64,000 bases of DNA, from positions 1,860,001 through 1,924,000 of the forward strand of contig NC_015388.1 in the NCBI RefSeq assembly GCF_000195295.1. The letters run 5' to 3'. The translations under genes and the position numbers were made by a program. Below are positions 1 to 64,000 of the stretch, piece after piece. This DNA comes from Desulfobacca acetoxidans DSM 11109. Lineage in GTDB: Bacteria; Desulfobacterota; Desulfobaccia; Desulfobaccales; Desulfobaccaceae. The number at the start of each line of letters is the position of its first letter. Positions within the stretch are counted from its first letter, which is position 1. Under the pieces are notes generated by a model. That model saw nothing but the letters and a program-made list of their open reading frames with translations. It ran no database searches and was not told the origin of the DNA.

Positions 1-431
1 GAATCATATCTGAAGCCTGCTTCTTTGATAATGTCCAAGGCCCACAACGTCTTTTTTACCACTGAAAAACTCGTGGCCCGGTAGCCAAGAACCTCTTGGC
101 CGGTGATATCCTCCAAAAGCTGTTTGGCGCGTCGGGTATAGTCCCGGAAGGTTGTGGGGTCCAAATGGTAGATCAGTTGATGCCGCCAGCCATGACTGGC
201 AATCTCGTGGCCTGCGGCAGCGATTTCCATGACAAGTTGGGGGTAGCGCGCAGCCACCCAACCGAGGATGAAGAAGGTGGCTTTTATTTCCCGTTGATGC
301 AATAGATCCAGTAACTGGATTAAGTTTCTTTCTATCCTTGACTCCTGAGCATCCCATTGTTCTCTAGATATATAAGATTCCAATGCAGAAGTATGAAACC
401 AGTCCTCGACGTCGATAGTAAGTAAATTCAT
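1..431 (-). CDS. Polysaccharide deacetylase, 3' part cut by window edge
   Basis: The frame is open from an ATG at 431 to the left edge (about 143 residues, no stop). The N-terminus MNLLTIDVEDWFH carries the Asp pair of the NodB deacetylase fold, and IASHGWRH supplies the His-x3-His metal ligands. An N-terminus of this kind is typical of the deacetylases found in exosortase-linked exopolysaccharide loci, which remove acetyl groups from sugars of a secreted glycan. It lies 38 bp downstream of a glycosyltransferase on the same strand and is probably the continuation of the glycan operon. The C-terminal part lies outside the window, so subfamily assignment is tentative. Confidence 0.85.
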   Translation of the reverse strand, partial: MNLLTIDVEDWFHTSALESYISREQWDAQESRIERNLIQLLDLLHQREIKATFFILGWVAARYPQLVMEIAAAGHEIASHGWRHQLIYHLDPTTFRDYTRRAKQLLEDITGQEVLGYRATSFSVVKKTLWALDIIKEAGFRYD

Positions 432-469
432 TAAGTTAAGGGGATATCGAGAAAGACTTTAGAATTCTG

Positions 470-1708
470 CTAAAAAGTTCGATGTTGATTTATGGCTTCC
501 TGGAAAAGGGCTTCGTATTTAGCTACGCAAGCCTGGCGGGAAAAATGCTCGACTGCATATTTGCGCCCGTTCCGGCCATAGAATTCGCCAAGTTCCCTAT
601 CATGGTAAAGTCTTAGAATAGCTTCCGCCAGTGCTTTTGGGTTCTCAGGCTCCACACAGATACCGCACCGGGCTTCATTTATAAGCTTAGGTGCATCCCC
701 CTGGAGGGGCATGCTGGCCAGCACCGGCCGCCCTGCGGCCATGATGCTGAGAATTTTGGAGGGAATTACTGGGGTTTTAATGTTCTTTTTTAAAGGAACC
801 AGGCAAATGGCGGAGGAAGCCAGAATCTGAGGAAATATATTCCGGGGTTGCATTGGGAGAAACTTGATATTCTTGAGATGTAAATCTTCAGCATTTTTAG
901 CCGCTAGATCTCTGTCTACTCCCCCCCCGACCATTAATAAGAGAATATCAGGATAATCTTGTAGATGAGCACATGCTTCTACAATCGAGACGATTCCTTG
1001 AGAAATTCCCATGGTACCCGCAAAAGAGACAATGAATTTACCGCCCAAGGCATGTCGGTGGCTAAAATCGTTGTCTTTTTCCTCAGGCTGTATCATATCA
1101 GTATCAACCCAATTAGAGACGACTTGCACCTTAGCGGCCGGCACTTCTTTTTTGATTTCCAGGAATTCCCTGTTTCCTTCAGAATGGACTGTGATAAAGG
1201 TCGACTGCTTATAAATAAAAGCTTCAATCTTTTCAAAAAGCCAGATCAAGGCATTATTCCTAAGTTGCCCCAGATCAATAAGGCATTGTGGATATAGGTC
1301 TTGAGCATTGAATACAAAAGGAACATGCCAAATTTTTGCAATAGTATAGGCTGTGAGACCCATGAGCAGCGGTGGGGAATAATTTATTACCACATCATGC
1401 TTATCCTCAAGGATGCCACCCAGACAGAAGACTGGTGGGACCATAACATGGCCGAGTTGGTATTTTAATACCCCATCCGGTAAGGGAGGGTTGGCAAGGC
1501 GCAACACCCGGATGCCGTTCATAGTCTCACGATAAATCAAATTACCATTGTATTTGGGATCGACTGTTTCCAGATTGTACCAGGGTATGGAGGTAATCGC
1601 CGTTACCTGGTGGCCACGTTGTACCAAGGTCTCACAGAGTTCAAAAAACAAATGCGAAGCGGTACCAATCTCCGGGGGAAAGTATTTGGTTAGGGCCAGT
1701 ATTTTCAT
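470..1708 (-). CDS. Glycosyltransferase family 4 (WbuB-like)
   Basis: This 412-residue protein has the GT-B layout of retaining GT4 enzymes. The N-terminal acceptor domain begins MKILALTKYFPPEIGTASH with the usual early turn. The C-terminal nucleotide-sugar domain begins near residue 227 (FIVSFAGTMG), and PSKILSIMAAGRPV (about residues 318-331) occupies the donor-binding loop. That arrangement resembles WbuB-type amino-sugar transferases of O-antigen clusters. It probably adds one sugar to a lipid-linked repeat unit on the cytoplasmic face. Its start is one base from the end of the ATP-grasp gene upstream, which argues for co-transcription. The exact sugar cannot be read from sequence. Confidence 0.88.
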   Translation of the reverse strand: MKILALTKYFPPEIGTASHLFFELCETLVQRGHQVTAITSIPWYNLETVDPKYNGNLIYRETMNGIRVLRLANPPLPDGVLKYQLGHVMVPPVFCLGGILEDKHDVVINYSPPLLMGLTAYTIAKIWHVPFVFNAQDLYPQCLIDLGQLRNNALIWLFEKIEAFIYKQSTFITVHSEGNREFLEIKKEVPAAKVQVVSNWVDTDMIQPEEKDNDFSHRHALGGKFIVSFAGTMGISQGIVSIVEACAHLQDYPDILLLMVGGGVDRDLAAKNAEDLHLKNIKFLPMQPRNIFPQILASSAICLVPLKKNIKTPVIPSKILSIMAAGRPVLASMPLQGDAPKLINEARCGICVEPENPKALAEAILRLYHDRELGEFYGRNGRKYAVEHFSRQACVAKYEALFQEAINQHRTF

Positions 1709-1709
1709 G

Positions 1710-2882
1710 TCAGCGGTCAGAGCAGAGGTATTTCTTCCAAAAAGTCTTATCAGTTAAAGAAGTCAAGACCGAACAGAACATCCCCCAGAGCGGCCCCGGG
1801 TCATCCCAGGAAAGCAGGTCATAGTAAAGGTTTTCGCCTCGGAATTGAAAAAAGCTGGGATTAAGCTGCCAGCGTTTAGGGTTGGCCAAGAAGTGCAGAA
1901 AATCTCCCGGCAGCAGCCAGCGGCACCGCACACCCAGACGATAGCCGTTAACCGGTTCGATGTCGCCATCTAGGACCAGCCGGTAAAGGAGATAAGGGAA
2001 ATCCACCCCGGAAGCGATGGGTAAGGCTATGGAGCCCCAGAATTTGGGGTTGATCTCCATAAGCTTGGGCTGTCCATCTCTTGGGTCACTTTTAAACTCC
2101 ACCATAGCCACCCCATACCATCCCATGGCCTGAAGCAATCGAATCCCCATATTTACCAATTCTGGGTTGGAGACGCTTTCTCTCAAAGTGCTCGGGCCGC
2201 CGTTGAGGGGATACTCCCGCAGGCGGCGGTGGACGAAGGTGGCACGGGGTTCGGCGCGCTGGTTTAGCAAAACCTCCACCCCCAAGGCCTCACCTCCGGA
2301 AGGAATATACTCCTGTACGAGATAGTCCTCAAACCGTGTTATGCGCTGATAGCTGGACTGCAGGTCTTTCATGGTTCGGATGTAAAGCAAACCTCGGGAG
2401 CCTGAACTCCGCCGGGGTTTGAGAACTACCGGTAACGACCAAGTTCTATAAACTTCCTCCAGGGTTGCAAAGCTTTCCAGTCTCGCCGTTTTTGGACAAG
2501 GTATCCCCAGAGATTCGGCCAAACTAATGGTTTCGTACTTATCCCGGGCCAAGCCATACACAGCATGTGGAACCGTCGGCACCCGCACGTATTTACCAAG
2601 TTCTTCACCACATTTGGTTACTACATCCAGTGTGCGCTCGTCGATGGCGAAAAGTATATCAAAGACCCCTTTTCGGGCTTGGGATAGCAGCCAATCCCGG
2701 AATCTTTCTGGCTGGTTTTCAGGAGATGGGTAAACCAGGGCCTGACGGCAATATTTGGAGAAGAAGCCCATACTGAAGCGCTGGTCATCTCCGGCGATGA
2801 CCGGAATCCCGCGGCGGCCCAGGGCCCGGATAATCGGCACTGCCTTGCGCTGCTTGGCGTCGGTGACTAATACGGTAGCCAT
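1710..2882 (-). CDS. ATP-grasp ligase, carbamoyl-phosphate-synthase-like
   Basis: The product has an N-terminal Rossmann-like pre-ATP-grasp domain (MATVLVTDAKQRKAVPIIRA) and an ATP-grasp domain with VLKPRRSSGSRG and VQEYIPSGG as nucleotide-binding segments. MEINPKFWGS supplies the metal-binding Glu-x-Asn. Such enzymes join a carboxylate to an amine through an acyl-phosphate. In glycan clusters they probably attach an amino-acid-like group to a sugar. I chose the ATG at 2882: a longer frame from 2912 would overlap the upstream PHP gene and add ten residues with no family match. The substrate is unknown. Confidence 0.82.
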   Translation of the reverse strand: MATVLVTDAKQRKAVPIIRALGRRGIPVIAGDDQRFSMGFFSKYCRQALVYPSPENQPERFRDWLLSQARKGVFDILFAIDERTLDVVTKCGEELGKYVRVPTVPHAVYGLARDKYETISLAESLGIPCPKTARLESFATLEEVYRTWSLPVVLKPRRSSGSRGLLYIRTMKDLQSSYQRITRFEDYLVQEYIPSGGEALGVEVLLNQRAEPRATFVHRRLREYPLNGGPSTLRESVSNPELVNMGIRLLQAMGWYGVAMVEFKSDPRDGQPKLMEINPKFWGSIALPIASGVDFPYLLYRLVLDGDIEPVNGYRLGVRCRWLLPGDFLHFLANPKRWQLNPSFFQFRGENLYYDLLSWDDPGPLWGMFCSVLTSLTDKTFWKKYLCSDR

Positions 2883-2887
2883 AGTCC

Positions 2888-3598
2888 TTACGGTAAATTT
2901 GACCGTTCGCACCTGAGCATGAGCTGACGCAGACCTTTTCTGATAAAGCGATTCATGAAGATTCTTCCGAGACGGGAGGGCCGTCGCCCAAAGATTTTAG
3001 CAGTTCGTAAGCTATCCAGGAAGGAAGCTGGAGAATCGAACTCCGACATCTCTACGTAAGCCCGTCCCACCTCCCAGGGGGTGTGGGCATCGCTGCCCGC
3101 CCCTTGCAAAGCCCCTACCTCCCTAGCCAGTTGCGCCGCCTGCCGGTTGGCCGCTGGATTTAGCAGGCGCCCATTAAATACCTCGATGATGTCAATGCCC
3201 GGCAGGATGCGTCTTAAGTTCGCCTCAGCCCAGTTTCGACTGCCGGTGTTTTTAAAAGGATGGGGAAGATAGGTCAAACCCCCCTGGTCCCTGATGGCGG
3301 CAATGGTGTCTTCCGGCGTTAGTTCCGGCGGAATGGCCTGACGCAAGAACAGACCAATGATCTCGCCCTCGGTAGTCATCACCTCTTCGCCAGAAATAAG
3401 ACGAACACCCTGAACTTCCTGCCAACGTTGGCCCAATGCCAGAGCATTATGATCAGTAAGGGCGGCGGCGTTCAGACCCAGCCGCTTCATAGCCCGGATT
3501 ATCGCGGCTAAGGGAGCAGCCGCGTCCTTGGAAACCAGGGTATGGACATGCAGGTCGATTTTGATCTTAGTAATATCAGTATCACTTCTTACAGGCAA
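2888..3598 (-). CDS. PHP-domain metal-dependent phosphoesterase
   Basis: A 236-residue PHP protein. The metal ligands are visible in order: HVHT near residue 18, a DHN motif, a Glu in SGEEVMT, HP in YLPHPF, and GSDAH near residue 170. This set is typical of stand-alone PHP hydrolases such as 3',5'-nucleotide phosphatases and histidinol-phosphatase relatives. The start appears to be TTG at 3598, overlapping the upstream methyltransferase by 17 bp; no later ATG or GTG precedes the first motif. Within this cluster it may dephosphorylate a sugar precursor or act in regulation, but nothing in the sequence decides this. Confidence 0.82.
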   Translation of the reverse strand: MPVRSDTDITKIKIDLHVHTLVSKDAAAPLAAIIRAMKRLGLNAAALTDHNALALGQRWQEVQGVRLISGEEVMTTEGEIIGLFLRQAIPPELTPEDTIAAIRDQGGLTYLPHPFKNTGSRNWAEANLRRILPGIDIIEVFNGRLLNPAANRQAAQLAREVGALQGAGSDAHTPWEVGRAYVEMSEFDSPASFLDSLRTAKIFGRRPSRLGRIFMNRFIRKGLRQLMLRCERSNLP

Positions 3599-4415
3599 AG
3601 ACCGCCAGGGAAAAATATACCTGGGGAAAACGCCGGATCGTCATGACTTCGGCCAATTTGAGAATCAGGTAGCCGAGATATTTTTTAAGACTGCCCGCGC
3701 TAGGGGGTTCCATATCCCAGGCTAGCGGTTTAAGCCCGGCTCGCTCCAGGCAGCGACGCAAAGCTTTTTGGGAAAAGTGGTAGAGGTGTACCCCAGGATC
3801 AAACCCTCGCTTATAAAGTTTTCCCAATGGACCACTGATCCAATCCAGGTTGGGGACCTTGATATACATAACCCCTCCGGGCTTCAACCATTGAGCCGTG
3901 TGGGAAAGAACTTGATGGGGGGGGGTAGGTATGTGTTCTAAAACATCCCGAAAGGTAATGGCGTCAAAGAAATTCTCAGGGAAAGACAAAGTCCCTAATT
4001 CTCCGATTTGGCAGGTTATTCCACGACTCTCACAAATATCGACCAAGCCGGGATGGATTTCGATGCCCTGCACGCGCCATCCCCGTTCCCGCATAAAATT
4101 CAGAAAATCTCCCCTCCCACAGCCGATATCCAAGATATTCCCGGTTTTCCCAAGCATCGATGCCAATTTTTTTGAGGTCCAGGAATAAACTTCAATATCT
4201 TGGTCGGGGGGATTATAAGAAGGCTTGCAATAAAAATCATCCTTCACATAATATTCTTGAGTCTTTTCAAAGTGTGGCATGGGATCATTAAATCCCAAAT
4301 GGCAATCAGGGCAGTAGGCTATCCGAAAACTACCTATCCCGGTCACTATATTCCAGCCTATCTGGCACTCTGGGAACTTACAAATCGGACAGGGAATGCC
4401 AGGATCGATTATCAA
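3582..4415 (-). CDS. SAM-dependent methyltransferase with zinc-ribbon N-terminus
   Basis: A 277-residue class I methyltransferase. Residues 9-38 contain CPICKFPEC and a later CPDC pair, a Cys4 zinc ribbon seen in sugar C- or O-methyltransferases. Motif I is ILDIGCGRGDF and the post-IV region reads DVLEHIPTP. The start is probably TTG at 4415, eight bases after a GGAGG. It is the first gene downstream of the hicBA insertion and overlaps the PHP gene by 17 bp. It probably methylates a sugar of the surface glycan. Related zinc-ribbon methyltransferases lie at 5095-6021 and, broken, at 13889-14806, suggesting amplification of this type within the cluster. Confidence 0.86.
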   Translation of the reverse strand: MIIDPGIPCPICKFPECQIGWNIVTGIGSFRIAYCPDCHLGFNDPMPHFEKTQEYYVKDDFYCKPSYNPPDQDIEVYSWTSKKLASMLGKTGNILDIGCGRGDFLNFMRERGWRVQGIEIHPGLVDICESRGITCQIGELGTLSFPENFFDAITFRDVLEHIPTPPHQVLSHTAQWLKPGGVMYIKVPNLDWISGPLGKLYKRGFDPGVHLYHFSQKALRRCLERAGLKPLAWDMEPPSAGSLKKYLGYLILKLAEVMTIRRFPQVYFSLAVFACKK

Positions 4416-4574
4416 TTAATTGTCCTCCAAAATCTGGTTGAAAAACTAAGAAAAGTGGTCAACAAATAATTTATAAATCTAAACCAGATAACGGGTCTGG
4501 CCGGTAAGCGCCATCACCTGATGCCTTTATCCCTTACCGGGAAATAGTGGGTTATGAGTAAAATCTTCATAGTG

Positions 4575-4754
4575 TCAAACTATATCGAGATACTTTTTTA
4601 TATGCCGTACCAGGGTTTCCTCAATTTCGGTATGGCGGGGGACCGGTTGTTTTTTCCCATTTTTATGGTTGAGATAGATATCATGTTTAGAGCCATGACG
4701 GGAAAGGACGCACCCAGATCTTTCCAATTGACTGATGAATTCTTGCCGTTTCAC
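4575..4754 (-). CDS. hicA: HicA-type mRNA interferase toxin
   Basis: The 59-residue product starts MKRQEFISQLERSGC and continues with SRHGSKHDIYLN, then PVPRHTEIEETLVRHI. This is the compact double-stranded-RNA-binding-like fold of HicA, with the catalytic His in the HGSKH segment. Known HicA toxins cleave mRNA and tmRNA independently of ribosome cleavage sites. The start is GTG at 4754, and GTGA overlaps the stop of the upstream hicB, a typical coupling arrangement. The order is antitoxin first, then toxin. The gene is small and uses a non-ATG start, so a simple ATG search misses it. Confidence 0.85.
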   Translation of the reverse strand: MKRQEFISQLERSGCVLSRHGSKHDIYLNHKNGKKQPVPRHTEIEETLVRHIKKYLDIV

Positions 4755-4939
4755 AGGGAAATTTCTTGAACTTCATAATGTTCCGGCACATCGTCAAAAA
4801 ACATCAGGAAATAGGCATCCTTGATATTGTAAAACAGTTCTTCCAGGGTCTCGCCTTGGGTCATAATCTCCGGATGCTCCAGGATCTTGCCCAGATAGAA
4901 TTTTTCCGCCTTCCAATAAATTACCGTCAGCTTCGGCAC
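4751..4939 (-). CDS. hicB: HicB-type antitoxin
   Basis: From GTG at 4939 the product has 62 residues with the partial RNase-H-like HicB fold: a beta hairpin (VIYWKAEKFYLGKI), then TQGETLEELFYNIKDAY, the usual Gly-Glu-Thr-Leu-Glu-Glu helix. A GGAGGG lies seven bases before this GTG and decides the start over the longer upstream frame. It should neutralise the HicA toxin it overlaps by four bases. There is no clear C-terminal DNA-binding extension, so autoregulation is uncertain. It is an insertion inside a glycan cluster with about 150 bp of AT-rich DNA on each side. Confidence 0.82.
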   Translation of the reverse strand: MPKLTVIYWKAEKFYLGKILEHPEIMTQGETLEELFYNIKDAYFLMFFDDVPEHYEVQEISL

Positions 4940-5094
4940 CGCCCGCCCTCCGAAATTGCTATAATTATCTATGAATCCTGAAAATAGCATAACTTGAGTT
5001 GCCTCTGGCTGCAACAATTCTAACCATTAAGCACCAGCACCTCATGCCGCCGACCCGACTTCAGGCGGGAAAAAGGGACTGATCAAAAGAATCT

Positions 5095-6021
5095 TCATGG
5101 TAATTGACTGTTTTTGGGACTGGCCCATAGATTATGCATTATTCCGGTGCCAGTTAGATTACAGATTTTAAGTGGCAAATATTGCAAAACTTTAACGCCA
5201 AAATTAACCGCATTACGCTTAAAACCTGTTAGCTTTAGTTTATTACTTAAACTAAAATATGGTATTCTACTTAGATAGATATGCCTCTGAATCTCAAAAC
5301 CGGTTCTGGACAAAAGTGCTTTTAGCCCAAGTTTCGAAAAATGGATTAAATGCTCTGGAACCCATAAACAGCCATTGTCTTTATCCCTTAATATTTTTAC
5401 GAAAATTGAGTTTACATTAGGGACCGCAATTGCTAAAATCCCTCCTGGTTTTATAATTTCTCTAATTTTTACTAAAAAATCGTACGGCTTTTCAATATGC
5501 TCTAAAACTTGGCTCAGAATAACCAAATCAAATTTCTCGCCCTGAAGATCGAGGTCTTCAAAAAAAGCAGGTATAGGACTAAAACCATTCATCTCTGCAA
5601 AAACTTGGTTTTCCCACTTACCAGGGTTGATCGACTTGACCTTAAAACCTGACTGGAGTGCGGCACGACTAAAAAACCCAAAACCAGAACCGATATCTAT
5701 TGCATATTGTTGATTATTTCTTCCCCCCCCCATATAATTTATGGCCCAACTGACTAACCTTTCCGAATCTACTGTGGCATTTGGATATTCTTCCTCACGT
5801 CTGAGCACCTCTGGATAAGAAATTGGCTCCGAAAGTCCATGGCCCGAACGTGCATAAACTGAGGCGAGGAATTTTTTAGTGGGTTGAGGGTTCATAAACC
5901 CAGTTTGGCAGGTAGAACATTTCCAAAGGTCATATATTACTCCAGATTTCTCTTTTTTTAACCAAAACCCAATGGCTTGGCCACCGCACGCTGGACAGCA
6001 GCTAATTTTCTCTTTAAACAT
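5095..6021 (-). CDS. SAM-dependent methyltransferase with zinc-ribbon N-terminus
   Basis: A 308-residue protein with a Cys4 ribbon at the N-terminus (CCPACGG near residue 9, CSTCQTGF near residue 35), motif I AIDIGSGFGFFS and the SQVLEHIEKPYDF segment. The ATG at 6021 follows GGTGGAG by three to four bases. It is about 37 bp from the upstream GT2 gene. The C-terminal 90 residues are rich in hydrophobic and basic residues and may dock to the membrane or to a lipid-linked glycan. It is a likely sugar methyltransferase; substrate unknown. Confidence 0.85.
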   Translation of the reverse strand: MFKEKISCCPACGGQAIGFWLKKEKSGVIYDLWKCSTCQTGFMNPQPTKKFLASVYARSGHGLSEPISYPEVLRREEEYPNATVDSERLVSWAINYMGGGRNNQQYAIDIGSGFGFFSRAALQSGFKVKSINPGKWENQVFAEMNGFSPIPAFFEDLDLQGEKFDLVILSQVLEHIEKPYDFLVKIREIIKPGGILAIAVPNVNSIFVKILRDKDNGCLWVPEHLIHFSKLGLKALLSRTGFEIQRHIYLSRIPYFSLSNKLKLTGFKRNAVNFGVKVLQYLPLKICNLTGTGIMHNLWASPKNSQLP

Positions 6022-6057
6022 TTCTCCACCTAAAACCGGCGATTATAAATCGATGTC

Positions 6058-6945
6058 TCAACCATTGTTACATGGCGAAGTCCCTGAATGTGAATTGCGT
6101 TTCTTGAGTTCCAAATATTTAGCATCAACCAGAAACGGATACCATAGCCCATGCAAAAAACAATAGATCAACCCTTCTTTGCCATCCAGGAAGCCCAATT
6201 GCACGATATAACGATAAAAGAAATAAAACAGGGGGCGGATAAAGAGCGGCATCCTAACCCATATCTTCTCCCGTAACCAAATCTTAAACTTATGCTCTAT
6301 TTTTCTTTGGTTGGTGGCCGCGGCTTCATTTGTAAGACCGGCTTTATTGTCCAACCTTACTAATTCGTGGGACTCCATAATAGCATAGTTATTATGTTTA
6401 GCTATCCAGTAGGTTAAGCCTCTGGCATCTTCATGGCGCATTGGGTAATTTAAATAACCCAATTCACCCTGAACAGTTGCATACTCCCAGGCTCCTCTTT
6501 TCAGTATTCGGGCTTGCTGCTTTTTGATCAACCTTAAGATATAATCGGCCTTATAGCCCCCATGTTTAAGCCATCTCCCCAAAAAGTAAAAGTTTCTTTT
6601 AATATAATAGCCCTGCACTGAAGGATTAGCTTTACCAGCTAAGGTTTCAGAGATTTCTTGACACAATTCCGGAGTTAGGCGCTCGTCGGCATCCAGGAAT
6701 AACACCCAGTCCGTTTTTAGGGGCAGGTTATCCAAGGCCCAGTTGCGTTGATCCGCCCAATGCACCCACGCATTCTGATAAATCTTCTCGGTGTATGCTC
6801 GGGCGATGTTTAGGGTCTGATCGGTGCTGAAGGAATCCACAATGAAGATCTCATCGGTCAGGTCCTTAGCGCTCTGCAGGCAGGCCCGGATGTTGACTTC
6901 TTCGTTATAAGTGAGGATGATCACCGAAACTGGAGCTTTTGCCAT
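6058..6945 (-). CDS. Glycosyltransferase family 2 (WaaE/KdtX-like)
   Basis: A 295-residue GT-A enzyme. It opens with SVIILTYNEEVNIRACLQSA, has FIVDSFSTDQT as the first nucleotide-binding Asp region and LFLDADERLTPE as the DxD metal site. Length and motif spacing match lipopolysaccharide core beta-1,4-glucosyltransferases (WaaE-like). The C-terminal third (HKFKIWLREKIWVR and following aromatic residues) is amphipathic and probably contacts the membrane. The start is three bases from the end of the upstream GT4 gene, so the two are almost certainly co-transcribed. Confidence 0.88.
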   Translation of the reverse strand: MAKAPVSVIILTYNEEVNIRACLQSAKDLTDEIFIVDSFSTDQTLNIARAYTEKIYQNAWVHWADQRNWALDNLPLKTDWVLFLDADERLTPELCQEISETLAGKANPSVQGYYIKRNFYFLGRWLKHGGYKADYILRLIKKQQARILKRGAWEYATVQGELGYLNYPMRHEDARGLTYWIAKHNNYAIMESHELVRLDNKAGLTNEAAATNQRKIEHKFKIWLREKIWVRMPLFIRPLFYFFYRYIVQLGFLDGKEGLIYCFLHGLWYPFLVDAKYLELKKRNSHSGTSPCNNG

Positions 6946-6948
6946 ATT

Positions 6949-8166
6949 TCACCTGCCCTCAACTTGGCTATCTGACCAATTAAGCCCCGGTCTGCGCCGC
7001 CCGGTGAGAATATCCTCGTAGGCGGTCGCCATTTGTTGGGCCACAATATCTATGTCATAGCGCCGCCGGGCCGCAGCCGCGGCCGCCTGCCCCATCGCCT
7101 TTAGCCGGGCAGGGTCAGATAACATCTGCTTCAGGCCCTGAGCAATGGCCTCGACTTTTAAGGGCACTACCAGCCCCGCACCATCGGCTTGCACCTCCCG
7201 GCAGATGCCCACGTGCTCCGAGACCAGCACCGGCACCCCGGCCAGCATAGCCTCCACCACCGCGTTGCCGAAGTTCTCGTTGCTGCTTACCAGGGCCATC
7301 AAATCGCTGGCTGCCAGGAGATTGCGGCGACCCACAGCATCTACCGGCCCCAAGAACTTTACGTGGGAATTGAGGCCGCTTGACTCCGCCAAATTTTTAA
7401 GAGAGATTTCCGCCCCGGCGTCAGGTCCGGCCAACAGTAACACCAACTCTTTCCCATTCAGGCCAATTTCAGACATGCCCTTCATGAGCAGGTCGAGGTT
7501 TTTAATCTGGTGCAACCGCCCCAAAAACGTAACGACCTGAGTTTGCGGGTTGAGGCCAAAGTTAGCCTTAGCCGCAATCTTTTCCGGCAATTCCTGGAAT
7601 TCCTGCACTTCTAAACCATTGGGCACGATAAAACTGGGGACCGGGAAACGGTGGAAGGCATCCAACTCCCGTTCCATGGCAGTGGTGTAATGAAGCGCCG
7701 CCGCCCCCCTGACATTCCTTTTCTCAATAGCCCAGAAATATATCCACTTCTTCCAAGCTTTGTGCTGTAGGGCCGCCTTCCGCAATGTGCCGTGTACCGA
7801 CACCAGGTAGGGCATTTCTTGTTGCCGGGCGGCAACCCCGGCGGGAATCCCCGGATAGCACCAAAAGGCAGTCAAATGCATCAGGTCAAAATTTTTGATC
7901 AGCCGCCGGCAAGCCTGGCCTAAACTCCGGGAATAGGCAAACTTGAGGAAAAAATCGGTCTTGAAATAATAAACCGTTACTCCACCAACATCCACCGGCC
8001 GGTTCACCGGTACATCCAGCCGCCGATCCATGCCGCTGTCTGTAGTAAAGACCGTCACCTCGTGCCCCAGCCTGGCCAACCCCCGGCAGAGCTGACTGAC
8101 GCTTCTAACCACACCGCCCAAATGCCAGGCGGGTTCATAAAAACCTGTAATATGGAGAATTTTCAT
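6949..8166 (-). CDS. Glycosyltransferase family 4
   Basis: A 405-residue GT-B enzyme. The N-terminal domain begins MKILHITGFYEPAWHLGG, the linker carries FIVPNGLEVQEF, and the donor domain contains EAMLAGVPVLVSEHVG, which is the EX7E motif of retaining GT4 enzymes. The interval TFLGRLHQIKNLDLLMKG is the usual start of the C-terminal Rossmann domain. It overlaps the upstream polymerase gene by four bases, showing tight operon structure. It probably extends the surface-glycan repeat; donor and linkage are not predictable from sequence. Confidence 0.88.
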   Translation of the reverse strand: MKILHITGFYEPAWHLGGVVRSVSQLCRGLARLGHEVTVFTTDSGMDRRLDVPVNRPVDVGGVTVYYFKTDFFLKFAYSRSLGQACRRLIKNFDLMHLTAFWCYPGIPAGVAARQQEMPYLVSVHGTLRKAALQHKAWKKWIYFWAIEKRNVRGAAALHYTTAMERELDAFHRFPVPSFIVPNGLEVQEFQELPEKIAAKANFGLNPQTQVVTFLGRLHQIKNLDLLMKGMSEIGLNGKELVLLLAGPDAGAEISLKNLAESSGLNSHVKFLGPVDAVGRRNLLAASDLMALVSSNENFGNAVVEAMLAGVPVLVSEHVGICREVQADGAGLVVPLKVEAIAQGLKQMLSDPARLKAMGQAAAAAARRRYDIDIVAQQMATAYEDILTGRRRPGLNWSDSQVEGR

Positions 8167-9770
8167 GCTGGCGGTTGACGATAAATAGCCTTTTTGGAGC
8201 TAACGGATGGCCGATTAAGCAATAGGTAACACAGATAAATTAACAGGACAAAGGAATACAGCACCACCAGGCACCTGCTGGTCACAAAAAATAAGGAGGT
8301 GTAAGAAGATTCAAATGCACCCCTGAGAGGGGTAATCAGATATATATAAAATAGCGCGGCATAGGCTCCCACCTGCCCCTCTTTGCCGATGAGCCAGGTA
8401 CGCACCACTTTGAGAAATATCCCCATGACCAACATACCGACAAAGAGGGCGAGCACGCCGCCGAAGCGATAGAGATCAGCGATTGGGGTGAGCGCCGGAA
8501 AGGAATAGATACTGAGCGGCTGTCCCCAATAGATATAGCCGAAATATTTCCCCCTCTCCATCATAATGGGTTTTTCCGGATAGAACAACCTGGGGACCAG
8601 CATCCAGAAAAGATCATCGGGGATGTTGTTGTCAATGCCAAAGGCTCGTTCTAGGGCTTTGGCCTGCGGCCCGGCGGAGAGCACCACAATCAGGGTATCT
8701 AAACCCGGCAAGCGATTAATCAAAATCTCATAGGCAAAATCAACGTTTTCGGAAACATTAGAATTCAGAGTTTTTACAATCGCTTCAGAGAAATTATCGA
8801 TCCGTTTAGATGCGGTTTCGTGCGACCTGCTCCCGTAATTTTTGTATGCGACAAGACGGTAATTAGTGCTGATTACCAATACCAGGGGGAGCAGAATGAT
8901 CGGGACGGCCAAAGCTTTGAGCAGAGTAGAGCGGCTTAAACCTCGTCCCCGGGCAAACTGCCAGGCCCCTAGAAAGTACATAATATGCATTAACAGGGCA
9001 TACCGACTGCCGCTGGTCAATAAAAAGGCGGCCGTGATCACCGCCATGAACAGTAGAGGGAGTTTCAGCCGAGGGGCCGCGGCCGGGTGGCGAAAATAGA
9101 GAAAGGCCATCAGGAAAAAGCAGTAATAACCTATACAGGATAGTTGACGCCAGGTCGTCTCATGCTCCCTTTCATAAAAGCCGCTCCAGGTGGCCGCCAA
9201 AACATAGATCAGCAGATAGCCGCCCAGGAAAAGCGCCAGGAGCAGTCCCCGGCTCTCGCCCGGGTCAAGGGGAAAGTGCGGCGGGGCGGGCAGCATCTGT
9301 CCCAGGCGCTCTCCCAGGCGCAGCCAATACCCTAAAGCCAGGGCCAGGTAAGCTAGCAACACCAGCAATAGGGCCATTAACTGGTACTGCGGCAAATACA
9401 ATGGGCAACTGGACTGCCCCTCGGGCCAGCCATGGAAAAGCAGGTAAAGACTTTTGATAACATAATTGGGAAATAAGTAAGCCAGGACCGCAAAGCTGAT
9501 GGGATGAAACAAATCCACCTGGCCGTCTACCCAACCGCGTAGCAAAGGATAGAGGAACAGGGCGGCGAGGAGGGCCGTAAGAAACAAGGATAGAGACAGC
9601 GTGGCCGCTCCCTGCTCTGGCAGAAACGGGAAAAAGCAGAGAAACAGGGCCCCTCCCAAAAGCGCGGCATACCCCGGACTTTTGATGGCGGGAGTTGAGC
9701 CCATGCAATTTCCCTGGGTCTTGGTTACTAGACGCGGCCTGGGTTTATGTGGGCCGGGTCTTTGATTCAT
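8163..9770 (-). CDS. Wzy/O-antigen-polymerase-like membrane protein
   Basis: The 535-residue product is mostly hydrophobic, with roughly twelve predicted membrane segments and one larger periplasmic loop in the second half (around residues 300-410, containing SRSHETASKRIDNFSEAI). This resembles O-antigen polymerases and oligosaccharide repeat-unit polymerases, which have low sequence identity but a conserved topology. ATGA overlaps the stop of the upstream gene and supports the ATG at 9770; an internal ATG at 9704 is an alternative. With the flippase at 14906-16387 it suggests a Wzx/Wzy-dependent pathway. The assignment rests on topology and context rather than a motif. Confidence 0.72.
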   Translation of the reverse strand: MNQRPGPHKPRPRLVTKTQGNCMGSTPAIKSPGYAALLGGALFLCFFPFLPEQGAATLSLSLFLTALLAALFLYPLLRGWVDGQVDLFHPISFAVLAYLFPNYVIKSLYLLFHGWPEGQSSCPLYLPQYQLMALLLVLLAYLALALGYWLRLGERLGQMLPAPPHFPLDPGESRGLLLALFLGGYLLIYVLAATWSGFYEREHETTWRQLSCIGYYCFFLMAFLYFRHPAAAPRLKLPLLFMAVITAAFLLTSGSRYALLMHIMYFLGAWQFARGRGLSRSTLLKALAVPIILLPLVLVISTNYRLVAYKNYGSRSHETASKRIDNFSEAIVKTLNSNVSENVDFAYEILINRLPGLDTLIVVLSAGPQAKALERAFGIDNNIPDDLFWMLVPRLFYPEKPIMMERGKYFGYIYWGQPLSIYSFPALTPIADLYRFGGVLALFVGMLVMGIFLKVVRTWLIGKEGQVGAYAALFYIYLITPLRGAFESSYTSLFFVTSRCLVVLYSFVLLIYLCYLLLNRPSVSSKKAIYRQPPA

Positions 9771-10885
9771 GTGGCCATTTCCTGGTCTGTTATGGGTTGG
9801 GCTGCACCAGGTTGAGGTATGCTGTCATCTTGGCAGGACTTGGATTGGTTCTTGTCCGCGGCAATTATCCGCAGCATGGTTTCCAGGCGTCGGTGGTAGG
9901 TGTGTTCGCTCTGGGCCCGGCGGTAGCCGGCGGCGGCGATCGCGGCCCGCTCCTCAGGCCGGTTCAGGTAATAAGGGACCAGTTCCCGCAGTTCCTGCAA
10001 GTTGCGGTAGACCACTACCTCCTGGCCAGGAACAAAGTATTGTGCCAGCACCGACGAATCGCTGATGAGCTGAAACCCCCCGCAGCCGCAGGCCTCAAAG
10101 GCCCGTTTGTTCAAACCTCTTATTGCGGCATAATGCATGTTGTTGAGGACAATAGCGGCGGCGTTAAAGGCCTTGGACTTCTCCAACTCCCCGACATAAC
10201 GGTGTTGATGAAAGCGGCGCACCGGGCTGGTTATCGTCCGGCCGGGAGATGCCCCCCAGATCTTGACGTCATAGTCCAGTAACTGCTCGAACACCTTGAC
10301 CCGGACACCGTAGAGGTTCCCGGCGGTAGTGATGTCGCAGCCGTAAAATTCTTTTTCTTCCGGGGTGAGGCGGACCTGCCGGTGCCAGCCGGGATAGCAG
10401 GCCAGGGGTAAGAGATGGGCATTCAACTCCAGGTTGTGGAAAAATTCTACAATGTATTCATCTGTAAAAAAAAGATAATCCCAGGGGGCGGTGAAGATAT
10501 ACTGCCGGTCAAAATTGATCATGGCGTCCGGGCACCATACCGCGGTGATGGGAGTCCGAGCCGGCCCCTTTTTAAAATTGCTCACTACGTCAGGAGGGAT
10601 ATCCCAAATGGTGGATAAGACGAGCTCCGGCTCAAACCTATTCAGCTCATGCAAGGCCTTTCGGAAGATCACCACTTCCAATTCCGGTATTGCCTTAATC
10701 AAAAGCCTTTCCAGGGACCTGATTCTGAAAGAATTTTTGGTGTAAAGGGAGTCAGGAAGCCATCCAGACAGAAGACCACGATCTGGATTAATGCTCATGA
10801 CCTGGTGGCCCATGTCCATAAAGGCCGTTATGATACATTTGGCAAATGAATCAGTGTGTATTGGACCAATTACAGCACAACGCAT
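9767..10885 (-). CDS. CgeB-family glycosyltransferase-like protein
   Basis: A 372-residue protein with the layout of the CgeB/DUF3880 plus glycosyltransferase group 1 proteins. The N-terminal Rossmann-like domain starts MRCAVIGPIHTDSFA. WCPDAMINF and DYLFFTDEYIVEFF are typical of the middle of the family. The C-terminal donor-site region reads RAFEACGCGGFQLISD. These are putative glycosyltransferases first named from Bacillus spore maturation genes. It shares a four-base overlap with the polymerase gene downstream. It probably adds a sugar to the repeat unit or decorates the glycan. Confidence 0.82.
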   Translation of the reverse strand: MRCAVIGPIHTDSFAKCIITAFMDMGHQVMSINPDRGLLSGWLPDSLYTKNSFRIRSLERLLIKAIPELEVVIFRKALHELNRFEPELVLSTIWDIPPDVVSNFKKGPARTPITAVWCPDAMINFDRQYIFTAPWDYLFFTDEYIVEFFHNLELNAHLLPLACYPGWHRQVRLTPEEKEFYGCDITTAGNLYGVRVKVFEQLLDYDVKIWGASPGRTITSPVRRFHQHRYVGELEKSKAFNAAAIVLNNMHYAAIRGLNKRAFEACGCGGFQLISDSSVLAQYFVPGQEVVVYRNLQELRELVPYYLNRPEERAAIAAAGYRRAQSEHTYHRRLETMLRIIAADKNQSKSCQDDSIPQPGAAQPITDQEMAT

Positions 10886-10931
10886 TTATACCTCAATAAA
10901 GGATTATTTTCCCAAAGGTTAATCTAAAAAA

Positions 10932-11660
10932 CTACTTTTTGTTAACCGCCATGATGTTTTGGGTAAAGATATGCCGGTCACGCCAACCGCCAGTCTCCAC
11001 CGCCTGGTAGAACCAGAGGCAGCCCTTGATCACATGCCACAACAGAAAGCGAATGGTAGATTTTACTCCGTGAGGCAAAGGCGCAACTTCATAAAAACTC
11101 ATCTCGGCAAACCCTGCAGCCCGCAGCACCTGAGCCAGGCTATGGCGGGTGAAGCAGACCTCGTGGGTGAAATCACCATAGAAGTATCTACCTGCGAACG
11201 GCCCCTCACCGTTCGGGGTCCGAAGCAGGAAGAGCCCCCCAGGGTGTAAAGCGGTGTATACTTGGTCCAAGATCTCCATGACTTCTGCTTTGGTGAAATG
11301 TTCCAGCACATCGAAGGCGGTGATAACATTATACCTTTCTTGAGAAGTAGCCAGAAAATTGCGCAGATCGCCTTGAATGACCTGGTTCAGACCCAGTTCA
11401 CGGGCCAAAGCCACCTGTTCCGGAGAGGCGTCGACGCCAGCGAGATTTCGATAGCCTGCCTGCTGGCAGGCATAGAGAAACGGCCCACAGCCGCACCCCA
11501 GATCCAGAATGCTGAGGCCTTTATCAGGCGGGAGAAATTTATCAATAATACTTCGGCGGTAGTAATCGCTTAATCCTTGCAGGGACTGCGCCGTTAAAGC
11601 TGTCTCCCCCGCTAAATTCAACGTCTGATAATTACGGTAAAATCTTTCTCTTAATTCCAT
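10932..11660 (-). CDS. Class I SAM-dependent methyltransferase
   Basis: A 242-residue methyltransferase: motif I ILDLGCGCGPFLYA, the acidic residue after strand 2 in LAGVDASPEQ, and AFDVLEHFTKAEV. Unlike several neighbours it lacks the N-terminal zinc ribbon. The last 60 residues (TIRFLLWHVIKGCLWFY) contain a hydrophobic helix consistent with membrane association, as in lipid-linked sugar methyltransferases. It lies seven bases downstream of a GT4 gene on the same strand and probably acts on the same glycan. Confidence 0.85.
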   Translation of the reverse strand: MELRERFYRNYQTLNLAGETALTAQSLQGLSDYYRRSIIDKFLPPDKGLSILDLGCGCGPFLYACQQAGYRNLAGVDASPEQVALARELGLNQVIQGDLRNFLATSQERYNVITAFDVLEHFTKAEVMEILDQVYTALHPGGLFLLRTPNGEGPFAGRYFYGDFTHEVCFTRHSLAQVLRAAGFAEMSFYEVAPLPHGVKSTIRFLLWHVIKGCLWFYQAVETGGWRDRHIFTQNIMAVNKK

Positions 11661-11667
11661 AACTAAA

Positions 11668-12843
11668 TTATTTGCTTGAGCTTTTTATTAATTGAGCGAT
11701 AAAATCCATCACCGGGGCAAATTGAGTTTCATAATTAAATTGCTGTAAATAACTTTCTCTGGCCCTCTTCTTGATATGGGGATCTCTTTCTAACCGGTTT
11801 AAAAGATATCTCACAGATTTTGCTAAATCTTCAGGGGTTTCTTCTCTATAAGCTTCTCCCACATCCAATGGGCCGATAATTTCCCTAATGGCAGTCTTGC
11901 CGGGGTAAATGACCGGGACTCCCATGGCTAAATATTCGAACAGTTTCCCAGGAGCCGCATAGATGGAATTGAGACTTTTCGGTCGATAAAGCAACAATCC
12001 TATATCGGCGGCGGCGATATAAGAAAACAATTCCTCTGGACTCACTCGATCCAGCAACAATAGACGATGCTCAACCCCGTTTGTCTTGGCAAGATTTTGT
12101 AATGAAGCCTTATAATCTGGTTGACCGTGACCCAATAAAACTAATACAACTTCCTCAGGTAGGTCGATAAGCGCCCTTACCATTTCCGCATGACAGTGGC
12201 CATCTGAGATAATTCCTTGATAAAGAAGGATTTTCTTTTTTTGATTTTTGCACTGAGATAATATTTTGGGAATTCTTGTGGGAATCTCCAACCCGCTAAG
12301 AGGACAATTGGTTACCACAAACGAGGGAGTGTTATCCAGGTGTGCAAATTTTCGGAAAAGGCGTAAGCGGTTTTTTTCCACATCAATTATAGCATCGGCT
12401 TTTTTCGATAATATTTTTTCTAACAGTTTGTAAAAATAATGAAATGACAATTTCTTGGGGAGATCTGAAAGAGTGTAATATTCATTTACATAATAAAGCA
12501 AAGGAATCTTAAATAATTTTGCTGAAATAAATCCAATAAAAAAGGACACCGGGTAATAAACAATTAGCACTTCGGGCCGATAATTTTCAATAAATTTAAA
12601 TACCGAGAGACAGAATTCCCAATAGTCTCTCCCTTTCTGAATAGCCGATAAATTAGCAAACTCGTTAAAATCGAGACGTTTAGGGCCGATTTTTATTATT
12701 TTTACGGGGGAAGGGTAATTTCCTTTAGTTTCGAATGCGTCCTTGCAAAGAACCAATACTTGGTAGGTTTTTGCCAGGGTTTTGCTAGCCCACATTGTCG
12801 GCATACAATAGTCCGGATGGACCCAGGTTATAATACCTATCAT
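11668..12843 (-). CDS. Glycosyltransferase family 4
   Basis: A 391-residue GT-B protein. The first domain opens MIGIITWVHPDYCMPTMWAS, and the second begins with KKILLYQGIISDGHC. The donor-site segment LFEYLAMGVPVIYPG and the following EIIGPLDVGEAY match retaining GT4 enzymes. The coding region is visibly more AT-rich than the neighbouring glycosyltransferases, as is the methyltransferase pair at 13000-14806, suggesting these three genes arrived from a different donor. Nothing is seen in the AT-rich gap of about 155 bp upstream. Confidence 0.85.
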   Translation of the reverse strand: MIGIITWVHPDYCMPTMWASKTLAKTYQVLVLCKDAFETKGNYPSPVKIIKIGPKRLDFNEFANLSAIQKGRDYWEFCLSVFKFIENYRPEVLIVYYPVSFFIGFISAKLFKIPLLYYVNEYYTLSDLPKKLSFHYFYKLLEKILSKKADAIIDVEKNRLRLFRKFAHLDNTPSFVVTNCPLSGLEIPTRIPKILSQCKNQKKKILLYQGIISDGHCHAEMVRALIDLPEEVVLVLLGHGQPDYKASLQNLAKTNGVEHRLLLLDRVSPEELFSYIAAADIGLLLYRPKSLNSIYAAPGKLFEYLAMGVPVIYPGKTAIREIIGPLDVGEAYREETPEDLAKSVRYLLNRLERDPHIKKRARESYLQQFNYETQFAPVMDFIAQLIKSSSK

Positions 12844-12999
12844 TGAAGTTTCTTCAACCTATCTGTTACCTTCTTGTAGCATTATTGTGCTAAAAATTAT
12901 AGTGCCTTAGGAAATCACTTATAAAAAAGCCAGTTAAAAACGTTAAGAAGTAAACTAACTTCATTGAATTTTTACAAGAATACCACTCTTTAACCTGCT

Positions 13000-13851
13000 T
13001 TATCTCTTACCAAGTACCATCCCTTGAACTGTTAAATAAAAAAAAGGATTTTGGGCTATTTTAGTTCCGTGCAATAGCTTTAAGATTAATTGCTTGAGCA
13101 AAGACCAGGCAAGGTCAGACCCTTTCAATATCTTACATGGATAAGGACCTGTAACGGAAGTTAAAATGTCAGCAGGGTGAATTGTGCTGTTAGAATAATA
13201 TTCATTAAAGTATTCGCGTAGATTTTCAATAAGAATGTTATATTTTTCAGGCCCGATTTCTGAGTCACCTCGCAAGTCTAGATCTATAGTAAGTAGCAAT
13301 ATTCCTTTAGGCTTAAGAACACGGGCCATTTCAGATATGGTTTGTTCAAATTTAGGAATATGCTCCAGTACGCTGATACAATATATGATATCGGCTTCAG
13401 CATTTGAAAACGGCAAATTAGTTCCATTCGTTAGCTTAAATTCTATTTTGCCTGGTTTATGTGGAATCAATTCAACCGCATTGTTCAAATCCTTTTCACA
13501 TATTGGGTCAATGTCGACACAGATAACTTGATATCCTAAGCGGGCGACAGAAAATGGAAAAAAGGTTACCCCACTACCTAAATCTATGACCAGAGGCAAA
13601 GTTGTTCCAAAATCCTCCCGCCTTGATTTCAAATGATGATAAACATATGGATATTCCCAAACCCTACTCCACGTATGTAGTGGATCACGAGGCCATCTAT
13701 ATTCAGCACTACGAAATCTGTTTTCATAGGCTAAAAATACTTCTTGTTCTCTTTCCAAAAAAGAGAACAGATTTCGCCATTCAGATGTTTTGAGATCCGA
13801 TAATGAAGCGAGCCCACATCTTTCAAATGGGTGTTTCCGGCTAGCAATCAT
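13000..13851 (-). CDS. Class I SAM-dependent methyltransferase
   Basis: A 283-residue protein. Motif I is VIDLGSGVTFFPFSVARLGY followed by VICVDIDPI, and CISVLEHIPKFEQ follows. The N-terminal 90 residues contain an Arg/Trp-rich segment (RWPRDPLHTWSRVWEYPYVY) also seen in methyltransferases of nucleotide-sugar or lipid-linked glycan clusters. It begins 37 bp from the end of the broken methyltransferase upstream. Codon use is AT-rich. The likely role is glycan methylation, with the acceptor unknown. Confidence 0.82.
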   Translation of the reverse strand: MIASRKHPFERCGLASLSDLKTSEWRNLFSFLEREQEVFLAYENRFRSAEYRWPRDPLHTWSRVWEYPYVYHHLKSRREDFGTTLPLVIDLGSGVTFFPFSVARLGYQVICVDIDPICEKDLNNAVELIPHKPGKIEFKLTNGTNLPFSNAEADIIYCISVLEHIPKFEQTISEMARVLKPKGILLLTIDLDLRGDSEIGPEKYNILIENLREYFNEYYSNSTIHPADILTSVTGPYPCKILKGSDLAWSLLKQLILKLLHGTKIAQNPFFYLTVQGMVLGKR

Positions 13852-13888
13852 GAGAAATTATCTTTAGGGAAAGATTCTCCCGATTCGT

Positions 13889-14806
13889 TCAGGCTTTCCT
13901 GGCCAAGACGGTCAGGACAAAGGAACCTTGGTTATAAAGGTTGTCGCCACAGAAATACCTTAATAAACTGATAAAGATTTTTTTATATAACTTCCGAAAA
14001 AGACTAATATTTATTTTAGGATCACCGTTGCGGGCCACCGAGGGCTGCTTGTGTTCCCAAAAATGTTCGATATACATATCCTGGCTTAACAAGATTTCAG
14101 AGAGATTACGCAAATTGAAATAATTAAGGTGTTCTAAATCAACGCGAAACCCTACCCAGGAATGCCCAATCTTGTTATATTCTTCCGCATTGAGAACAGA
14201 TATGAGAAGCCTGGCGTCAGGATTTAAAACTTGCGAAATATCATCAATTAATTTTTTGGGGTTAACTAAATGTTCCAATACTTGAAAGAGACAGACTATG
14301 TCATATTTTTTTGATAAATCCAAAAATTTTGTTGCTGGTATATTCTTTCCTGCCAGATGTTGCGGAGCAATACTATCGAGTTCAACTCAAAAAGGAATAC
14401 CCCCTCCATAGCTAATTAAGTCTAAAAAATTGCCGAATGAACAACCAATTTCACAAACAACATGATTTCTTATTGCTCCCGTATTCAGTAAAATTGAAAT
14501 AAAGGGGTTAGTATAGTATTGTAATGTTCTTCTCAATATACTATTTTTGCCTAAATGACAATTTTTAAAAAGACAATAATCATTGTAGAAGTTATTAATA
14601 TCAGCTTCGAGAGGAATATCGGCTAGGTATACCATTTTGCAAATCGAACAACTATGAACTATGAAACCATCCGGCCTTCTGATGATAGGAACCGGCTCAT
14701 CGGACTGGCAAACCGGGCAGCAGCGATGACATGTGGCTGCCATATTCCAATAAGGTTTGCGAGCAGCCGACACAGTCTCTGGCAATGGAGGCAGTTTTAG
14801 AATCAT
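13889..14806 (-). pseudogene. Zinc-ribbon methyltransferase interrupted by an in-frame TGA
   Basis: Two blocks in the same reading frame make one zinc-ribbon methyltransferase of about 305 residues. The first block (14806 to 14387) has the Cys pairs CCPVC and CSICKMVY and motif I CEIGCSFGNFLDL, then ends at TGA (14389-14387). The second continues without a frame change as VELDSIAPQHLAGKN, then FQVLEHLVNPKKL. The TGA falls where homologous enzymes usually have Gly in GVELD, so a GGA-to-TGA change explains it. No obvious selenocysteine hairpin follows. It is either an inactivated gene, a read error, or (less likely) readthrough. The start of the first block is uncertain. Confidence 0.8.
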
Positions 14807-14905
14807 CCTGATAAATTTAAAGCGTCGCCATGTGCCTGAGGTTGAGGGAGTGTTGCGAATTCTTATGGGCGATCGGCCCTAGCTGCATTTCTTGATAAAC
14901 CTTCA

Positions 14906-16387
14906 TCAGGTTATTTCTGGCACGGACCGGCCGGAGCAAAATATTTCCAAGACTTTCTGCTTCCCCTGTAGCGGTAAAACGTGCCAGCCATATAAACCTG
15001 TAATAATAGCTGTGAACAAAGCCAAAACGGCAGCCAGGATTTGTGATATATGCCCGCTCCCGAAAGCGAGTAAGAAAAGAATTCCCGTTAAGCCGGATAA
15101 GACGAAGGAATATTGCACGCTACTCCGGCCTAATGACCTCCATACGAAAAGCAACAGGCAAATGGTCAGAAAAAAGTAAGCCAGAAAATAAGCCAGGGCC
15201 AGTCCCATAGCACCCTTGGAGGGCACCAAAAAAACCACAGTTGGCAAGAGGACCAGAGCCCATGCCATGTTAAGGGAAAACCCCACCCATATTTTGCCAG
15301 AACTGATCAAAGCCTGTCCCACCGTTGAACCGGCCACGTGCATGATGGTCACGCAAACCAGCAGGGCCAGGATTAAATGGCCTTCTTGAAACTGAGTACC
15401 ATAGAGAGCCATGAGCCAGGGACTAAGCCCGATGAGGAGAGAACCCAGAGGAAGAGAAAGACCCCAGATGGTCCTTAAATTAGCGTTGATCGCTCGGACG
15501 AAAGAGCCCTCGTTTTGCCCGTGAATTTCGGAAAGCAGGGGCAAAGTAACCATACCTATAATATTGGGTAAAAACATGATAAACATCCGAAACTGGTTAG
15601 CGGCGTTGAAAAGCCCTAGTTCGGCATAGCCGTTCGGCTGGTTCACCAGAATGGCATTGGCGGCCCAAGTAACCTGTGATACCATGCTCCCCGATAACAC
15701 TGCGGGTAAGGAGAAATCCCATAGGACCCGGCGCTCAGCCCAGCTGTCCCGATAGCTGACCCGAAGAGCGGAAGCGGCACATTCATTTCGCAAGGTCAAG
15801 GACGAGAAAACTACCCCCGCCAAGGCAGAAGCGATCAAAGAGAGCACTGCGCCCAGCAATCCGAGGAAATATACTAAGATTAAAGTTATTGGAAGCGTGA
15901 ATAATCCCTGCCAGAAATTAATGCGGGCGATGGCCCGGAAGGCCTGAAAGCCGAAGAGACTGCCCGTCTGAACCCCCAGAAGGGCCGAAACCAGAAGGAT
16001 GGGTGCTCCTACCTGCAACATGAGGGCCAGGTGCGGGGCATTCATCGTCTTCCGGGCTAAAAATGGCGCCAGAGATAGGCAAACCAGGGTCATCAGGCCA
16101 CCGGTGACCAAAGCCGCCAGATTTGAGAGGGCTATAATGCGGCCAGCCCGGTCCGGGGCGTTGGCCTTGAGCTCGGCCACATACTTGGTAGTAGTGAGAC
16201 CAAGGCCGAAGCCTGCAAAAGTGCCCAAAAGCCCGATTGTGCTCTGGATCATGCCCAACTCTCCAAAAACCTCTTTCCCCAGCAGACGGGCAATGACCAC
16301 TGCTGTTATCAGGGAAAAGAGCCTGGTCGCCACTAAACCAAGTAGGCTCCAAAAAAACCCTTGTGCGAAACGTTGTAGAAGATCCAT
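14906..16387 (-). CDS. Oligosaccharide flippase (Wzx/MATE-like)
   Basis: A 493-residue protein with about twelve to fourteen hydrophobic helices. The N-terminal sequence contains ARLLGKEVFGELGMIQST, the typical first cytoplasmic loop of the polysaccharide transporter (Wzx/RfbX) family. FNAANQFRMFIMFLPNI and LPLLSEIHGQ are further family-like positions. It probably flips the undecaprenyl-linked repeat unit across the inner membrane for the Wzy-like polymerase encoded at 8163-9770. It starts 52 bp downstream of the GT9 gene. Confidence 0.9.
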   Translation of the reverse strand: MDLLQRFAQGFFWSLLGLVATRLFSLITAVVIARLLGKEVFGELGMIQSTIGLLGTFAGFGLGLTTTKYVAELKANAPDRAGRIIALSNLAALVTGGLMTLVCLSLAPFLARKTMNAPHLALMLQVGAPILLVSALLGVQTGSLFGFQAFRAIARINFWQGLFTLPITLILVYFLGLLGAVLSLIASALAGVVFSSLTLRNECAASALRVSYRDSWAERRVLWDFSLPAVLSGSMVSQVTWAANAILVNQPNGYAELGLFNAANQFRMFIMFLPNIIGMVTLPLLSEIHGQNEGSFVRAINANLRTIWGLSLPLGSLLIGLSPWLMALYGTQFQEGHLILALLVCVTIMHVAGSTVGQALISSGKIWVGFSLNMAWALVLLPTVVFLVPSKGAMGLALAYFLAYFFLTICLLLFVWRSLGRSSVQYSFVLSGLTGILFLLAFGSGHISQILAAVLALFTAIITGLYGWHVLPLQGKQKVLEIFCSGRSVPEIT

Positions 16388-16439
16388 GTTAATTCAGCAA
16401 GCCCGATGGTATATATTAAGTCTATTTGATAAGCGAACC

Positions 16440-17693
16440 TCATGCTAGGAAAAATTGGGAGATATACTGGGATGCAGGCTCAATTGAAGACATCCTATTG
16501 TTACAAAGAAGTTGGCGATTGTGCCTTCTCAAATGGTCCAGCACCGCGGCATACACTTCCTCAACTGTGATAGCCTTCATGCAGGTAAGATGGTCGCAAT
16601 CCTCCTGGAAGCAGAGTTCGCAGGGCACGGATTTTCTCAGGATGACGGCGTTATCCGAGCAAGGTTCCCACATAACCGGAAATTGGCGGGCGCTGAACAG
16701 GGCGACAATAGGGGTGCCCACCAAGGCGGCCAGGTGCATGGGACCGGTGTCCAGGGTAACCTGGACATGGCAGCGGGACAACAGCGCCGTAGTTTCCAAC
16801 AGGGACGTTTGCCCGGCAGCGATAAATTTATCACCAGGAAAGGTGTGGGCGAATTCCTGGAGCTGGTCTTTTTCCGCCGGCCCTCCAAAAAGGATAAACA
16901 CCGGCTGGCAGGTGGCCTGGAGGCGGCGGCCCAACTCGGTGAAATTGGCCAGAGGCCACTGATTAGCCTGAGCCTTGGCCCGGGTTTGCAGGCCGATAAC
17001 CGGCCGGGAGCCATTTTGAAAATAGGGCTCAAGGAGGCGGTCGGCCATCTGCTGGCAAGGCATGGGAAGCTGAATCTGATATCTTTTCAAAGAATTAATT
17101 CCGGTACGCTGGAGCAGAAGCAGGAGACGTTCCACCTCATTATGAGGCGGCCGATAATCGTGCAGGCGGCGGTTATCCATGAACGGGAAATGGTGCGCCA
17201 GGGTGAAGCCCCAGGCCCCTTTGACCCCCAGGAGGCGGGCAAAAAGCAAGTCCCTGAACGTTCGCCGGAGATCGGTGCGCTCCTGAGGGAAGAGCAGGAA
17301 AAGATCAAACCGGCGCTGGCGCAAGTTCCGGAGTAGATTTTTCCGGAAGGAAAGGTCGGCAAAGTCTTCGCGATAAAAGGTGATGATCTCGTCTACCAGC
17401 CCTTGCCTCTCCAGGACCTCCCGGGCTTCGGGCAAACCCCGCGGCCCCGGTGAGGTGAGCAGGGTTAGATGGGCCAAAGGGAAATTATAGCGCACTGCGG
17501 CCAGGGCCGGCAAGGCGCAGGCCGTATCGCCGACGTTGCCGGTGCGCAGGATTAACACCCTCCCTGGATGATTCATCAAGCGATCAATTGTTTTTCCGGT
17601 ATGTGGGAAAAATGCCTTTCTCAAAGTTTCAAGACCGAAATTAGCAATGTCTTGAATGAGTTTGGCTATTTTTAATGAAACACTTGCCTGCAA
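16440..17693 (-). CDS. Glycosyltransferase family 9 (heptosyltransferase-like)
   Basis: A 417-residue GT9 protein. It contains RVLILRTGNVGDTACALPAL, the typical N-terminal Rossmann segment of ADP-heptose:LPS heptosyltransferases. The C-terminal domain has FILFGGPAEKDQLQEF and LDTGPMHLAALVGTPIVALF, the conserved donor-site stretch. The start may be TTG at 17693, about nine bases after GGTGG; a later in-frame Met precedes the RVLIL motif. A Cys-rich segment after the donor loop (CELCFQEDCDHLTC) is common in these proteins. It probably transfers a heptose or related sugar. The gene follows asnB by 26 bp. Confidence 0.87.
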   Translation of the reverse strand: MQASVSLKIAKLIQDIANFGLETLRKAFFPHTGKTIDRLMNHPGRVLILRTGNVGDTACALPALAAVRYNFPLAHLTLLTSPGPRGLPEAREVLERQGLVDEIITFYREDFADLSFRKNLLRNLRQRRFDLFLLFPQERTDLRRTFRDLLFARLLGVKGAWGFTLAHHFPFMDNRRLHDYRPPHNEVERLLLLLQRTGINSLKRYQIQLPMPCQQMADRLLEPYFQNGSRPVIGLQTRAKAQANQWPLANFTELGRRLQATCQPVFILFGGPAEKDQLQEFAHTFPGDKFIAAGQTSLLETTALLSRCHVQVTLDTGPMHLAALVGTPIVALFSARQFPVMWEPCSDNAVILRKSVPCELCFQEDCDHLTCMKAITVEEVYAAVLDHLRRHNRQLLCNNRMSSIEPASQYISQFFLA

Positions 17694-17719
17694 GACAAAT
17701 GACCACCTTTTAATGGAGA

Positions 17720-19549
17720 TCAGCTTAAATTAGACATTTCAGCTATAATTAATGCCCACGGTCTGGTCCAAGATACTATTCCCGCGGCGAAGTCCTGCCA
17801 GACTTGCCGTGCGGCCGGAGTATTAGTTTGAGAAGTAGCCTGCCAGAAACTAGCTTTTTGTTTCAGCCATTCGCCAATGGGGAAAGTGAAAGTCATCTTG
17901 GGGCGATAAACTAGGGTCTGGGGCAAGAACTGGCTCAGAGCCTGGGTGAGCAGCACCTTGGGCACCTTAGGATTAATACGTTCTTTAGGTCTGATAGCCA
18001 ATACAGTGCTGATAAGCAAAGGGTCCAGGAAGGGGACCCGGGTTTCCAGGGAGTGGGCCATGGACATGCAATCCGTGTCCTTCAGAAGCTGGTTCTGCAG
18101 ATACCCATGGATTTCCCATCGGGAAAGCATATCTACGGGATGGTAAGTGCCCATTTGATGAGAATGGCCATCGCCGTTCAAGGGTTGCATTGATGTAGCT
18201 AGACGCTGCACTTCCTTAATCGTGGCATCCGTGAGTTGGGCCACTTCTGCTGGGGAGAATAATCCACGGAGCATAAGGTAAAGTCCCAGAGATCGGTCTA
18301 GACCGAGAAACGCCAGCTTCTGCCATTTGCCGGGGAGGCAACAGGTCAAGCCATTGAGGCTCCTCAGGCAAAAACCCAACTTGCTTATCTTACTTAATAA
18401 ACAAGCACGTTTAAAATGGGGGTAACCGCAAAAGACCTCGTCGCCGCCGGTGCCGGCCAGTACTGCCTTCAAACCGGCCTTTTTAGCCATCAGGGAGACG
18501 AAATAAGTGTTCACCCCATCAATGCTGGGTTGGTCCATGGCTTGAAATACCTTAGGCATTTCCTCTTGAAATAACTCTGACGTGACGGTTAGTTCCCGGT
18601 GATCGGTGTGATACCGCCCCGCAATGAGTTGTTGATATTTTTGTTCGGAATACTCGGCTTCATCAAAAATAATCGACAGAGTGGTAAGCCTCGACTTCTT
18701 GGCAGTGGCCCCCAAGGCCACCAGAGCCGAAGAATCGATGCCGCCGCTGAGAAACAGACCGATGGGGGCATCAGAAATAAGGTGTTGGGCCACAGTCTCC
18801 TGTAACAAATGGCGCATCTCATCGGCTGAGATGGTCTTTTCCTCCCCAATACCATCGGTCCAGAGGTCGTAATAACAATGCATACTTATATGGCCGTTTT
18901 CCACCAGCAGAAAATGACCTGCTGGAATCCCAAGAACCCCCTTTACTGTCGTCATTGGAATGGGAACAGAGCCGAAAAGCAGGAAGACGATAAGAGCGTC
19001 ATGGTTTTTGTGGGGTTGAAAAAGACCCGACTTGGACAGGGCACGCACTTCCGAGGCAAAGGCAATCTTATCCTGGTCCTGGTAGTAGTAGAGGGGCTTA
19101 ATGCCGAAGCGGTCCTTTACCAGGTAGAGTTTGTGACAGTGGCCATCCCATAGGCCAAAAGCAAACATGCCCCGGAAGCGCCGGAAGGCGTCGATCCCCC
19201 ATTCTTCATAGGCATGAATGATTACCTCGGTGTCAGATTGGCTGCGGAAGATATGGCCTAAGCCCAACAATTCTTCTCTCAAGAGTTGGTAATTATAGAT
19301 TTCTCCATTATAGGTAATCCAAATCGAGCCGTCCTCGTTGCTCATGGGTTGGTGGCCAGCGGAAGAAAGGTCGATAATTGATAGCCGCCGGTGTCCAAAG
19401 CCCACCCTGCTGTTGGGGCTCTGCCAGATACCCTCGTCATCGGGGCCGCGATGCGCCTGGGCCTGGTTCATTCTTTCCAGGGCGAATCTGGTACCCTCCT
19501 GAGAAGGAGCATCATTGCAGAGATAGTATATCCCAGCTATACCACACAT
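17720..19549 (-). CDS. asnB: Asparagine synthetase, glutamine-hydrolysing
   Basis: A full-length 609-residue AsnB. After removal of Met1, Cys2 (MCGIAGIYYL) is the glutaminase nucleophile. The amidotransferase domain contains RRLSIIDLSSAGHQPM and YNGEIYNY. The synthetase domain holds the ATP pyrophosphate loop SGGIDSSAL, and GTGGDEVFCGYPHF follows. It makes asparagine from aspartate, ATP and glutamine. Members of this family in polysaccharide clusters (like WbpS or AsnB-like proteins) often amidate a sugar carboxylate instead, so the role here may be glycan amidation. It is the first gene of the cluster in transcription order and follows a heptamer-repeat region. Confidence 0.92.
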   Translation of the reverse strand: MCGIAGIYYLCNDAPSQEGTRFALERMNQAQAHRGPDDEGIWQSPNSRVGFGHRRLSIIDLSSAGHQPMSNEDGSIWITYNGEIYNYQLLREELLGLGHIFRSQSDTEVIIHAYEEWGIDAFRRFRGMFAFGLWDGHCHKLYLVKDRFGIKPLYYYQDQDKIAFASEVRALSKSGLFQPHKNHDALIVFLLFGSVPIPMTTVKGVLGIPAGHFLLVENGHISMHCYYDLWTDGIGEEKTISADEMRHLLQETVAQHLISDAPIGLFLSGGIDSSALVALGATAKKSRLTTLSIIFDEAEYSEQKYQQLIAGRYHTDHRELTVTSELFQEEMPKVFQAMDQPSIDGVNTYFVSLMAKKAGLKAVLAGTGGDEVFCGYPHFKRACLLSKISKLGFCLRSLNGLTCCLPGKWQKLAFLGLDRSLGLYLMLRGLFSPAEVAQLTDATIKEVQRLATSMQPLNGDGHSHQMGTYHPVDMLSRWEIHGYLQNQLLKDTDCMSMAHSLETRVPFLDPLLISTVLAIRPKERINPKVPKVLLTQALSQFLPQTLVYRPKMTFTFPIGEWLKQKASFWQATSQTNTPAARQVWQDFAAGIVSWTRPWALIIAEMSNLS

Positions 19550-19620
19550 ATTATTTATTTCTTACTTTCATATAATTACCCAACAACGATCACCTATTTT
19601 CATAATACTTCGAATAATAT

Positions 19621-19708
19621 GGGATAGGTTATTGGTAATAGGTAATAGGTGATGGGTGATGGGATAAAAACAGGTTATGGGTTATGGGTTTTGGGTTATG
19701 GGTTTTGC
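19621..19708. repeat. Heptamer repeat array 1 (GGTTATG-like)
   Basis: A run of degenerate seven-base units (ggttatg, ggtaata, ggtgatg) with an inserted gggataaaaacag linker, lying between asnB and the vapC gene. The same linker and unit recur at 20491-20658 and 21778-21830, and two units recur at 22628-22643. The array is non-coding in any sensible frame. Function unknown. Confidence 0.85.
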
Positions 19709-19723
19709 AGGTAGGTTTTATTT

Positions 19724-20170
19724 TTACACTGAAAAAGTTTGCAGGTCCTTTGCTTGTGCTGCCTCGATGAGAAATATATCTGCGGCCACGAATAAATCCA
19801 GGGGCGATTTCCTGGCCGCCGTCAGGGCTGAGGCAAGTTGCAAGGCATCTAACGTGCGCAACCGTCTTGTCACCACTATGGTCTTTAACAGGTCAGCCGC
19901 CTGCATTTTGACTGCATGATCCACCTCAATAATTTCATATCCAGCAAAATCCCTTATAAAACAGTCCAGAACCGCTTCAAAAACGTCACGATCAATAAGG
20001 CCCATCCTTACCTTGGTTGCCAAAGCAGAGGTAATTTCTATAAAGGACAAATCGGAAATAACAATACAGGTATCGGCGGCAGAAATGAGATGTTCCAGTG
20101 CTTCTGTCCCCTTTTCCTGATGATACAGTTTAACCAGGGCGCTGGTATCAAAAAAATATCTCCGGATCAA
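19724..20170 (-). CDS. vapC: VapC-type PIN-domain toxin ribonuclease
   Basis: A 148-residue PIN-domain protein. It opens RRYFFDTSALVKLYHQEKGT, giving the first conserved Asp; the conserved Glu is in FIEITSAL, and later acidic residues lie in TLDALQLASAL and VAADIFL. VapC toxins are Mg-dependent endoribonucleases, often cutting initiator tRNA or rRNA. The start is TTG at 20170, and TTGA overlaps the antitoxin stop by four bases. It belongs to a two-gene module with the AbrB-like antitoxin upstream and sits between two heptamer arrays. Confidence 0.88.
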   Translation of the reverse strand: MIRRYFFDTSALVKLYHQEKGTEALEHLISAADTCIVISDLSFIEITSALATKVRMGLIDRDVFEAVLDCFIRDFAGYEIIEVDHAVKMQAADLLKTIVVTRRLRTLDALQLASALTAARKSPLDLFVAADIFLIEAAQAKDLQTFSV

Positions 20171-20412
20171 ACTCTATCCTCGCGCTCTCTGATAATATCG
20201 GCGCTTAAGTCACCGGGGATAGAAGCTAACAGTTTTCTGGCTCTGAGGAAAGAACTTGGTGCACTAGGAGCTTTCGTAAGTTCCGGCAATTCGATTCTGA
20301 CCGTGATTGTATAGCCTTTCATCTGGAGCAATTTTTCCTTTATATCGTCAGGGACAGAAAGATGGCCATCCTGTAAGAGTTCGGCAGTGTATTCTATTTT
20401 GCTAGTGCTCAC
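20167..20412 (-). CDS. VapB-like antitoxin
   Basis: From GTG at 20412 the product has 81 residues. The start is supported by AGGAGG five bases upstream; a longer frame runs to 20433 without support. The N-terminal half (KIEYTAELLQDGHLSVPDDI) looks like the swapped-hairpin/AbrB-like DNA-binding fold of antitoxins. The C-terminal part (ARKLLASIPGDLSADIIRERE) has the amphipathic character of a toxin-wrapping tail. It overlaps vapC by four bases. It should bind and inhibit the PIN toxin and repress the operon. Confidence 0.8.
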   Translation of the reverse strand: MSTSKIEYTAELLQDGHLSVPDDIKEKLLQMKGYTITVRIELPELTKAPSAPSSFLRARKLLASIPGDLSADIIREREDRV

Positions 20413-20490
20413 TTCATCCTCCTGAAAAAACACTTTTATTATACCGTACCTTTTGCCGGGGCTGATCTCAAGGGGAAAGGGGATGTAAAA

Positions 20491-20658
20491 ATAGGTTATG
20501 AATAATAGGTAATAGGTAATAGGTTATAGGTTATGGGATAAAAACAGGTTATAGGTTATGGGTTATGGGTTATGGGATAAAAACAGGTTATGGGTTATGG
20601 GTCATGGGTTATGGGGAAAAATCAGGTAATGGGTCATAGGTCGGAGGTTATGGGTGAA
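20491..20658. repeat. Heptamer repeat array 2 (largest)
   Basis: About 165 bp of repeated seven-base units, mostly ggttatg with ggtaata, ggtcatg and ggttata variants, broken by three near-identical linkers (gggataaaaacag, ggggaaaaatcag). It fills most of the gap between the VapBC pair and the next RelE pair. No open frame or stable hairpin explains it. The phase stays close to seven across the linkers. Confidence 0.88.
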
Positions 20659-20705
20659 TAATAATTCGCTGATTTTCCAATAAATTAAGTAAAAAACGAA
20701 GGGCT

Positions 20706-20972
20706 TCATTGGTTAGGATAAGCCCGGCGCCGGGGTTTCACGGCAAGGATAATAATTAATTGATGAGTATCGTCAATTTTGAATATCAAGCGCCAATCTC
20801 CGACGCGGGATTTTCGCATACCTTCCCCCATTTTAATTGGTCCTGATATCCGGCGGTCATAAGGGTCGACGGCAAGCTCACGAATTCGCTCGCGTATACG
20901 CTTGGCGGTGGCTTTATCCAATCCTTTTATTTCTTTGGCCGCTTTCCGGGCGATGTGCGCAGTGTAGCTCAT
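20706..20972 (-). CDS. RelE/ParE-family toxin
   Basis: An 88-residue RelE-fold protein. The sequence IARKAAKEIKGLDKATAKRIRERI gives the two N-terminal helices, and KSRVGDWRLIFKID with the tail ILAVKPRRRAYPN gives the catalytic-face strands of mRNA interferases. ATGA overlaps the antitoxin stop. Known relatives cut ribosome-bound mRNA. About 95 bp of its middle part is duplicated, with stops, at 22868-22968, so this gene is one source of the broken TA fragments downstream. Confidence 0.85.
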   Translation of the reverse strand: MSYTAHIARKAAKEIKGLDKATAKRIRERIRELAVDPYDRRISGPIKMGEGMRKSRVGDWRLIFKIDDTHQLIIILAVKPRRRAYPNQ

Positions 20973-21190
20973 CCCCCGAGTTCTTGGTCTAATTCTTCTA
21001 CGGTCAGGTATTCCCCCTGTCTAACCGCAACTTCTCTCTCCTTCAGATCAGTTAGCTCTTCCGGGGTGAGGGGTAAATCATCGTCGTGCCTCTCATACAG
21101 CATATCTACAATGACTTTGAGCAAGTCCGCATCCGGACCGTGGATTATGGTCTTTACCTTAAATAAAAGATCATCAAGTATTGGCTCCAT
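20969..21190 (-). CDS. Antitoxin of the RelE pair
   Basis: From ATG at 21190 the product has 73 residues, starting MEPILDDLLFKVKTIIHG. An AAGGAAA lies a few bases upstream and supports this start over the longer frame from 21301. It is acidic (DMLYERHDDDLPLTPEELTDLKERE) and ends VEELDQELGG, as in many RelB-like antitoxins. I see no clear DNA-binding motif. It overlaps the toxin by four bases and should neutralise it. Confidence 0.75.
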   Translation of the reverse strand: MEPILDDLLFKVKTIIHGPDADLLKVIVDMLYERHDDDLPLTPEELTDLKEREVAVRQGEYLTVEELDQELGG

Positions 21191-21294
21191 GCCACATTTC
21201 CTTTTAGTAATCAGATAACTAATAACGCGCCGACATAACAGGATAAAACCTTTTTGGTGTTCTCTGGAAGGATTATACTCTTTTTTCTGGCAGA

Positions 21295-21462
21295 TTAGCA
21301 AGCGGGGCAGGAACCCTTTAGTTTTTTTACTTTACCACTTAGGAAGGGATCAGTCTTAATCTGCTCTCCAAAGGCTATATTCTCAATAGGTTGTCTAACT
21401 TCCTCATCCAAGACGGTAAGTTCTTTCAGGAAGGTTCTGGTATATTTAATCCGCCAGATCAT
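21295..21462 (-). pseudogene. Truncated RelE-like toxin
   Basis: A 55-residue frame starts ATG at 21462, overlapping the stop of the upstream antitoxin by ATGA. MIWRIKYTRTFLKELTVLDE is a normal RelE N-terminus and KVKKLKG matches the strand before the catalytic half. The protein then ends in an unrelated SCPAC tail. RelE proteins are normally about 85-90 residues, so the catalytic C-terminus has been lost, probably by deletion against the next TA module. The antitoxin may now be an orphan. Confidence 0.7.
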
Positions 21463-21755
21463 TGACTTTTTTCAGCCAGATAACTCTGATAAGTTTTTCT
21501 TCCTTCCTCACCTTCGAAAACTGTATCATTCTCTACCGCGGCCAGCATATTTCCCAGGAGAGAATCCTCCATGAATTCCAGGAGAGCTTCGGGAGTTGTA
21601 TCTAAAATCTTGGCAAGGGTAAAAATAGATATGTGCCAGTCTTCTTCCAAGCGAATTATTCCGCCTGGTTGTTCTTTCTGCAGATAATTTTTGAGCTTAT
21701 CTGGATTTACTCCAAGTACTTCGGCAGAAGTCTTCAAATCCATGGTTAATTGCAT
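21459..21755 (-). CDS. Antitoxin paired with the truncated RelE-like gene
   Basis: A 98-residue protein. TSAEVLGVNPDKLKNYLQKE in the N-terminal third could form a helix-turn-helix; the middle is rich in acidic and hydrophobic residues. Its stop overlaps the start of the truncated toxin at 21295-21462 by ATGA. The name rests on this arrangement; I cannot assign a family. The heptamer array 21778-21830 lies directly upstream, so its promoter must be in or beside the repeats. Confidence 0.65.
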   Translation of the reverse strand: MQLTMDLKTSAEVLGVNPDKLKNYLQKEQPGGIIRLEEDWHISIFTLAKILDTTPEALLEFMEDSLLGNMLAAVENDTVFEGEEGRKTYQSYLAEKSQ

Positions 21756-21777
21756 TAATTTTTCTCTTATAAAAAAA

Positions 21778-21830
21778 TAGGTTATGGGATAAAAACAGGT
21801 TATGGGTTATAGGTTATGGGTTATGGGGGA
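21778..21830. repeat. Heptamer repeat array 3
   Basis: Six to seven ggttatg-type units split by the gggataaaaacag linker, lying between the truncated RelE module and the next RelE module. Unit and linker match arrays 1 and 2 almost exactly. Confidence 0.85.
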
Positions 21831-21848
21831 AAATCGGATTGCTTCAAT

Positions 21849-22106
21849 TTATATTTGATCAACGATCTTGTGAGGACCGACACTGAGGAAAACCAAGTAT
21901 TCCCCTTCTATCTCAAAAAGCACGCGGTAGTCCATGGTAATGCTCAATTCCCAGAGATTTTCCCTGCCCTTGATTTTATGTATTCTTAAAGAGGGATGGC
22001 GAGTATTCCCCATGAGCAAAGAGATTTTTTGTTTGAAACGATACCGTATTTCTTTGGGCAGATCCTGATAATCTTTTTTAAACTTATCCGTGCGGCGGAT
22101 TTTCAC
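21849..22106 (-). CDS. RelE/ParE-family toxin
   Basis: An 85-residue RelE-like protein. RRTDKFKKDYQDLPKEIRYRFKQKI is the helical hairpin; HPSLRIHKIKG and LWELSITMDYRVLFEIEG are the following strands with Arg in the active region, and FLSVGPHKIVDQI is the C-terminal His-containing strand. GTG at 22106 overlaps the antitoxin stop (GTGA). This subtype resembles the mRNA interferases annotated as YafQ or as the cytotoxic translational repressor family. Confidence 0.85.
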   Translation of the reverse strand: MKIRRTDKFKKDYQDLPKEIRYRFKQKISLLMGNTRHPSLRIHKIKGRENLWELSITMDYRVLFEIEGEYLVFLSVGPHKIVDQI

Positions 22107-22345
22107 CGGCTTTCCAGGTCTTGTAAAAAGTCGTTGACCTTTTCAAAATCTCGGAACCGGTTTTCAGCCAAATCCTCTTTTGCCTCGCGATACCGGGCTT
22201 GCCAGGCTTCCGTCATAAACCAGGATTGATCCTGCTCTTCTCGCCGCCATTGCAGGTAGGCGATAAATTCCATTAAATCCGGCAAATCATCCTCTGCTAT
22301 AAGTTCGATAGCCTGTTTGATAACATCTTTACTAACAGCAGCCAT
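22103..22345 (-). CDS. Antitoxin of the second RelE pair
   Basis: From ATG at 22345 the product has 80 residues: MAAVSKDVIKQAIELIAEDD then DLMEFIAYLQWRREEQD, both strongly helical, followed by an acidic tail. Helical antitoxins of this type are annotated as DUF2281-like or similar. The longer frame to 22393 would overlap the hicB gene more heavily, so the ATG at 22345 is preferred. It overlaps the RelE toxin by four bases and the upstream hicB by 14 bases. Confidence 0.72.
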   Translation of the reverse strand: MAAVSKDVIKQAIELIAEDDLPDLMEFIAYLQWRREEQDQSWFMTEAWQARYREAKEDLAENRFRDFEKVNDFLQDLESR

Positions 22346-22565
22346 ATGGGGATTCCTTGAAGTGGTCGGTGGTAAGATCCTCAACCGGGACATGAGCCTG
22401 GGCCCGTTGGTTTAAAACCTCCAGGCAACCTGAGATGGCATCTTTAATATTCGCAATGGCTTCTTCTTCCGTGTCTCCCTGGGAGTGGCACCCTAGAAGG
22501 GCTGGGCAGCTCATAACGAAGCCACCATCTTCGGGATCAGGTTTTAAAATAACTTTAAATATCAC
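22332..22565 (-). CDS. HicB-like antitoxin, no HicA partner
   Basis: A 77-residue HicB/UPF0150 protein: FKVILKPDPEDGGFVMSCPALLGCHSQGDTEEEAIANIKDAI is nearly the family consensus, with the Gly-Asp-Thr-Glu-Glu-Glu-Ala helix. HicB normally accompanies hicA. Here the downstream gene is a RelE antitoxin with a 14-bp overlap, and no HicA is visible within several hundred bases. Either it is an orphan or it now works with the RelE module as a three-gene unit. Confidence 0.82.
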   Translation of the reverse strand: MIFKVILKPDPEDGGFVMSCPALLGCHSQGDTEEEAIANIKDAISGCLEVLNQRAQAHVPVEDLTTDHFKESPYGCC

Positions 22566-22627
22566 CGGAGTCTGCTCAATTCTTCAATGGCCTTGGCGTA
22601 GTCCTTGGCCAACCGGAGTCTGTAAGA

Positions 22628-22643
22628 GGTTATGGGTTATGGG
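22628..22643. repeat. Heptamer repeat array 4 (two units)
   Basis: Two ggttatg units, upstream of the intact hicB-like gene and inside a stretch of broken gene pieces. It separates the short MKPRPLKEEIL fragment from the tail RLAKDYAKAIEELSRLR, suggesting recombination at the repeat. Confidence 0.6.
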
Positions 22644-22660
22644 AAATAAACATTAGGCCA

Positions 22661-22723
22661 TCAAGATTGGCGATAGTGTTTGGTGATGGCGAGAATTTCT
22701 TCTTTAAGGGGTCTTGGCTTCAT
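22661..22723 (-). pseudogene. N-terminal fragment of a small nucleotidyltransferase-like gene
   Basis: Twenty residues from ATG at 22723, MKPRPLKEEILAITKHYRQS, then TGA. The start resembles the first helix of MNT-type minimal nucleotidyltransferases (usually followed by a GS-x10-D motif), which is absent. ATGA overlaps the stop of the preceding antitoxin fragment, so it was once the second gene of a pair. The heptamer repeat follows 18 bp downstream. Confidence 0.4.
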
Positions 22724-22855
22724 GGTTTATAGACGGACGAAGTTTTTAAACCCTCCTCAAGATCAGCCAGAAATTCCGGGGAATATCCTTCTTGTTGAAA
22801 AGCTGCGATGATATCATCAACACTTTGGGTGGCATCGAATTCTTCCAAGGCGATT
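22720..22855 (-). pseudogene. C-terminal fragment of an antitoxin-like gene
   Basis: An open stretch reading IALEEFDATQSVDDIIAAF and then YSPEFLADLEEGLKTSS, an acidic helical tail like those of small antitoxins, ending CCA TGA. No start belongs to it: upstream it runs, out of frame, into the RelE fragment at 22868-22968. It is probably the surviving 3' end of a gene truncated by that fusion. Confidence 0.5.
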
Positions 22856-22867
22856 TTCTCTCTTGAT

Positions 22868-22968
22868 GATGATCATCAATTTTGAATATAACGCGCCAAT
22901 CTCCGACTCGGGATTTTCGCATCCCTTACCCCATTTTGATGGGACCTGATATCCGCTGATCATACTCA
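22868..22968 (-). pseudogene. RelE gene fragment duplicated from the gene at 20706
   Basis: About 95 bp matches 20767-20860 with only scattered differences. It encodes QRISGPIKMG, then TAA where the parent has GAA, then GMRKSRVGDWRVIFKIDD. Both ends break abruptly: upstream it is fused in frame to a HicB remnant and downstream it shifts into an antitoxin fragment. It has no start of its own and cannot make a toxin. Confidence 0.8.
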
Positions 22969-22974
22969 GGCAGG

Positions 22975-23198
22975 TGCAGGCAAATATCCCCCAGGGGAGG
23001 GATAGAATAGCCTTTGGCAATGCTGAAAAATACCCAATCTTCGATTGCCTCCAGGAGATAACGCCGACACTATTCCAAAGTGTCGCCCGTGGCCCATACA
23101 CCCTCCAGGCCAGGGACCTCCCCATAATAGGGGTGAGGATCATCAATGATTTCGTAATGGGCCTTTTCCAAAGCTCGTTCGAGATATTTTACCAACAT
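22975..23198 (-). pseudogene. HicB-like gene with in-frame TAG
   Basis: From ATG at 23198 the frame reads MLVKYLERALEKAHYEIIDD and GEVPGLEGVWATGDTLE, then TAG (23072-23070), then CRRYLLEAIEDWVFF and IPPLGDICL. This is a textbook HicB/DUF1902-type antitoxin with Glu changed to a stop (GAG to TAG). The frame then continues without interruption into the RelE fragment at 22868-22968, giving a chimeric dead gene. Confidence 0.78.
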
Positions 23199-23207
23199 GG
23201 GTTATGA

Positions 23208-23830
23208 CTCGTTCTAGTTCTATAACTTGAGTTCTTCCGGTATCTTACTAAGAAAATATAGTTTCCGGTTGTTGGTCAAAAATTAACTTCTGTACAGGCT
23301 AGAAAGCCTGTGCCACCGGCAAGTGATTTTCATGGTTTGCGAATGACTTTTAGGTCATGGAAATTACCATTCTCTACAAAATGAATGACCAGCCGTTTTT
23401 TCTGTCGGTTCGCCCTTCAAGAAAACCGGTGAGGTTAAAAGACTCGCTGCTACGGCTAAAGTGATAAAAACACTTTGACCCGGATAGCCCAGGTGGTTAG
23501 GTATTGCGGAGTTGGGAAGTTTATGGGATCAGGGGCCGGATGCCGGCGGGATTGACTATCGGGCCGCAGCCGACTGATTGATTTCAGTACACACCAATGG
23601 CCCGTCGATTACATCCTGCCATCCCCGATTTTGCAATATATTCGCTTGGTTATTGCACTTTTAGGGGGTGTGGGCGGCTTACGGCAACCGTGCCCTCGCT
23701 GGCACCATGTATCAGTAATTAATTTTACTAGGCTCCAAACGGTGTGTCAAGTTTTTTTGATGATGGGTTTACTTGTGCGGGATTTGGCGGTATTGCCCGT
23801 TCCGGCCTGTGCCGCCGGGGGTGTCGCAAT
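23208..23830. other. Intergenic region with palindromic repeat, no gene seen
   Basis: About 620 bp between the dead TA fragments and the sensor kinase. At 23293-23316 there is a palindromic element, acaggctagaaagcctgtgccacc, the reverse orientation of the ggtggcacaggctt element at 25392-25416 and 57246-57270. A GC-rich stretch at 23490-23570 has several short inverted repeats but matches no RNA family I recognise. No open frame has a convincing protein. Confidence 0.6.
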
Positions 23831-25204
23831 TCAGGATTGTGACAATTCTGCCGTCAGGGGGCCAAGGCCGGCATCCTGATCGCTAAAGACCGGGAGGACG
23901 AAGTAGATGTCGTTACCGTCTCCGGTATACTCACAGCCGACCGAACCGCCGTGGGTTTCGACAACGTTGCGCACGAAATAGAGGCCCCGGCCGGTGCCGA
24001 CCTCACCTTCGACATTGCCTCCCCGGTAGCCTTCCTCAAAGATTCTGCCGATATCTTCCTGGGGAATGCGGGGTCCCGAGGTGAAGACGTTGAAGCGGAC
24101 GCCGTCTTTTCCCGGGCCGAAAAAATCGGGGATCAGGCGGCGGCCGAAAGAGAGGTATTTCCGCCCGGACGGGGAGGGGCGGCTGTATTTCACGGCATTG
24201 GAGAAGAGGTTGGCGTAAACCTGGGAGATCAGACCCTTGTCCACCAGCAGGGTAAAATCCTCTTCGGGGACGCCGCCCAGGCTTTCGTCGATTTCGATAT
24301 GCCGTTCCTGGAGTTTGGGGAGGTAAAGCTCCAACTGGGGCTGAATAATTTCGCTGCGGACATTGCATTTGCGCTTTCGCAGCACCAGATGGCCGCGCTG
24401 AAAATGACTGGGCCGAAAGAGCGATTCAAGAAAGAGGCTGACCCCGTGGTATTGCTTATCGAAAATCTGGCAGTCGCTATCAATCCCCAGGACCAGGGCC
24501 CGCACCTGGGCGACAAATTCAGGACAGGAGCGGGCGTCTTCGGAGAGGGTGTTTACCAGGTTGTGCAGGGTCTGGATCTTCTTCTTGACGTGGCGCAGGT
24601 AGAGGCTGAGAGAAATATTGGGGACAATAACGTTGTGCTCAATATCGCCTACCAGGCTGTTAATAAAGCGGATATGCTGAATATTCTGGGAGGTGATGAT
24701 CTTGTTATGCAGGGCGTAGCCCAGGCGGTTGGCGTATTTCTCGAAGAAGAAGGTATCACTGTCGGTCAAGGCATGGGCGGGAAAGATCTCGAGCATGCCG
24801 ATAACCTGATCTTTGGCGAAGAAAGGCAGGCGGTCCACCAGGAGGCGGTTGCCGCGGACCGGTATGACCCAGGAATCGCCCGCGGCATAGGCGGTATTGG
24901 AGAGATGGATTTCCTCCGGGGCCGGAGTCCGGTATGCCCGCAGCCCCTCCAGGCTGTCGCAGACGGCTTCCAGGCACCCGACGCCGCTGCAGGTCAGGAA
25001 GAGACGGCTGTCGAGGTCGAAGAACTCTTTGATGACCGCGACGCAGACCCGGAAGAGATTCTCCAGGGTTTCGTATTCCTGCGCCAGATCAAAAAAGGTT
25101 TTGATGGCGTCATCCCTTAGGGGGCCAAAATTATACTCCTGATAATTGTTCTTTTTTTCTAGAATACGCTGTCGAATTACCTCAAGGTCAGCAGGGTGGG
25201 TCAT
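23831..25204 (-). CDS. Sensor histidine kinase (GAF-like N-terminus)
   Basis: A 457-residue cytoplasmic kinase with no membrane segment. Residues 25-175 look like a GAF sensor domain (ENLFRVCVAVIKEFFDLDSR to FFFEKYANRLGYALHN). A dimerisation helix near residue 197 carries GDIEHNVIVPN, with the His as likely phosphorylation site. The ATPase domain has the N box VYANLFSNAVKYS, a G box near FEEGYRGGNVEGEVGTGRGLYFVRNVVETHGG, here written as two adjoining segments GYRGGNVEGEVGTG and RGLYFVRNVV. No response regulator is adjacent, so its partner is elsewhere. Palindromic repeats flank the gene on both sides. Confidence 0.85.
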   Translation of the reverse strand: MTHPADLEVIRQRILEKKNNYQEYNFGPLRDDAIKTFFDLAQEYETLENLFRVCVAVIKEFFDLDSRLFLTCSGVGCLEAVCDSLEGLRAYRTPAPEEIHLSNTAYAAGDSWVIPVRGNRLLVDRLPFFAKDQVIGMLEIFPAHALTDSDTFFFEKYANRLGYALHNKIITSQNIQHIRFINSLVGDIEHNVIVPNISLSLYLRHVKKKIQTLHNLVNTLSEDARSCPEFVAQVRALVLGIDSDCQIFDKQYHGVSLFLESLFRPSHFQRGHLVLRKRKCNVRSEIIQPQLELYLPKLQERHIEIDESLGGVPEEDFTLLVDKGLISQVYANLFSNAVKYSRPSPSGRKYLSFGRRLIPDFFGPGKDGVRFNVFTSGPRIPQEDIGRIFEEGYRGGNVEGEVGTGRGLYFVRNVVETHGGSVGCEYTGDGNDIYFVLPVFSDQDAGLGPLTAELSQS

Positions 25205-25391
25205 ATTTTTACCTATGGGCTGATGATGAAAACTGCTGAAGCAAGGTCATACGTCATGATAATTTCAGTATACTTGAAAATGGTAAATTTTTTAATAAAA
25301 AATGCTAGCTTTACTGGAACCGGGACTGTCTCGTTTTCTCGCTAATGGCCATTACCTGTAGGTCACAGGCGAACCATGAAGATCATTTACC

Positions 25392-25416
25392 GGTGGCACA
25401 GGCTTCCAAGCCTGTG
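25392..25416. repeat. REP-like palindrome (forward copy)
   Basis: ggtggcacaggcttccaagcctgtg: the arms cacaggctt and aagcctgtg pair perfectly. Near-identical copies are at 57246-57270 (same orientation) and 23293-23316 (opposite orientation). These resemble repetitive extragenic palindromes. In this case they bracket the sensor kinase gene in inverted orientation. Confidence 0.75.
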
Positions 25417-25531
25417 TAGAAACCACTTCCCAACTGCGGCGGGGGGGGTGCCTCGTTTTTTTCGCCCTACAACCCTGCAACACCGGTAGGCTCATCCGAT
25501 AGAGGCGAATCCTGTCTTCACCCCAAGCCTT

Positions 25532-25735
25532 GGGCGAATACGAGATTCGCCCCTACAGCCGCTATATATTTTTTGCGGGCGAATACGAGATTCGCCCCTA
25601 CAGCCGCTATATATTTTTTGCGGGCGAATACGAGATTCGCCCCTACAGCCGCTATATATTTTTTGCGGGCCAACATGAGGTTCGCCCCTACAGCCGCTAT
25701 ATATTTGTTGCGGGCGAACATGAGGTTAGCCCCTA
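25532..25735. repeat. 45-bp tandem repeat with internal hairpin, about 4.5 copies
   Basis: Units begin at 25532, 25577, 25622, 25667 and 25712, exactly 45 bp apart; the last is partial and the last two diverge (caacatgagg). Each unit has the perfect hairpin gggcgaat-acgag-attcgccc followed by ctacagccgctatatatttt. The stem-loop followed by an AT-rich segment resembles dispersed palindromes of many delta-proteobacteria, here expanded in tandem. Loop changes in later copies keep partial pairing. Confidence 0.9.
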
Positions 25736-25866
25736 TATGTTCCATTTCCCCGCCATAGGTCTTAACATATAGACGGCGGCGGGCTGAAATCCGCCTCGTT
25801 TGCGGGTTTGTATCTGGCACTCCGGGGTAAATTGCGGAGGAATCCGGTAAGACGCCGGGGGGATGG

Positions 25867-26424
25867 TCAGCGGCGCGCATAACGTTTGAGACTTACGTCG
25901 TAGAAATCATTCCCCTGACAGTCGTTGATGACGATGGTCGGCAGGTCTTCCACCACCAGACGGCGGATGGCTTCGGGCCCCAGATCTTCGTAGGCAACGA
26001 TTTCGGCGGCCTTGATAGATTGAGAGATCAGGGCGCCGGCGCCGCCGATAGCGCCGAGATAGACCGCCTTGCAGGCCACCATGGCATCGATAACCTCCTG
26101 ACTGCGCCTGCCTTTGCCGATCATGGCCTTCAGGCCGAGGCGCAGGAGTTGGGGGGCATAGGGGTCCATGCGGTAGCTGGTAGTGGGGCCGGCGGCGCCG
26201 ATAACCCGTCCCGGACGCGCCGGGCTGGGCCCGACATAAAACATTACCTGCCCCCGAAGGTCGACCGGCAGAGGCTGGCCCGCCTCCAGCAGGTCGATCA
26301 GACGTTTATGGGCTGCGTCCCGAGCCGTGTAAATGACGCCGTTGACGAGGACGTTATCGCCGATCTCCAGGGCTTCGACGTCCTGGTCGGAAAGCGGGGT
26401 GGTTAATCGTCTGGTACGAGGCAT
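25867..26424 (-). CDS. Fumarate hydratase class I, C-terminal (beta) subunit
   Basis: A 185-residue protein of the Fe-S hydro-lyase (tartrate/fumarate) beta family. VNGVIYTARDAAHKRLIDLL, VGPSPARPGRVIGAAGPTTSYRMD, written here as VGPSPARPG and GAAGPTTSYRMD, and MIGKGRRSQEVIDAM are its conserved blocks; VVEDLPTIVINDCQGNDFY lies near the end. It pairs with the alpha subunit encoded at 26770-27609 to interconvert fumarate and malate. L-tartrate dehydratase is the close alternative. The two subunit genes are separated by 345 bp of repeats, which is unusually far for partners. Confidence 0.9.
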   Translation of the reverse strand: MPRTRRLTTPLSDQDVEALEIGDNVLVNGVIYTARDAAHKRLIDLLEAGQPLPVDLRGQVMFYVGPSPARPGRVIGAAGPTTSYRMDPYAPQLLRLGLKAMIGKGRRSQEVIDAMVACKAVYLGAIGGAGALISQSIKAAEIVAYEDLGPEAIRRLVVEDLPTIVINDCQGNDFYDVSLKRYARR

Positions 26425-26769
26425 TGACAGCTCCTTGTATAAAAACAGAATGTATTTGTAGGGTGGGCAATGCCCACTACGCCACTACGCCTCTACGCCT
26501 CTGTTTTCATGCTTCGTTGTGTTCTTGAGAACATGTGGACTTGTATAAAAACAGTGAGCCGTGAGCCGTGAGCCGTGAGCAGCAAAAACATTATTGTGAG
26601 CAGCCGCCACGATTCTGTTTTCATGCTTCGTTGTGTTCTTGAGAACATGTGAACTTATATGAAAGAAGGTGGTGCAGGCTTTGCAGCCGGCACGCTGATG
26701 CACAGGCCAGGAGGCCTATGCCACCAATTATTCTTTCATGCTTCGTGGTGTTTCTCAGAACATGATGAT
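26425..26769. repeat. Three-copy ~50-bp repeat between fumarase genes
   Basis: Copies at 26501-26554, 26614-26665 and 26731-26780 share ttcatgcttcgttgtgttct followed by gagaacatg and a tataa-containing tail; the third is more divergent and overlaps the end of the alpha-subunit gene. Between them lie a gtgagcc heptamer repeated three times (26555-26580), a gtgggcaatgcccac palindrome (26466-26480) and a broken ggtgg-cacaggcc element (26662-26725). No gene is seen. Confidence 0.8.
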
Positions 26770-27609
26770 TTATAAGACGACTTCTTTATGCCGGCTGGCG
26801 TGGCACTGGATATTGATGGCCAACGGCAGACTGGCGATATGGCAGGGCATAACATTGAAGTGGACGGCCAGGGCCGTGAGGCGTCCCCCGATCCCGGCCG
26901 GACCGATGCCCAGGTTATTGATCAGGGTGAGGAATTCATCCTCGAGAGCCGCCAGTTGCGGGTCGGGATTGCGGGTACCGACTTCCCGCAGCAGGGCCTT
27001 TTTGGCGAGCAGAGCCGCCTGTTCAAAGGTGCCGCCCAGGCCGATGCCGACCACGAGCGGCGGGCAGGCGTTGGCCCCGGCCTCGCTGATGGTTTGGGCG
27101 ATTTTTTCTTTGATGCCGGCCAGTCCGGCCGCCGGCCGCAGCATGTGCACCCGGCTCATATTCTCACTGCCGCCGCCTTTGGGAACCACGGTAAGTTTGA
27201 GACGGTCACCGGGAACGATTGAGACGTAGATGACCGCCGGGGTATTGTCGCCGGTATTCTTTCGGGTGAGTGGGTGACAGAGGGATTTGCGCAGGTAGCC
27301 TTCCTGATATCCCTGGCGCACCCCTTCCTGAATGGCCTCGTTGAGGTTGCCCCCTATCAGATGCACTTCCTGCCCCAGTTCGACGAAGACCACTACCAGA
27401 CCGCAGTCCTGGCAGATGGGAATCAGTTCCTCCCGGGCAATGCGGGCGTTTTCCAACAGCAGCCGAAAGACCTCCTGCCCGGCGGGGGATTCCTCTTCCC
27501 GCAGACCCCGCTCGAAGGCCTGTACCATGTCCTGGCCGAGCAGATAATTGGCGTCCATGGCCGCCTGTTTTACGGCCGCAGTAACCTCTTTAACGTTAAT
27601 TTCTCTCAT
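26770..27609 (-). CDS. Fumarate hydratase class I, N-terminal (alpha) subunit
   Basis: About 279 residues from ATG at 27609 (an ATG four codons earlier at 27621 is also possible). The sequence has ICQDCGLVVVFVELG, GSENMSRVHMLRPAAG and ACPPLVVGIGLGGTFEQAA, conserved blocks of the class I fumarase/tartrate dehydratase alpha subunit that binds the catalytic [4Fe-4S] cluster through Cys residues. The enzyme is oxygen-sensitive and works in the reductive or oxidative TCA branch. The beta-subunit gene is the next one downstream. Confidence 0.9.
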   Translation of the reverse strand: MREINVKEVTAAVKQAAMDANYLLGQDMVQAFERGLREEESPAGQEVFRLLLENARIAREELIPICQDCGLVVVFVELGQEVHLIGGNLNEAIQEGVRQGYQEGYLRKSLCHPLTRKNTGDNTPAVIYVSIVPGDRLKLTVVPKGGGSENMSRVHMLRPAAGLAGIKEKIAQTISEAGANACPPLVVGIGLGGTFEQAALLAKKALLREVGTRNPDPQLAALEDEFLTLINNLGIGPAGIGGRLTALAVHFNVMPCHIASLPLAINIQCHASRHKEVVL

Positions 27610-27657
27610 GATGCCGTCCATTCCGGGGAAGAATTAGTTTTTACGCAAAGGCTGGGA

Positions 27658-30051
27658 TTATTCGCCCAGATCCTTTTTAAAGAAGTTCGGATTGATTGCC
27701 GGTCGGGGTCGAACGGCGGCTTGGGCTTCCTCATCCGGGTTATCGTACTCTTCCTCCTCCGCCTCGTCGTCCGAGGCTTCGTCATCCACCCCCCGGTCCC
27801 GACCGGAGGCGAAAAGGGTGGCCGGCAGACTGGGAAACTCTTCCAGCGGCTGGTTTTTCAGGGCCTCCTGCATAAACCTGATGAATATAGGAGCGGCGGC
27901 CTGGGAGCCGGTCTCCTTGGCACCCAGGGAGCGCTCATCATCCATCCCCACCCAGACGCCGGCGGTGACGGAGGGAGTAAAGCCGATGAACCAGGCGTCC
28001 CGAGTATTGTTGGTGGTGCCGGTCTTGCCGCCGATCGGCCGTCTCAGGGCTAGAACTTTCTGACCTGTACCCCGCGTCACGACGCCGACCAACAGTTCCG
28101 TCATGATCTGGGCGGTGCGTTGGCTTATGGCCGGGCGTGAATGTGGCTCCGCTTCTTCGAGGATCCGGCCGTCCCGGTCCTCCAGGCGTTCGATCAGGAT
28201 AGGGGCGGCCAACTGTCCCTGGTTGGGGAAGACGGAATAGGCCCGGGTAAGTTCAAACAGGCTAACCTCGGAGGCCCCCAGGGCCGAAGAGTAATTGGGA
28301 TAAATCTGGGTGGTGAGCCCCATGGCCTTGGCCAGGTTGATGACCGGCGGCAGACCGACGCTCATCAGCAGGCGGACGGTGGGAATATTGCGGGAGCGGG
28401 CCAGAGCGGTGGCCAGACTGATGGGGCCGCTATAACGATTATCATAGTTTTTGGGGGTCCACAGTTCGCCCCGTCGGCCTCCCGGCAGGGAGATGGGTTC
28501 GTCCAGGAGCGTGGAACCGGGCCCATAGCCTTTTTCCACCGCAGTAGCATAAATGATGGGTTTGAAGGCCGAACCCGGCTGCCGCTTGGCCTGGGTGGCG
28601 CGGTTGAAGACGCTGTCCCGATAGTCTTTCCCGCCCATGATGACCCGCACCTTGCCGGTGTGATTTTCGACGTACACCAGGGCCCCCTGTGCCGTGGGGT
28701 CGGGGTCCACGCTGACCAACCACTTCTGGCGGCCGCTGGCTTTCTGCTGCAGGCGCACCTGAATGACGTCGCCTAGACGCAGCCGGGAGACAATATTACT
28801 CGCCTCGGAAACCTTCATCCCAGGTGCCGGGGCCGGGTTCTGGACCAGAAAGCCGTATTCGTTACCGAAGCGGACGACCAGGCAGTTTCGCCCTTTCTCA
28901 GGCTGAACCACGACGGCGGTCTGCAACTGTCCCTTCAGGGGGGGGTGTTTCTGTTGATATTTAACCTGCTGCAGACAGAAAGAATCAATCTCTTTGGCCG
29001 ATAAGCGTTTTAAGGGGCCGCGGAACCCATGACGGCGGTAGAGGTCTTTAAGACCTTGGTTAACCGCCTCCTGAGCAGCGCGATGCAGTTCGATATCCGC
29101 CGCGGTGTAAACCCGGAACCCGGCTTTATAGAGTGGGTCCCGGCCGTATCGTTCCTCCAGGAGTTGGCGCACATATTCAGTGTAATAGCCCACGTAATCA
29201 AAACCTGGCTGGCGGGAGGTCTTGAAAGTCAAGGCCTGGTTGAGGGCCGCCTGGGCCTCGGCCGGTTCAACAAAACCTTCCTCCACCATGCGATTAAGAA
29301 CATAGGTCTGACGTTCCTTGGCGCGCAGGGGATTATTGGTCGGGGCGTAGCGGGTCGGGGCCTTGGGGAGTCCGGCCAGCATGGCGGCTTCGGCCAGATT
29401 AAGGTCCTCGACGTGCTTGCCGAAGTATTCCAGCGCCGCCGCCTCCACGCCATAGGCGCCGTTGCCTAAATAAATATGGTTCAGATAGAGGTACAGGACC
29501 TCTTCCTTGGTGAGATAATTATCGATCCGGTAGGCCAGGATGGCCTCGCGCAGCTTGCGGGAGAAGCTCTTCTCGGAACTTAACAGGATGCTCTTGACCA
29601 CCTGTTGGGTGATGGTGCTGCCTCCCTGGACAATTTCGCCGGCCTTGACGTTTTCGATAAAGGCCCGCACGATGCCTAGAAAATCAACCCCGGTATGCTC
29701 GAAAAAACGGGCGTCCTCGGCGGCCAGAAAAGCCAGGATGAGATGCTGCGGCAACCGGGTATAGGGGACAATGATGCGTTTTTCCATGAAATACTCGCCC
29801 ATAAGCTGGCCGTCCCGGGCATAGATCCGGGTAATCAGATTGGGGCGGAAATCTTTCAAAGAGGTGTAATCAGGGAGGTCGCGACTGAAATGGTAATAAA
29901 TATAATAAGATATACCCCCAGCCGCCACCAGGCCGACGAGGAAAAGAATCAAAAATAATCTTGAGAGCAGTCGCCCCAGTGACCAACGCCGCTCCGGCGG
30001 GGGCGGCTTTTTGGTCCTGGCGGTCTGGCGTGATTTCTTATACGTGGGCAT
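27658..30051 (-). CDS. mrcA: Penicillin-binding protein 1A, bifunctional class A
   Basis: About 797 residues from ATG at 30051; a GTG at 30060 adds three. Numbering from 30060: one membrane helix at about 30-52, GT51 glycosyltransferase with catalytic Glu115 in EDARFFEHTGVD and QGGSTITQQ at 145-153, then the transpeptidase with SAFK (Ser497, Lys500), SRN (556-558) and KTGTT (679-683). The C-terminal 45 residues are strongly acidic (about 758-778) and not part of either domain. It polymerises and cross-links peptidoglycan at the periplasmic face of the inner membrane. Confidence 0.95.
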   Translation of the reverse strand: MPTYKKSRQTARTKKPPPPERRWSLGRLLSRLFLILFLVGLVAAGGISYYIYYHFSRDLPDYTSLKDFRPNLITRIYARDGQLMGEYFMEKRIIVPYTRLPQHLILAFLAAEDARFFEHTGVDFLGIVRAFIENVKAGEIVQGGSTITQQVVKSILLSSEKSFSRKLREAILAYRIDNYLTKEEVLYLYLNHIYLGNGAYGVEAAALEYFGKHVEDLNLAEAAMLAGLPKAPTRYAPTNNPLRAKERQTYVLNRMVEEGFVEPAEAQAALNQALTFKTSRQPGFDYVGYYTEYVRQLLEERYGRDPLYKAGFRVYTAADIELHRAAQEAVNQGLKDLYRRHGFRGPLKRLSAKEIDSFCLQQVKYQQKHPPLKGQLQTAVVVQPEKGRNCLVVRFGNEYGFLVQNPAPAPGMKVSEASNIVSRLRLGDVIQVRLQQKASGRQKWLVSVDPDPTAQGALVYVENHTGKVRVIMGGKDYRDSVFNRATQAKRQPGSAFKPIIYATAVEKGYGPGSTLLDEPISLPGGRRGELWTPKNYDNRYSGPISLATALARSRNIPTVRLLMSVGLPPVINLAKAMGLTTQIYPNYSSALGASEVSLFELTRAYSVFPNQGQLAAPILIERLEDRDGRILEEAEPHSRPAISQRTAQIMTELLVGVVTRGTGQKVLALRRPIGGKTGTTNNTRDAWFIGFTPSVTAGVWVGMDDERSLGAKETGSQAAAPIFIRFMQEALKNQPLEEFPSLPATLFASGRDRGVDDEASDDEAEEEEYDNPDEEAQAAVRPRPAINPNFFKKDLGE

Positions 30052-30177
30052 GAAATACACTTTTCCGATGAGGTTTCTTGCTATGACAGGGCAAATAACG
30101 GCATGTCACCGGGAACGCCACTAAGGGCCGCCATTCTTTGCCCCCGTCGGCCGGATCGTTGAGTCCGGCCTCACCTG

Positions 30178-31095
30178 TCAGGTCCCGAATCTTTCCCCTA
30201 CCCGAGGATCTTGGGATTGGATAAATTCCTCGGCCTTTACCTTGCCCAGGTCTTTGGCGCGCAGACGGGCGATTATGACAGCGCCGCCTTTTACCGCCAC
30301 TTTGAGACCCTTCGGGGTAACCTCAAGAATCTCGCCGGGGAGGGCGTCATGATCCTGGGGTGCGTACGAGGCATTGAAAAATTTTACTGTTTCCCCTCGA
30401 AAGGTGGTAGTGGCGCCGGGTTGGGGATCGCAGCCGCGTATGAAATTATAGACTGCGCGGCCCGGTTGGTCCCAATTCAAGCCGGCCACCCGCTCGTCGC
30501 AGGGAGGTTCATAGGTAGCCAGGGAGTGATCCTGGGGAATTCGCGGGGCTTTGCCGGCAGCAATCAGATCTACCGCCTCTGCCAGGGCCTCCACCCCCAA
30601 GGGGTAGAGCTTGTTGAAATAGACCGCACCCGTAGTTTCATCAGGGCCGAGGTCCACTTCTTTCTGCAACAGGATATCGCCGGTATCGATGCCTTCATCC
30701 ACCCAGAAAATGGTCAGTCCGGTTTGGCTGTCGCCGTGGATCACGGCCCAATTAATAGCCGAGGCACCCCGGTGTCTGGGCAGGATGGAGGGGTGATAAC
30801 AGATGCTGCCGAGACGCGGCAGGGCCAGTACCCGGCCCGGCACTATATCGGTGACGAAGGCCAGCACCGCCAGGTCCGGAGCCAGCTTTTTCATCTGTTC
30901 GTAGGCCTCCGGGTCTTTCATCCGCCTGGGCTGAAACACCGGCACCCCTGCCGCAACCGCTGCTTCCTTCAGGGGGTCGGGCTTGCCCTTGGGCGAATCC
31001 GGAGGGCAAAAAACGCCGACAATGCCATAACGGGGGTTCAATACTTTGAACACGTCCGCGCCAAAAGCCGCCTGACCGAGCAGTGCGATACGCAT
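30178..31095 (-). CDS. Formyltransferase of the formyl-THF hydrolase type
   Basis: A 305-residue protein of the methionyl-tRNA formyltransferase superfamily. YHPSILPRHRGASAINWAVI contains the catalytic His and the SLLPRHRG-type formyl-folate motif, followed by GLTIFWVDEGIDTGDIL with the conserved Asp. The C-terminal domain (GLNWDQPGRAVYNFIRGCDPQPGA) and the N-terminus LGQAAFGADVFKVL are closer to the N-terminal hydrolase domain of 10-formyl-THF dehydrogenase than to Fmt. It could act as Fmt, as a sugar or amine formyltransferase, or as a formyl-THF deformylase. Catalysis uses 10-formyl-THF in the cytoplasm. Confidence 0.85.
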   Translation of the reverse strand: MRIALLGQAAFGADVFKVLNPRYGIVGVFCPPDSPKGKPDPLKEAAVAAGVPVFQPRRMKDPEAYEQMKKLAPDLAVLAFVTDIVPGRVLALPRLGSICYHPSILPRHRGASAINWAVIHGDSQTGLTIFWVDEGIDTGDILLQKEVDLGPDETTGAVYFNKLYPLGVEALAEAVDLIAAGKAPRIPQDHSLATYEPPCDERVAGLNWDQPGRAVYNFIRGCDPQPGATTTFRGETVKFFNASYAPQDHDALPGEILEVTPKGLKVAVKGGAVIIARLRAKDLGKVKAEEFIQSQDPRVGERFGT

Positions 31096-31123
31096 AATAC
31101 CCTCCTTTTAGATGTAGGAAAAA

Positions 31124-31252
31124 GGGAAGAGGGATTAGTAAAAACCGGCATCAAAATTCTTCCCTGGTTCCCGATAATTGCCATTAAATCATTTCCCTTG
31201 GCCTTTCCTCGCCTTCTTTTACTTTTTTCCCGAATCCCTCTTCCCTCTTCCC
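31124..31252. repeat. Inverted repeat between formyltransferase and small membrane gene
   Basis: aaaaagggaagagggatt near 31121-31138 is complementary to aatccctcttccc near 31233-31245, giving a 13-bp or longer stem around a 95-base loop. The right arm is a ccctctt heptamer doublet. It may act as a terminator or be a remnant of a small palindromic element. Confidence 0.5.
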
Positions 31253-31257
31253 TGCTT

Positions 31258-31443
31258 TTAATGGTGCTCCTCATGGCTTGGCTTAGGTTCCAGGGTACCG
31301 GCATATAGTGCTACTGCGGTCGCAACCAACACCGAGCCGACAGTGATGATCCAATTGAGATTCAGAAATGCCAGGACAAACAGGCAAAAAACTACGATTA
31401 CCAACAGGGCTTGTTTACTCCGATAATTTTCCGATGTGCTCAT
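31258..31443 (-). CDS. Small two-helix membrane protein
   Basis: Sixty-one residues: a short polar N-terminus (MSTSENYRSKQ), two hydrophobic segments (ALLVIVVFCLFVLAFLN and WIITVGSVLVATAVALYAG), then a polar tail ending EEHH. No family is recognised. It lies between the formyltransferase and gltX. The composition and regular helix pattern support a real gene, though the start is inferred from the first ATG only. Confidence 0.5.
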   Translation of the reverse strand: MSTSENYRSKQALLVIVVFCLFVLAFLNLNWIITVGSVLVATAVALYAGTLEPKPSHEEHH

Positions 31444-31508
31444 GTGCTATCGCCTCCGTATCTTCTATCTTCCGGTTATTGGGGAAATGGGTGCCTACCT
31501 TTGATATT

Positions 31509-32903
31509 TCAGGGGCACGCCGCTACTGCTGTCCGGAGCCGCCGGAGGACCTCCGGCCAACCGAGGATTTCAATGATCTCAAACAATCCGGGGCTGGCGG
31601 TCCGGCCGGTGAGGGCCAGCCGGACGGCTTGGGCAATCTCTTTGATCTTCAGTCCCGCTTCCTCCTGCATATTTTTGAAAAACTGGTGCAGCGCCTCTTC
31701 GTTCGGAACCGGTTCCGCCTGCCAACGGGCGATGATCTCCCGGAGGACTGGTTTGATCCGGGGCGTCAAGAACTTCCTGGCGCCTTTATCTTCATAGGGC
31801 CGGGGATCCTCGAAGTAAAAGCGCGCCTGAGCGGCCATGTCCACCAGGGTGTGCGCCCGGGGCTGCAGGGTGCGGGCCACGTTAGCAAGCGTTGCCAGGT
31901 CATCAACCCTGATATCGATCTTAGACAGAAATTCCTGGAGTTGGGGGGCCAGCGCCGCCGCAGTGGCCTGACGCAGGTAGTGGCCGTTGAGCCAGGCAAG
32001 TTTCTCGGTATCGAAGATGCCGGGCGCTTTCCCTACGTGATCCAGGGAGAAGGAGCGGATCAACTCTTCCCGGCTGAAAATTTCCTGGTCGCCGTGGGAC
32101 CAGCCCAGGCGTGCCAGGAAATTTACCATAGTATCGGGCAGATAGCCCATATCCCGATAGGCCAGCACCGACAGGGCGCCGTGGCGTTTGGAGAGCTTGG
32201 CGCGGTCGGGACCCAGGATCATGGGGATGTGAGCGAATTGGGGCAGAGGAGCGCCTAAGGCCTGGTAGATGAGAATCTGCCGGGGGGTGTTGGAGATGTG
32301 ATCGTCACCCCGGATAACGTGGGTGATATTCATGGTGAGATCATCTACGACAACGGCGAAGTTATAGGTCGGGACGCCGTCGGCCCGGACCAGCACCAGA
32401 TCGTCCAGTTCGGCGTTGTCAAAAGCAATGGCCCCTTTGGTGAGGTCGTCCCAGTGGGTGATGCCGTCAGTGGGGCTGCGGAAACGCACTGCGGTATCCG
32501 ACCCGGCTTTGAGGCCCAGGTCCCGACAGTGGCCGTCATAGCGCGGTTTCTCTCCGCGGGCCAAAGCCGCCTGCCGTCGCTGTTCCAGCTCTTCCTTGGG
32601 GCAGTTGCAGTAATAGGCCGCCCCGCGGGCAATTAATTCCTGGGTGTAAAATCGGTAGGTTTCCAGGCGTTCGGTCTGGCGATAGGGGCCTTCATCCCAA
32701 TCCAGGCCCAGCCAGGTTAGACCGGCGATGATATCGTCTTCATAGATTTTCTGGGATCGCTCCACGTCGGTGTCTTCGATCCGCAGGATAAAGGTACCGT
32801 TGTAATGCCGGGCAAAGAGCCAATTAAACAGCGCCGTGCGCGCTCCCCCCAGATGCAGGAAGCCAGTGGGGCTGGGCGAAAACCGGGTGCGCAGGGAAGC
32901 CAT
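31509..32903 (-). CDS. gltX: Glutamyl-tRNA synthetase
   Basis: A 464-residue class I synthetase. The HIGH-like site is SPTGFLHLGGARTALFNWL, with RIEDTDVERSQKIYEDDI following. The KMSKS-like loop is AKLSKRHGALSV. The C-terminal anticodon-binding part ends at RRLRTAVAACP. It charges tRNA-Glu with glutamate in the cytoplasm; depending on the genome it may be discriminating or also mischarge tRNA-Gln. Five bases separate it from the nitronate monooxygenase-like gene upstream. Confidence 0.96.
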   Translation of the reverse strand: MASLRTRFSPSPTGFLHLGGARTALFNWLFARHYNGTFILRIEDTDVERSQKIYEDDIIAGLTWLGLDWDEGPYRQTERLETYRFYTQELIARGAAYYCNCPKEELEQRRQAALARGEKPRYDGHCRDLGLKAGSDTAVRFRSPTDGITHWDDLTKGAIAFDNAELDDLVLVRADGVPTYNFAVVVDDLTMNITHVIRGDDHISNTPRQILIYQALGAPLPQFAHIPMILGPDRAKLSKRHGALSVLAYRDMGYLPDTMVNFLARLGWSHGDQEIFSREELIRSFSLDHVGKAPGIFDTEKLAWLNGHYLRQATAAALAPQLQEFLSKIDIRVDDLATLANVARTLQPRAHTLVDMAAQARFYFEDPRPYEDKGARKFLTPRIKPVLREIIARWQAEPVPNEEALHQFFKNMQEEAGLKIKEIAQAVRLALTGRTASPGLFEIIEILGWPEVLRRLRTAVAACP

Positions 32904-32908
32904 GAGGT

Positions 32909-34015
32909 TCAGTCCTTCTTGGGTGGATTTAACCCGATCAGTTCGTCCATCAGCTCGTCCACCGAGAGAATCTGGTCAACCAGGTATCCCCGTTGGCCGA
33001 TGGTGTAAATCGGCTTTTCTCTGTCGGTGAAACCGTGGGCGCTGAGCAGCACGTTGCAGATGCAAAAACTATCGTAGGAATCCTTGGCCGAACAGACGGT
33101 AAAATGGCCTTCTTGATCTTTGCGGAGCACAAACCCGCGATTGCATTTCGGCGGCCGGTCTTTGTGCAGCGCTATTTGATAGCCGGGAGAGGTTTTAATC
33201 AATCGGAAAGGCAGGCCGCAGGGAGACCCTGGATTTTTGGGCACAATAATGTCTTCTCTCCTGCAGTCAATGATAGCCTGCTTGAAATCAGCCGAGGCGC
33301 CGCTTTCGTGAGTGGCCGCAAACCTGGTGCCCAACTGCACGCCATCGGCGCCGAACTCATTCACCCACTTGAGGATATCGTCATGATAGTAAACCCCGCC
33401 GGCTACAATCACCGGAAAATCGCCGTGTTTCTGGGCGAATTCTTTCACCGGGCCGAAAAGATTCTCCAGTCGGAAGGCGTCCTTGGAAACGTCGGCATGC
33501 GAGAATCCAAGATGCCCGCCAGCCAACGGCCCTTCCAGCACCACGGCATCCGGAATACGGTCGTATCTTTCGGTCCACCTCCGGTGAATTATTCTCAGGG
33601 CTTTAGCCGAGGAGACAATAGGAATCAAGGCCACGTCAGCACTGGCAACGTTCTCCGGCAGGTTGGTAGGCAGGCCGGCGCCTAAAATCAGGGCATCCAC
33701 GCCTCCGGCAATGGCTCCCAGGATAGAATCAGTGAATGACTGGTATAACGCAACCATGATGTTAATGGCAATAAACCCGCCATTCTCTTTGGCTTCGGCA
33801 ACTTCAATGGCCGCGGCTTGATAGGAATCGACTTTCCTGCCTATTCTTTTGCTTACTAAAGTTGCCAGACCGGCGCTGGATATGGTGCCGACACCGCCTC
33901 TCTGAGCCACTGCCCGAGCTAAGGGGGCGAGGGATATACCAATGCCCATGCCGCCCTGTATTAAGATAACGTTTCGATCAGCGCCAGCGATCGGTATGGT
34001 TGGTAGATTTTTCAT
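32909..34015 (-). CDS. Nitronate monooxygenase/FabK-like flavoprotein
   Basis: A 368-residue TIM-barrel FMN protein. NVILIQGGMGIGISLAPLARAV is the conserved N-terminal phosphate-binding segment, GGHLGFSHAD and VIVAGGVYYHDDI with FGADGVQLGTRFAATHES complete the FMN site. The C-terminal Cys-rich tail (CKxR-like) is not typical of fatty-acid enoyl reductase FabK but occurs in 2-nitropropane dioxygenase relatives. The exact substrate cannot be assigned. It likely reduces or oxidises a small substrate with NAD(P)H or oxygen. Confidence 0.82.
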   Translation of the reverse strand: MKNLPTIPIAGADRNVILIQGGMGIGISLAPLARAVAQRGGVGTISSAGLATLVSKRIGRKVDSYQAAAIEVAEAKENGGFIAINIMVALYQSFTDSILGAIAGGVDALILGAGLPTNLPENVASADVALIPIVSSAKALRIIHRRWTERYDRIPDAVVLEGPLAGGHLGFSHADVSKDAFRLENLFGPVKEFAQKHGDFPVIVAGGVYYHDDILKWVNEFGADGVQLGTRFAATHESGASADFKQAIIDCRREDIIVPKNPGSPCGLPFRLIKTSPGYQIALHKDRPPKCNRGFVLRKDQEGHFTVCSAKDSYDSFCICNVLLSAHGFTDREKPIYTIGQRGYLVDQILSVDELMDELIGLNPPKKD

Positions 34016-34303
34016 TATGCCTCTTTGGACGTATTATATTGCACTCTAGCACCGGAACCGAACGGGTAATACTACCGGCATAAACCGGGGTAAGGTTCAT
34101 GATATCCAACTTCTGAAGAGAAAGGAACAGGCAATGAACCGCATTCTGCAAGTTATTAAATTTTCATTATAGCATTTTTTCCGGCCAAATCATACAAAGT
34201 TTTGATACATGCAAATAATCTCGGTTAATGAGGTAATCCCCAATCAAGATTCATGCCGGCGGAAAAACCAGGGTTACCAAAGAAACTATTGCCGGCGGAT
34301 ACG

Positions 34304-34936
34304 TCAAAAGCTTTCGGCCATCTTCCGAGCCTGCTCTATTGCTGACTGCCGCCGTGACCTAGCTACCTCTGGCCCCTGGGCGAGGGTTGGTTCGATAATC
34401 ACGCGCCGAATTTCTTTAAACCCGATGAACCGTAAGATGAACTCCAGATAGGGCCTCTGAAAATCCATGGCCCCGGCGGGGCTGTCGATTGGATACTCCC
34501 CGCCCCGGGCATAGGTGATGAAGATAGGTTTGCCGGTGACCAGTCCCTGATAGCCGCTCTCCGGAGAATATGAGAAGGTGTAGCCCGGTTGTAGGATAAT
34601 ATCCAGATACTGTTTTAGCCGATAGGGAATGCCAAAATTCCACATGGCCGTAGCCAGCACGTATTTATCGGCCGCCTTGAATTGGTTGATCCATTCCTCC
34701 ACCACTTTCCAGGCCTCGGCTTCGGTTTGGGAATGCGGTCGATCATGGAGGATGTTGTATTTGGCCTGAAGGCGCAGGCCGTCGAACGGGGGCAGGTCTA
34801 GAGCAAAGAGATCGAGCGGGACGACTTCGACGGCCTGGTGGTACTGCCGGTAGGCGTCGATAAAAGCCTCAGCCACAGCCAGGGAATGGGAACGGCTGCC
34901 GCGCGGAGAGGCCTTGAGAAAGAGAATATTTTTCAT
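34304..34936 (-). CDS. azoR: FMN-dependent NADH:quinone oxidoreductase/azoreductase
   Basis: A 210-residue flavodoxin-fold protein. FLKASPRGSRSHSLAVAEAF binds FMN phosphate, ATAMWNFGIPYRLKQYLD and TYARGGEYP are conserved AzoR blocks. It reduces quinones and azo compounds with NADH. A single base separates it from the iron-sulfur flavoprotein gene upstream (34938-35507), so the two are co-transcribed. It may help in redox or xenobiotic detoxification. Confidence 0.88.
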   Translation of the reverse strand: MKNILFLKASPRGSRSHSLAVAEAFIDAYRQYHQAVEVVPLDLFALDLPPFDGLRLQAKYNILHDRPHSQTEAEAWKVVEEWINQFKAADKYVLATAMWNFGIPYRLKQYLDIILQPGYTFSYSPESGYQGLVTGKPIFITYARGGEYPIDSPAGAMDFQRPYLEFILRFIGFKEIRRVIIEPTLAQGPEVARSRRQSAIEQARKMAESF

Positions 34937-34937
34937 G

Positions 34938-35507
34938 TCAGTCTCTCAACTTTTTCGCCAACCAGGCGATATTGGCCGCCAGATTTTTGATGGTTTGCAC
35001 GCCCTCGGTATCATTCATGGCCTCGCCTTGATTCAGACCGTAGGCGATGGGCCAGTAGGTAGCGCCGGGAACGATCATTCCCATAATGGAGAAGAAGAAC
35101 AGCAATTGGGCATAGGTGAAGTTCACGCCGGCCCGGCGGGCTACTATAATAGGGGTGCCGACCTTGCGGTGGAAATGATTGTCGCCGTGGCGGGCGACGT
35201 ATCCGGCCCGGTCCAAGAGGGCCATGAGATTGGGCGTGGCCGAACCGAAGTAGACCGGCGAGCCCACCAGCAGGGCGTCAGCGGCCTGCATCTTCGGAAA
35301 TATCTCCTGGAAGTCATCCTCCTGGGCGCAACGGTTCTTCTCTTTTTTACACGACATGCAGGCCAGGCAGGGGTGAATTTTTTTGTTATGCAAAGAGATG
35401 AATTCGGTCTCAAAGCCCTCGTTGGCAAGCAATTCAAGGGCCAGGTTCAAGAGCTGCCAGGTGTTCCCCTCCTTGCGGGGTGACCCGGAAATAGCTACTG
35501 CTTTCAT
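34938..35507 (-). CDS. Iron-sulfur flavoprotein, NAD(P)H-dependent oxidoreductase
   Basis: From ATG at 35507 the protein has 189 residues, with AAGGAAG a few bases upstream; a longer frame to 35570 has no support. It has SGSPRKEGNT as FMN-phosphate loop, then CLACMSCKKEKNRC, which is Cys-x2-Cys-x2-Cys-x6-Cys, the compact motif for the [4Fe-4S] cluster in Isf proteins of anaerobes. GSPVYFGSATPNLMALLDR is a flavin-site segment. It reduces oxygen, peroxide or quinone-like acceptors. The pair with the azoreductase suggests an oxidative-stress or electron-transfer unit. Confidence 0.88.
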   Translation of the reverse strand: MKAVAISGSPRKEGNTWQLLNLALELLANEGFETEFISLHNKKIHPCLACMSCKKEKNRCAQEDDFQEIFPKMQAADALLVGSPVYFGSATPNLMALLDRAGYVARHGDNHFHRKVGTPIIVARRAGVNFTYAQLLFFFSIMGMIVPGATYWPIAYGLNQGEAMNDTEGVQTIKNLAANIAWLAKKLRD

Positions 35508-35758
35508 GATGTCTTCCTTAGCTACTGAGCCTTGTGCGGATTGAGGTTGACTGCGCCACCAACTACCCATCTCAGGATGACCGAGGCGTCAACCACGTAA
35601 CTTTTCATTTCATGGTTCTGCTGATCAGCTGCTTACCGATGGACAGCATCTTCGAGAAGAAAAACTACCTTTGGAAATCTCCGTGTTTATGAGTGAATTA
35701 TGAATTATGACAATTATATAGAATATACAGTGATATTGCTTTCGATCAAGGCAATTCC

Positions 35759-36013
35759 TTACTCGGCTTCGCTTTCCCAGTCGAACCCCGCCGCATAGGC
35801 CTCGTCAAACTTTTGCAGGATATCCTCTGCCAGCAGCCTGTCAGCCTCCTCTACCCAGATAGCTCCCCAACCCTCCTGGGCCACAAAAAGCCCGTCATAC
35901 GCAGTATCCTCGAAGGTACGCAGAAAGAAATCCACCCCCAGGCGCTCCAGGGCGGCGGCCAGGAGTTCGCCCTCAAACCGGTTCTGGATCGTTCGCAGCT
36001 TCAGGTAACCCAT
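35759..36013 (-). CDS. Small DUF2007-like protein
   Basis: An 84-residue acidic protein with a ferredoxin-like start: KLRTIQNRFEGELLAAALERLGVDFF, then a middle containing EDTAYDGLFVAQEGWGAIWV. This pattern, a short helix selecting between two strands, resembles DUF2007/putative signal-transducing proteins. Function unknown. It ends before a 190-bp spacer and has no tight neighbour. Confidence 0.6.
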   Translation of the reverse strand: MGYLKLRTIQNRFEGELLAAALERLGVDFFLRTFEDTAYDGLFVAQEGWGAIWVEEADRLLAEDILQKFDEAYAAGFDWESEAE

Positions 36014-36140
36014 AGCCCACCGTGCCCAGAGACTTGAGATCTGGTTTAGGGTATATCTGGTTCGTCATTATGGCCCCTTGAGGGTCTCTCTAAATCGAGC
36101 CTTCATCTCATGTCTGCTGGGAGACTCATCTCTCATAATT

Positions 36141-36407
36141 TTAATGGCCTTTGTAGACATTACCCCTTGGCCATATCTCGTATACCGTCACGGTCCTTTG
36201 TGTCTCGTCTACCTCATAGAGGATACGCCAGCCCCCTACTTGATATCTGTAATGTCCGGGAAAACCTTTGAATTTCTTAATATTCGGGTTCCTCTTGGGG
36301 TCTGCCTCCAGATGAATAAAACATCTATCAAGTCCGGCTTGGAGCTTGCCCGGGACCTTGTCATAGACTTTCTGAGCCGTTTTGGTGAGCTTGACTTCAT
36401 ATGGCAT
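36141..36407 (-). CDS. RelE/ParE-family toxin
   Basis: An 88-residue protein: PYEVKLTKTAQKVYDKVPGK is the N-terminal strand-helix, GHYRYQVGGWRILYEVDE and VTVYEIWPRGNVYKG hold the catalytic strands with Arg and Lys. The start at 36407 overlaps the antitoxin gene by 11 bases. Known relatives are ribosome-dependent mRNA interferases. A complete, apparently intact pair. Confidence 0.85.
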   Translation of the reverse strand: MPYEVKLTKTAQKVYDKVPGKLQAGLDRCFIHLEADPKRNPNIKKFKGFPGHYRYQVGGWRILYEVDETQRTVTVYEIWPRGNVYKGH

Positions 36408-36603
36408 TTTTCCTGATATCCCTCCACCTCACCACTTCGCCCCTGGCTATCTCCTCCTTGCCCCTGGTTATGGCTTTCATCTCACCCTCGGTAGGCTCTA
36501 CCTCCTCAGGTTCCCGGATATATCTGGCATATTCCAGGACAGCCTCCAGGGAGTCCTCAGGGAGGGTATCCAGAACTTTATTAATTTCTTCCCGGATATT
36601 CAT
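36397..36603 (-). CDS. Antitoxin (small ribbon-helix or DUF2281-like)
   Basis: Sixty-eight residues: INKVLDTLPEDSLEAVLEYARYIR is typical of small helical antitoxins, followed by an acidic then Arg-rich tail (EEIARGEVVRWRDIRKNA). It overlaps the RelE toxin by 11 bases. It should neutralise the toxin and probably represses its own promoter. Confidence 0.75.
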   Translation of the reverse strand: MNIREEINKVLDTLPEDSLEAVLEYARYIREPEEVEPTEGEMKAITRGKEEIARGEVVRWRDIRKNAI

Positions 36604-36661
36604 TGTTCTGCTCCTCTTTCTATCTCTGAAATGCCGTCTTTAGGGACATGCTTTACTATGT

Positions 36662-36769
36662 TTACTCTAAATCCTGAGGTTCTTTATCAAAAAAGGCCTG
36701 GAGATTTTTCTCTGAGAGATACCAACGCTTGCCCTGCTTTTTTCCCGTTATCCGGCTCTGCTTTATCAT
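36662..36769 (-). pseudogene. C-terminal fragment of an HTH_17 excisionase-like gene
   Basis: The frame from ATG at 36769 encodes MIKQSRITGKKQGKRWYLSE then KNLQAFF, matching the second half of MerR-like excisionase DNA-binding domains. An upstream in-frame codon run (ISVRD) is preceded by TGA, and the first half of the domain is in another frame or lost. It is a likely relic of a mobile element or plasmid. Confidence 0.55.
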
Positions 36770-37021
36770 GTCCCGGACGGATATTCATCCCGGTCTTTGC
36801 GTGAATAACCTCTTCAATGTCTCCAGACTCCCGGAGGTTTTCTAGTCTAACCACTTCGGTGAAAAAATCCTTGCCTTTTTTACCTTTTTAACTTAGTGTG
36901 TTTTTAAACCGATATACAATCATATCATCAAACCACGTTCAGCAAACTGTTTTTATCAGTCACGATTTGAGGCCGAGCGGCTGTTGGGGAATGCCTCGGC
37001 TTAGGGAGGAGCAGGCGTCTC

Positions 37022-38161
37022 ATGTCCACTCCCCGTCTCCAGGTTGGAGAGGAAGCAGTCATATCGGCTGCAGTTCTTCCGATTCTGATCGATGTTATAG
37101 TGCAAGAGGGTTTCCAGCCGGTGGGTCCCACGGTTCAGGACGGTTATCTGGTTCTGGATGCGCTGTCTGGGACCGCCGATCTTCCCCAGGGTTGGACCAC
37201 CGATGCCGATGCCGGGGCGTTCCGGCTGACTCGCCGGGACGATCAGGCCTATTTCGGTTTTAACCTGGGCCAGGAGTCCTGGAAAAAATATCTCTATCCA
37301 CCCTCTGTGCCCCTTTTCCGAACTGAACGGCAGGAGAGCGGACTCAGGTTTCAGTATCTTCCTGAGGAAGTCCCGTCCTATGCCTTTATCGGCGTCAGGG
37401 CCTGCGAGTTGGCCGCCCTGGCAATTCATGACCGCATCTTTCTTCAGGGTCCGTACTCCGATCCGGTTTACGCCGCTCGGCGGCAGTCCCTCTTCATTGT
37501 GGCGATCAATTGTACGGAGTCCGACGCCGCCTGTTTCTGTGCCTCCTTGGGGACCGGTCCAGGGGCCGCGGCTGGTTTCGACCTGGCCCTGACGGAAATC
37601 AGCTGCGGTTCGGACGGCGCCTTTCTGGTGACCGTGGGAACCCCGCGCGGAGCCGAGGTGATTTTGAAGTTGCCCTGGCAACCGGCTACCGGCGCGCAAC
37701 AGGAACGGGCGAGGGAACTCATCCGCCAGGCGGCCCACAGCCAGAAACGAAACCTGTCTACCGATGACTTGCCCGGATTGTTGTATAACAATTATAATCA
37801 CCCGCATTGGGATGAAGTGGCTGCTCGCTGCCTCAGTTGCGGCAACTGCACCTTGGTCTGCCCCACCTGTTTCTGCCATCGGATTGAGGATAAAAGCGAT
37901 CTGGATGGCCGGGCGGCTGAACGCTGGCGCCACTGGGACGCCTGTCACACTCTCCAGTTCGCTTATATCCACGGCGGCAGTCTGCGGAACTCTCCCAAGT
38001 CGCGCTACCGGCAGTGGCTGACTCATAAACTGGCCGCCTGGTTCGACCAATTCGGCTCCCTCGGCTGCGTCGGCTGCGGCCGCTGCCTGGTCTGGTGCCC
38101 GGTGGGCATTGATCTTACGGCGGAAGTTCAAGCTATCCGGGTAAATCCCACACAGGAGTAA
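37022..38161 (+). CDS. hydB: Sulfhydrogenase beta subunit (Fe-S)
   Basis: A 379-residue iron-sulfur protein. [17 protein letters not shown] and [17 protein letters not shown] are two [4Fe-4S] ferredoxin-like motifs near residues 275-365. The N-terminal 260 residues resemble the sulfhydrogenase beta family, with [14 protein letters not shown] in the middle. It passes electrons between the NiFe active site (alpha, delta) and the FAD subunit (gamma). AGGGAGGAG precedes the ATG. It starts the plus-strand operon and shares a base (TAATG) with the next gene. Confidence 0.88.
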
Positions 38162-38622
38162 TGTCCATGGAAAACCTGGAATCAATTCTGGCGTCCCATC
38201 CCTTCCTGGCCAGTCTTACCGGGCAGCAGATCCAGTTACTGGCCGGCTGCGCAACTTTGGCAACCTATCGGGCCAATGAGGTAATCTTCACTGAGGGGGA
38301 AAAGGCCGAACGACTATTTCTGTTGCGCTTCGGACGGGTGGCAGTGGAGGTGCATCGTCCTCGCCGCGGTCCTCGAACCATTTACACCCTGGGCGAGGGA
38401 GATCTGTTAGGTGCATTGGGGGCGGAGGCGGTGGAAGAATGGTTCTTCGATGCCCGAACCCAGGAGGTTACCCGCGCCATCGTTTTCCAGGTCGACTGTC
38501 TGAGGAAGCTATTCGCGGAGCATCCAGACCTGGGTTATGAACTGTTGAGACGCTTTGTCCAGGTTCAGGCCAAAAAAATAAAACTATTGAAACTGCAACT
38601 GGTGGATTTTTATGGCTCCTAA
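38161..38622 (+). CDS. Cyclic-nucleotide-binding-fold protein in hydrogenase operon
   Basis: A 153-residue protein that is almost only a cNMP-binding domain: [20 protein letters not shown], then [27 protein letters not shown]. There is no DNA-binding helix-turn-helix after it; the C-terminus is helical ([20 protein letters not shown]). A one-base TAATG overlap with hydB and 11-base overlap with the next gene show translation coupling. It could be a regulatory subunit that senses a nucleotide and binds the hydrogenase, but that is inference. An alternative start is at 38167. Confidence 0.8.
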
Positions 38623-39485
38623 CATGCACGGGGTGACAGCCCAGCGAGAAACGGCCAGAGAATATCCCATGCTGCCCCGGCCCTTTCAGGTGGTCGGTCG
38701 CCGGCAGGAGTTGCCTGATACCTTTACCCTGTATTTACAGCCCCAGGACGGAGCGCCGGTATTTCAGTTCCAACCTGGGCAGTTTAACATGCTCTACCAT
38801 CCGGGTGCCGGTGAATCGCCCATTTCTATCAGCGGCGATCCCGCTAAACCCGAAAAAATGGTGCATACCATCCGCGCCGTGGGGAACGTTACCCGCTCGC
38901 TGCAGAAATTGCGGACCGGCGATTGTTTGGGGTTGCGAGGTCCGTTTGGCACTCCCTGGCCGGTAGAGGCGGCCACCGGTCTCGATCTGGTCATCCTGGC
39001 TGGCGGTCTCGGCCTGGCGCCCCTGCGTCCGGTTATCTACCATGTCCTGACGCACCGTGAGGACTACGGCAATGTCGAACTCATCTACGGTGCCCGTTCG
39101 CCCCAGGACCTCCTCTATCGCAGCGAACTGGAGCGCTGGCGGGGGCGGTTCGACCTGCGGGTGCATGTCACCGTCGACAGCGCTGATCAGCGATGGCGCG
39201 GGCACGTGGGGGTCGTAACCAATCTCATCGGCCGCGCCAACTTCGATCCGCAGAGCACCGCCGCCCTGATCTGCGGCCCGGGCATTATGATGCGCTTCTG
39301 CGTACAGGAACTGATTCGCCGAGGATTGGCCCCCCCGCAATATCTATGTTTCCCTGGAGCGCAATATGCAATGCGGTCTGGGTCTTTGCGGCCATTGTCA
39401 GCTTGGCCCTTTTTTTGTCTGTAAAGACGGTCCGGTCTTCTCCTACGACCGTATCGGCAGGTGGTTTGAACTGCGGGAAGTGTAG
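38612..39485 (+). CDS. hydG: Sulfhydrogenase gamma subunit (FAD/NAD), +1 frameshift
   Basis: A ferredoxin-NADP-reductase-like subunit. [15 protein letters not shown] binds FAD and [20 protein letters not shown] binds NAD(P). After APP near 39348 the frame should be followed by [20 protein letters not shown] with CQLGPFFVC, the [2Fe-2S] ligands, and end at TAG 39483. Instead seven Cs at 39340-39346 shift the frame into [15 protein letters not shown] and a stop at 39424. With six Cs it would have 290 residues. This is either a read error or a real (possibly phase-variable) frameshift. It transfers electrons to NAD(P). Confidence 0.85.
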
Positions 39486-39650
39486 GCCGTTCCTTATTTG
39501 ACAAGGCCTTTGGCGGTATCCTGGGCTTTTTGGCCCAGGCGGAAAAGATTCTTGCTTGATTTTTTCTTCTTTCCTTGAGGGGGAAGTTTCGGGGTGAGAG
39601 GAGAAAAAGCCACTCCATTCCACATAAGCTCTCATTGCTGCGAGGACGCC

Positions 39651-40421
39651 ATGAGCTCCCTGCTAAAACTCGCCGTCTGGAAATTTGCTTCCTGTGACGG
39701 CTGTCAATTAAGTCTACTGAATTTAGAAGACTACCTCCTGGACATCGTGGGCCGGGTGCAGATCGCCTATTTCCTGGAGGCAAGCCGCGACGTCGCTCCT
39801 GGTCCGTACGATCTGTCGCTGGTGGAAGGCTCTATCACCACACCGGAAGATGCCCATCGCATCAAGCAGGTGCGCCGCCGCTCCAAACTGGTAGTTACCA
39901 TCGGCGCCTGCGCTACTGCCGGGGGCATCCAGGCTCTACGCAATTTCACTGATGTAAAGGACTATATTGCAGCGGTCTATGCCCGGCCGGAATATATCAA
40001 AACCTTGGAGCAGTCTACCCCTATTGCCGAACACATCAAGGTGGATTACCAGCTTCCCGGCTGCCCGATCAACAAAAACCAACTTTTGGAGTTAATCCAA
40101 GCCCTGCTGCAGGGCCGCACCCCGCGGTTCGCCGATGAGTCTGTCTGTGTGGCCTGTAAACTGCGGGGCAATGCCTGTGTCATGGTGGCCGATGGCGTGC
40201 CCTGCCTCGGGCCGGTGACCCACGCCGGCTGTGGTGCCCTCTGTCCCAGCTATCATCGGGGTTGCTATGGTTGCTACGGTCCCAAGGAGACGGCGAACAC
40301 CGCCGCCCTCAGTGTCCGCTTTCGCCAGTTGGGCCTGTCGGAAGCCGACATTGTCCGTCTTTTTCGGACCTTCACCGCCTATGCCGAACCATTCCGTCAG
40401 GAGAGCCAGGCCCATGAATAA
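39651..40421 (+). CDS. hydD: Sulfhydrogenase delta subunit (NiFe small subunit)
   Basis: From ATG at 39651 (GAGG just upstream) the protein has 256 residues. [16 protein letters not shown] near residue 14 is the proximal Fe-S cluster motif of NiFe small subunits; [16 protein letters not shown] and [17 protein letters not shown] complete it. Cys clusters [13 protein letters not shown] and [17 protein letters not shown] supply further cluster ligands. There is no Tat signal, as expected for a cytoplasmic group 3b enzyme. ATGA overlaps the alpha gene. Confidence 0.9.
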
Positions 40422-41697
40422 AACGATCAGAGTTGCCAATCTTGCCCGGGTGGAAGGTGAGGGGGCTTTAAAACTCAAGATTAAGGACGGTCGCGTCACC
40501 GAGGCCAAGTTTAGCATTTTCGAGGCCCCCCGCTTTTTTGAGGGCTTTTTGCGGGGGCGCCGAGGTGACGAGGCACCAGATCTCACCGCCCGCATCTGCG
40601 GCATCTGCCCCGTGGCCTATCAGATGAGCTCGACCCACGCTTTGGAGGGCATCCTAGGTCTCAGCGTTGACGGCCAGCTAAGGGAACTGCGCCGCCTGCT
40701 TTACTGCGGGGAGTGGATCGAGAGTCACGCCCTGCACGTCTATTTTCTCCATGCGCCTGATTTCTTAGGCTATTCCAGTGCCATTGCCCTGGCCCAGGAT
40801 TATCCCGAGATCGTCAAAGAAGGTCTGGCCCTCAAGAAGGCCGGTAACGACCTCGTCGCCCTCCTCGGCGGTCGGGAGATTCACCCAGTGAACGTTCGGG
40901 TGGGCGGCTTTTATCGAACCCCGCGGGTTCAAGAGCTGCGGGCCTTGGCTGATCAGCTTCAGGCAGCCCTAAAGATAGCCCTGAAAACAGTGCGTTGGGT
41001 CGCCGGTTTTGACTTCCCGGACGCCGCCGCCGATTATGAATTTGTCGCCCTGAGACATCCGGAGGAATATCCGCTCTGTCAAGGCCGCCTGGTCTCCAGT
41101 CGGGGACTGGATATCAGCGCCTTTGAATACGAGGATCATTTCGCCGAAGAACACGTCCGGCACAGCACTGCCCTGCAGTCCCACCGGATAGGAGCGGGGC
41201 GTTACCTGGTCGGCCCCATGGCCCGCTTTAACCTGAACTTTGACCGGCTGACGCCTCTGGCCCAGGCCGTCGCCCGAGAAGTAGGCCTGACCCCGGACTG
41301 CCGTAATCCTTTTCAGAGTATCATTGTCCGCAGCGTTGAGCTGGTCTTTGCCTGCGAAGAAGCCCTGCGGATTATTCAGAGCTACGAACGTCCCGACCGG
41401 CCGTGTTTAACCGCTCCCTGGCGGGCCGGTCGGGGTTGCGCCATCAGCGAGGCCCCTCGGGGCAGCCTCTACCACCGCTACACCCTTGATGAGCAGGGCG
41501 TCATCCTCAACGCCCGTCTCGTTCCACCCACCTCCCAGAACCAGAAGTCAGTCGAGGACGACCTCAGCCGGGTAGCAGAAGCCAATCTGCACCTCGACGA
41601 TGACCGGCTCACCCTGATCCTGGAACAGGCCATCCGCAATTACGATCCTTGCATCTCCTGCTCCACCCACTGTCTGCATTTTCAGATTGAACGTTAA
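40414..41697 (+). CDS. hydA: Sulfhydrogenase alpha subunit (NiFe large subunit)
   Basis: From ATG at 40414 the protein has 427 residues; earlier starts lie inside hydD. The N-terminal NiFe motif is [11 protein letters not shown] and the C-terminal one DPCISCSTH, supplying the four Cys ligands of the NiFe centre. The tail after the last motif is only eight residues (CLHFQIER), so the protease-cleaved extension is short. With beta, gamma and delta it makes a group 3b-type H2:NAD(P) or sulfur-reducing enzyme. No maturation protease or hyp genes are in the window. Confidence 0.92.
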
Positions 41698-41762
41698 GAG
41701 GGCCAATAGTTTTGATATCGGCAGTCAGCCAGGCAACTAATTTTTTTCGATCTGTTCTTATC

Positions 41763-42623
41763 TTACTTACCTGTATTTGTTTTTGCTTTGTTTTTGTTAA
41801 TTAAGGTGGCCACATTTTCGAGAGCGCCTGTCGCCAGCCGCTCAGCATAACCGGCAGCTATTGAAATAGAAAGAACAAGGGCGCCTTCATGCTCCAAATT
41901 TACCTGGAATATGCCAGCCTGTAAGCCGAGATAGACTACCAAAGCGCCAACCCCGCCCCACAAGGGACGTATCAAGGTGACATACCAGGTAAGCAGTTGA
42001 TCTATAATGCGAGCGCTGGCGCTCTTTTGGGTGGTAGAGAGAAAAGAAAAGATGGTTCCTCCCAGAGCTCCAAAGAGGAAAACAAGCAGAAGCATATTAA
42101 TACTTGCGTGTTGTTCTATTTTACCTAAAGGAAGGCGGCTATTGGGAAATCCAAAAAGTATAAGAAAAAATATTGCCAATAGGACAACTGTAAAGTAAAA
42201 GAACCAACAAAATATTTGCCGTTTTATTAGATCATTTGTAAAGTATCGGTTATCAAAATGTTCGTCCAGGATTTTCCTAGCCTCGGCAAGATTCTCCATT
42301 TTTACCGGATGAGTAATTAGTTCGCTGACTGTTTTTTTACGCCAGGAGGATAATTTCTCCTCTGCTTCATTATGAAGACTCCTTGCTTCTGCCTCTAATT
42401 GATTTTGATCTAAAGCTTTAAGTCCCAACCGATATGCTGATTTAAAGAAATGATACCCTTCATTGATGGTTAGGGCTTCTTCTGCCATTTTGAGGAGGTT
42501 TTCCCAGGATGTTCTCGTATCTTCATCTGTTTTCATCATTATATTGGTGAATTCTTCTCTGTATGACTGAATTGAGGAATTCAACCGCTGTAGACGCAGC
42601 CTAAATCTCATAAACCATTTCAT
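41763..42623 (-). CDS. Membrane protein with coiled-coil N-terminus
   Basis: A 286-residue protein. Residues 1-130 are charged and helical, with a probable coiled coil (DQNQLEAEARSLHNEAEEKL). Residues about 145-270 have four hydrophobic segments (FCWFFYFTVVLLAIFFLILF; MLLLVFLFGALGGTIFSFL; WGGVGALVVYLGLQAGIF; VLSISIAAGYAERLA). It ends with a basic tail. I recognise no family. It is 73 bp downstream of the NUDIX gene on the same strand. Confidence 0.6.
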   Translation of the reverse strand: MKWFMRFRLRLQRLNSSIQSYREEFTNIMMKTDEDTRTSWENLLKMAEEALTINEGYHFFKSAYRLGLKALDQNQLEAEARSLHNEAEEKLSSWRKKTVSELITHPVKMENLAEARKILDEHFDNRYFTNDLIKRQIFCWFFYFTVVLLAIFFLILFGFPNSRLPLGKIEQHASINMLLLVFLFGALGGTIFSFLSTTQKSASARIIDQLLTWYVTLIRPLWGGVGALVVYLGLQAGIFQVNLEHEGALVLSISIAAGYAERLATGALENVATLINKNKAKTNTGK

Positions 42624-42696
42624 CTTATACCTTTTGTGAACAACGGTTCTCCGCTGAACTTTGATATTATCATTGCCATACAGCTTCCTCGAGAGT

Positions 42697-43155
42697 TCAT
42701 TTAACCAGCCCTTTTATAACATAAGCTGAGTTTTGGACGAGCAAATCACGCTCCTTGGGATAGGTAAGTCTACGAATGGCTTCCTCAACCGAGAGCCATT
42801 CACAGCGTCCTACCTCTTCGGATTCTCTAAAATGAGAATCACCTTTCGGAACCATATGCCAAAATAATACTACTTTGGGAATATGGTTATGCTTGTAACA
42901 GACGCATCCGGCAAACTCAATTATTTCGGTCTCAAAGCCGGTTTCTTCCTTAGCCTCCCTCTGGGCGGCTGTCTGGATGCTTTCATCAGCTAAACTGACT
43001 TTTCCTTTAGGTAAGGTCCAATCCTGATACCTATTCCGAAACACCACGGCAATCTGCCTTTGCCCCTTATCCTCTCGCCACAACAGGCCGCCGGCAGCAA
43101 AAATTATCTTAGAGTCTTTGAGGATTTTTTGGAGAGTACTTTTCGACTCGTTCAT
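42697..43155 (-). CDS. NUDIX hydrolase
   Basis: A 152-residue protein. GKVSLADESIQTAAQREAKE followed by ETGFE is the NUDIX box (GX5EX7REXXEEXGX) with all key Glu residues. WTLPKG precedes it. It hydrolyses nucleoside diphosphates linked to another moiety, likely Ap4A- or dinucleotide-like, in the cytoplasm. There is no extra domain. It diverges from the IS remnant starting at 43118. Confidence 0.9.
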   Translation of the reverse strand: MNESKSTLQKILKDSKIIFAAGGLLWREDKGQRQIAVVFRNRYQDWTLPKGKVSLADESIQTAAQREAKEETGFETEIIEFAGCVCYKHNHIPKVVLFWHMVPKGDSHFRESEEVGRCEWLSVEEAIRRLTYPKERDLLVQNSAYVIKGLVK

Positions 43156-43441
43156 ACGATATATGTCCTTTGCAATGTATTGGGCTACAGGTTACCCTAT
43201 CTATGGGCCCATAGTTCTGGGCGCCAGGCTTTTCTTCGTGGTCATTCTCCAATATCTCTATGATCTTTCGGATCGGGAGGTGGAGGAGCAGATTACCTTT
43301 AATAGGGCTTTCAAGTGGTTCTCGGGATTGAGCGCTGGAGAATTTTCTCCGGATCATACCACCCTGTGCCGGTTTCGTCAACGTTCGGGGGATGAGGGGG
43401 CAGGGCCATTTCCGAGTAATGCTCAATTGAGGGATAGGTAG
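43118..43441 (+). pseudogene. IS1182/IS5-like transposase N-terminal remnant
   Basis: The frame between about 43180 and 43400 has VILQYLYDLSDREVEEQITF then FKWFSGLSAGEFSPDHTTL and CRFRQR. This is the DUF772 N-terminal part of IS1182 or IS5-family transposases. After the Arg-Gln-Arg the similarity stops and the rest of the transposase (DDE core) is gone. No inverted terminal repeat could be identified. The relic sits between the NUDIX gene and tRNA-Lys. Confidence 0.75.
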
Positions 43442-43657
43442 AATACTGCCCTTGCCACTTCAAAGTTACCTTTTCCTCTGCTAACCTCTGGTTTATTCTG
43501 CCATCCAAATCAGGGATAAGTTTTCCCAAAGCCCTCCTCCATTCATTTTTGCTCCCAAAAGTTCACTCCTTCACGACTTTGAAATTAGCCTGCCATTATT
43601 CTTGACAAGCCCAAGCTGGGCTGATAAAAATAACGATGATCAACAGAGAGTGAGCAG

Positions 43658-43733
43658 GGGCCGTTAGCTCAATTGGTAGAGCAACTGACTCTTAATCAGT
43701 AGGTTCGGGGTTCGATCCCCTGACGGCCCACCA
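43658..43733 (+). tRNA. tRNA-Lys (CTT)
   Basis: Seventy-six bases including the encoded CCA. The acceptor stem pairs GGGCCGT with ACGGCCC, the anticodon stem-loop is ctgactcttaatcag with CTT in the loop, and the T loop is ttcgatc. A terminator hairpin follows. Confidence 0.95.
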
Positions 43734-43741
43734 GGAAATTC

Positions 43742-43779
43742 AAGGGGGTTAGCGATTTTCGTTGGCCCCTTTTTCTTTT
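43742..43779 (+). terminator. Terminator after tRNA-Lys
   Basis: AAGGGG pairs with CCCCTT around an inner stem (ttagcga/tcgttgg), followed by TTTTCTTTT. It also overlaps the end of the truncated RelE frame on the other strand. Confidence 0.75.
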
Positions 43780-43895
43780 AGGGTTCTCTCAGGGTTCACC
43801 ACCATAAAGCGCCGGTTTAATCGGCCTAAAGTGCGCTTATCCAGCTTCGCCAGATCCTTTTTGGCATCCTGACTCAAGACCAGGGAGAATTTCAC
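43749..43895 (-). pseudogene. Truncated RelE-like toxin
   Basis: From GTG at 43895 (GTGA overlap with the antitoxin) the product has 48 residues: MKFSLVLSQDAKKDLAKLDK is a normal RelE N-terminus, then RTLGRLNRRF, then unrelated residues to the stop. The catalytic half is missing. The stop lies in the terminator of tRNA-Lys, which suggests a deletion or insertion next to the tRNA removed the rest. Confidence 0.68.
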
Positions 43896-44134
43896 AGCCC
43901 CAGTTCCTTTTTGACCTCTTCCCACGGGGTGAAATAGGAACTGTCGCCTGTCGCCAGAGCTCGGCGTCCGGACTCCAGGGCCTCGGCTTCTTTGGCTGAA
44001 AGCGGCTCGGTGTCCATCTGTTCCGGCAATCGGACAAAAAAGCGGTCCAAAATATCCGCCAAGAGCTCACCGTCCGGCCCCCGGAGCACTGCCTCAAATT
44101 TACCGATTAAAACCTCTCGACTGCCCGGCGCCAT
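43892..44134 (-). CDS. Antitoxin-like protein upstream of truncated RelE
   Basis: Eighty residues, acidic, with KEAEALESGRRALATGD and a C-terminal WEEVKKELGL. The latter tail closely matches the tail of the Phd-like antitoxin at 44751 (WEQAKKELGLPE), indicating a related toxin-binding region. It overlaps the truncated toxin by four bases. Its partner is no longer intact. Confidence 0.65.
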   Translation of the reverse strand: MAPGSREVLIGKFEAVLRGPDGELLADILDRFFVRLPEQMDTEPLSAKEAEALESGRRALATGDSSYFTPWEEVKKELGL

Positions 44135-44176
44135 CGTTTTCCTTCCTCTGTCCCCCGGATAACGGGGGGTGAATAG

Positions 44177-44500
44177 TTACAATAGTTTTTGTTCTGTCGT
44201 TATTAAATATCGTTCACTTGAAGTAACGTCTGAAATCCTAACCCAGGAATATTCCCCTTCTTCATCAAAATAAATTGGATCATCAATAGGTCGGGGAGAT
44301 GCCCCTCTTTTGACATTGGAAATTCGTTTGATCTTCTTATAGTCCCAATTCTCAGGCACATAGCCTAACCATTCGACTCCCGAGTCTCTGTAAGCTGGGT
44401 AAGGCCGCCATTTGCCTGGAAATCTGGTTTCCGGCTGTGGCCTGGCGCTCAGGCTTTGTCCGCCTGTGTTTCTTTCCGGTGCCCCGGTCATCTGCCTCAC
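44177..44500 (-). pseudogene. Type I restriction specificity subunit (HsdS) fragment
   Basis: About 80 residues match the HsdS N-terminus: PYPAYRDSGVEWLGYVPENW then RGASPRPIDDPIYF and YSWVRISDVTSSERYL, the first target-recognition domain. The frame stops at TAA 44177; a complete HsdS is near 400 residues. It starts by GTGA overlap with the RelE stop, probably by accident. No HsdM or HsdR is nearby. Confidence 0.78.
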
Positions 44501-44754
44501 CGATACACCTCCCGCCGATGCCCGATGCGCACCACCAGGATGAGCAGCACCCGGTCATGAATTTCGTAAACGATGCGATAGTCGCCGCTGCGCACCCGGT
44601 AGCGGTTATCGCTGCCCGCCAGCTTTTCCACCCCCGGGGGCCGGGGATTGGCGGCCAGGGCGTCAATCTTCCGGGCGATCTTCAGCCGCCAGGGGTTCTC
44701 CACCCTGGCCAGGTCTCGCAGGGCGGCGGGGCGCAATTCAACCCGGTAGGTCAT
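44497..44754 (-). CDS. relE: RelE-family toxin
   Basis: Eighty-five residues: YRVELRPAALRDLARVENPW, then GVEKLAGSDNRYRVRSGDYR and VYEIHDRVLLILVVRIGHRR. The Arg-rich strands and the C-terminal IGHRREVY motif are typical of active RelE mRNA interferases. ATGA overlaps the Phd-type antitoxin. This pair looks complete, unlike the two around it. Confidence 0.9.
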   Translation of the reverse strand: MTYRVELRPAALRDLARVENPWRLKIARKIDALAANPRPPGVEKLAGSDNRYRVRSGDYRIVYEIHDRVLLILVVRIGHRREVYR

Positions 44755-45005
44755 TCAGGCAGGCCCAGCTCTTTCTTCGCCTGCTCCCAGGGGACTGAGT
44801 CGCCCGGCTCCGCCAGGGCCGCCGCCGCCGCTTCGTTGTCGAGCTTGTCCTCTAGGGCCTGCAGGAGGAGCAGGTCGTCCATGGAGACCAAGGCGGCCAC
44901 GTCTTTCCCACGCCGGTTGAGGATGACCCGTTCCTTGGCGTAGGCCACCTGGTTCAAAATGTCCGACAGCCCTTTCCGGACTGCCGTGGCGTTCATTCGT
45001 TTCAT
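44751..45005 (-). CDS. Phd/YefM-family antitoxin
   Basis: From ATG at 45005 the product has 84 residues: MKRMNATAVRKGLSDILNQV then AYAKERVILNRRGKDVAALV are the Phd/YefM DNA-binding fold. GAGGG lies seven bases upstream of this ATG and decides the start; an ATG at 45020 is an alternative. The C-terminal tail WEQAKKELGLPE binds toxin. The operator and promoter directly upstream support autoregulation. Confidence 0.9.
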   Translation of the reverse strand: MKRMNATAVRKGLSDILNQVAYAKERVILNRRGKDVAALVSMDDLLLLQALEDKLDNEAAAAALAEPGDSVPWEQAKKELGLPE

Positions 45006-45020
45006 GGTATTTGCCCTCAT

Positions 45021-45064
45021 ATGTACCTTTTGTACATTATGCGATATTTGCCGCCCGGCGTCAA
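45021..45064 (-). promoter_or_regulatory. Sigma-70 promoter and palindromic operator of phd-relE
   Basis: On the minus strand TTGACG (45064-45059), a 17-base spacer and CATAAT (45041-45036) form a good promoter. The perfect palindrome ATGTAC-AAAAG-GTACAT (45037-45021) overlaps the -10 end and lies 16 bases before the antitoxin ATG. It is a likely binding site for the antitoxin or toxin-antitoxin complex. Confidence 0.7.
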
Positions 45065-45154
45065 GCGGCCTGCAAGTCACCGGCCATATAACGCAACATC
45101 TCCATGATTTCAAATTATTTAATAATATTAAATAAAATTATTTTAATACTTAAT

Positions 45155-45597
45155 CTACCGCCTAAACTGAGCCTCCAAATCAGTCAGGCGACGCTGCAGA
45201 GCCCGGTCTTTTTTCCACCTTGCCGTAACATCCCGGATGATGGCAGCTACTCCCAAGATTTTGTATTGATTATCCCGAATGACGATCAGGGTGAATTCCA
45301 CTGATATCTTGGTGCCATCCTTTTTATCGCCGGTACGGCAAGGAGTTCAGCGGCATATTTGCTCCGCTCAGATTGCATGACTTGTCGGTAGCCCTGATCG
45401 TGACGTTCCTGTAAGTTTTCCGGGATGATGAGGTGCAGGGATTGGCCCAGTGCTTCCGCCGGGCTAAAACCAAAGACCATTTCGGCCCCTTTGTTCCAGA
45501 GGCGGATGATTCCCTCCCGATCCGCCATGATGATGGCATCGTGCGCCTCTTTGACGATCTGATGACACAGCTGTGCTTCTTCCAGGATTTCTCTCAA
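45155..45597 (-). pseudogene. PAS-domain protein with frameshift
   Basis: The first frame reads CHQIVKEAHDAIIMADREGI, then LWNKGAEMVFGFSPAEALGQ, a PAS fold, to AVPAIKRMAPRYQ. One base less is needed for the remainder, which continues KKDGTKISVEFTLIVIRDN and GVAAIIRDVTARWKKDRALQ to a stop at 45155. The frames differ by one base near 45335. Upstream, a similar slip in the A-run at about 45643 may have removed the original start. It may be a remnant of a sensor kinase or a read error; the full-length product would be about 147 residues. Confidence 0.72.
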
Positions 45598-45677
45598 AGT
45601 ATCGCCCTCAAGGTTCAGAACACTGATGCCGCCATTGGCGTTTTTTCAGATTGCCTCAGCACCTGGCCAATTCACTT

Positions 45678-46856
45678 CTAAGTATAATTGTGTTCCTTAT
45701 GTTTGGCGGCGATAGCCGCGGCCAGATCATCAAGAGCTTTGCAATCAGCTTCTGAGGGCAAGCCTTTACACAATACCGGATTCAAGACTTCGACCTTAAG
45801 ATTGGGGATCATGCCGGCCAGGATCTCCACGGTCCTCCCGCCCCAGCCGTAGGAGCCGATGATGGACAGAAACTTTGCCTTTGGCCGCAAGGCATTGGCC
45901 AGGAGGGTAGCGTAAGCCGCCAATGGGTGCGGGCCGGCCAAAACCGTGGGCACGCCCACGACAATAGTCGCGGCATCGACTAAAGCCATGGCGAGTTTCC
46001 CGGTATCAGTGACTGCCAGATTGAATAATTCGACCCGAATTCCCCGGTCCACCAGGGCCGAGACCAGATGTTCCACCATTATTTTGGTGCTGCCGTGCAT
46101 GGAGACATAGGGCAGGACCACCAGATTGTGCGGCGGACTTGTGGCCCAGTCCTGGTAGGCCTCCATGATCCAGGCGGGTTGGTCGAAAATTTGCCCATGA
46201 CTGGGGGCGATCATCTGGATATCGTAGGGCTTGAGTTTTTCGAGATTGTTGGCGATGACGCTCCGAAAGGGCATCATGATCTCGGCAAAGTAGCGTTTGG
46301 CGGCCTCGTAGACGCGCCCCTGATCGGTGGCGAACAGATCGCTGCTGGCGATATGGGAGCCGAAGAAATCGCAGCTAAACAGGATTCGATCTTCCTCCAG
46401 GTAGGCTACCATGGTCTCCGGCCAATGCACCCAGGGAGTATAGATGAACTTCAAGGTTTTGTCGCCCAGGGACAGGGTCTCGCCATCTGCCACGGTGATA
46501 AAGGCGGCCTCGGGGATTCTTAAGAAATCCATGAGCATGGGCTTGGCCTTGGCGGAGCAGACCACCTTGGCCTGAGGATATTTTTCCAGAACTTGGGGAA
46601 TGGTGCCGGAATGGTCCTGCTCGGCGTGGAGCGAGACGACAAAGTCGATCTTGGCAATCCCATCCAGTTGCCTCATTAAGGTCTCGGCCATTGCCGGATC
46701 AACGGTGTCCAGCAATGCAGTTTTTTCACGGCCGGCAATCAGGTAGGCATTATACGACGTGCCGTCCGGCAAGGGAATCAGGGAATCAAACAGGCGCCGA
46801 TCCCAATCAACGGCACCCAGCCAATACACTCCTTCGGCAACTTTTCTCGCTTGCAT
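45678..46856 (-). CDS. fprA: A-type flavodiiron protein (FprA)
   Basis: From ATG at 46856, six bases after GGAGG, the protein has 392 residues. The beta-lactamase-like diiron domain holds HAEQDHSG (the H-x-E-x-D-H ligands) and the later ligands HWPETM and FSCDFFGSH. The C-terminal flavodoxin domain starts around residue 255 (VVLPYVSMHGSTKIMVEHLV). Such proteins reduce oxygen to water or nitric oxide to nitrous oxide using rubredoxin or coenzyme F420. They protect anaerobes from oxygen. No rubredoxin gene is adjacent. Confidence 0.93.
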   Translation of the reverse strand: MQARKVAEGVYWLGAVDWDRRLFDSLIPLPDGTSYNAYLIAGREKTALLDTVDPAMAETLMRQLDGIAKIDFVVSLHAEQDHSGTIPQVLEKYPQAKVVCSAKAKPMLMDFLRIPEAAFITVADGETLSLGDKTLKFIYTPWVHWPETMVAYLEEDRILFSCDFFGSHIASSDLFATDQGRVYEAAKRYFAEIMMPFRSVIANNLEKLKPYDIQMIAPSHGQIFDQPAWIMEAYQDWATSPPHNLVVLPYVSMHGSTKIMVEHLVSALVDRGIRVELFNLAVTDTGKLAMALVDAATIVVGVPTVLAGPHPLAAYATLLANALRPKAKFLSIIGSYGWGGRTVEILAGMIPNLKVEVLNPVLCKGLPSEADCKALDDLAAAIAAKHKEHNYT

Positions 46857-46995
46857 TTTTTCCCTCCGCAATAACCACCGGGTTCTCCCCGGTCGCCGTC
46901 AGTTGGTCCAGACAAAACGTCTGGCATGATAAATCTAAGGGAAAGATAACGATTTCCCCTGTCTGAGCGATATCAGGTCAACAGCCCGAGCCCCG

Positions 46996-47262
46996 TTAGA
47001 GCCAAAATTCCGGGTAACGACGGGTCTGAGCCAGGTTGTTGATGAGCAAGGCAATGAGCAACATAATCAGGGCGCCGCTGGCAACCGGCATGAGGACATA
47101 GAGGTAGCCCAATTGCTGGATTTTCGGGCCGCTGATGACCGCAATCAAGGCGGTGGCCCCACCGGGAGGATGCAGGGTTTTGGTAGCATGCATTACGGCA
47201 ATGCTGAGAGAAACGGCTAGGGCCGCGGCCAGCCAAGCCCAGGGACCGCAGAGTTCTGGCCC
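46996..47262 (-). pseudogene. 5'-truncated HPP-family membrane protein
   Basis: The open frame contains AWLAAALAVSLSIAVMHATK, TLHPPGGATALIAVISGPKI and LIMLLIALLINNL, the last two membrane segments and the HPP motif of HPP-family proteins. It is in frame with the DUF488 gene upstream, directly after its TAG. The first membrane helices and start codon are absent. Without them it is probably a pseudogene, unless it begins at the internal ATG (47193). Confidence 0.65.
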
Positions 47263-47631
47263 CTACCCGCCAGGTTGTATCACCTCCTCGACAACTTCCT
47301 TGAGGACTACGGCGTTGTTGCGGTTCTGGTCGTGGGCCGCATAGAGGAGCGTAATCTGCTGATTTCTGGCTTTGCGGGCCAATTCCTGGACCAGGAGCGC
47401 CTTGTCGGCTGCCCCGAGTTCGGCCCGGTACCGCTCCTGAAAAACCAGCCAGCGGCTGCAGTCGTGGGCGAACCAGCGGCGGAGCTCGTCGCTGGGCGCC
47501 AGGTCCTTCAGCCAGCCGCTCAGGCGAACGGCGTCTTTCCGCACCCCCCGGGGCCAGAGACGGTCCACCAGCAAACGCTCGCCGTCAGTCTCCTCGGGGG
47601 GCTCATACACCCGTTTGAGCTGAATGGCCAT
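47263..47631 (-). CDS. DUF488 (YeaO-like) protein
   Basis: A 122-residue protein from ATG at 47631. IQLKRVYEPPEETDGERLLV and DRLWPRGVRKDAV are the DUF488 start, with RRWFAHDCSRWLVFQERY in the middle. E. coli YeaO is uncharacterised. No clear functional motif is visible. Its stop is followed at once by the HPP remnant in the same frame. Confidence 0.85.
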   Translation of the reverse strand: MAIQLKRVYEPPEETDGERLLVDRLWPRGVRKDAVRLSGWLKDLAPSDELRRWFAHDCSRWLVFQERYRAELGAADKALLVQELARKARNQQITLLYAAHDQNRNNAVVLKEVVEEVIQPGG

Positions 47632-47707
47632 CACAGTATCCTCATACAGCCTAAGAAGAAAATGTCTTTACGTTCCCTCCAGGTTCTCGAACACGCACCT
47701 GAAAGTT

Positions 47708-47902
47708 TTACTCCTCCCAGCGAATGCAGGAGACCGGACAGGTATCTATGGCCTCCTGAATGAGCTCTTCGGGGCCCCCTTCGGGCTTAATGACCTCTGC
47801 CTTGTCGTCTCCTTCCTTCATCTGAAAAACCTCGGGACAGATTTCCACGCAGGAAGCGCAACCGATGCATTCTTCCTCGTCGAGATGCACTGTCTTGCTC
47901 AT
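47708..47902 (-). CDS. [4Fe-4S] ferredoxin
   Basis: Sixty-four residues with CIGCASCVEICPEVF (Cys-x2-Cys-x2-Cys-x3-Cys) and a later DTCPVSCI that supplies Cys for a cluster or disulfide. It is a single-cluster low-potential ferredoxin for cytoplasmic electron transfer. It lies 53 bp downstream of the cupin gene, on the same strand, and may be part of the TetR-regulated unit. Confidence 0.93.
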   Translation of the reverse strand: MSKTVHLDEEECIGCASCVEICPEVFQMKEGDDKAEVIKPEGGPEELIQEAIDTCPVSCIRWEE

Positions 47903-47954
47903 GCTTTTCTCCTTAAATCGTATTGTTCTCTTTTATCGGCCTCGTTCCTGACGA

Positions 47955-48272
47955 TTAGATAGGCGGCGCAATGGTGACCAGCAGCCGAACGTTGGTGGTT
48001 GCCCGAAAGCCGTGGGGCGCAGCAATGTCCGAAATGACCACGTCTCCTTGCTGGCCGGGGAAAGAGGTTCCGTCTTTGCCCAGGAATTCTCCGTTGCCTT
48101 CCAAAATCACTAAGCTTAATTGACCATCGATGTCGTGAGAATGCACTGGCAGCTCCTGTCCGGCTTTAAAATTGAAATTGATAATTTTAAAGTACGGTGA
48201 ATCGTGCACCAGGAGCTTTTTCAGACCCTTATCGCCAAAATCATTGGCCTCAAACAGATTAATCTTTTTCAT
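47955..48272 (-). CDS. Cupin-domain protein
   Basis: From ATG at 48272 (AAAGGAG nearby) the protein has 105 residues. LPVHSHDIDGQLSLVILEGN holds the metal-binding cupin motif 1 and IAAPHGFRATTNVRLLV motif 2. It binds metal and may act as a sensor or small enzyme. Its first 14 bases overlap the end of the tetR gene, so the two are co-transcribed. The ligand is unknown. Confidence 0.87.
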   Translation of the reverse strand: MKKINLFEANDFGDKGLKKLLVHDSPYFKIINFNFKAGQELPVHSHDIDGQLSLVILEGNGEFLGKDGTSFPGQQGDVVISDIAAPHGFRATTNVRLLVTIAPPI

Positions 48273-48936
48273 AGCTGTTCTCCTTTGGTAGCATTGCATA
48301 AGCAACCGTACTTTCCCCAGTTTTACCAGGGTTGGCATATGTTGGTGACAATATTCCGCCGAGAAAAATATTCCAGGCCCTGTCTATGTGGTTTGGCAAA
48401 TTATACTCCCCCTCACTCAGGTGCCAGAGTATGGCCGCGGGTTGAATCATCCCGAGAAAAGCCACTGCCACGGAGTCTGCTTCCAGGCCAGCCCGGATAA
48501 CGCCTTCCTTCTGTCCCTGACGCACTATCTCGGCCACGGCCCTGAGATAGGTTTCAATAATCGCCTGAATCCGGGTCTTTCTTGTCGGGGGGCCGCTCAT
48601 TACGTCTTCCGAAAAGACGAGGCGGAGTATCCCGTGGTTTTCACTAATCAACTGCATATGCAGCTCTAATAATCTTCGCAGCCGCTCCAACGGCTCCGAT
48701 GTTTTCTCTATAACCCTCTTGACGTTGGCCAGCAGATTTTCCCGGAAAAGATCGAGGATGGCCTCGATCACTTGGTCTTTGTTCCTGAAATGCCGATAGA
48801 TGGCCGAAGGCACCAGACCAACCCGGTGGGCAATCCTGGCAATGCTCAATCCTTTCAGACCGTGGCTGGCAACCAGGCTTAAGGCTGCCTGAATAATCTG
48901 CTGGGTCCTGACTTCAGTCCCTAATTTTTGAGCCAC
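48259..48936 (-). CDS. TetR-family transcriptional regulator
   Basis: About 225 residues. Residues 15-60 form the HTH domain: IIQAALSLVASHGLKGLSIA then RIAHRVGLVPSAIYRHF. The start is GTG at 48936 with AAGGGG upstream; TTG at 48939 is an alternative. The C-terminal ligand domain is unassigned. A perfect palindrome directly upstream is its likely operator. It probably represses itself with the downstream cupin gene. Confidence 0.9.
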   Translation of the reverse strand: MAQKLGTEVRTQQIIQAALSLVASHGLKGLSIARIAHRVGLVPSAIYRHFRNKDQVIEAILDLFRENLLANVKRVIEKTSEPLERLRRLLELHMQLISENHGILRLVFSEDVMSGPPTRKTRIQAIIETYLRAVAEIVRQGQKEGVIRAGLEADSVAVAFLGMIQPAAILWHLSEGEYNLPNHIDRAWNIFLGGILSPTYANPGKTGESTVAYAMLPKENSYEKD

Positions 48937-48947
48937 CAAATCCCCTT

Positions 48948-48994
48948 ATTGTGAATCTATATTCACAATTTAAACATTGGCGTACACCAGTCAA
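48948..48994 (-). promoter_or_regulatory. TetR promoter and operator
   Basis: Minus strand: TTGACT (48994-48989), a 16-base spacer, TAAATT (48972-48967), then the perfect palindrome ATTGTGAAT-ATAG-ATTCACAAT (48969-48948), overlapping the -10 end by three bases. This is a typical TetR autorepressor site 12 bases before the GTG. Confidence 0.75.
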
Positions 48995-49187
48995 CCTCCC
49001 TTTTCATATTATTTTGAAAATTTTGACTCAGGGATGTCCGGTTAGAAACGTGCAATAGGGTATAAAAAACCTCATGAAATATTTTTCGGGAATTGCATTT
49101 TCTGCTTGGCAAACCAGATGTGAACATCTGAACGAATTCGTATTATCCTATAAATACATTAAGTTACGAAATTGCGGCACACTAGCG

Positions 49188-49322
49188 ATGCTTCGGGCAG
49201 CAAAAAAGCCCCCTTCCCTAGAAAAATTATGGCAGCCAGTCGAGCGTTTCGATGATGCCATGCCTCCTTTAAAGGCGCGAGGCGATAGACCCTTAAAATT
49301 GACTTTCGAACATCAACACCCA
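49188..49322 (+). pseudogene. IS4-like transposase N-terminal remnant
   Basis: The frame contains PPSLEKLWQPVERFDDAMPP, then LKARGDRPLKLTFEHQ, which resembles the N-terminus of IS4-family transposases I know only from recollection. It then breaks into QHPGAQFRSA. A search against ISfinder would decide this. No terminal repeats were found. Confidence 0.45.
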
Positions 49323-49385
49323 GGCGCGCAGTTTAGAAGCGCTTATGCCCCATATCAAGGAAGTCATTGAGTTGTCCCGGCAAGT
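49308..49385 (+). pseudogene. HicB-like C-terminal fragment
   Basis: A second frame over the same DNA reads NTQARSLEALMPHIKEVIEL, the Thr-x3-Leu-x-Glu-Leu helix of HicB/DUF1902 antitoxins. There is no start or first half, and it overlaps the IS4-like remnant in another frame. Probably a fragment left after recombination. Confidence 0.4.
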
Positions 49386-49511
49386 CTCCGGCCCAGGGAT
49401 TTTTTTTGCCTTGAGATTCTCACCGGCAGGGTCGGAAGATTGACTTGAGAAAATTGGACAGTTTTGGTTGTTTCTGGAATTGTCTGACGGGGATACTGGT
49501 GGGGAAAACTT

Positions 49512-49542
49512 AAAAAGGGTTAGCTGATTTTACTAACCCCTT
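49512..49542 (-). terminator. Terminator after the tRNA-Lys-tRNA-Glu unit
   Basis: On the minus strand AAGGGGTTAG pairs with CTAACCCTT around a nine-base loop, followed by a T-run. It is 11 bases downstream of tRNA-Glu. Confidence 0.8.
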
Positions 49543-49552
49543 GATTATCTAT

Positions 49553-49631
49553 GGCGTCCCCAACCGGATTTGAACCGGTGTTGCCGGCGTGAAAGGCCGG
49601 TGTCCTGGACCAGGCTAGACGATGGGGACGC
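49553..49631 (-). tRNA. tRNA-Glu (TTC)
   Basis: Acceptor stem GCGTCCC/GGGACGC, anticodon stem-loop ccggcctttcacgccgg with TTC in the loop, T arm accggttcaaatccggt. The CCA end is not encoded. Confidence 0.93.
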
Positions 49632-49640
49632 AATGCAACG

Positions 49641-49716
49641 TGGTGGGCCGTGTTGGACTCGAACCAACGACTCTCTGCTTAAAAGGCAGATACTCTACCG
49701 TCTGAGTTAACGGCCC
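49641..49716 (-). tRNA. tRNA-Lys (TTT)
   Basis: Seventy-six bases with encoded CCA. Acceptor stem GGGCCGT/ACGGCCC, anticodon stem-loop ctgccttttaagcag with TTT in the loop. Nine bases separate it from tRNA-Glu downstream; one transcript is likely. Confidence 0.95.
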
Positions 49717-50174
49717 ACAATAATCAAATATATATAAACCTCGGCCCTTTTTTTGTCAAGCTATTGGCCGGGCTATTTTTAATAAAAACTGCAGAGGCGG
49801 TGATCCGTCTTCGCGATTCAGAAAAACAGGCGGCGACGGACAGAGCGCTAGATAACCAACGGCTCATCCGGCTAAAGCCTACTTTGTTTCGTGAAGAACC
49901 AGGATATAAACACTATCTCTGATCCTCCAATCATTCTTTCTCTTGTCCAGTGACGGGGAATTATTGGAGGAGGCGCCGTTCCACTTTTCTCGTATGCCTT
50001 TTGGGTAAATCATGATATATAATAACGTTGTTAGAATCGGGGGGGGAATCGGCGGTTACTGATATTAAACTCCCAATAGCCCGCCGGCCGTTTTCTAATA
50101 GTAATCTGCTGATTCCCAAGTTGATTCTGGCGGTAAAGTGAGTACCGGTAAATTCAGAAGAAAGGAGTTTGATA
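49717..50174. other. Intergenic region, nothing recognised
   Basis: About 460 bp between divergent transcription units. Open frames are short and their translations look unlike proteins. It must carry the tRNA-Lys promoter on the left and the superoxide dismutase promoter on the right, but I cannot place either with confidence. Confidence 0.5.
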
Positions 50175-50825
50175 ATGCCCATTACCATGAAGTCTGTCTT
50201 GGCCTTTTTGACGATCCTAACACTTTTTGTTGTTACAACCGCGGCGGCTGCCCCAGTCACCTATCAGGCCAAAGATTTTAGCCGCTTAAGGGGTATGAAG
50301 GGGTTTAGTGACCAGGCCCTGGAACTGCATTTCGTCCTCTATCAGGGTTATGTGAAAAACACTAACGCCATGCTTGAAACCTTGGCGCAAATCGCCTCCA
50401 GCACGCCGGCCTATGCTGAAATGAAGCGGCGTCTGGGTTGGGAGTACAACGGCATGCGCCTCCATGAACTCTACTTCGGCAATCTGGGGGGAGACGGCAA
50501 GATTCCTCCGGATAGCAAGATCGCCAAGCGTTTGACCGAGCAGTTTGGCAGCCTGGAGAGCTGGGCCAACGACTTCAAAGCTACCGGCGCCATGCGGGGC
50601 ATCGGTTGGGTGGTGCTGTATGAAGACCAGGCCAGCGGCCGTTTAATCAATACCTGGATCAATGAACATGATCTCGGCCACCTGGCTGGGGGCCAGCCCC
50701 TCCTGGTCATGGATGTCTTTGAGCATGCCTTTATTCCGGACTACGGTTTAAAAAAAGGCGATTATATTGAAGCCTTTTTTCAAAATATTGATTGGAAAGC
50801 CGTGGATGCGAGGTTGGGTAAGTAG
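50175..50825 (+). CDS. Exported Fe/Mn superoxide dismutase
   Basis: From ATG at 50175 (GGAG eight bases before) the protein has 216 residues. Residues 1-24 are a signal peptide (TILTLFVVTTAAAAPVT), so the enzyme is periplasmic. The metal ligands are seen as LELHFVLYQGYVKNTN, NGMRLHELYFGNL, and the conserved MDVFEHAFIPDYG (Asp and His). Overall it is a divergent Fe/Mn SOD of this clade. It dismutates superoxide to peroxide and oxygen in the periplasm. Confidence 0.88.
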   Translation: MPITMKSVLAFLTILTLFVVTTAAAAPVTYQAKDFSRLRGMKGFSDQALELHFVLYQGYVKNTNAMLETLAQIASSTPAYAEMKRRLGWEYNGMRLHELYFGNLGGDGKIPPDSKIAKRLTEQFGSLESWANDFKATGAMRGIGWVVLYEDQASGRLINTWINEHDLGHLAGGQPLLVMDVFEHAFIPDYGLKKGDYIEAFFQNIDWKAVDARLGK

Positions 50826-50829
50826 TCTG

Positions 50830-51021
50830 TTATAAACAGGCGGGCCGGTCTTGATTGATTCTGTCAGGTAGATTATACCCGCAAAAATAATAGGGCAGGA
50901 GGCAGGACGCTTCCTGATAGACTAGATAACTGCAGCGGAAACAGCAGTCCGGAAGTTCGTCGGCGCACGAGCAAGGCAGACCCTGCAGACCGGCCCGGAA
51001 ATCTTCGAGATTAATCATCAC
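50830..51021 (-). CDS. Small cysteine-rich protein
   Basis: Sixty-three residues with nine Cys (CSCADELPDCCFRCSYLV and later CLLPYYFCGY). GAGGAG lies eight bases before the ATG at 51021. It may bind a metal or cluster or be disulfide-rich. It has no signal peptide. I do not recognise a family. Conservation would decide whether it is real. Confidence 0.55.
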   Translation of the reverse strand: MMINLEDFRAGLQGLPCSCADELPDCCFRCSYLVYQEASCLLPYYFCGYNLPDRINQDRPACL

Positions 51022-51038
51022 TAACGCTCCTCATGGAT

Positions 51039-51476
51039 TCAGGGCGTTGTCTTAGCCGTTTGTATCGGTGTCATGAGATTGTCCCACCCCAACCGTTGGC
51101 CTCCCACCAGGCCATGACTTACCAGCGCCGTGAGGTGCCACTGCGGCTGTCCATCGCTTTTGTACAGACGCTTCAGTTGGGCCTCAAAAACTGTCAGCTT
51201 TTTTTCTCGGTCCGCAGGGTTGGTCAGCAGTACATAAGCCTCGGCGACATCACCGGTTTTCCCATGGGGGAAATGCAGACCGTAAAAATCTATCACCTTG
51301 GCGAAAGAAGGATTCCAGTGGTCGATCGTGTGCTGCACCGCCTCACTGCTCAATTCCTGGTTTTCCCTGGAAGGTGCCTGACAGCCTGCTGCCAGCAATG
51401 CCAACAGGACAACCACTTCTACCACCAGGCATGACTGATAAAAGCCTCTGAAGTGGAAACGCCGCCTTTTATTCAT
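51039..51476 (-). CDS. Putative lipoprotein
   Basis: A 145-residue protein with a basic start (MNKRRRFHFRGF), hydrophobic helix and lipobox LLAAGC at about residues 27-32. The mature part has a helix SSEAVQHTIDHWNPSFAKVI and a proline/charged C-terminus. Probably anchored to the outer membrane. The function is unknown. It precedes the Cys-rich gene by 17 bp. Confidence 0.75.
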   Translation of the reverse strand: MNKRRRFHFRGFYQSCLVVEVVVLLALLAAGCQAPSRENQELSSEAVQHTIDHWNPSFAKVIDFYGLHFPHGKTGDVAEAYVLLTNPADREKKLTVFEAQLKRLYKSDGQPQWHLTALVSHGLVGGQRLGWDNLMTPIQTAKTTP

Positions 51477-51673
51477 AGTATACCGGATTTATGGTGCAGG
51501 GACGGCTGCGAACCATTCCTTCCAAGGACATTCGCAATCCCCAAGAAAAGTTGATGTGTTACGGGAAACGTAACCCCGTCTGGCAGCTTGCCGACCATTA
51601 GACAGAATAACATTCCTGCCCAAGTCCTCCTATCGGCTTGTAGCTGCCGACGGATTGAGCCGGATTATTTCCC

Positions 51674-52321
51674 TTACTTGCGCTGGATCACCACCAGGGA
51701 CCCGTCTTCAATCAGGGGATAGATTTCATCCAGGTGTTTATTTCTCAGGGAAACGCACCCGAGGGTCCAATTTTCCCCGGTAAGATTTTTCAGGTCGTCC
51801 TCGGTCCCATGAATACCGATTTCGCCCCCGATATCAGCAGTTATGGGAATTTTGCCGCGTTTTTTGGCCTCGGCGAATTTCAGCCAGTTTTTCGTTGTGG
51901 GATAATTCAACAGAATAAATTTGTTCCATTTGGCATGAGGAAATTTGCATACCACTTTATAGATACCTTCCGGGGTGCACATATCCCCCTGGCGCAGTTT
52001 GTCGTTGCGCGGGTTGCGCCCCAATACTACCGGGTAGGTCTTCAGGGGCGTCGTTCCCCGAAAAACCGTCAGTTTCCGGGATTCTTTATGTACCAGCAAA
52101 ACCGTCGGCTTCTTACCTCTTTTCCGGTAATGGTTTTCCTGCAGAACCTCTTTGACTACTCTCTGATCGGCCCGATATCTCGGATCAATGTTTTCCTCTT
52201 CTTCAATATCCGCTTCCATCTCCTCCGGAGGCACCGCCGTTACAAGCGGCTTCTGGGAACTGCACCCTCCCATTACGAACAGCAGCGCCGCCACCCCCAA
52301 AAATAACCAGATTCTTCTCAT
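51674..52321 (-). CDS. YkuD L,D-transpeptidase lipoprotein
   Basis: From ATG at 52321 (GGAGG upstream) about 215 residues, with lipobox LFVMGGC near the start. The YkuD domain spans about 80-215: VLLVHKESRKLTVFRGTTPL, LRQGDMCTPEGIYKV, and the catalytic core HGTEDDL plus TLGCVSLRNKHLDEIY with the catalytic Cys. It makes 3-3 cross-links in peptidoglycan or attaches lipoproteins in the periplasm. The longer frame from 52429 is probably wrong. Confidence 0.92.
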   Translation of the reverse strand: MRRIWLFLGVAALLFVMGGCSSQKPLVTAVPPEEMEADIEEEENIDPRYRADQRVVKEVLQENHYRKRGKKPTVLLVHKESRKLTVFRGTTPLKTYPVVLGRNPRNDKLRQGDMCTPEGIYKVVCKFPHAKWNKFILLNYPTTKNWLKFAEAKKRGKIPITADIGGEIGIHGTEDDLKNLTGENWTLGCVSLRNKHLDEIYPLIEDGSLVVIQRK

Positions 52322-53045
52322 ACCCCCTCCTAAACTCTTAACGATTGAATGAATAATTCTGTAAGCAACACCAGCCCTTGTTCTCCCCCCAAGGTGCTCG
52401 TGCCAGAAGAGCAGATCGGAACCGCTCATTCGACCTAACTCATATAACTCAGATTATCAAGAGGTTGGGTTATTCTATAAGAGTATTAGTCTGTTAAGCC
52501 CTTGTAGCATAAATTCCGGCATTTGACAAGTTATTTTTCCGCTCCAGACCAAAGGGCAGATCTTTAGAACTGGCGTCGGAGCATTCTAGAAGGCGGGAGG
52601 CGCTCCGTTCCCTCCCTGCAACTTTACAACTCTGAGGCTTGAGCTGTTGCTGTTGCCTTTCCTCTTCGCAGATATTTCTTGACAAATATCTTTGCAGTTA
52701 TAAAATTAACTTCAAGTAGTAATTAATATCTACCTTCATTATTTCACCCTCCTGTTCCCGGGGAGGGAGCTGTTCCTGCATCTGCCGAACCGATCTGCAG
52801 GAATGATATTCGTAGAATTTTTCTTACCTCTCAGTTGACGTCACCTCACACCCAGGGCGCGGGTGGCATTATGGATTGGCTTCCGGCTCATTTGCCCAAG
52901 AATTCCTTGGCCAGTCTTTCCTGTCAAAAACCGATTGATCCGCCTAAGTACGTTTTTTATCTCTGTCACTCCATCGTTAAAGCAGTACATATCTTCTCTT
53001 TATTATCCAATACATAGACATCTGACGGATGTTCAAGGTGCGAGT
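52322..53045. other. Intergenic region with inverted repeat
   Basis: About 720 bp with no credible gene. An inverted repeat TTCCTGCA (52773-52780) and TGCAGGAA (52796-52803) with a 15-base loop may be a regulatory or terminator structure upstream of the TPR gene. Open frames here read as low-quality protein. Confidence 0.5.
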
Positions 53046-55412
53046 ATGTCTGGCGGGAAACTGAGTGAATCGTGGCGATCGGCGCTGACCAGGCTTGCTT
53101 CCGGCTGGAGGGGAAAAATGGAGCTGCTCTCTAAACTGGCGCATGTAGCGTTTCTGTTCTTCCTAACTATCTTATTTTTATACATTATCTTTAAATTAGG
53201 ACTGAGCGCCTACCGGGTCTTTTCCCCCGCCCAACAAATCGACCTGGAATATACCGACAGCGCCAAGACCGACCTCAAGGAAGAACTGCGCACCCGCTGG
53301 CGAAAATGTCTACAACCCATCAGGCTGGAGAGGTTCCAGGAGATTCCCCTTGCCCTGCCGGAGTTGCCCTATATCTTTAAGCCTGCGAAAAAAGACGTCT
53401 TTCAGGACATAAATCTCAAGATTCACGATGTGGATTTTTCCTCGCTATATCAGAAATTCAGCAGTGTCTTCCTGCCTTCCGGCTATAGGGTCATTATCAG
53501 AAAGAGCGTCAAAGACGGCAAGGTCGAACATCTGGATATGAGCCTGGAGTATGGGACGGAAGTTCTCAAATCCTGGCATTTGCCTAGACATCTTATCTGC
53601 GAAGACTGGGAGATAAAGCTGCAGGAAAAGAAAAAGGAGGACTTTAAAGCTGTCCTCGGGGAGGCGGCCGGCAATGGGACGGCCCAATTGCTGCGGGATG
53701 ACGAAGATTTCCTGATCAATCACGCCTTCTACGAACTTTATTTCTACCTGTATTTTGACCCGGACAATAAAGATCATAAATTCAAAAGGGGCGATAAAGA
53801 AGAGCATCACCAGTTTCCCAGCGGCGCCGCCCTCTGCGCCTATTACACCGGCATCCGGCATCTCAATAACTACCAGCAGTATGGCAATCAGGCCGAGTTA
53901 AATCAAGCCCTCAGATTTTTCCAGATTTTCCTGGCGGAATATCCTGGCTGCTGGCATGGCGCCCTCCTGTATGGCATGGCGCTGGCCGAAAACCGGGATG
54001 AACCGGGGGCGGTGGCGGCGTATGGGAAGGTCATAGAGCAGTTAGGAAGAGAGATAGAGGAAAATGCAAAAGAAATTTCGGCATTAAATAAAGTTACTGT
54101 ACCTTCCAATGATCAAATTGTTGGAAAGCAGAAAAGAGAAGAGGAAAATAGGAATTTAACTCTCGTTAAACTACAGGCGCAACTTTGGCAGGCGATGGCC
54201 TTGAGAAGACACTATGGTTGGAAGACTACACATAAGGCAATAAGTGATCTAAATGGATTTATTACAGGGATTGATAAACCAGAAAATGCGCTAATAGGTG
54301 AGGTCAATAAAAATAAATTAAAGGTGTATGCCTATATAGAACTAGCCAGCGCCTATATTGATTATCTCTATATCTTCTTTCCCAACCGGCTGGAAGATAT
54401 GCTAATGGCTTTGACGGATATATCGGCCCCTTCTCAAGTGAAAATAAGTGGTGTAATCAAGAATTGCATTGAACAGAGTGTTCAAGGCTTAAAAGAGGGT
54501 AGACCTGATCTGATTCATTGGCTCCAGGTAAATATTGTAATTGGAAGGATTTATCACCAATATTCCGACAACATTTCCGAGGCTCTGAAAGTTAAAGCAG
54601 GTATACAGGGGGAAGCTTCGGAAGAACGGGAAAAAATTAACCTGGACTGCCGCCTGAACAATGCCGCGGGTTGCGCCTGGTTTCTCCGAGCCAATTGGGA
54701 GGAGTTGGGACGGCAGGCATATCGGGGTGATTGTCAAACAGCCTTAAACTACTTGAACCAGGTCCAGCTTGACGACCCCCAGCATTACACCACGTTGCTG
54801 AACCTGGGTATGATTTATATGGACCCCTGGTTTGACCCCTGTGGTGAGACGCTGGCCATCGCCCATGATTATATCTGGCGGGTGACGCTTTTAAAGCCCA
54901 ACGACCCCTTCGGTTTCGAGCAGTTGGCCTATGTCTATCGGAAACAGGCGGAGGTCAACGGCGCCGGTCCGGATATGTCCGGCATCATTGACCAGGGCAT
55001 TGCAGCCGCCAAGAAAGCTTTGGCCCTGCGGCCCCAGTCAGGAGACGCCTTCCTCACTCTGGCGGAATTGTACGTGATGAAGTTTCTTCTTTTAGGCAAA
55101 ACTGCGGATGGAAGTGAAATAGAAAGCAATATTATCAACTACCTGAACCAAGCGACGGTTTTGGAGAGTTTGAATCCGCGGCTGCATTGGACCAAGTTTG
55201 TCTGGAAAACCGCCAAATTAAAGCGGGCGGCCGATGCAGCGAAGCTCAAGGATATACAAAAAGAAATTAAGGAGCAGGCTGATAAGTTGGCAGCCCCTAA
55301 AACCCCCCAGTTTCGGCATTACCGGGAGAAGCTTCTGGCCCTGGCCGAGAGGATTAAGCCGGATCAGCCCGAAGAGAGTCAGGTTTTTACCGCATCGGTG
55401 GCATCGTTTTAA
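53046..55412 (+). CDS. Membrane-anchored TPR protein
   Basis: From ATG at 53046 (AAGGTG six bases before) 788 residues; an earlier frame start at 52863 adds about 61 residues unlike a protein. Residues about 35-58 are a single membrane helix (VAFLFFLTILFLYIIFKLGL). The rest is soluble, with a charged region and multiple TPR-like helical pairs in the middle and C-terminal half (RFFQIFLAEYPGCWHGALLY; TTLLNLGMIYMDPWFDPC; ALRPQSGDAFLTLAELYVMK). It probably scaffolds proteins at the membrane. The family is not recognised. Confidence 0.75.
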   Translation: MSGGKLSESWRSALTRLASGWRGKMELLSKLAHVAFLFFLTILFLYIIFKLGLSAYRVFSPAQQIDLEYTDSAKTDLKEELRTRWRKCLQPIRLERFQEIPLALPELPYIFKPAKKDVFQDINLKIHDVDFSSLYQKFSSVFLPSGYRVIIRKSVKDGKVEHLDMSLEYGTEVLKSWHLPRHLICEDWEIKLQEKKKEDFKAVLGEAAGNGTAQLLRDDEDFLINHAFYELYFYLYFDPDNKDHKFKRGDKEEHHQFPSGAALCAYYTGIRHLNNYQQYGNQAELNQALRFFQIFLAEYPGCWHGALLYGMALAENRDEPGAVAAYGKVIEQLGREIEENAKEISALNKVTVPSNDQIVGKQKREEENRNLTLVKLQAQLWQAMALRRHYGWKTTHKAISDLNGFITGIDKPENALIGEVNKNKLKVYAYIELASAYIDYLYIFFPNRLEDMLMALTDISAPSQVKISGVIKNCIEQSVQGLKEGRPDLIHWLQVNIVIGRIYHQYSDNISEALKVKAGIQGEASEEREKINLDCRLNNAAGCAWFLRANWEELGRQAYRGDCQTALNYLNQVQLDDPQHYTTLLNLGMIYMDPWFDPCGETLAIAHDYIWRVTLLKPNDPFGFEQLAYVYRKQAEVNGAGPDMSGIIDQGIAAAKKALALRPQSGDAFLTLAELYVMKFLLLGKTADGSEIESNIINYLNQATVLESLNPRLHWTKFVWKTAKLKRAADAAKLKDIQKEIKEQADKLAAPKTPQFRHYREKLLALAERIKPDQPEESQVFTASVASF

Positions 55413-55571
55413 ACTTAAAAGGGGTATTCCAAGGCAATCGGTTAGCGCTCCGCCCCGGAAACCCGCACGCAGCCGATACCTTGCCAAAGTTTGAGCAGGA
55501 AGGCAAAATAATTTTACCAAGGCAGGATCATTCCTTCACTACATTAACGTTAATTTTCAGGAGGGCCGCAG

Positions 55572-56039
55572 ATGGATAGGCAAAGGCTGAGCAGCAAGGA
55601 ATTGCAGCGAACACGTTGTTTCCTGGGTCTCTTGGTTATCATCCTAACCGTAGGGCTAGGCGGCTGCGCCACCATCTCACCCTACAGCGCCACGGCCTAC
55701 GAACAGGCCACGTCCCTGAAAGCCGAGGCCCTCGTCCTTATGGGTAAGGCCACCGAACCCTATTCGCAGCATCAAACCCAGGTAGAGGCTTTGAAACTCA
55801 ACCTTGAGAAGGCTTATGAATACGCCAAGGGAAGGCCGAAGAACGAATTATCCATCCGGCAATGGGAAATCCTCAAAGATCCGGAGCGGCATTCCCTCGG
55901 GGGGTTCTTAAAGCGTTGGCAGCAGGAATCCAGCCTCCGGCCGGCGTTTGTACAAGAGGCCAAAGAGCTGGTGGCCGATCAATTCGATGCCATTATCGGC
56001 CTGGAGTCAGGTAAGCCCAAAACTGCAGGAACAAAATAA
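55572..56039 (+). CDS. Putative lipoprotein
   Basis: A 155-residue protein with basic N-terminus, hydrophobic segment and lipobox LGGC around residue 32. The mature part has YEQATSLKAEALVLMGKATE and LEKAYEYAKGRPKNE, coiled helical segments, then a DPERHSLGGFLKRWQQES stretch. GGAGGG precedes the ATG. The gene is followed after six bases by a small gene of similar style. Function unknown. Confidence 0.7.
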   Translation: MDRQRLSSKELQRTRCFLGLLVIILTVGLGGCATISPYSATAYEQATSLKAEALVLMGKATEPYSQHQTQVEALKLNLEKAYEYAKGRPKNELSIRQWEILKDPERHSLGGFLKRWQQESSLRPAFVQEAKELVADQFDAIIGLESGKPKTAGTK

Positions 56040-56045
56040 ACAGGC

Positions 56046-56393
56046 ATGGGAGACAAGACTATGTCCGATTTCGATAGATTTTTGCAGCTTTTTACAGATG
56101 GCGTCAAAGATCTGGCTCAAAAGGAGTTCAGCGAGTTCGTGCAGGCCGCCCTGGATGACGGTGTGTCCTTTATGACAAAATTCAAGAGTGATGTGGAAGA
56201 ATGGGGAATGAAGTTGGCCCGGGGCGAAATGACCGCGAATGATGTCGAATGGCTTATGCAGGGGAAAAAAGATCTCGCCGAAATGAATGCCCTGAAACAG
56301 GCCGGTCTGGCGCAGGCAAGAATTCAGGAGTTTGTGAACGGCGTCCTTAAAATCGCTTCGGAATCGTTGGTGAAGGTGTTTCTGCCCTCGTAG
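56046..56393 (+). CDS. Small helical protein of unknown function
   Basis: About 115 residues (or 110 from the internal ATG 15 bases in, MSDFDRFLQLF), nearly all amphipathic helix: FTDGVKDLAQKEFSEFVQAA, then GMKLARGEMTANDVEWLMQG. There is no signal peptide or membrane helix. The start is ambiguous because both ATGs lack a strong ribosome site. It is six bases downstream of the lipoprotein gene, and the two probably act together. Confidence 0.65.
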   Translation: MGDKTMSDFDRFLQLFTDGVKDLAQKEFSEFVQAALDDGVSFMTKFKSDVEEWGMKLARGEMTANDVEWLMQGKKDLAEMNALKQAGLAQARIQEFVNGVLKIASESLVKVFLPS

Positions 56394-56529
56394 GATGATT
56401 TGTCGGGCTGACCCTAGAAATCGCTGAGAATCAGCGATCATGTCAGCAACGACTAGAGAAACGGATTGCCAGACCGAGGCGGGTTCGCCCCGCCCGGTCG
56501 GGAACCTGACCTAAGAAAGGATTGCTACC

Positions 56530-57006
56530 ATGCCGACCCCAACTGAACTGCTTCCTGATCCGAATAAGGATTTCGCCGAACATTCCGATCTGCAGTTGTT
56601 AGCTATGGCTCTCTTCGGCGAAGCCCGGGGCGTCCCCAAACCGACGCGCCAGGGCATCGGACATGTGATGATCAACCGCGCCCTCCACCCCGGCTGGTGG
56701 GGCAGATCCCTCAAAGAGGTTATCCTGAAGCCCTGGCAGTTTTCCTGTTTCAATCAGAACGATCCCAATTATCGTAAACTCAGAAGTCCCTTGCAATATA
56801 AAACAGCAGAGGTTTGGGACAACTGTTGTCGGGATGCCATCGAGGTGATGGCGCGCGTAAATCAGCCAAACCTTTCCGACCCGGTCAGGGGTGCCAACCA
56901 TTACTACGACACCTCTATCCCCTCGCCCAACTGGGCGGACGAGAGTAAATTTGTATTGGCCCTCCCGGCCCGTTCCGGCCATGAGGTCCGGTTCTACAAA
57001 CTCTAG
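56530..57006 (+). CDS. SleB-like cell wall hydrolase
   Basis: A 158-residue protein of the SleB/Hydrolase_2 family: LLAMALFGEARGVPKPTRQG, then GHVMINRALHPGWWGRSLKE, and WQFSCFNQND. Known family members are N-acetylmuramoyl amidases or lytic enzymes in spore cortex or phage. The key Glu is in GEARG. No signal peptide is seen, so it would act in the cytoplasm or be released by another means. It is the last of four plus-strand genes from 53046. Confidence 0.82.
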   Translation: MPTPTELLPDPNKDFAEHSDLQLLAMALFGEARGVPKPTRQGIGHVMINRALHPGWWGRSLKEVILKPWQFSCFNQNDPNYRKLRSPLQYKTAEVWDNCCRDAIEVMARVNQPNLSDPVRGANHYYDTSIPSPNWADESKFVLALPARSGHEVRFYKL

Positions 57007-57245
57007 AGCCGATTTCTAAATAATACCGAAGCCAGCAGCAGTTAGCGGTATACGGTTTTTTCCTGCAAGGATTTAACCCACCCGAGAAACGGGCTACCCT
57101 AAAGCCCTAAGAAAAAACCGAGTTGCCCAGTAGTGTACCATCGTTCGCAAGCCCCATTTTGGGGTAGCTGTCCAACACTTTCACATCTCTCAAGACCACT
57201 GCCAACCCCTCTAACCCGGATAATTCACCAAAATCCCATATACCC

Positions 57246-57270
57246 GGTGGCACAGGCTTTCCAGCCTGTG
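57246..57270. repeat. REP-like palindrome
   Basis: ggtggcacaggctttccagcctgtg, one base from the copy at 25392-25416 and the opposite orientation to 23293-23316. Its arms cacaggct and agcctgtg pair around a short loop. Confidence 0.75.
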
Positions 57271-57529
57271 CAAAAAAAACAGTCTGTATTTCAGGTAAGC
57301 CTGTTAATCCATGGCATTAAAATGAGTTAGCTATCTTTTTCAAAATATCATGAATAAAGCGGGCTAACTCTCTCAGACATTGTCATCAGCCAGGCCGGCA
57401 ACCCTGTCGTCAATCTTGCCGGTAATATTTTTTTTGCCATCAGCGGATTTTTTCTGGTGAAATATTTTCGAATAATTTAATCATTAGGCTAAATTACCGG
57501 GCTTCTAACTTTCGGGCAAGGATAAATGC

Positions 57530-57559
57530 TTGACAAAGTCAACTGAGGTTTTGCATAAT
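57530..57559 (+). promoter_or_regulatory. Probable promoter of the type III-A operon
   Basis: TTGACA (57530-57535), an 18-base spacer and CATAAT (57554-57559) form a good sigma-70 promoter. Transcription should start near 57566, giving a leader of about 90 bases to the ATG at 57656. No CRISPR repeat was seen here. Confidence 0.6.
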
Positions 57560-57655
57560 AGCGGCGACAATCATCCGTATAAAATCATAAAAATATACTC
57601 ACAATAGAGCATTGGTGCATATGTTCTTTGGCGGTTCTGCCATGGGAGATTAAAG

Positions 57656-57895
57656 ATGCCAATGTGGCGCGATGTTTTGATCTGCACGGTGGGCATCAGC
57701 CTTAAAGCCGATCTGGAGAGACAGGCTGCCCCCGACTGTCGGCAAGACCTCGAGCGGTGTTATGCCAAGGGGGTGGCTAAAAAACTTTTGGCCCTGAATC
57801 CGGATGATCGCCTCTGCGGGTCTGAAATCAACTGCACGAGGCCACTTTATGATCGCCTCTGCGGGTCTGAAATCAACTGCACGAGGCCACTTTGA
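57656..57895 (+). pseudogene. Truncated CARF (CRISPR-associated Rossmann) gene
   Basis: The frame starts MPMWRDVLICTVGISLKADL after GGGAGA. The LICTVGISL segment is the N-terminal strand-loop of CARF domains in the APE2256/Csx family, and KGVAKKLLALNPDDRLCGSE fits the next helix. The frame then runs through a 45-bp duplication and stops after 79 residues. A whole CARF domain needs about 150 residues and an effector domain follows, so this cannot be active. It is probably the remnant of a cyclic oligoadenylate receptor or ring nuclease. Confidence 0.7.
57804..57893. repeat. Exact 45-bp tandem duplication
   Basis: Two identical copies, 57804-57848 and 57849-57893 (unit atgatcgcctctgcgg to aggccacttt). 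The unit holds the end of the CARF homology and non-homologous DNA before cas6. It is divisible by three and has an ATG in the cas6 frame in each copy. Confidence 0.95.
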
Positions 57896-57917
57896 TGGGG
57901 AGAATTGCCGCCAAAAA

Positions 57918-58916
57918 ATGAACCCAAAATTGCCATTACAATATATGCCTTACGGGAAATACCGTTTTTTTGCCTCTTTCGAAGCTGAGGCCCTGCTGCC
58001 GCCTTTTAAGGGCTCCACCTTTCGTGGGGTCTTTGGGGTGGCCCTGAAGAGGGTGGTCTGCCCCTTAAGGGGGCGGGAGTGCCTGGATTGCCTGCTGCGG
58101 CGTCAATGTGTGTATGCCCGGGTATTTGAAAATCTGACGACCAGAGGGGATAAAGCACCTTCGCCGCCCCATCCTTTTGTTATTGAACCCATGCCGGGCG
58201 AGGCAACCCGTTTTTATCCCGGAGATCCGTTTGCATTTACTTTGCTGCTCTTTGGCTGGGCCAATGACTATCTGCCATATTTTGTCTATGCCTTCGAGGA
58301 GATGGGCAAGATCGGCATCGGCAGGCATATAAACGACAGGCGCGCCGGATTCAGGTTAGATCGGGTGGAGCTTGGGGATGAGGTGGTGTATGACGGCAGG
58401 GAGCAAAATCTGGTGAAAAAAAGTCCGTCCAAGCTTTTTCTCGGGGAAAGGGAAGCTGATGGTTCAGTTTCGGCCATTACCCTGCTTTTGCAGACGCCGA
58501 TGCGGTTGAAATTCCAGAATTCTCTCAAAGCAGAACTGCCCTTTCATGTGCTGATCCGGGCCTGCCTGCGCCGCATCGCCACCCTCAACCAACATTATGG
58601 GGCAGGGGAACCCGCTCTGGACTACCGCGGCCTGGTGGCCCGGTCCCAGGCAGTGGCCATTCGCCGCGCCGACCTGCACTGGTATGATTGGCGGCGCTAT
58701 TCCAACCGGCAGGACCAGGGGATGCTCATGGGAGGGATGGTGGGGTCCATAACCTATAGGGGGGACTTAGCGGAATATATGCCGCTGCTCAAGTATGCCG
58801 AGAAAGTTCACCTCGGCAAGGCGACGACGTTCGGGTTGGGGAAGGTGCGCTTCCATATTGATGATAAGAAGTATTTAACAAATCCTGTGGAGCTAAAAAA
58901 TGTCAAAAAATTATAG
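57918..58916 (+). CDS. cas6: Cas6-family pre-crRNA endoribonuclease
   Basis: From ATG at 57918 the protein has 332 residues. It starts NPKLPLQYMPYGKYRFFASF and FKGSTFRGVFGVALKRVVC, a RAMP fold, and ends with the glycine-rich loop HLGKATTFGLGKVRF typical of Cas6. CPLRGRECLDCLLRRQCVY holds four Cys and probably a zinc or structural site. Cas6 cuts the CRISPR transcript into guide RNAs. Longer in-frame starts in the upstream duplication (57804, 57849) would add repeated residues. It overlaps cas10 by 17 bases. Confidence 0.85.
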   Translation: MNPKLPLQYMPYGKYRFFASFEAEALLPPFKGSTFRGVFGVALKRVVCPLRGRECLDCLLRRQCVYARVFENLTTRGDKAPSPPHPFVIEPMPGEATRFYPGDPFAFTLLLFGWANDYLPYFVYAFEEMGKIGIGRHINDRRAGFRLDRVELGDEVVYDGREQNLVKKSPSKLFLGEREADGSVSAITLLLQTPMRLKFQNSLKAELPFHVLIRACLRRIATLNQHYGAGEPALDYRGLVARSQAVAIRRADLHWYDWRRYSNRQDQGMLMGGMVGSITYRGDLAEYMPLLKYAEKVHLGKATTFGLGKVRFHIDDKKYLTNPVELKNVKKL

Positions 58917-61509
58917 AAATATTTTCCTCATTCAATTAGGAGGTCTCCTCCATGATATAGGAAAGCTTTTGCAAAGGGCAGAAGTCAAGATTGATAATTT
59001 CGCAAGATATATAGAGGATTTTTGCCCTAAAAATAATAAAGATCAACCCACACATCTCCATGCTGCATATTCAGCTTATTTCATGGAAAAACATCTTCCT
59101 GCTCAAATAATACCAGATTATGAAAGGGGTATTCTGTACGAGGCCTGCCGGCATCACCGGAATAGCTCTGACGATATTTTTGTCAAATCAGATCGTCTCT
59201 CTGCGGGTGAACGATATGTCGAGATAAGTAAAGAAAAACCTCATTATAAAACTGTGCCCTTTCGCTCTGTATTTCCTTTTGTTGAAATTAATTACGCGAT
59301 AAGGTCAAAAAACGAATGCGTTCCATATTGGTTCCACAATCCCAGGAAATTAAAAGGGGCCGAAGAATTATATCCGCATTTCTCCTCAAATATCCCTAAA
59401 ACAGATTTGGTTCAGAAATATCAGCAAATATGGAAAGGATTGCAGCAAGATATTGAGGAATTACCCGTTGATCTGACATTAGAGCATTTTCTTTTGGAGA
59501 CTTTCTATCTCTTACAAAAATATTGTTGGGCAATACCTTGCGATACCACCAGGGAATTTGCCGATATATCCTTGTTTGATCATATGCGGACCACTGCTGC
59601 CTTTGCCGGTTGTTTAGCTATCGGGAGACAAGAAGGATTCTTGCAGGGAAAAGAGTTCTTATTTGTTACAGCAGATATTTCTGGGATTCAAGACTTTCTT
59701 TTCAGGTTGGCCAGAGCCGAAGGGGTAGGTGGGATTTCCAAAAGGCTTCGAGGGAGGTCTTTCTATCTGAGTATGTTATCGGAAATTTTAGGCCGTTATC
59801 TTCTCAACAGCACCCACCTATCACCAGCGAACCTATTGTTTTGCGGGGGCGGAAATCTGGAGATGCTCTTGCCGAATACGGCCAATATACAAAAATTATT
59901 GTCAGAACTAGATTACGAAGTAAATCAATGGTTGTTAGAAAGGTTTGGGGGGGAGCTGCAACTTGTTATTGCAGGGCAGGAAGCGGCGGCAAAAGAAGTT
60001 TCTTTGGCATATACCAAAATAAAAGCACAAATGGCTCAAAAATTATCTCTGTGTAAACGACAAAAAATAAAGCCGATTCTTAAATATCAACAAAACTGGC
60101 TTTATCCACAGCAAACCAGGGACTTGATCATTCGATGCCCCTCCTGCCGCATTACCCTAATAACAGAAATTGAGGAGATTTGTCGAGACTGTAAACTTCA
60201 CCGCCGGATTGGTGAAAAGCTGCCGGATTCACAGTGGCTTCTATTTGCGCCGTCTAACTTCAAAAAATACCGGGAGGAAGAAATCAAAGATGCGCTTTGG
60301 GTAGATTATGGGAAGTTAGGATCGGTGATCCTTTTAAGTGGTGATAATCTGGTTGAGGAAAAAAGAAACCAGCTTTGGGACTACCAGGCAATCAATCATT
60401 ATAGACCTCGCTCCTCTGCCCTTACATATCTAACCCAGCAATTGCCAAGAGCCTTAGAACCTTTAGAATTGACGACTGAAAAAGATGACTCCGGAGATTT
60501 TTTTGTCGAGTCGGGGCAGGTATTGAGTTTTACCACATTGGCCGATATGAGTTATGGAGACAAACTCTTAGGCGTTTTGAAAATGGACGTTGATTATTTA
60601 GGAGCCATTTTTGCCCATGGGCTGGGGCCTATAGAAGCTCAAACAACGGTAGGAAAGGAAGATTTACGCTCCATCTCCCGGCTGGCGACTTTGAGTCGGA
60701 TGTTCTCCTGGTTCTTTCAATCTCAAATCAATCGCCTTTGTGAAGAAGTATTTCAGGAATGGAAAATTACCAGTTCATACCCTTTCAAAGGTTCAATCAG
60801 TCAAATATTCTATACTGTCTTTGCCGGGGGGGATGATCTTTTTGTCATCGGCCCCTGGGACCAAACACTGGAGTTGGGGCGTAAAATTAGAACTGCATTC
60901 AAAGAATATACCTGTCATAATCCCAACCTGACTATTTCAGGTGGAATGATCTGCTGTAAACCCAAATACCCCATTAATCTAGCAGCCAGAGAGGCCGAAG
61001 AGGCCTTAAAAGAGGCCAAAAAATTAGGGAAAAATCGATTTTGTCTATCTGGGCAGGCGGCAGTATGGGACCTAGAAGCACCGGAAAGCGTGGCAAACTT
61101 AGAGGATTGGCAGCAAGTTTATTACGGCTTCGAGGACCGGGAAATAAGACGAAGCAGAGACTTTTTCGGAAACAGGAGTAAGACATTAAAGGAGCTATTG
61201 GATTGGGGGGAACTTCTTATGCGATGGCTTCAGGAGAAAAAGATAGCCCGCCGACTGCTTCACCGATTATTGCTGGAAGTTAAGTCAATTTTAAAAGAAA
61301 GTAGTCAAGAAAGAGAAGATAAACCCCAAAAATCTGCCATACTAAAACTTTTTCCTTTTCTGGCTTATCAACTGGCCCGAAATGTTAAAGACCCGGAGGT
61401 GCGGCAAACCTTACATGCCCAACTCATTACTTCCAATAATTTATCCGATTGGTTGCATCAATTGCCGCTGCCCCTGATATACATACTCAACAAATCACGG
61501 CAGCATTAA
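58900..61509 (+). CDS. cas10: Cas10/Csm1, large subunit of the type III-A complex
   Basis: A full-length 869-residue Cas10. An HD nuclease motif is at residues 18-19 (GGLLHDIGKLL), for cutting single-stranded DNA. A zinc site lies in CPSCRITLITEIEEICRDC, about residues 412-430. The palm domain has FAGGDDLFVIG, GGDD at 643-646, for cyclic oligoadenylate synthesis. ATG is at 58900. Both activities are probably intact. The adjacent receptor gene at 57656 is broken, so signalling must use another receptor. Confidence 0.95.
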   Translation: MSKNYRNIFLIQLGGLLHDIGKLLQRAEVKIDNFARYIEDFCPKNNKDQPTHLHAAYSAYFMEKHLPAQIIPDYERGILYEACRHHRNSSDDIFVKSDRLSAGERYVEISKEKPHYKTVPFRSVFPFVEINYAIRSKNECVPYWFHNPRKLKGAEELYPHFSSNIPKTDLVQKYQQIWKGLQQDIEELPVDLTLEHFLLETFYLLQKYCWAIPCDTTREFADISLFDHMRTTAAFAGCLAIGRQEGFLQGKEFLFVTADISGIQDFLFRLARAEGVGGISKRLRGRSFYLSMLSEILGRYLLNSTHLSPANLLFCGGGNLEMLLPNTANIQKLLSELDYEVNQWLLERFGGELQLVIAGQEAAAKEVSLAYTKIKAQMAQKLSLCKRQKIKPILKYQQNWLYPQQTRDLIIRCPSCRITLITEIEEICRDCKLHRRIGEKLPDSQWLLFAPSNFKKYREEEIKDALWVDYGKLGSVILLSGDNLVEEKRNQLWDYQAINHYRPRSSALTYLTQQLPRALEPLELTTEKDDSGDFFVESGQVLSFTTLADMSYGDKLLGVLKMDVDYLGAIFAHGLGPIEAQTTVGKEDLRSISRLATLSRMFSWFFQSQINRLCEEVFQEWKITSSYPFKGSISQIFYTVFAGGDDLFVIGPWDQTLELGRKIRTAFKEYTCHNPNLTISGGMICCKPKYPINLAAREAEEALKEAKKLGKNRFCLSGQAAVWDLEAPESVANLEDWQQVYYGFEDREIRRSRDFFGNRSKTLKELLDWGELLMRWLQEKKIARRLLHRLLLEVKSILKESSQEREDKPQKSAILKLFPFLAYQLARNVKDPEVRQTLHAQLITSNNLSDWLHQLPLPLIYILNKSRQH

Positions 61510-61521
61510 GGAGGCGGTATT

Positions 61522-61935
61522 ATGGACGTGAAAAAAATCATTGATGAGATCAAAGAGAAGAATCAATTCAGTCAAATAACCATCGAGGAATTCGCTCCGG
61601 AAGAAGGATGGGCCAATAGCATTGCTAAAGAATTAAAAGACAAGAGGCGTCAGTTGCGCAAAGTTTTTGCTCAGATAAAAGATATTGAGAAAAAAATAAA
61701 AAAGATGAACGAACAGGATGAGTTAAATGAGCCAAAAATTTTTCTAATACTCCCTCAAGTCGCTTATGCCCGGGGACGAAATTTAATTCCGGTAGATTTT
61801 TATAATTTAATAAAAATAATTATAGGAACAAAGGGCAAAGGAACCAAATTGAAAAAAGTGGAGGATTTTCGCCGGTTCACTGATTTCATGACAGCAGTTG
61901 TAGCGTACTCAACCCTTTACGCTGACAAAAAATAA
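61522..61935 (+). CDS. csm2: Csm2, small subunit
   Basis: A 137-residue, helical and lysine-rich protein. LPQVAYARGRNLIPVDFYNL and FRRFTDFMTAVVAYSTLYAD match the conserved parts of Csm2. It makes the second filament of the type III-A complex around target RNA. GGAGG precedes the ATG at 61522 by about nine bases, and cas10 ends 12 bases upstream. Confidence 0.9.
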   Translation: MDVKKIIDEIKEKNQFSQITIEEFAPEEGWANSIAKELKDKRRQLRKVFAQIKDIEKKIKKMNEQDELNEPKIFLILPQVAYARGRNLIPVDFYNLIKIIIGTKGKGTKLKKVEDFRRFTDFMTAVVAYSTLYADKK

Positions 61936-61962
61936 TACCATATACGTTGAGGAGATATTACG

Positions 61963-62811
61963 ATGGCAAGCAACAAAAAACCTGATTTTACTTTCCATGG
62001 AAAATATATTATTAATGCCGAACTATTGCTTTTGACCGGTATGCATATCGGCGGTTCCACTGAAGGTTTTGAGATAGGTGGTTTGGACAATCCGGTCATT
62101 AAAGATCCCATTAGCGATGTTCCATATATTCCAGGATCCTCTTTGAAAGGAAAGATGCGTTCTCTTTTAGAATGGGCCTATGGATTAGTTACCATTAAGC
62201 AAAATGAGAAAACCAGTCTTTGGGAAGGAGAGCTTTGCTCGGACGCTGAAAAAGATCTGGCCATAGTCTTTGGCGTGCCGGCAGAAGAACATCCAAAAGC
62301 CTCGCTACCCCCAGGTCCCACCAGGCTGACAGTCCGGGATGCCTATCCAAAAGGTTTTGAGGCAGGCTCGGACACCGTGGGTGAACAGGTGACCAAATGG
62401 GAAAGAGACATGGGGGAAGGAATCTACACGGAAATTAAATATGAAAACGCTATTGACCGACTAACCTCAGTAGCCAACCCACGTCCTATGGAAAGGGTGC
62501 CGGCCGGCTCGCGGTTTGAGCTTCAGTTTATTTATGATGTTTATCAAAATAAGGATATTGCCCGTCTCAAGCTTCTCTTCGAAGGACTTAGATTATTAGA
62601 AGATTCTGCTTTGGGAGGGGGAGGATCCCGCGGCAGCGGCAGGATAAAGGTAGAAAGTATTTCAGTTGGAGCGCGGGAGCGATCATATTATTTGGGGGAG
62701 AAAACCCAAGATGAAAAGAAACTAACACTAGAATGTCCAAAAGATGGAGTTGGCTTGGAAGAGATCTTGAAAAATTTCTCGACGCATTTTCCTTCCGGCG
62801 CAGGAGATTAA
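61963..62811 (+). CDS. csm3: Csm3, backbone RAMP and target-RNA nuclease
   Basis: A 282-residue RAMP protein. LTGMHIGGSTEGFEIGGLDN carries Asp42 (GGLDNPVIKDP), matching the catalytic Asp of Csm3. IPGSSLKGKMRSLLEWAYG is the family GSSLKGK motif and ALGGGGSRGSGRIKV the glycine-rich loop. It binds the guide RNA and cuts the target RNA at six-base steps. It ends one base before csm4. Confidence 0.95.
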   Translation: MASNKKPDFTFHGKYIINAELLLLTGMHIGGSTEGFEIGGLDNPVIKDPISDVPYIPGSSLKGKMRSLLEWAYGLVTIKQNEKTSLWEGELCSDAEKDLAIVFGVPAEEHPKASLPPGPTRLTVRDAYPKGFEAGSDTVGEQVTKWERDMGEGIYTEIKYENAIDRLTSVANPRPMERVPAGSRFELQFIYDVYQNKDIARLKLLFEGLRLLEDSALGGGGSRGSGRIKVESISVGARERSYYLGEKTQDEKKLTLECPKDGVGLEEILKNFSTHFPSGAGD

Positions 62812-62812
62812 C

Positions 62813-63850
62813 ATGCCAACGTACGAAGTATGCCTCTGGCCTCGAAGCAGTTTTGAATTTGTGCCTCGGGCTGAGACCCTGTTTGGCGCCATCTGCTGGA
62901 CCATTCGTAGCTTCTGGGGGGAAAATAAGTTAACCGATATCCTGGCGGAATTTTCCCGAAAACCACCCTTCCTCCTGAGTAGCTCCTTCCCTTGCCAACG
63001 TCTGCGCTCTGGAAAAATTATCCACTACCTGCCTCGCCCTATTCTGCGGCCTTTGTCTCTGAACGATATCGTTGGCTGTTGCACTGAGGCTAAACCGGAT
63101 CATAAAGGATTGAGTTATGACTCTCCCGGACAAAGCGCCTTTACCTGGATTATGGAACAATACAAACAATGCAGAAAAATAGCATTCATCACTTCCGCGG
63201 CTCTGGATTTATTCTCCTCTGCCTCCGATGAACTTCCACTTTTTAAGGCCTTTCTTGAAGGTCAGCTCCAGGAACCGAAATGGCGATCGAATCAAGGGAT
63301 GGCTAAGACAAAGATTGATCGGCTGGGGCAGGCAACCAGCGGGGCAGGAAACCTATTTTTCCAGGAAGAACAGTTCCTCTCCCAAGGGTGGGGCCTATAT
63401 TTTTTGGTGCGGACTGATCATTGGAGTGATTTGATTTACCCAGTTTTCCGTTTTTTGGAGGACAGCGGCATCGGCCGCAATGCCCATACCGGCCGAAATC
63501 AATTTCGCCTGGAATGGACCGCAGAACCAGATTGGCTTCCTTCCGGGAAAGGTCCACGATTTATTTGTTTATCTCCTTATTGTCAGAATATTGGTGATGA
63601 TATTGATTGGGACGCTTCGACGTATGGGGTGAAATCATTTCAAGGTGCGGTGGAAAGCCGGGAGGAATTTGCCGGCAGCCCCGTTTGGAAAAGGAGATTT
63701 CTCATGGTCCAGGAAGGGTCTTGCTTAATAGCGAGTCAAGTTAAGGACTACTATGGATGCCTGGTGCCCAGTTCAGAAATCAAGGGCAAGACGGTCTACA
63801 CCTATGCTATAACCTGGCCTTTACATCTAGACATGCCAAAGGAGGATTAG
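62813..63850 (+). CDS. csm4: Csm4, RAMP holding the guide-RNA 5' handle
   Basis: A 345-residue RAMP protein. It starts PTYEVCLWPRSSFEFVPRAE and LFGAICWTIRSFWGE, Csm4-like, with DSGIGRNAHTGRNQFRLEW as the glycine-rich region near residues 220-238. It caps the complex and binds the 5' tag of the guide RNA next to Cas10. One base separates it from csm3, and five bases from csm5. Confidence 0.92.
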   Translation: MPTYEVCLWPRSSFEFVPRAETLFGAICWTIRSFWGENKLTDILAEFSRKPPFLLSSSFPCQRLRSGKIIHYLPRPILRPLSLNDIVGCCTEAKPDHKGLSYDSPGQSAFTWIMEQYKQCRKIAFITSAALDLFSSASDELPLFKAFLEGQLQEPKWRSNQGMAKTKIDRLGQATSGAGNLFFQEEQFLSQGWGLYFLVRTDHWSDLIYPVFRFLEDSGIGRNAHTGRNQFRLEWTAEPDWLPSGKGPRFICLSPYCQNIGDDIDWDASTYGVKSFQGAVESREEFAGSPVWKRRFLMVQEGSCLIASQVKDYYGCLVPSSEIKGKTVYTYAITWPLHLDMPKED

Positions 63851-63855
63851 TCCCC

Positions 63856-64000
63856 ATGTCTGATCAAAACACCACTGCCATGATCAATATTTTAACACCA
63901 GTACATATCGGGACCGGCGAAAAATATAGCGGCTTGGATTATCTTATCGATGAAAAATTAAATCAGCTTTTTCGTCTCCCCACGGAAGGCGTGATAAACG
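63856..64000 (+). CDS. csm5: Csm5, cut by the window edge
   Basis: From ATG at 63856 (GGAGG upstream) 48 residues to the edge: MINILTPVHIGTGEKYSGLD then YLIDEKLNQLFRLP. The TPVHIGTGEKY motif is typical of Csm5, which binds the guide-RNA 3' end and recruits degrading nucleases. The rest, and probably csm6 or the CRISPR array, lie outside. Confidence 0.9.
   Translation, partial: MSDQNTTAMINILTPVHIGTGEKYSGLDYLIDEKLNQLFRLPTEGVIN

Follow-up and report, generated by a model that had tools for sequence, protein, structure and literature searches.

Phage spanins occur as Rz/Rz1 pairs and as u-spanins. Bacteriocin operons of the colicin type contain an immunity gene and a release lipoprotein, and the release lipoproteins of colicins are tiny. 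Lipases of the T6SS are paired with periplasmic lipoprotein immunities. According to the available part of the source, Csx23 of V. cholerae has an N-terminal domain with two TM helices and a cytoplasmic C-terminal domain (PMC11014256), which binds cA4 and is PB1/ubiquitin-like by the DALI comparison of the same paper. In the available parts of two further papers, toxins with immunity genes are associated with eCIS (PMC8213781, PMC11297309), and the word lipoprotein is absent from their main text.

In this study, we analyzed a window of 64,000 nucleotides of DNA from Desulfobacca acetoxidans DSM 11109, in which a lipoprotein gene is followed by a gene for a small helical protein. In a literature search, none of the titles and abstract openings listed dealt with a pair of this kind. 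The pair resembles spanin and endolysin cassettes in that a lipoprotein gene lies beside endolysin genes, some of them in tailocin-like or prophage-type lysis regions. However, its second protein lacks a TM helix, its lipoprotein exceeds spanin lipoproteins in size and is predicted to be globular, and the pair was unmatched in the phage records searched and often stands without an endolysin. Colicin-type operons and T6SS lipase immunities share with it a leaderless toxin-like enzyme whose gene neighbors encode a lipoprotein and a small soluble protein, but here a single kind of pair accompanies many enzymes that are unrelated to each other. As in eCIS toxin-immunity systems, the pair lies directly beside eCIS_core in four loci (L092 and L104-L106), although eCIS_core is not in excess in pair carriers at the genome level. 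What the lipoprotein shares with Csx23 is the PADLOC name, a similar length, attachment to the membrane at the N-terminus and, in this genome, a neighboring type III system. The pair lipoprotein differs in its predicted lipid anchor and helical bundle from the two TM helices and cytoplasmic PB1-like domain that the available part of the Csx23 paper describes; it is also always accompanied by a second gene, and Cas10 is not near it in 10 of 11 records.

Results

The two proteins of the pair

The lipoprotein gene (positions 55572-56039, plus strand) encodes 155 aa, and translation and alignment showed a single hydrophobic stretch that ends in the lipobox LGGC. The lipobox Cys was invariant in all 52 pair loci. 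The identity of the residue after a lipoprotein Cys bears on outer-membrane sorting. This residue was Asp in just one of the 52 loci, and such scarcity of Asp is compatible with sorting of the predicted lipoprotein to the outer membrane. The AlphaFold2 model contained helices only (mean pLDDT 85.0, above 90 over residues 41-140), and the mature part, which the preliminary description had called coiled, is predicted to be a bundle of helices.

The small helical protein is encoded on the plus strand at 56061-56393 (110 aa; 115 aa if read from 56046). In the alignments, its relatives start at the residue that corresponds to 56061 (MSDFDR) or close to it, and GGGAG stands before the ATG at this position. 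The start at 56046 is probably wrong, and with it the earlier spacing of six bases between the two genes; since the conserved start is 56061, the genes are 21 bases apart. Hydrophobicity in this protein stayed under the threshold of 1.6 in every window (maximum 1.14), and its AlphaFold2 model again contained helices only (mean pLDDT 90.2). Both proteins of the pair are therefore predicted to be all-helical.

Fold searches with the two models gave best Foldseek E values of 0.81 for the lipoprotein and 1.3 for the helical protein. The best VIA matches were the NarQ sensor (Z 11.6, rmsd 2.6, 104 residues) and AFV1 ORF140 (Z 6.8, rmsd 3.3, 89 residues), respectively. For the predicted models, these matches are within the range of unrelated helical bundles and point to no telling relative. 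The lipoprotein matched an Rz-like (spanin) PHROG weakly (E 0.11), and a sequence search of PDB chains with it returned one match, which was not Csx23. For the helical protein, a weak match to Phasin_2 (E 0.012) was discarded, as it was gone in a scan of eight members including the trimmed window protein. The earlier statement that neither protein has a recognized family was borne out for Pfam, NCBIfam and PHROGs, but not for PADLOC, in which the lipoprotein is named Csx23.

In each of the 52 loci, the lipoprotein and helical protein genes occurred jointly and with the same orientation. In all 43 loci that were located via the helical protein, the lipoprotein gene was upstream, with a gap of at most 54 nt except for 393 nt in L108; four large negative gaps came from over-long ORF starts. 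These results demonstrate that the linkage of the two genes is far above chance. Carriers of the pair made up 2 of 395, 3 of 398 and 27 of 296 genomes in three samples, which is a patchy spread. Members of at least four phyla hold the pair, and enzyme neighbors were seen in two of four pair-holding phyla. By tblastn, four queries found no pair match among 50,697 phage records and five queries found none among plasmid records, and a phage lysis gene family was rejected on these results. Scans of IMG/VR yielded one true pair locus, L026. Another IMG/VR candidate, L025, has a 152-aa ORF with 22 bits to the lipoprotein profile and no helical partner, and was dropped; a large ORF, terminase-like by eye, follows the 152-aa ORF.

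The TPR-type gene and the hydrolase gene of the window

The preliminary description had proposed an envelope module of four plus-strand genes, namely the pair with a TPR gene before it and a hydrolase gene behind it, and all four ORFs are present. The TPR-type ORF (53046-55412, plus strand, 788 aa) lies in a frame that is already open from 52863. One strong hydrophobic stretch, at about residues 25-58, agrees with the described membrane anchor, whereas the TPR matches all remained under the Pfam cut-offs. The protein had no match among the 177 other genomes of its phylum, so that it occurs in 1 of 178, its own genome, and no tblastn match in the DNA of the 51 other pair loci. This gene is a lineage-specific neighbor and no conserved part of the pair, and it is most likely a bystander.

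The hydrolase gene (56530-57006, plus strand) encodes a SleB-type cell-wall hydrolase that matches Pfam Hydrolase_2 with 43.2 bits (curated cut-off 27, E 6.6e-11); the SleB equivalog model scored 24.4, far under its cut-off of 236.5. It matches PHROG endolysins and shares 40% identity with the Pseudomonas phage PAJU2 endolysin. No hydrophobic segment was found in the protein, in line with the earlier report that it has no signal peptide. By tblastn, it too was unmatched in the DNA of the 51 other pair loci. It is most likely a phage-type endolysin and a local, exchangeable partner enzyme of the pair.

The linkage check thus succeeded for the middle two genes and failed for the TPR gene and this hydrolase. 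A module of all four genes, in which the TPR protein serves as a scaffold, would fit the shared orientation and modest spacing of the genes in the window, but it is very improbable given the 51 other pair loci and the single TPR-bearing genome. As a conserved unit it was ruled out by the absence of TPR and hydrolase matches at other pair loci: the four ORFs are real, and the conserved four-gene module is not. The four genes possibly form a local operon in the window; promoter- and terminator-like sites fit either way.

The type III-A operon and the Csx23 label

The hydrolase gene is followed at about 0.8 kb by a type III-A CRISPR-Cas operon. Its start (57804-63850, plus strand) comprises Cas6-like, Cas10, Csm2-, Csm3- and Csm4-like ORFs, in which the subunit names other than Cas10 were given by eye. 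The Cas10 palm domain was found at G000:C1:1920568-1921041 (E 8.4e-37). This proximity had made a defense role conceivable, a suggestion that the other genomes did not sustain: Cas10 was near the pair in the window's genome only, 1 of 11 records, and a palm domain over the cut-off occurred anywhere in 4 of the 11, several of these records being drafts in which contig breaks limit the count. The operon next to the pair is probably a coincidence.

The PADLOC model PDLC01072, named Csx23, matched the lipoprotein over its full length (E 3.2e-49) and had matches in all eight pair genomes tested. It gave 164 bits on the window protein and 31-81 bits on relatives. Because of this gap in score, the model looks as if it was seeded by the window protein, and judged from these scores it was probably built around this very lipoprotein. 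No paper was found that names PADLOC together with Csx23. The match and the nearby operon could be taken to mean that the lipoprotein is a Csx23-type membrane effector, activated by the cyclic tetra-adenylate that the neighboring type III system makes. Against this stand the drop in bits among relatives and the differences from the description in the available part of PMC11014256: one hydrophobic stretch ending at an invariant lipobox Cys, by predicted topology, in place of two TM helices, and an all-helical predicted model, compared with the published description alone, in place of a PB1-like domain. Type III linkage was also restricted to the one record of 11 with Cas10 near the pair, the other loci being judged by eye. 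Topology, predicted fold and linkage led us to reject the Csx23 reading, which we consider extremely unlikely.

Genes adjoining the pair

Of the 52 loci, 19, including the window, had a wall or lipid hydrolase, eCIS_core or, in one case, DUF6765 encoded on the same strand no more than 300 bp from the pair, and 33 had no such neighbor. The neighbor is Hydrolase_2 in the window; a patatin in L061, L063, L069 and L070; patatin-type in L009 (a fragment homologous to the L061 patatin, missed by Pfam) and in L109 (by motif only); Amidase_2 in L063 (the same kind as the tested copy of L061); Amidase_3 in L107 and L110; Peptidase_M15_4 in L069 and L076 (tested) and in L072 and L074 (by homology); a PGAP1- or DUF676-type lipase in L067 and L100; DUF6765 in L010; and eCIS_core in L104 (tested) and in L092, L105 and L106 (by homology). 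Effector-immunity adjacency would extend to 19 of 52 loci with DUF6765 and eCIS_core counted, and the leaderless state of the partner enzymes was read off their N-termini. The partner enzyme of L109 has many hydrophobic stretches.

Homologues of the neighbors listed above made up 23 of 71 adjacent ORFs and 1 of 478 farther ORFs, a contrast that ignores kinship and is biased, since 14 of the 23 matches are the queries themselves, drawn from the adjacent set; the homology queries also missed a control ORF with patatin motifs (L104, 14566). A motif panel matched 20 of 71 adjacent and 29 of 478 farther ORFs (odds ratio 6.1, p 2e-7, kinship ignored); it was drawn up after the neighbors were known, and the matches in both sets include chance ones. 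With the eCIS_core and DUF6765 motifs removed, 12 of 71 adjacent and 28 of 478 farther ORFs matched, which is a weaker contrast (odds ratio 3.3, p 0.0025). Greedy ORF picking gave spurious ORFs in GC-rich loci (e.g., L013, L014, L056, L066, L073 and L078), and therefore the adjacency and control counts are blurred. On the pair tree, which was built by a quick method and leaves 12 of its 49 inner branches open, the neighbor type changed at least 13 times when none was counted as a type, which suggests that the pair is constant and the enzyme exchanged. In many loci the gap between pair and enzyme was about -17 to 17 nt, and the enzymes are unrelated.

The pair follows an M15 endolysin gene by 4-5 nt in L072, L074 and L076. 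In L076 (genome G1006), it belongs to an element with sheath, baseplate hub and holin, labeled tailocin-like as no capsid, portal or terminase ORFs were recognized by eye; a 141-aa protein of this element had a tail-family match (E 2.4e-20) alongside one to a "major head protein" family (E 7.7e-22). In L068 the pair comes after a holin gene, a DUF5675 gene and a lipoprotein that is spanin-like by eye, and in the IMG/VR record L026 it occurs with a tape-measure-like ORF, also named by eye. Pairs lie in eCIS clusters in L104 and L105, and by homology in L106, near a CIS tape measure (L104) or an AAA ATPase and a muramidase (L105). At the genome level no association was found: eCIS_core was present in 7 of 27 carriers and 12 of 52 non-carriers, the groups being all carriers and the 52 lowest-numbered of 269 non-carriers of one sample, and the four genomes with eCIS-adjacent pairs belong to another sample outside this comparison. 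An eCIS-dedicated adaptor was weakened as a candidate, as eCIS_core is about equally common in both groups. Among defense genes, the pair of L058 lies amid a type IIG restriction enzyme and SIR2-HerA, and a neighbor in L069 matches PADLOC phospholipase effectors. Clear defense neighbors were recognized only at the window and L058 (L113 was weak), in a PADLOC scan of 10 proteins of six loci. In L075, L077 and L080, the pair stands on chromosomes between dinB-like and dnaX-like genes with no adjoining enzyme.

Discussion

The earlier idea of a wall-remodeling, lysis or secretion system was strengthened by the further wall and lipid hydrolases, eCIS_core, the tailocin-like element and the prophage-type lysis region, and weakened by the 33 loci without a neighbor. 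We observed a fixed pair with a lipid-anchor site, spread patchily over phyla and adjoined by unrelated envelope enzymes in about a third of the loci. Tentatively, we suggest that the two genes make up a mobile envelope module often found with envelope-attacking enzymes, its most likely role being protection of the producer or recipient cell. The partner enzymes (endolysin-type wall hydrolases, patatin-type phospholipases, lipases and eCIS_core cargo) would be made in the cytoplasm without leaders. The lipoprotein may sit at the inner face of the outer membrane, guarding wall and membrane in the periplasm, and the helical protein may act in the cytoplasm or at the inner membrane. The two would act jointly, and their effect on the cell would be protective, not lytic. 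Immunity proteins are usually specific, and it speaks against protection that one pair must cover chemically unrelated enzymes. Since enzyme-free pairs keep a chromosomal place, protection fits better than lysis.

The same enzymes could also need help to leave the cell. The pair might let leaderless endolysins, lipases or contractile particles out, for instance by disrupting the outer membrane in place of a spanin after the inner membrane has opened. We regard this as a real but rather doubtful possibility. The M15 endolysin genes just before the pair, the holin-bearing element of L076, the lysis genes ahead of the pair in L068, the viral record L026 and the eCIS clusters, the particles of which leave by lysis according to the available part of PMC8213781, all argue for release. 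However, L068 already holds its own spanin-like protein, 33 pairs have no adjoining enzyme and the spanin PHROG match is weak. Beyond the lipoprotein signal, neither protein has a hydrophobic stretch: the inner-membrane member of a two-component spanin has an N-terminal TM helix, whereas the helical protein peaks at a hydrophobicity of 1.14. The other spanin member would be an outer-membrane lipoprotein next to an endolysin; the lipoprotein signal was found in 52 of 52 loci, and endolysin-type neighbors in some of them. The absence of tblastn matches in the 50,697 phage records speaks against a core role in phage lysis. The 33 solitary pairs and the low carrier counts also suit an envelope-acting anti-phage or superinfection-exclusion module that shares hotspots with the enzymes by chance, as do the defense genes of L058, the phospholipase-effector match of L069, the viral record and the type III-A operon of the window. 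Such hotspots would be prophages, tailocins, eCIS ends, defense islands and CRISPR flanks. Such independent cargo is a serious rival, but we think it rather unlikely, as the short gaps and the adjacency contrasts, biased as they are, suggest joint expression, and defense neighbors were clear at two loci only among those scanned.

Within the protective reading, the pair might be an enzyme-independent, two-compartment module of protection (or release) for envelope-degrading weapons in at least two phyla, with orphan copies in these and other phyla giving general tolerance; in this wider form the proposal is rather unlikely. The enzymes covered would be wall amidases, peptidases, SleB-type hydrolases, patatins, lipases and contractile-injection cargo.

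The Csx23 model of PADLOC labels a lipoprotein that is probably distinct from V. cholerae Csx23, and surveys based on this model may count false CRISPR effectors. If the proposed role is true, this unnamed pair, carried by members of at least four phyla, would flag leaderless envelope enzymes and contractile weapons, which have so far adjoined it in two of these phyla, and offer a route to new ones, and it would represent an immunity or release principle that is not tied to the enzyme.

A conserved lipoprotein and helical protein pair

All four ORFs that the preliminary description joined into one envelope module are present in the window. However, only the middle two are kept together elsewhere. 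The lipoprotein gene (55572-56039, plus strand) and the gene for the small helical protein were found on the same strand, lipoprotein first, in 52/52 loci. The lipobox cysteine was kept in all 52 and was followed by Asp in one. In contrast, tblastn of the TPR-type protein (53046-55412) and the hydrolase (56530-57006) gave zero matches in the DNA of the 51 other pair loci, and of 178 genomes from the phylum, only the window's own contained the TPR protein. Both genes were therefore excluded as members of a conserved unit. TPR matches of the former were below the Pfam cut-offs. The hydrolase belongs to the Pfam family Hydrolase_2 and showed 33-40% identity to the best 10 of 39 matching phage records, several of which are annotated as endolysins. 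The alignment of relatives put the most likely start of the helical protein at 56061, and its gap to the lipoprotein gene is therefore 21 bases instead of the 6 described initially. Across the loci this gap was at most 54 nt, except for 393 nt in L108, which shares its genome with L107.

The 52 loci, including the window, were collected with the helical protein and then with alignments of either protein; 43 came via the helical protein and 8 via the lipoprotein. The former retrieved 25 new loci in the phylum of genome G398, a further 16 in two of that phylum's families, one IMG/VR record, and L013, which was found again with the lipoprotein alignment. The lipoprotein retrieved two loci in the phylum of genome G401, and its alignment, searched against genome contigs, gave six more. 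A weak IMG/VR match (L025) was removed before counting.

The pair was present in 1/7 genomes of its own family (the window's own) and 2/395 of its own phylum. With the centre genome included, it was found in 3/398 genomes of the phylum of Amphritea and in 27/296 of the phylum of a Balneolaceae MAG, two families of which gave 11/149 and 10/92. Lipoproteins of Chlorobium, Balneolaceae, Desulfobacteraceae, Planctomycetota, Amphritea and Desulfacinum showed 47-54% identity to that of the window. This identity across distant groups, together with the patchy distribution, suggests that horizontal transfer lies behind the spread of the pair.

AlphaFold2 models, each built from a nine-row alignment, were helical for both the helical protein (mean pLDDT 90.2) and the lipoprotein (mean pLDDT 85.0, with a confident bundle at residues 41-140). 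In fold searches with both models, none of the solved structures stood out.

Exchangeable neighbours of the pair

The pair is constant, and the envelope enzymes beside it are exchangeable and occur in about a third of the loci. We examined 71 same-strand ORFs of at least 90 residues within 300 bp of the pair. A neighbour of the enzyme, eCIS_core (extracellular contractile injection system) or DUF6765 type was present in 19/52 loci (the window, L009, L010, L061, L063, L067, L069, L070, L072, L074, L076, L092, L100, L104, L105, L106, L107, L109 and L110), or 18/52 without DUF6765, whose function is unknown. It was absent from the remaining 33, among which L008 begins at a contig edge. The tested neighbours carried patatin, Amidase_2, PGAP1, DUF6765, Peptidase_M15_4, Amidase_3, DUF676 and eCIS_core domains, one of the last together with PG_binding_1; CIS_TMP, AAA and Muramidase were encoded nearby. 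A rapidly built tree of the pair implied a minimum of 13 state changes for neighbour type and of 10 for whether such a neighbour was present.

Homologues of the enzyme and eCIS_core queries made up 23/71 adjacent ORFs, 14 of them the queries themselves (24 counting a SIR2 protein), versus 1/478 more distant ORFs of the same loci, an eCIS_core ORF in L104 that lies about 4 kb away from the pair. One additional adjacent ORF in L109, in which Pfam detects no patatin, and another control ORF in L104 carry patatin motifs. Since these queries had themselves been drawn from among the adjacent ORFs, a motif panel was added. This panel, composed after the neighbours had been seen, matched 20/71 adjacent versus 29/478 farther ORFs (odds ratio 6.1, p 2e-7); the same post hoc panel without eCIS_core and DUF6765 motifs matched 12/71 versus 28/478 (odds ratio 3.3, p 0.0025).

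In L072, L074 and L076 an M15 endolysin gene is followed by the pair after 4-5 nt. In genome G1006 (L102, L076, L103), endolysin and pair lie inside an element encoding tail sheath, baseplate hub, baseplate and holin, in which no capsid genes were recognised by eye. The L068 pair is downstream of a prophage-type holin and a DUF5675 gene, and L058 has the order type IIG restriction enzyme, 249-residue ORF, pair, SIR2, HerA. By Pfam, L104 and L105 represent eCIS clusters, and eCIS_core homologues are also present in L092 and L106. The pair lies between dinB-like and dnaX-like genes (named by eye) with no enzyme in L075, L077 and L080; dnaX, also named by eye, is likewise beside it in L078.

A patatin gene lies 3-5 nt downstream of the helical protein gene in L069 (8470-9504) and L070 (9886-10920). 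The L069 patatin matches PADLOC phospholipase effectors (E 3.6e-63), and no cyclase gene was noticed beside it by eye. Just upstream of the pair, L013 (9209-9826), L081 (9899-10780) and L056 (8094-8978) encode proteins with, by eye, a signal-peptide-like start and hydrophobic segments. A Pfam scan of the upstream proteins of these three groups gave no family; they are possibly a third, looser partner of the pair.

CRISPR, eCIS and the name Csx23

A Cas10 palm domain was near the pair in 1/11 records and above the cut-off anywhere in 4/11, some very weak and possibly other cyclases. eCIS_core was found in 7/27 pair carriers versus 12/52 non-carriers of the same sample. These counts argue against a special tie to CRISPR or eCIS. 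About 0.1 Mb from the window, two eCIS_core matches (G000:C1:2020492-2025372) fall within one 2322-residue open frame, so the genome may encode eCIS cargo of its own.

The initial view that the middle two proteins lack a recognised family held in Pfam, NCBIfam and PHROGs but not in PADLOC, which assigns the lipoprotein to Csx23. Its model PDLC01072 in PADLOC-DB appears to describe the lipoprotein family of the pair, and also matches in Bacteroides ihuae, one of 14 control genomes. As the window lipoprotein scored 164 bits and its relatives 31-81, it probably seeded the model. The published description of V. cholerae Csx23 gives two predicted TM helices and a 91-residue cytoplasmic domain with a PB1-like fold (PMC11014256), whereas in the lipoprotein of the pair the lipobox is conserved and the predicted fold is a bundle of helices. 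Set apart by that published description, two different proteins probably share the name.

At the type III-A operon, a perfect 45-nt tandem duplication (57804-57893) doubles the start of a Cas6-like ORF, MIASAGLKSTARGHF. Downstream of this operon, about 10.8 kb past the window end, lies a CRISPR array (L006 17754-18841; G000:C1 ~1,934,754-1,935,841) with at least 15 repeats of a 36-nt CTCAGAAACATTGACC... unit at a spacing of 68-77. Near the array (L006 15200-17200), 14-nt tandem repeats of the CGGCTCACGGCTTA / CCGTGAGCCGAGAG type are densely packed.

Possible role of the pair

The pair could help release or lysis, carry out an independent function as cargo, or protect the cell. Orphan pairs are retained on chromosomes, and a tblastn search of 50,697 phage records with four queries gave no match to the pair proteins. 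On these two grounds protection has a modest lead over lysis help. We favour it tentatively, at less than even probability; release help and independent cargo are serious alternatives, about equally probable and each somewhat less so than protection. A protective pair would guard two sides, the lipoprotein the periplasmic and the helical protein the cytoplasmic one, against enzymes without signal peptides that may be freed by lysis or injected.
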